DNA of 10,800 nt. Source: an uncultured Collinsella sp. (lineage in GTDB: Bacteria > Actinomycetota > Coriobacteriia > Coriobacteriales > Coriobacteriaceae). The stretch lies in NCBI GenBank assembly GCA_902491135.1, contig CABUGR010000016.1:1-10800 (forward strand), written 5' to 3'. Made by a program: the position numbers and the translations under genes. The notes under the pieces are model-generated. The model had not been told where the DNA came from. It saw only the letters and a program-made list of their open reading frames with translations, and did no database searches. Below are positions 1 to 10,800 of the stretch, piece after piece. How positions within the stretch are numbered: the stretch's first letter is position 1; each line of letters begins with the position of its first letter.

Positions 1-303
1 CGCCACGGCGGGCTGGGCCGCAAGCTGCATGACGCGCTTAAGCAATGCCTGATCGCGATGGGTATCACCAACATGTGCGCCCTCATCGCCGTGCCGCACG
101 ACAAGGACGATGAGTACCTGACGCACAACAGCCAGGACTTCCATGCCCATATGGGGTATCGCCTGGTGGGCGCCTTCGATCGCTGCGCCCAAAAGTTCGG
201 CCGCTGGTACGACATGTGCTGGATGGAGTTGGTCCTAGCCGAGCGCGTCCCCAACCAACCCAAACCAACCTGGTTCCCCGACCTCCTCAAACCTACCATT
301 TAG
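1..303 (+). CDS. GNAT-family N-acetyltransferase, C-terminal part (5' end outside window)
   Basis: The reading frame is open from base 1 to a TAG at 301-303, giving about 100 residues of a protein whose start lies upstream. The first visible residues, RHGGLGRKL, match the acetyl-CoA pyrophosphate-binding motif A of GNAT enzymes (Q/RxxGxG/A). The later stretch HMGYRLVGAF...KFGRWYDMCWMEL resembles the C-terminal end of the phosphinothricin/YncA-like subgroup, where F-x-FGRW-D is conserved. Such enzymes transfer acetyl from acetyl-CoA to an amine; the acceptor cannot be read from this fragment. The tail after MEL (VPNQPKPTWFPDLLKPTI) is proline-rich and unlike the family core. Its last codons lie inside a dispersed hairpin repeat that also supplies the stop codon. 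The gene converges on the regulator at 325-1047 with 21 bases between stop codons. Confidence 0.85.
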   Translation, partial: RHGGLGRKLHDALKQCLIAMGITNMCALIAVPHDKDDEYLTHNSQDFHAHMGYRLVGAFDRCAQKFGRWYDMCWMELVLAERVPNQPKPTWFPDLLKPTI

Positions 304-326
304 GGACAGGTTTATTTTGGCAGGTT
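289..326. repeat. Dispersed hairpin repeat, copy A; candidate bidirectional terminator
   Basis: The arms AACCTACCA (290-298) and TGGCAGGTT (318-326) pair except for one A/C position, around a core GGGACAG (303-309). The reverse complement of 291-326 matches 7628-7663 at 31 of 36 positions, so this is one copy of a family; copies also lie at 9764-9799 and, with different arms, at 6413-6443. It spans the TAG of the acetyltransferase and overlaps the TAA (325-327, minus strand) of the GntR gene. A role in ending transcription from both sides is inferred from that position. Confidence 0.6.
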
Positions 327-1047
327 AGCCGATGGGCTCGGTGTATTTGGCACGGTCGGTGCGCTGGATGCGCTTGGAGACATGGAGCGGTCGGCCGTCG
401 GTGTCGTACACGTAGTCGGTGATCAGGATCAGCGCCTGCCCGCGCCCAACGTTGAGCAAAAACGCCTCGTTTTGCGAGGCATAGCACACCTCAAAGGTCT
501 TATGTCCCTGTGCCGGCGCGCGATGGAATTCCTGGCGCAGCGTGGCGTAGAGCGAACCGTTGATATCGCGATCGATGAGTGCTTCAAAGCTCGGTGGTAG
601 ATAGGTGGTCTCCAGGCACAGCGGCGCATCGTCCAGATAACGCAGGCGGACAAGTTTGACGAGCTTGCTGCCCACGGCGACATCGAAGAACTTGGCCGCA
701 TTGCCCGCGGCCTTGGCAAAGCCCGAGTCCACCGTGCGCGTGGTGGGCTTCATACCCTGACCCTGGACCTGTGTCGTGTAGCTCGAAAACACCAGGTTGT
801 TCTCGTGGAGTGCCGGCGTGTCGGCCACAAAGGCGCCACGCCCGCGCTCGGTGCGCACCAGGCCCTCGTCAACGAGCACCTTAAGGGCGTGGCGTACGGT
901 GCTGCGCGACAGCCCCGATTCGTCCATGAGTTCCATCTCGGACGGCAGCTTGTCTCCGCGCGCGTAGGTGCCGGAGGCGATGCGGTCGCGCAGCATGCCC
1001 GCCAAGCGCTCGTATTGGGTCAGTCTCTTTTTAGATGAAGCGTTCAT
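325..1047 (-). CDS. GntR-family transcriptional regulator (HutC/UTRA type), regulator 1
   Basis: A 240-residue protein, the usual length for this subfamily. An N-terminal winged helix-turn-helix covers roughly residues 10-75: YERLAGMLRDRI, LPSEMELMDESGLSRSTVRHAL as the recognition helix region, and the wing ERGRGAFV. A UTRA effector-binding domain covers roughly 90-235 and ends in YVYDTDGRPLHVSKRIQRTD. HutC-type regulators bind sugar phosphates, amino acids or related metabolites and usually repress a nearby catabolic gene. The gene is divergent from the SIS deglycase at 1253, with about 205 bases between starts that hold duplicated operator-like motifs, so control of itself and of that deglycase is likely. 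The ATG at 1045-1047 has only a weak upstream AGG on the minus strand. The ligand is unknown; an Amadori-product 6-phosphate is a reasonable guess. Confidence 0.9.
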   Translation of the reverse strand: MNASSKKRLTQYERLAGMLRDRIASGTYARGDKLPSEMELMDESGLSRSTVRHALKVLVDEGLVRTERGRGAFVADTPALHENNLVFSSYTTQVQGQGMKPTTRTVDSGFAKAAGNAAKFFDVAVGSKLVKLVRLRYLDDAPLCLETTYLPPSFEALIDRDINGSLYATLRQEFHRAPAQGHKTFEVCYASQNEAFLLNVGRGQALILITDYVYDTDGRPLHVSKRIQRTDRAKYTEPIG

Positions 1048-1057
1048 GCGATCAACC

Positions 1058-1103
1058 TGTATCTAACCTGTATGCGTATCTAATCAAGCATGTATTCAAT
1101 ACA
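1058..1103. promoter_or_regulatory. Candidate GntR regulator 1 operator cluster, GntR-proximal
   Basis: TGTATCTAACCTGTATGC (1058-1075) recurs with two changes at 1197-1214. Within the cluster the octamer GTATCTAA occurs at 1059 and again at 1076. TGTATT-C-AATACA (1091-1103) is a perfect 6-bp inverted repeat around one base. These sit just upstream of the regulator's own ATG (minus strand), fitting autoregulation. GntR-family operators are typically short palindromes with GT...AC ends; assignment to this regulator is an inference from position. Confidence 0.5.
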
Positions 1104-1167
1104 ACAACAAAACCGCTGGTATCAAGTTATCGAAAACCGTATCAGCAAATTTTTTAAGACAAATATA

Positions 1168-1214
1168 GCATACAACTAGTCGACATAACCAAAACATGTA
1201 TGTAACTTGTATGC
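1168..1214. promoter_or_regulatory. Candidate GntR regulator 1 operator, deglycase-proximal
   Basis: TGTATGTAACTTGTATGC (1197-1214) matches 16 of 18 bases of the GntR-proximal copy at 1058-1075. GCATACAA (1168-1175) is the exact reverse complement of TTGTATGC (1207-1214), so the site also offers a wider inverted repeat. It ends 38 bases before the ATG of the SIS gene, where a bound repressor could block transcription. I could not place a convincing -35/-10 pair. Confidence 0.5.
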
Positions 1215-1252
1215 CATCGAGAGCATCAAACGAGAAGAAAGGCTGATGCACG

Positions 1253-2236
1253 ATGACTACTCAGGAACAGGTTAAGGACGTCGTCTCCCAGGTTTTGGCC
1301 GACAAGGCAGACAAGGGCGGCATCAAGCGCGTCGTGTGGATTGGCGCCGGCGGATCCAACGGCGGCAACTATCCTGCCCAGTACTTTATGGAGCACGAGG
1401 CCACGCAGGTCGTGAGCTCCAGCTACACCAGCAATGAGTTCGTGCACGCCACGCCCGCCTATGTCAACGAGAACACCCTGGCCGTCGTCGTGTCCATGCG
1501 CGGCACCAAGGAGACCATCGTCGCCGCCCAGGTCGCCAAGGACCACGGCGCCAGCACCATCGCCATCTATGTCGATGAGTCCGGCCTCACCGAGGTCTGC
1601 GACTACAAGATTCAGTATGACAGCCTGGCCGTCGACGAGTCTTGCATGGGCCGTACCAACTCCGCCGTCGTGACCATGATCGCCATGGAGCTTACGCAGC
1701 AGACCGAGGGCTATGCCGAGTATGAGACCGCTATGGCCGCCTTCGACCTGGTTGACCCCATCTATCGCAAGGCCGTCGAGTACACCCGTCCGCTCGCCGC
1801 CAAGTGGGCCGAGCAAAACGCCGACAAGCCCTGCATCAACGTGATGGCTCAGGGTCCGCTCTTTGGTGCCGCCTACGTCTTCAACGTGCAGGAGATGCTG
1901 CAGATCGACTCCTGCACCATCAACACCTGCGACTTCTTCCACGGCCCCTTCGAGATCCTGGACAAGCGCACCTCGCTGTTCCAGCTCATCAGCGTCGGCC
2001 GCAGCCGCTGCAACGACGAGCGCGGCATCCGCTTCGTCAACCAGTACGGTGGCGAGCGCGTCTATCAGCTCGACGCCAAGGAGCTCGGCCTCAACGACAT
2101 CAAGGACAGCGTGAGCGAGTACTTCAATCACCTGATCTTTGCCCCGATCCTCAACAACGTGTACATGCGTGCGCTCTCTGCCGTCACCCACAAGGACTAC
2201 ATGACGCGCCGCTACATGTGGAAGCTGGACTACTAG
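1253..2236 (+). CDS. SIS-domain sugar-phosphate deglycase, paralogue 1 (GfrE/FrlB family)
   Basis: A 327-residue protein with two SIS sugar-isomerase domains (about 20-150 and 180-310). GAGGSNGGNYPAQYF near residue 31 and SMRGTKETI near 81 are the sugar-phosphate binding loops of the first domain. It aligns along its length with the deglycase at 6534-7517 and shares the family ending RRYMWKLDY. Known FrlB/FraB deglycases use a Glu and a His 16 residues apart; here these are E214 and H230 (in DFFHGPFEI). The family splits 6-phosphorylated Amadori compounds into a hexose 6-phosphate and an amine or amino acid. Position 227 is Asp where the second copy and B. subtilis FrlB have Glu, so it is the more divergent paralogue. 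A glucoselysine-6-phosphate (GfrE-like) substrate is possible but unproven. GAAAGG (1237-1242) lies 10 bases before the ATG. The gene stands alone and divergent from regulator 1. Confidence 0.85.
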   Translation: MTTQEQVKDVVSQVLADKADKGGIKRVVWIGAGGSNGGNYPAQYFMEHEATQVVSSSYTSNEFVHATPAYVNENTLAVVVSMRGTKETIVAAQVAKDHGASTIAIYVDESGLTEVCDYKIQYDSLAVDESCMGRTNSAVVTMIAMELTQQTEGYAEYETAMAAFDLVDPIYRKAVEYTRPLAAKWAEQNADKPCINVMAQGPLFGAAYVFNVQEMLQIDSCTINTCDFFHGPFEILDKRTSLFQLISVGRSRCNDERGIRFVNQYGGERVYQLDAKELGLNDIKDSVSEYFNHLIFAPILNNVYMRALSAVTHKDYMTRRYMWKLDY

Positions 2237-2272
2237 GGGATAGAGCGGCCTAACAGCTCGATGTCCTCATAA

Positions 2273-2337
2273 GTTGCGGTGGAATAGTTCCTGCTTGGGG
2301 GCTTGAAGCCTCTATTTAGGAACTATTTCACCGCAAC
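2273..2337. repeat. 65-nt long-stem hairpin downstream of the first deglycase
   Basis: The arms at 2273-2292 and 2318-2337 are complementary at 19 of 20 positions. The 25-base loop contains its own small stem (GGCT-TGA-AGCC). There is no T run after it, so it is not a textbook intrinsic terminator, although it lies 36 bases after the deglycase stop. The long near-perfect arms suggest a palindromic intergenic repeat or a processed RNA structure. A partial echo of the arm, TTGCGGTGGA, is visible near 8346-8355. Confidence 0.6.
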
Positions 2338-2399
2338 CGCCCAGTAATCCGCTGGGGGCGGAGGAAAACGGATCACTTATCCGCTCGCCGATTTGTGTC

Positions 2400-2462
2400 T
2401 TGAAAAATGTATATAACGACTATAACGTAGTACGAAACATATTGGAAACAATATCGAGGAGG
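2400..2462 (+). promoter_or_regulatory. Promoter/operator and leader of the EamA gene
   Basis: The motif TATAACG occurs twice with a 9-bp period (2412-2418 and 2421-2427). On the minus strand this reads ACGTTATAG TCGTTATAT, the tandem arrangement also seen upstream of the PTS operon and regulator 2. TTGAAA (2400-2405) and TATAAC (2421-2426) could be -35/-10 boxes with a short 15-base spacer. Downstream, ATATTG-GAAA-CAATAT (2439-2454) is a perfect 6-bp hairpin with a GNRA-type loop ending just before the ribosome binding site GAGGAGG (2456-2462). Confidence 0.5.
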
Positions 2463-2467
2463 CTGCG

Positions 2468-3550
2468 TTGAAGAAAAGCAATCTGGGCTATGTGCTGGTG
2501 CTGATCGCCGCGCTTATGTGGGGCAGCATCGGAATCTTTGTAAACGGCATCTCGGCCATGGGCGTTTCGTCCCAGAGCATGGCTGCCTTTCGCTTGTTGG
2601 TCGGAGCGCTTATCTTGGCGCCGGTCCTGATGTTTATGGGCTGCCGTCCGGGTGAGGGGTCTACCGTGGCTCAGGGTCCGCTGGCCCTGTTCAAGGCAAG
2701 CCCTAAAGAGCTTGTTCCCTGTGCGCTTGTCGGCATCGTCGGTTTGGCCGCCGCCAACACCTGTTATTACGAGTGCATGGGCGAGGTGGGCATGTCCACG
2801 GCCTCGGTGCTGCTCTACACCTCGCCGGTGTTTGGCGTCATGCTCGGCCGCGTGCTTTATCGCGAGGACGTGACCCCCAACAAGCTCGTTGCCATTGTCT
2901 TTAACATCGTAGGCTGCGTGCTTGCAGTGACCAATGGCGACCTTTCCGGTTTTCATTTTTCGGTTTGGGGCGTCACGTCGGGCGTGATTGCAGGCCTTTG
3001 TGGTGCGTCGCTCGCGGTGTTTAGCCGAATAGCAACCAAGACGGTCCACCCGCTGGCTGTCACGTTTTGGGGCTTTGTTTTTGGCGGTGCGGTTATGGCA
3101 GCTATCGCGGCTCCGTGGCCGGATGTCGCCGCGGCAATGTCGCCAGAGCTGCTGCTGCTGTTCCTTGGCTTTGGACTCATCCCCACAGCCGTTGCTTACA
3201 TCTTATATATGCAGGGTCTGTCCATGGGGCTCGAGACATCGAAAGTTCCCGTCGTAATGTCTTTCGAGACGGTCGTCACCGTACTGGTGGGCATTGGTGT
3301 CTACGCCGAGCCCGCCGGCGCGATTAAAGTCCTGGGCATCGTGTTGGTGCTCGCGTCCATCCTGATTATGAACACCGACTTCTCCAAGCTGCGCAACAGT
3401 GTGTTTGTCGGTCATGTCATTGAGAGCATGACCTTTAAGCCCAACGCGTGGTGGACCGAAAAATCTCAGGACATGGATCTGTTTAAGGAACGCACCGGCA
3501 TTGCGCTGGAACCCACCGTACAGGAAAGCCCCTGGTACTTCGTGCGATAG
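2468..3550 (+). CDS. EamA-family (drug/metabolite superfamily) transporter with TTG start
   Basis: A 360-residue inner-membrane protein with about ten predicted helices in two EamA repeats. The repeat signatures are LLYTSPVFGVMLGRVLYRE (about 115-133) and MSFETVVTVLVGIGVYAEP (about 264-282), each followed by a hydrophobic helix. DMT exporters move amino acids, nucleosides or small metabolites; the substrate cannot be read from sequence. The TTG start is chosen because GAGGAGG lies 5 bases upstream and the first helix follows directly (MKKSNLGYVLVLIAALMWGS). After the last helix there is a soluble tail of about 55 residues (305-360, including NAWWTEKSQDMDLF) that most EamA proteins lack. It sits between the first deglycase and the PTS operon and shares the ACGTTATA upstream motif with the latter. 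Export of lysine or another amine released by the deglycases is therefore a plausible, untested role. Confidence 0.88.
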   Translation: MKKSNLGYVLVLIAALMWGSIGIFVNGISAMGVSSQSMAAFRLLVGALILAPVLMFMGCRPGEGSTVAQGPLALFKASPKELVPCALVGIVGLAAANTCYYECMGEVGMSTASVLLYTSPVFGVMLGRVLYREDVTPNKLVAIVFNIVGCVLAVTNGDLSGFHFSVWGVTSGVIAGLCGASLAVFSRIATKTVHPLAVTFWGFVFGGAVMAAIAAPWPDVAAAMSPELLLLFLGFGLIPTAVAYILYMQGLSMGLETSKVPVVMSFETVVTVLVGIGVYAEPAGAIKVLGIVLVLASILIMNTDFSKLRNSVFVGHVIESMTFKPNAWWTEKSQDMDLFKERTGIALEPTVQESPWYFVR

Positions 3551-3634
3551 GGGATTGCGCGCAGGGTCTGACCTGGGGTTATCCAGCTAGCGCCGGCCTA
3601 CCCAGTCCAACGTTTCGAGTACGTTAAACCCGTC

Positions 3635-3728
3635 AACGGTCGATTTTCACCCGCGAACGGTCTTTATACTAATTAGCAATATAAGCAACGTATAAGACGT
3701 TATAATGACCATAACGAAAAGGAGGAGG
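3635..3728 (+). promoter_or_regulatory. Promoter/operator region of the mannose-family PTS operon
   Basis: ACGTATAAG ACGTTATAA (3688-3705) is a tandem motif with 9-bp period. The second unit also forms CGTTAT-N7-ATAACG (3698-3716), an inverted repeat. TATAAT (3701-3706) is a perfect -10 box inside the motif, so a bound regulator would block it; a matching -35 is not obvious. Upstream, AACGGTC occurs at 3635-3641 and 3656-3662, 21 bp apart (two helical turns), and TATACT (3665-3670) could be a second -10. The ribosome binding site AAGGAGGAGG is at 3719-3728. Confidence 0.5.
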
Positions 3729-3732
3729 CAAG

Positions 3733-4656
3733 ATGAATCAGATCATTCTCGCATCTCATGGCGGCCTAGCCGCAGGCGCCAAAGACACGCTCGAGATGGT
3801 TCTCGGCGACGTGTCGAACGTCCACGTCGTGTCGCTTGCTCGTGACGACAAGGAGCCCATCACCAATAAGGTGGACGCCATGATCGCCACGTTCAACGCG
3901 GACGACACCGTCTATGTGCTGACCGATATGCTCGGCAGCTCGGTCAACAACAGCATGGTCGAGCTTTCCAAGAACGGCACGAAGTTCACGGTTGTCAGCG
4001 GTTTCAACATCCCGCTGGCGCTCACGCTCGCTATGAGCCCCGTCCCCGTCAAGGGCGCCGAGCTCGCGGCCCTCATCAACGAGGCCCGCACCGGTCTGAC
4101 CAACCCCAACGCACCGGTCGAGGCCGCCGCGGCTCCCGCCAAGAAGGCTAAGGCGCCCCGTCACAGCTCCGGTCCCGCCAAGATCGTCCTCGCACGTCTT
4201 GACTACCGTCTGCTGCACGGCCAGGTCGTCTTTACCTGGACCACCAAGGTTCAGGCCGAGCGCATCATCGTCGTCGACAACGCCGCCGCCAACGATGACA
4301 TCAAGAAGGGCGCTCTTAAGCTGGCCAAGCCCCAGGGCGTGCGCCTGAACGTCTTCACCGTCGAGCGTGCCCTCGCCAAGATGGACAAGCTCAACACCCT
4401 CGGCGAGCGCGTCATGTTCGTCTTTGGCAACACGGCCGAGATGCTGCAGTTCTGCCAGGGCTACAAGCTCGACGCCATCAACCTGGGCGCCACCGCCAAC
4501 CACGACGGTGCCGATCAGGTCGGCGGCAAGGACAGCTCCGTCTTCCTCGACGCCGCCCAGAAGGCCGACGTCAACCAGCTGCTCGACATGGGCATCAAGC
4601 TCTATGTCCAGCAGACCCCTACGTATCAGAGCGTCGACATCGACGCCAAGCTGTAA
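3733..4656 (+). CDS. Mannose-family PTS EIIAB component (fused)
   Basis: A 307-residue cytoplasmic phosphocarrier. The EIIA domain (about 1-122) begins with IILASHGGLAAG, where H9 is the expected HPr-phosphorylated histidine, and contains the conserved VLTDMLGSSVNN. An Ala/Pro/Lys-rich linker (about 127-148) leads to an EIIB domain (about 149-307) with ARLDYRLLHGQV, matching the RxDxRLxHGQV signature in which H162 carries the phosphate. Phosphate passes HPr to H9 to H162 to the sugar entering through EIICD. The fusion resembles ManX/ManL rather than the split EIIA and EIIB of the Salmonella gfr system. The start is set by GGAGG seven bases upstream. It opens the operon: EIIC follows after 36 bases. 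The substrate is inferred from the downstream FrlB-like enzyme; mannose or another hexose cannot be excluded from this protein alone. Confidence 0.93.
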   Translation: MNQIILASHGGLAAGAKDTLEMVLGDVSNVHVVSLARDDKEPITNKVDAMIATFNADDTVYVLTDMLGSSVNNSMVELSKNGTKFTVVSGFNIPLALTLAMSPVPVKGAELAALINEARTGLTNPNAPVEAAAAPAKKAKAPRHSSGPAKIVLARLDYRLLHGQVVFTWTTKVQAERIIVVDNAAANDDIKKGALKLAKPQGVRLNVFTVERALAKMDKLNTLGERVMFVFGNTAEMLQFCQGYKLDAINLGATANHDGADQVGGKDSSVFLDAAQKADVNQLLDMGIKLYVQQTPTYQSVDIDAKL

Positions 4657-4692
4657 TCAACCAGGCTTTTGCCTGACTGAAAGGAGAAGGGT

Positions 4693-5487
4693 ATGAATAC
4701 GTTCATCAGTGCGGTGCTCGTCGGCCTCGTCGGCGTGTTCTGCATGTGGGACTCCCGCCTGCTCGGTCGTCTTAACTTCGAGCAGCCCCTCGTTGGCGCT
4801 ACGCTCGTCGGTCTGCTGCTGGGCGATGTGCCCACCGGCCTTGCCGTCGGTGCCGCCGTCGAGCTCGTGTCCATGGGCCTGGTGCAGGTCGGTGCCGCCG
4901 TTCCGCCCGATATGGTCCTGGGCGGCATCGTGGCCGCTGCCTTCGCGTGCCTGACCGATGCTTCCGCCGAGACCGCCATGACGATCGCCATCCCGGTCGC
5001 CGTCCTGGGTCAGCTCCTCGGCATCGTGTTCCGCTCCATCATCGCCGCCCTCACCCATGTGGCAGATAGCGCGATCGATAACGGAAAGTTCAAGACCGCC
5101 TATCGTATGCACATCTGCGCCGGCTCCGGTCTGTACGCCATCATGTACTTCCTGCCGATCTTCCTCGCCGTCTTTGTTGGCACCGACCTGGTTCAGGCCA
5201 TCGTCAACATGGTTCCCGAGTGGCTGTCCACTGGTCTTAACGTTTCGACCAAGATCATGACCGCCTACGGCTTGGCCCTGCTGCTCACCATGATGATCAA
5301 GAAGGGTATGACTCCGTTCCTGTTCATCGGTTTCCTGCTCGCCGCTTACCTCAACCTGTCCGTCATCGCGGTCGCTCTGATCGGTGTGTGCCTGGCTGTC
5401 GTCTTCATGGGCTTCAAGTTCAACGGGTCCCATGCAGCCGCCGGTGTCGATTCCGACTACGATCCGCTCGAAGACGACGAAGACTAA
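4693..5487 (+). CDS. Mannose-family PTS EIIC membrane component
   Basis: A 264-residue polytopic protein of the EIIC Man/Sor family. The family signature GATLVGLLLGDVPTGLAVGAAVELVSMG (about 35-62) and the following VQVGAAVPPD are clear, and several long hydrophobic segments follow. With EIID it forms the sugar channel that delivers the substrate for phosphorylation by EIIB. AAGGAG (4681-4686) sits six bases before the ATG. The last 14 or so residues are strongly acidic (DSDYDPLEDDED), a cytoplasmic tail I do not recall as standard for the family. The EIID gene begins 13 bases after the stop and its ribosome binding site touches the stop codon, so the two are probably translationally coupled. 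Confidence 0.93.
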   Translation: MNTFISAVLVGLVGVFCMWDSRLLGRLNFEQPLVGATLVGLLLGDVPTGLAVGAAVELVSMGLVQVGAAVPPDMVLGGIVAAAFACLTDASAETAMTIAIPVAVLGQLLGIVFRSIIAALTHVADSAIDNGKFKTAYRMHICAGSGLYAIMYFLPIFLAVFVGTDLVQAIVNMVPEWLSTGLNVSTKIMTAYGLALLLTMMIKKGMTPFLFIGFLLAAYLNLSVIAVALIGVCLAVVFMGFKFNGSHAAAGVDSDYDPLEDDED

Positions 5488-5500
5488 GGAGGAACACACT

Positions 5501-6334
5501 ATGGCAACCGCAACCAAGGACGTGTCCCTGAACAAGAAGGTCAGCCAGTTCTTCTGGCGCTCCTGGGCCATCCAGGCCTCTTGGAACTACGAGCGTCAGA
5601 TGAACATGGGCTTCCTCTACGGCATGGTTCCCACGCTCGACCGCCTCTATCCGGACGAGTCCGACCCCAAGCAGCTCGCTGCTAAGAAAGAGGCTTACCA
5701 CCGTCACATGGCGTTCTACAACTGCACCCCGCAGACGAGCGCCTTTATCCTGGGCCTCACCGCCTCCATGGAGGAGGAGTACGCCAAGGATCCCGAGAAC
5801 TTCAACCCCGATTCGATTAACGCGGTCAAGACCTCCCTTATGGGCCCGCTTTCCGGCATCGGTGACTCCTTCTTCCAGGGCACCATCCGTGTTATCGCCT
5901 TTGGTCTGGGCGTTCAGCTGGCTCAGCAGGGCTCCATCATGGGCCCGATCCTGGCCATGCTCATCTCCATCGTCCCCTCTGTGCTGATCACTTGGTTCGC
6001 AGCCAAGATGGGCTATCAGGGCGGCCACGAGTACCTGAGCAAGCTTCAGGGCGGCGACCTCATGGAGAAGCTCATGTATGTCTGCGGCATCGTGGGTCTT
6101 ATGTCCGTAGGCGGCATGATCGCCACGCTGATCGGCGCCACCACCCCGCTGCAGTTCGCTGAGGGCACCGTCGTTATCCAGGACATCCTGGACGGCATGA
6201 TGCCCCAGATGATCTCCCTTGGCCTCACCGGCCTTATGTACTGGCTCATCAAGAAGAACGTCAACACCGGTTGGCTTCTCGTGATCGCCATCGTGGGCGG
6301 CATCGCCCTCTCCGCGGCCGGCATCCTGGCCTAG
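5501..6334 (+). CDS. Mannose-family PTS EIID membrane component
   Basis: A 277-residue EIID protein. RSWAIQASWNYERQMNMGFLYGMVPTLDRLYPD (20-52) and LMGPLSGIGDSFFQGTIRVI (113-132) are the family hallmarks; hydrophobic segments near 148-165, 194-213 and 256-276 anchor it. The ATG at 5501 is chosen over an in-frame upstream ATG at 5384 because AAGGAGGA (5486-5493) precedes it and the earlier start would overlap most of the EIIC C-terminus. EIID binds EIIC and is needed for transport and, in studied systems, substrate recognition. It is followed by a 199-base gap with a GC-rich stem and a repeat hairpin before the second deglycase gene, so expression of that gene may be tuned separately while remaining in the same direction. 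Confidence 0.93.
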   Translation: MATATKDVSLNKKVSQFFWRSWAIQASWNYERQMNMGFLYGMVPTLDRLYPDESDPKQLAAKKEAYHRHMAFYNCTPQTSAFILGLTASMEEEYAKDPENFNPDSINAVKTSLMGPLSGIGDSFFQGTIRVIAFGLGVQLAQQGSIMGPILAMLISIVPSVLITWFAAKMGYQGGHEYLSKLQGGDLMEKLMYVCGIVGLMSVGGMIATLIGATTPLQFAEGTVVIQDILDGMMPQMISLGLTGLMYWLIKKNVNTGWLLVIAIVGGIALSAAGILA

Positions 6335-6368
6335 TCGCGACCAAGCGTCTAACCGCTTTCCCCCGGGG

Positions 6369-6399
6369 GCCTGCCTGGCATCCCATACCCCAGGCAGGC
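6369..6399 (+). terminator. GC-rich stem-loop between EIID and the second deglycase
   Basis: GCCTGCCTGG (6369-6378) pairs perfectly with CCAGGCAGGC (6390-6399) around an 11-base loop. Only a short mixed TTCC tract follows, so it is a weak or partial terminator at best. It may reduce read-through or protect the 3' end of the PTS mRNA. Confidence 0.4.
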
Positions 6400-6412
6400 T
6401 TCCATCCCCAAA

Positions 6413-6443
6413 ATGCGACAATGGGACAGTCCCTTTGTCGCAT
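6413..6443. repeat. REP-like hairpin with GGGACAG core (variant D)
   Basis: ATGCGACAA (6413-6421) pairs perfectly with TTGTCGCAT (6435-6443). Inside, GGGA/TCCC adds four more pairs around a CAG loop. The GGGACAG core and overall architecture match the other hairpins at 289-326, 7628-7663 (inverted) and 9764-9799 (inverted), but the outer arms differ. It lies in the leader between EIID and the deglycase gene. Confidence 0.6.
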
Positions 6444-6533
6444 CCTCAACGGGCCGGCGACTCGGTCCAAATCACGGTAACCCTGCGAGCGCCCGGCAAT
6501 GTGGCGCCGCAAAAATCGAAAGGAATGTGTCAG

Positions 6534-7517
6534 ATGTACGAGATCGACCTTAACCTCCCTAAGCAGATCGTCGCTGACGTCCTGTCCAACCACGAGATCC
6601 ACAGTGTCGCCTTCGTCGGCTGCGGTGCTTCCATGTCCGACCTGTACCCCGCCAAGTACTTCCTGGCCAACAACACGGACAAGCTGAACGTTCAGATCTT
6701 CACCGCTAACGAGTTCAACTATGACACGCCTTCCTGGGTCAACGAGCACACCTTCGTGATCACCTGCTCCCTCGGTGGCTCCACGCCCGAGACCGTCGAG
6801 GCCAACAAGACCGCCAAGAAGCACAACTGCCCGGTCGTCTCCCTCACCAACAAGGCTGGCTCCGCTCTGACCGTCGACGCCGACTACGTCATCGTTCACG
6901 GCTTCCACGCCAACTTCGCTGCCAAGTGCGAGAAGCCCGGCTATGCCATCGCTCTTGCTCTCGAGATCCTTCAGCAGACCGAGGGCTATGACAAGTACGA
7001 CGACATGATCACCGGCCTCACCAACGTCTTCGATCTCTGCGAGAACGCTGCTCAGTCCTGCAAGAAGCTAGCCAAGAAGTTCGCTGAGGACTTCAAGGAC
7101 GACAAGATGATTTACTTCATGGCCTCTGGTGCCTCCGAGAAGATGGCTTACTCTCACGCCGCCTTCCTGTTCACCGAGATGCAGTGGATCGACGCCGCCG
7201 CCTACAACACCGGCGAGTACTTCCACGGCCCGTTCGAGGTTTCCACCGAGGGTAAGCCCTACGTCTTCTTCATGTCCGATGGCGCTACCCGTCCGATGGA
7301 CGCCCGCGCCCTCACCTTCCTTGAGCGCATGGGCGCCAAGGTCGCTCTGATCGACTCCAAGGACTACGGCCTGGCTGACGCCGTGCCCGCGAGCGTCGTC
7401 ACCTACTTCAACCCGCTGCTGCACCTCGCCGTTATGCGCGAGTACGGCAACCAGATCGCCGAGGCCCGTCAGCACCCGCTGACCATGCGTCGCTACATGT
7501 GGAAGCTTTCCTACTAA
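6534..7517 (+). CDS. frlB: FrlB-like SIS-domain fructoselysine-6-phosphate deglycase
   Basis: A 327-residue double-SIS protein, the same length as the paralogue at 1253-2236. It closely resembles B. subtilis FrlB as I recall it: FVGCGASMSDLYPAKYF (27-43), SLGGSTPETVEA (79-90), FTEMQWIDAAAYNTGEYFHGPFEV (213-236) and the ending RRYMWKLSY. The catalytic pair with 16-residue spacing is E215 and H231. The expected reaction is hydrolysis of fructoselysine 6-phosphate to glucose 6-phosphate and lysine in the cytoplasm. The ATG at 6534 is preferred because AAAGGA (6519-6524) lies 9 bases upstream; the in-frame ATG at 6525 would leave almost no spacing. It is the last gene of the PTS operon and is followed by a strong terminator. 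A related Amadori or Heyns substrate remains possible. Confidence 0.87.
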   Translation: MYEIDLNLPKQIVADVLSNHEIHSVAFVGCGASMSDLYPAKYFLANNTDKLNVQIFTANEFNYDTPSWVNEHTFVITCSLGGSTPETVEANKTAKKHNCPVVSLTNKAGSALTVDADYVIVHGFHANFAAKCEKPGYAIALALEILQQTEGYDKYDDMITGLTNVFDLCENAAQSCKKLAKKFAEDFKDDKMIYFMASGASEKMAYSHAAFLFTEMQWIDAAAYNTGEYFHGPFEVSTEGKPYVFFMSDGATRPMDARALTFLERMGAKVALIDSKDYGLADAVPASVVTYFNPLLHLAVMREYGNQIAEARQHPLTMRRYMWKLSY

Positions 7518-7521
7518 TCAC

Positions 7522-7536
7522 AAGTAAGTAGACCTT
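7522..7536 (+). repeat. Solo arm-like remnant of the 8405-8523 palindrome
   Basis: AAGTAAGTAGACCTT matches 13 of 15 bases of the outer arm of the nested palindrome (8405-8419). It lies four bases after the deglycase stop codon. No partner arm is visible nearby, so it may be a remnant or chance; GTAAG/CTTAC within it can form a small hairpin. Confidence 0.3.
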
Positions 7537-7551
7537 ACGGGTTGATTGAGA

Positions 7552-7583
7552 GGGGATGGGGTTTGCGCCCCGTCCCCTTTTTT
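7552..7583 (+). terminator. Rho-independent terminator of the PTS-deglycase operon
   Basis: GGGGATGGGG (7552-7561) pairs with CCCCGTCCCC (7568-7577), with one G-T wobble and a six-base loop, followed by six T residues (7578-7583). It lies 34 bases after the deglycase stop and separates the operon from the HAD gene. Confidence 0.9.
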
Positions 7584-7627
7584 GCTCTTGGGAGGGCACG
7601 CCTGTCGCGTCGCAAAACCCAGGATAA

Positions 7628-7663
7628 AACCTACCAAAATAAACCTGTCTCTATTTGGCAGGT
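7628..7663. repeat. Dispersed hairpin repeat, copy B, in the HAD leader
   Basis: The arms AACCTACCAAA and TTTGGCAGGT pair except for one A/C position, around CCTGTC. It matches copy A (reverse complement) at 31 of 36 positions and copy C (9764-9799) at 29 of 36. Its 3' arm ends directly at the ribosome binding site GGAGG (7665-7669) of the HAD gene, so folding in the transcript could affect translation of that gene. Confidence 0.65.
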
Positions 7664-7677
7664 GGGAGGAGATGCGT

Positions 7678-8307
7678 ATGATCAAAGCAGTGCTGTTTGA
7701 CATGGACGGCGTGCTGGTCGATACCGAGTGGTTCTACAACCGTCGTCGCGTGGCGTTTATGGAGGAGAAGGGGTTCCACTTTGACGAGATCCCCGATCTT
7801 TCGGGGTCTAACGAGCCGGCCATTTGGGAGGCGCTGGTGCCCGACGATGTTGAGCTGCGCGAGCGCCTTCGCGTGGAGTACAAGCAGGTCTACAGCCCGG
7901 ACCACCCCGTTCCGTATGCCGAGCTGCTCAACGAGCAGACGGAGCCGGTGATGCGCGCACTGCACGAGCGCGGCGTGAAGTGTGCCATCGCGAGCTCGTC
8001 TTATCGTGAGCTCATTGACGAGCTGGTAGAGATTGCCGGTATCGCCGATGTGCTGGACTACACCATCAGCGGTCACGAGTGCAGTGCGTTTAAGCCCGAC
8101 CCCGAGATCTACCTGCGTGCCATGGAGGCGCTGGGGGTGGAGCCTGCCGAGTGCCTGGTTATCGAGGATTCGCCTTTGGGGATCGAGGCTGGCAAACGTT
8201 CCGGCGCCCGCGTCCTGGCACTGCGTCCGCACGAGGGCGTCAACCTCGATCAATCGCGAGCCGATGCCGTTATTGATAATCTGACCGACATTTTGGCCGC
8301 TTTGTAG
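7678..8307 (+). CDS. HAD-superfamily subclass IA hydrolase (phosphatase or phosphomutase)
   Basis: A 209-residue protein. Motif I is VLFDMDGVLVDTE (5-17) with nucleophile D8 and acid/base D10. Motif II is CAIASSSYRELI with S106, motif III is K139 in AFKPDPEIYLRAMEALG, and motif IV is VIEDSPLGIEAG with E163/D164. The helical cap between motifs I and II (about 15-90) is subclass IA, as in beta-phosphoglucomutase and sugar or deoxysugar phosphatases. The ATG at 7678 is chosen over the in-frame ATG at 7672 because GGAGG (7665-7669) then has an 8-base spacing. It lies after the operon terminator, so it is probably a separate transcription unit. A link to the sugar-phosphate products of the neighbouring deglycases is possible, but HAD specificity cannot be read from motifs. 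Confidence 0.88.
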   Translation: MIKAVLFDMDGVLVDTEWFYNRRRVAFMEEKGFHFDEIPDLSGSNEPAIWEALVPDDVELRERLRVEYKQVYSPDHPVPYAELLNEQTEPVMRALHERGVKCAIASSSYRELIDELVEIAGIADVLDYTISGHECSAFKPDPEIYLRAMEALGVEPAECLVIEDSPLGIEAGKRSGARVLALRPHEGVNLDQSRADAVIDNLTDILAAL

Positions 8308-8404
8308 TGTCAATCCGCCGCGAGAAGCACGGGTTCAAACGTTTTTTGCGGTGGACTGGCTCAATTTGGTTTCGATTTTGATCCGTTTGGCTTCGATTCG
8401 GACT

Positions 8405-8523
8405 AAGTGAGTAGACTTTTTGGCGCAGGCCGAGCACAATGCATATCTTCCTTTGTAAAACCGCAGGTCACAGGGGTGGCGGTTTTGGGTGTGCTCGGCA
8501 GATCGTAAAAAGTCTACTCACTT
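8405..8523. repeat. 119-nt triple-nested palindrome (MITE-like or structured RNA)
   Basis: Three sets of arms are nested. The outer arms, 8405-8421 and 8507-8523, are 17 bp and perfect (AAGTGAGTAGACTTTTT). The middle arms, GCCGAGCACA (8429-8438) and TGTGCTCGGC (8490-8499), are perfect. The inner arms, AAAACCGC (8457-8464) and GCGGTTTT (8479-8486), enclose a 14-base loop. The internal loop between outer and middle arms is symmetrical (8/8 bases). No transposase gene or clear target-site duplication is visible. It could be a miniature inverted-repeat element or a stable transcribed RNA. Confidence 0.7.
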
Positions 8524-8608
8524 GGAATTTTGCCCTTTGGTCGTGGGGGTTGCTGGTCCCGTTTTGGTTGTCGAGGGAGGTTGAATTGAAGCGCCCCCGC
8601 ACGCTCCA

Positions 8609-8617
8609 TGCTACAAT
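8609..8617 (+). promoter_or_regulatory. Extended -10 promoter for the YitT gene
   Basis: TGCTACAAT combines a TGn extension with a near-consensus -10 box (TACAAT, 8612-8617), 45 bases before the GTG start. TTGAAG (8586-8591) lies 20 bases upstream, too far for an ideal -35, which fits an extended -10 promoter. Confidence 0.45.
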
Positions 8618-8662
8618 CGCGGGCATGCCTCACAACTAGATCTGCCTTCGAAAGGAGCCTCC

Positions 8663-9670
8663 GTGGCGAACGCCATCGATCAGCTCACGGACCGCGTGCT
8701 CGTGCTCGGCCGCCTTACCATCGTCCGTCGCGCCATCACTGCCGTGGCGGTCACCATATCTGCCATTCTTCAAACGTTTCTGATCCAGGCGTTCATTCAG
8801 CCCGCCGACCTGCTTCCGAGCGGTCTCACCGGTGTCGCGGTCCTGCTTGATCGCGTTACCTCGCTCGGCGGCGTTCACATCGACATCTCGCTCGGTATGC
8901 TCGCGCTCAACATCCCCGTGGCGCTCCTATGCTGGAGCGGCATTAGCAAGCGCTTCGTCATCTTCTCGATGATGCAGGTCGTGCTCTCGTCGCTGTTCCT
9001 CAACATCTTTCACTTTGCCCCGTTTTTGGGCGACAAGATCATGCTCATCATTTTTGGCGGCGTGGTCTCGGGTCTGGGCGCTGCCATCGCGCTTAAGTCC
9101 GGCGCATCCACCGGCGGTACCGACTTTATCGCGCTGTGGGTCTCCAACCACACGGGCAAGACCATCTGGGGCGTCATCTTTGGTTTCAACTGCTTTATCC
9201 TGGCGATCTTTGGTTTTATGTTTGGCTGGGACAAGGCGGCGTATTCCATCGTGTTTCAGTTTATTTCGACCAAGACCATCGACAGTTTCTATCGTCGTTA
9301 CGATCGCGTGACGCTGCAGATCACGACGCGCAAGGCGGACGAGGTCATGACCGCCTATGTTGACCATTTTCAGCATGGCATTAGCTGTGCCGAGGTCATT
9401 GGCGGATACAGCCGCGAGAAGATGTACCTGCTGCACGCCGTTGTATCGACCTACGAGAGCCAGGACATTATCAAGCTGGTGTGCGACATCGATCCCGGCG
9501 CCGTGATCAACGTGTTCCACACGCTCAACTTTGTGGGCGGCTGGTGGGGCGGTCATGTCGACGAGCCCATGCCCACGGCCGTACCCGATCCCGACAAGCC
9601 CGCACGCATGGCCAGCAGGCAGGCGCGTCTCAGCGAGCAGGACAGCCTGCAGCAGGACGACGGCAAGTAG
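8663..9670 (+). CDS. YitT-family membrane protein (DUF161/DUF2179)
   Basis: A 335-residue protein. About five or six hydrophobic segments cover residues 23-205, including the family signature KSGASTGGTDFIA (145-157). A soluble C-terminal DUF2179 domain (about 215-292) begins VTLQITTRKADEVMTAYVDHFQHGISCAEVIGGYS and contains VINVFHTLNFVGG. A charged, Gln/Asp-rich tail of about 35 residues follows. YitT proteins are widespread in Gram-positive bacteria and their function is not settled; a transport role is often suggested. The GTG start is supported by AAGGAG (8652-8657) five bases upstream. It has its own promoter and a strong downstream stem-loop, so a functional link to the deglycase locus is not indicated. 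Confidence 0.9.
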   Translation: MANAIDQLTDRVLVLGRLTIVRRAITAVAVTISAILQTFLIQAFIQPADLLPSGLTGVAVLLDRVTSLGGVHIDISLGMLALNIPVALLCWSGISKRFVIFSMMQVVLSSLFLNIFHFAPFLGDKIMLIIFGGVVSGLGAAIALKSGASTGGTDFIALWVSNHTGKTIWGVIFGFNCFILAIFGFMFGWDKAAYSIVFQFISTKTIDSFYRRYDRVTLQITTRKADEVMTAYVDHFQHGISCAEVIGGYSREKMYLLHAVVSTYESQDIIKLVCDIDPGAVINVFHTLNFVGGWWGGHVDEPMPTAVPDPDKPARMASRQARLSEQDSLQQDDGK

Positions 9671-9711
9671 GGTTTTGGCATTTTGCCGGCCCGGCGCAAT
9701 CCTGTCTGCTT

Positions 9712-9747
9712 GAGCCTCCCGAAAGCCTCGCTGCTTTCGGGAGGCTC
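9712..9747 (+). terminator. 15-bp stem-loop terminator after the YitT gene
   Basis: The arms 9712-9726 and 9733-9747 are perfectly complementary over 15 bp around a six-base loop (CTCGCT). The tail TCGTTTG is only modestly T-rich. Being 41 bases after the stop, it probably ends the YitT transcript. Confidence 0.75.
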
Positions 9748-9763
9748 TCGTTTGCCCAGATAA

Positions 9764-9799
9764 AACCTACCAAAAAGAAGCTGTCGCTTTTTGGTAGGG
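9764..9799. repeat. Dispersed hairpin repeat, copy C
   Basis: CCTACCAAAAAG (9766-9777) pairs perfectly over 12 bp with CTTTTTGGTAGG (9787-9798) around a loop containing CTGTC. It matches copy B (7628-7663) at 29 of 36 positions and lies in the same orientation, between the YitT terminator and the regulator 2 promoter. Confidence 0.65.
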
Positions 9800-9840
9800 A
9801 GGGTGTATCGTTTTATCAATATGAGGTAACATGAAACTAG

Positions 9841-9857
9841 ACGTTATATACGTATTA
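9841..9857. promoter_or_regulatory. Candidate autoregulatory operator of GntR regulator 2
   Basis: ACGTTATAT ACGTATTA is a tandem motif with 9-bp period, sharing the exact octamer ACGTTATA with the PTS promoter (3697-3704) and, on the minus strand, with the EamA promoter (2421-2428). It ends 33 bases before the ATG of the second GntR gene. Autoregulation by GntR proteins is common, which is the basis of the assignment. Confidence 0.5.
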
Positions 9858-9890
9858 GTTATTTCAATATTTCGATAAGAGTGATTAGAT

Positions 9891-10610
9891 ATGCCTGCGC
9901 CCAAAAATGCACCGCTTTACCAGCAGATTTACGACGAAATCAAGGATGCGATCGAGAAAGGTGTTTATGCACCCAAGGAGCGTATTCCGTCCGAGCTTGA
10001 GCTAGCCGAGCAGTACGACGTGAGCCGCATTACGGTGCGCCGCGCCGTCGAGGAGCTGTGTTCCGATGGCTACCTGGTTAAGCAGCAGGGCCGTGGCACC
10101 TTTGTTTCCACGCCGCACATCAACCGCCAGTTCCACGCCTCGACGCTGCAGACGTTTACCGCGCTGTGTGCCGACAACGGCATGAAGGCGGGCGCACATG
10201 TGGTCGATCGCCAGATTGTGCCGGCACGTCAAAACGAGATGGAGTTCTTTGGCCTGCAAAAGGACGCGCTGCTGCTGCATATTAAGCGCGTGCGTACAGC
10301 CGACGGCGAGCCCATCTTTGAGGAGAACATCTTTGTGCCGTTTGACGCCTACCGTGAGCTGTTGACGGCCGATCTTGAGGACAAGTCGATTTTTGCCGAG
10401 GTCGAGCGTGTTGGCGGAACGCCGATTGTCTCGGTTGGCTACCGCACGGTCGAGGCCGTTCGTGCCAATACCGAGCAGGCGGCCGAGTTGGGTATTGCTC
10501 CGCACGATCCCCTGCTCAACCTGCGTGCCAGCTTTACCGGTCCCAATGGCGAGCCGGTCCTGATGGGTAAGCAGTACTACGTGGGATCGCGCTACGTTAT
10601 GGTCATGTAA
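9891..10610 (+). CDS. GntR-family transcriptional regulator (HutC/UTRA type), regulator 2
   Basis: A 239-residue protein. The winged helix-turn-helix is at about 9-73: LYQQIYDEIKDAIEKG, IPSELELAEQYDVSRITVRRAVEEL and the wing QQGRGTFV. A UTRA ligand-binding domain covers about 80-235, with RVRTADGEPIFEENIFVP and the terminal PVLMGKQYYVGSRYVMVM. It is clearly a different protein from regulator 1, related only at family level. The shared ACGTTATA motif makes it the best candidate to control the EamA gene, the PTS operon and itself, although it is encoded over 2 kb downstream of the operon. The UTRA ligand would plausibly be a phosphorylated Amadori compound. The ribosome binding site before the ATG is weak (AAGAG at 9877-9881), fitting low expression. 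Confidence 0.92.
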   Translation: MPAPKNAPLYQQIYDEIKDAIEKGVYAPKERIPSELELAEQYDVSRITVRRAVEELCSDGYLVKQQGRGTFVSTPHINRQFHASTLQTFTALCADNGMKAGAHVVDRQIVPARQNEMEFFGLQKDALLLHIKRVRTADGEPIFEENIFVPFDAYRELLTADLEDKSIFAEVERVGGTPIVSVGYRTVEAVRANTEQAAELGIAPHDPLLNLRASFTGPNGEPVLMGKQYYVGSRYVMVM

Positions 10611-10638
10611 GTTACGCGGTTTTACCAAACCGCGTAAC
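10611..10638 (+). terminator. 12-bp stem-loop abutting the regulator 2 stop codon
   Basis: GTTACGCGGTTT (10611-10622) pairs perfectly with AAACCGCGTAAC (10627-10638) around a TACC loop, starting right after the TAA. No T tract follows, so it may be a terminator of atypical form or an mRNA 3'-end stabiliser. Confidence 0.55.
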
Positions 10639-10651
10639 GGCTCGACGCTGC

Positions 10652-10749
10652 AAACGCCCCTAAGCGGCAATCTGACGTTCAATCGTCGGTCGCGTACCGA
10701 AGTACGCTTCCCTCCTCTTTCACGTCACCTTGCTCGCTTAGGGGCGTTT
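10652..10749 (-). other. 98-nt structured palindromic element, possible ncRNA or repeat
   Basis: The ends 10652-10666 and 10735-10749 are perfectly complementary over 15 bp. Inside, GCGTAC-CGAA-GTACGC (10692-10707) is a 6-bp hairpin; on the minus strand it reads as the very stable C-UUCG-G tetraloop, hinting that the minus strand is the transcribed one. GACG/CGTC (10674-10677 and 10684-10687) adds a small stem. On the plus strand a pyrimidine tract with CCTCCTCTTT lies at 10711-10720. I find no open reading frame of note. It could be a MITE-like repeat or a small RNA; the strand call is tentative. Confidence 0.45.
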
Positions 10750-10800
10750 TCGCTCATATGACCCAATCCGCTGTCAAGAGCCACAATGGCCCCGCCGACC

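Follow-up and report, generated by a model that had tools for sequence, protein, structure and literature searches.

In a Collinsella aerofaciens-like stretch of 10,800 nucleotides, which was analysed as a whole and is called the window below, a mannose-family phosphotransferase system (PTS) and two SIS deglycases probably form a locus for PTS-coupled deglycation of Amadori products that acts in the manner of the Gfr system without being its orthologue, and whose SIS1 enzyme is probably impaired here. We give this reading a probability of about 0.7.

Gene Content and Proposed Function

Every gene named in the first-pass annotation is an open frame in its place with Pfam and NCBIfam support (Table 1), so that the PTS genes, SIS2, the second SIS gene upstream and the two GntR/UTRA regulators are real. 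The EIIA-EIIB fusion claimed there is likewise borne out, with EIIA-man and PTSIIB_sorb domains in one frame. The histidines at EIIA residue 9 and EIIB residue 162, the phospho-acceptors by the usual motifs, are present. A scan of the window against Rfam gave no match.

Table 1. Coordinates of genes, putative operators and the terminator-like hairpin in the window.
Feature	Position	Strand	Evidence
GntR1, GntR/UTRA regulator, divergent from SIS1	325..1047	-	ORF, Pfam/NCBIfam
Putative GntR1 operator, copy 1	1058..1074	+	pattern match
Putative GntR1 operator, copy 2	1197..1213	+	pattern match
SIS1, SIS deglycase	1253..2236	+	ORF, Pfam/NCBIfam, trees, alignment
Putative GntR2 operator before EamA	2412..2427	+	pattern match, promoter matrix
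EamA/DMT-family transporter	2468..3550	+	ORF, Pfam/NCBIfam
Putative GntR2 operator before PTS	3701..3716	+	pattern match, promoter matrix
EIIA-man + PTSIIB_sorb fusion (mannose-family PTS EIIA-EIIB)	3733..4656	+	ORF, Pfam/NCBIfam
PTS EIIC	4693..5487	+	ORF, Pfam/NCBIfam
PTS EIID	5501..6334	+	ORF, Pfam/NCBIfam
SIS2, PTS-linked SIS deglycase	6534..7517	+	ORF, Pfam/NCBIfam, tree, alignment
Terminator-like hairpin 3' of SIS2 (15 pairs, T tail)	7548..7581	+	hairpin scan
HAD phosphatase (profile search from 7681)	about 7678..8307	+	ORF, Pfam/NCBIfam
YitT	8663..9670	+	ORF, Pfam/NCBIfam
Weaker GntR2-type box before GntR2	9839..9851	-	13-mer, one mismatch to EamA box
GntR2, GntR/UTRA regulator	9891..10610	+	ORF, Pfam/NCBIfam

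The combination of a mannose-family PTS, two adjoining deglycase-type SIS proteins and no local kinase makes PTS phosphorylation of a glycated amine the best reading, as had been proposed. EIIAB, EIIC and EIID would import an Amadori-type sugar-amine conjugate and phosphorylate it, presumably at C6, and SIS2 would split the conjugate phosphate into hexose 6-phosphate and free amine. SIS1 may carry out the same cleavage on a second, FraB-like class of conjugates, as its branch and catalytic residues suggest. The likely role of EamA is export of the amine once released, and that of HAD is removal of stalled phosphates. To judge from the boxes, EamA and PTS-SIS2 would be under GntR2, which may also regulate its own gene, and SIS1 would be separately controlled by GntR1 in most of the Coriobacteriaceae loci seen.

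Between EamA and the DMT gene of a deglycation locus in Klebsiella there is only a weak match (28% over 87 residues), which counts against the preferred explanation. HAD adjoins the PTS in most Coriobacteriia loci and also in Bacillota, two loci (L021, L034) being without a match. The terminator-like hairpin between SIS2 and HAD was likewise counted against it; over the whole window the scan gave 8 terminators against a mean of 8.6 in shuffles, i.e., no excess.

The SIS1 and SIS2 Deglycases

Identity to FraB is 39-40% for both SIS proteins, and that to E. coli FrlB is 23-24%. In the trees, SIS1 is sister to, but not inside, the FraB branch (support 98/96) and SIS2 forms a branch of its own, distinct from SIS1 and GfrE/GfrF; the characterised enzymes included all fall outside the SIS1 and SIS2 branches. 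The catalytic pair Glu214/His230 of FraB corresponds in the alignment to Glu214/His230 in SIS1 and to Glu215/His231 in SIS2, and GfrE, GfrF and E. coli FrlB retain both residues; the Glu is the residue changed in PDB 9otu, a FraB-like structure deposited as a variant. The SIS1 allele of the window misses three residues beside the catalytic Glu (junction at about 1881-1882), a deletion unique to it among the alleles checked, and judged by its sequence SIS1 of this strain is probably impaired.

PDB 3eua, presumably the sequence of B. subtilis FrlB, lies outside the SIS2 branch (81/92, on a long branch), and a FrlB-like preference for alpha-glycated substrates was dropped for SIS2. The B. subtilis enzyme is described in the excerpt of PMC12632257 as preferring alpha-glycated amino acids.

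Comparison with Gfr and Other Deglycation Systems

The Gfr system of Salmonella and Enterococcus, a PTS for fructoselysine and glucoselysine described in excerpts of PMC12675984 and PMC4987338, has two SIS deglycases beside a mannose-family PTS and lacks a kinase in the locus; the same holds for the window, where mannose-family EIIA, EIIB, EIIC and EIID adjoin the deglycases, albeit with EIIA and EIIB fused. The window differs from Gfr in this fusion, in its SIS branches, in an extra EamA and HAD, in the box of its own that one deglycase has, and in its GntR regulators, since Gfr has a LevR-type activator (GfrR, LevR-like sigma-54 type in the excerpt of PMC4987338), a gene absent from the window. 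As reference, we used two Enterococcus operons of the order LevR-A-B-C-D-SIS-SIS (L093, L096), which we took to be gfr from their layout. Against these loci neither identity nor trees identify in the window an orthologue of GfrF or of GfrE, the glucoselysine 6-phosphate deglycase. The membership in Gfr first suggested is thus not borne out, and with the failure of GfrE/GfrF orthology the specific inference of glucoselysine and fructoselysine as substrates loses its support.

The closest relatives found outside Coriobacteriia lie in five other loci (L081, L082, L083, L038, L050). Like the window, a second PTS operon of Enterococcus and Pediococcus (L081-L083) encodes EIIA, EIIB, EIIC, EIID, a SIS2-type deglycase and HAD, and in L081 and L082 SIS1 with a divergent GntR is also present; these operons differ in having separate EIIA and EIIB, an added LevR-type activator and no annotated EamA. 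Among systems of other layout, Salmonella fra, to whose 6-phosphofructose-aspartate deglycase (FraB) SIS1 is related as a sister, carries, by annotation, genes for a kinase and an anaerobic C4-dicarboxylate transporter, in place of which the window has a PTS. The frl systems of E. coli and B. subtilis likewise use a SIS enzyme to deglycate fructosamine 6-phosphate, but represent a kinase route, unlike the window locus. The excerpt of PMC12136445 describes a seven-gene fructoselysine PTS operon of Faecalibacterium prausnitzii that has one deglycase, which it maps to gfrF, and one further gene; it mentions no second deglycase, whereas the window has two. By that description, the seven genes of this operon appear to match L038 and L050 in layout (GntR-EIIA-B-C-D-SIS2-HAD).

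Occurrence across Genomes

Across 148 sampled Coriobacteriia genomes, EIID (E 1e-90) and SIS2 (E 1e-80) co-occur in the identical 28. SIS1 (E 1e-60) is present in 24 of these 28 and in 0 of the 120 others, and in all 24 it lies within 3.5 kb of EIID on the same contig. The grouping of these genes is not due to chance. As a correction to the first-pass annotation, PTS and SIS2, also with SIS1, exist outside Coriobacteriia too, with split EIIA and EIIB: the set of PTS, SIS2 and HAD stands alone in E. faecium, and occurs together with SIS1 on one Pediococcus and one Enterococcus gilvus plasmid.

A further proposal, which we regard as tentative and rather doubtful, is that this deglycation system, fed by its PTS, is a kind of its own that arose separately from Gfr and has been moved by conjugative plasmids between Coriobacteriia and Lactobacillales. 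In it SIS1, the FraB sister, would give access to a second class of substrates, namely fructosyl amino acids with an alpha linkage (fructose-asparagine, for example) instead of fructoselysine or glucoselysine. In most Coriobacteriaceae loci SIS1 would have been cut from the GntR2 regulon and given to a private regulator, and one importer would thereby serve two substrates that are switched separately.

Regulators and Operators

The claim that SIS1 lies under its own regulator held up, its box type differing from that of the PTS and EamA, and GntR1 and GntR2 seem from these sites to have separate operators. The GntR1 pattern was written from its two window sites, and if 3 mismatches are tolerated, 2 matches turn up in 2 of 200 shuffles as well; the box type is kept in loci with GntR1. 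The GntR2 pattern has 2 matches in the window, where 0.01 would be expected, having been written from promoters that include these two sites, and does not match the weaker box before GntR2. In the 2.2-Mb genome G004, there are three exact GntR2-type boxes, two of them in the PTS locus and the third, inside a long open frame on contig C11, probably there by chance; with two mismatches allowed, the pattern gives 14 matches and the reversed control 7.

When the region before SIS1 was scanned with a matrix built from EIIAB and EamA promoters, a PTS-type box appeared in 10 of the 11 loci that lack GntR1 and in 0 of the 22 that have it. Before EIIAB itself, however, a good box is missing from several of the loci that lack GntR1, which counts against the preferred explanation. 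The GntR1-type private regulator occurs only in Coriobacteriaceae loci, some of which lack it (L035), and shares 57-58% identity with the regulators placed divergently in L018 and L036; the GntR divergent from SIS1 on the two Lactobacillales plasmids is 29-35% identical to it. GntR2 shares 51-52% identity with the GntR beside the split PTS of L038 and L050.

Alternative Readings

A true Gfr operon, merely rearranged, with SIS1 and SIS2 as GfrE and GfrF and glucoselysine and fructoselysine as substrates, would explain the matching parts list, yet we hold it to be very unlikely: SIS1 and SIS2 are 19-27% identical to the Enterococcus GfrE/GfrF candidates (to GfrE over short or barely significant stretches) against 39-40% to FraB, and stand on separate branches, and this assignment of the two enzymes was rejected; EIIC and EIID share 36/45% with gfrC/D against 54/67% with the second Enterococcus PTS operon, and GntR replaces the LevR-type activator. 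Hardly more probable is a plain PTS for hexoses or amino sugars (glucosamine, galactosamine, mannose), with the SIS proteins as aminosugar-phosphate deaminases or isomerases. Hexoses and amino sugars are frequent substrates of mannose-family PTS, and both SIS proteins match GlmS and NagB-II models, but far below the curated cut-offs; FraB fits both better, and the annotated neighbours of a SIS2-type gene in L088 are a PfkB kinase and an ABC importer for amino acids.

A considerably stronger rival, to which we give somewhat less than even odds, is that the PTS route is the published epsilon-fructoselysine locus of Collinsella, with SIS2 as fructoselysine 6-phosphate deglycase and a substrate that is not new; it overlaps the preferred explanation and differs from it only in substrate and novelty. 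Fructoselysine use by Collinsella was reportedly published by Wolf in 2019, and the locus would then be a variant of this known type of use. Excerpts of citing papers favour this rival, reporting that C. intestinalis is increased by fructoselysine (PMC8195334) and degrades dietary glycation products (PMC10255453). Against it, the same genomes hold a separate locus of FrlB/FrlC/FrlD-like genes. The absence of a kinase noted at the outset applies to the window, where a profile search finds none of PfkB type, but not to the genomes: a FrlD-like kinase lies outside the PTS locus in 8 of 8 Collinsella genomes, and a FraD/FrlD-like kinase is present in 24 of the 28 PTS-bearing genomes (weakly, at 30-34%, in 4 of the 24), so that the published fructoselysine route could be the kinase locus and the PTS could serve something else.

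Biological Meaning

In one library, searched for Collinsella, for Amadori or fructosamine deglycases and for PTS, the locus is undescribed among the matches listed, by title and start of abstract. Sugar-coated amino acids form when food is heated, human studies connect Collinsella, a common gut bacterium, with processed food, and Maillard-product use by these bacteria is usually credited to fructoselysine. If the locus feeds on another class of glycated amino acids, this capacity would be partly mis-assigned wherever such a PTS is called "gfr". The apparent operator swap offers an experiment of nature on the way in which a bacterium keeps apart two substrates that share an importer.

Gene Content and Relationship to the Gfr System

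The window contains ten genes and, at its start, the tail of an acetyltransferase-like frame, and both the genes and the coordinates proposed in the first-pass annotation are borne out by the open frames and by Pfam and NCBIfam, which also give the domain order tabulated below. Among the 80 loci retrieved with SIS2, the nearest DNA is that of Collinsella aerofaciens locus L004 (97.9% over 10.7 kb).

Features of the window and, in the last line, of C. aerofaciens locus L001
Feature	Position	Strand	Domain or remark
Acetyltransferase-like frame (end)	1-303		
GntR1	325-1047	-	GntR/UTRA; divergent from SIS1
SIS1	1253-2236	+	SIS
SIS1 9-bp deletion	~1881-1882		in frame, beside the catalytic Glu
EamA	2468-3550	+	EamA; DMT-family transporter
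EIIAB	3733-4656	+	EIIA-man/PTSIIB_sorb fusion
EIIC			EIIC
EIID			EIID
Palindrome	6413-6443		near-perfect; between EIID and SIS2; second hairpin immediately before
SIS2	6534-7517	+	SIS; PTS-linked
HAD			HAD
YitT	8663-9670		YitT
GntR2	9891-10610	+	GntR/UTRA
Word ATAAAACCTACCAAAA	7622-7640; 9758-9776		starts two similar inverted-repeat elements
Third SIS gene plus a GntR of its own (L001)	16324-18192		~2-4 kb past the window end in C. aerofaciens

The two elements that begin with the word ATAAAACCTACCAAAA are probably a dispersed intergenic repeat. YitT-family genes are recurrent neighbours of glycated-amine loci from several groups, the gene order differing among them (L038, L066, L073-L075, L077 and L078). 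The GntR beside the third SIS gene is 47% identical to GntR2, and that SIS protein branches with SIS enzymes from kinase-type loci in the careful tree.

The Gfr system consists of a mannose-family PTS (GfrABCD), the deglycases GfrE and GfrF, and a LevR-like activator, GfrR (PMC12675984, PMC4987338). Against an Enterococcus-only reference assigned by layout (L093 and L096, each a LevR-EIIA-EIIB-EIIC-EIID-SIS-SIS operon), SIS1 is 24% identical to E. faecium GfrE over only 87 residues (E 0.02) and 21% identical to GfrF, while SIS2 shares 19% and 23% with them, respectively. FraB, annotated as such in L084, reaches 39% with SIS1 and 40% with SIS2. The window EIIC is 36% identical to gfrC versus 54% to its counterpart in another E. 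faecium operon (L083), and EIID 45% to gfrD versus 67%. In a careful tree (73 rows, root on GfrE), SIS1 forms a single branch with 100/100 support, whose sister is the FraB branch together with PDB 3fkj (98/96). SIS2 forms a separate branch (95/84), and neither of the two includes GfrE or GfrF. A quick tree (78 rows) agrees on these placements, and both trees carry long-branch warnings for E. coli FrlB, 3eua, 3fkj and GfrE. Given the low identities and the separate branches, two defining Gfr features are absent, and membership of Gfr is not upheld, although as far as anatomy tells the locus would work like Gfr. PDB 3fkj, which we take to be Salmonella STM0572, is itself placed beside FraB in the careful tree (98/80), and STM0577-72 may be a further PTS-fed FraB-like system. 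These genes are listed as a "Putative PTS" with the inducer given as unknown (PMC4987338).

Distribution in Coriobacteriia and Kin Outside the Class

Across a sample of 148 Coriobacteriia genomes (cut-offs E 1e-90 for EIID, 1e-80 for SIS2 and 1e-60 for SIS1), EIID and SIS2 occur in the same 28 genomes. SIS1 is found in 24, all within these 28, and by the printed coordinates EIID lies less than 3.5 kb from SIS1 on the same contig in each of the 24. Four PTS genomes have no SIS1 match. By coordinates, G103 corresponds to L011, whose contig starts at the expected place of SIS1, and G135 to L024, where SIS1 is matched only in part. G136 corresponds to the Thermophilibacter locus L029, in which SIS1 was not found and EIIA and EIIB are separate; G148 shows identical spacing.

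The nearest systems outside the class are Bacillota split-PTS operons with EIIA, EIIB, EIIC, EIID, a SIS2-type gene and HAD. As in the window, SIS1 and a divergent GntR lie upstream on plasmids of Pediococcus pentosaceus (L081) and Enterococcus gilvus (L082), both typed conjugative, the divergent regulators being 29-35% identical to GntR1. Because the SIS1-PTS-SIS2 combination is already present there, it is not an actinobacterial invention; the EIIA-EIIB fusion and EamA do stand as Coriobacterial additions in the loci examined. In the careful tree the Pediococcus SIS1 is nested within Coriobacteriia, though support is mixed (95/57 and 88/94), hinting that the set may have passed between phyla. 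SIS1-type and SIS2-type enzymes also lie less than 5 kb apart in two Lachnospiraceae loci (L058, L066) without the window-type PTS, and SIS2-type enzymes accompany FraB-type ones in six further Bacillota loci (L046-L048, L051-L053). In the Bacillota locus L050, a split-PTS set occupies one strand and a SIS2-type gene the other, with frames close by that look kinase- and ABC-like when judged by eye; both import routes may exist there side by side.

Putative Regulatory Boxes

The EamA and EIIAB promoters have a common box, TATAAYGACYATRAYG, with two matches in the window versus 0.01 expected, for a pattern composed after those matches were seen. The 2.2-Mb genome G004 holds three exact matches, two in the PTS locus and the third probably due to chance. 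A matrix was built only from 11 distinct EIIAB/EamA promoter sites, each matching the seed at 13/20 or more, and then applied to SIS1 promoters. It scores 14 to 25 in 10 of the 11 loci without divergent GntR1 (0/200 letter shuffles equalling the score for each promoter) and 6 in the eleventh, L021, versus at most 7.5 in the 22 loci with GntR1; neither set of loci is independent, since near-identical C. aerofaciens make up most of the 22 (about five lineages in all) and one site is common to four of the 11. EIIAB lacks a clear box in several loci without GntR1, which would fit a single transcript beginning upstream of SIS1.

A second box, TATCTAACTTGTAT, derived from the GntR1 loci, is matched at 12/14 or better in 21 of these 22 versus none of the 11 others, the count of 21 being partly circular. 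Two copies of its longer form lie between GntR1 and SIS1 in the window; 2/200 shuffles had two such matches at three mismatches. The proposal that SIS1 is under its own regulator is thus supported, and the arrangement looks like a swap, EamA having the shared putative box and SIS1 a private one.

A Deletion Allele of SIS1

The window SIS1 has 327 residues versus 330 in other Collinsella copies, the difference being the in-frame 9-bp deletion. The deleted residues or their equivalents are kept in all 36 SIS1 loci compared and in all 118 readable relatives among the 120 listed of 777 matches. The catalytic Glu and His are still present. In AlphaFold2 models, the single Glu-containing helix of L004 SIS1 (201-219) is split into 203-209 and 212-216 in the window protein, and mean confidence in blocks of residues 201-230 falls from 92-96 to 80-85. 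Activity has likely been lost, unless the deletion itself is a sequence error, as it may be.

Proposed Mechanism, Substrates and Coexistence with Kinase Routes

What is directly observed is which genes are present, their co-occurrence, where the proteins branch, the conservation of catalytic residues, and the shared and separate boxes. In the proposed pathway, the PTS would phosphorylate the substrate at C6, cleavage would yield a hexose phosphate and an amine, EamA would export the amine, and the GntR proteins would exert control. HAD would probably clear the phosphorylated intermediate, since such an intermediate is reported to poison fraB mutants (PMC4941530, PMC12755824). FraB is described as acting on an alpha-linked conjugate and FrlB on an epsilon-linked one; for the specificity of each, the source quotes unpublished data (PMC9609667). 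Given the position of SIS1 beside FraB, alpha-linked substrates are the leading guess for this enzyme.

Fructoselysine loci have reportedly been described in C. intestinalis and C. aerofaciens by Wolf et al. 2019. Fructoselysine or processed whey is reported to raise C. intestinalis (PMC8195334), which is also described as degrading dietary glycation products (PMC10255453), and Collinsella has been associated with processed food (PMC7875684).

The initial statement that the system has no kinase holds within the window and does not hold genome-wide, as all eight Collinsella genomes searched have an E. coli FrlD match elsewhere (best match per genome, 31-36% identical). The kinase-type locus L097 comprises GntR, a DcuC-family transporter, an amidohydrolase, an FrlC-like TIM-barrel protein, a SIS enzyme and a kinase; L099 has the same set by its open frames, and L098 matches the four components examined (FrlB-, FrlC- and FrlD-like, and GntR). 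Their kinases are 39-43% identical to FraD. With FraD as query, 28 of the 148 genomes give matches; the overlap with the 28 PTS genomes is 24, of which four match weakly (30-34%). This usual coexistence argues, short of proof, that the PTS and kinase routes serve different substrates.
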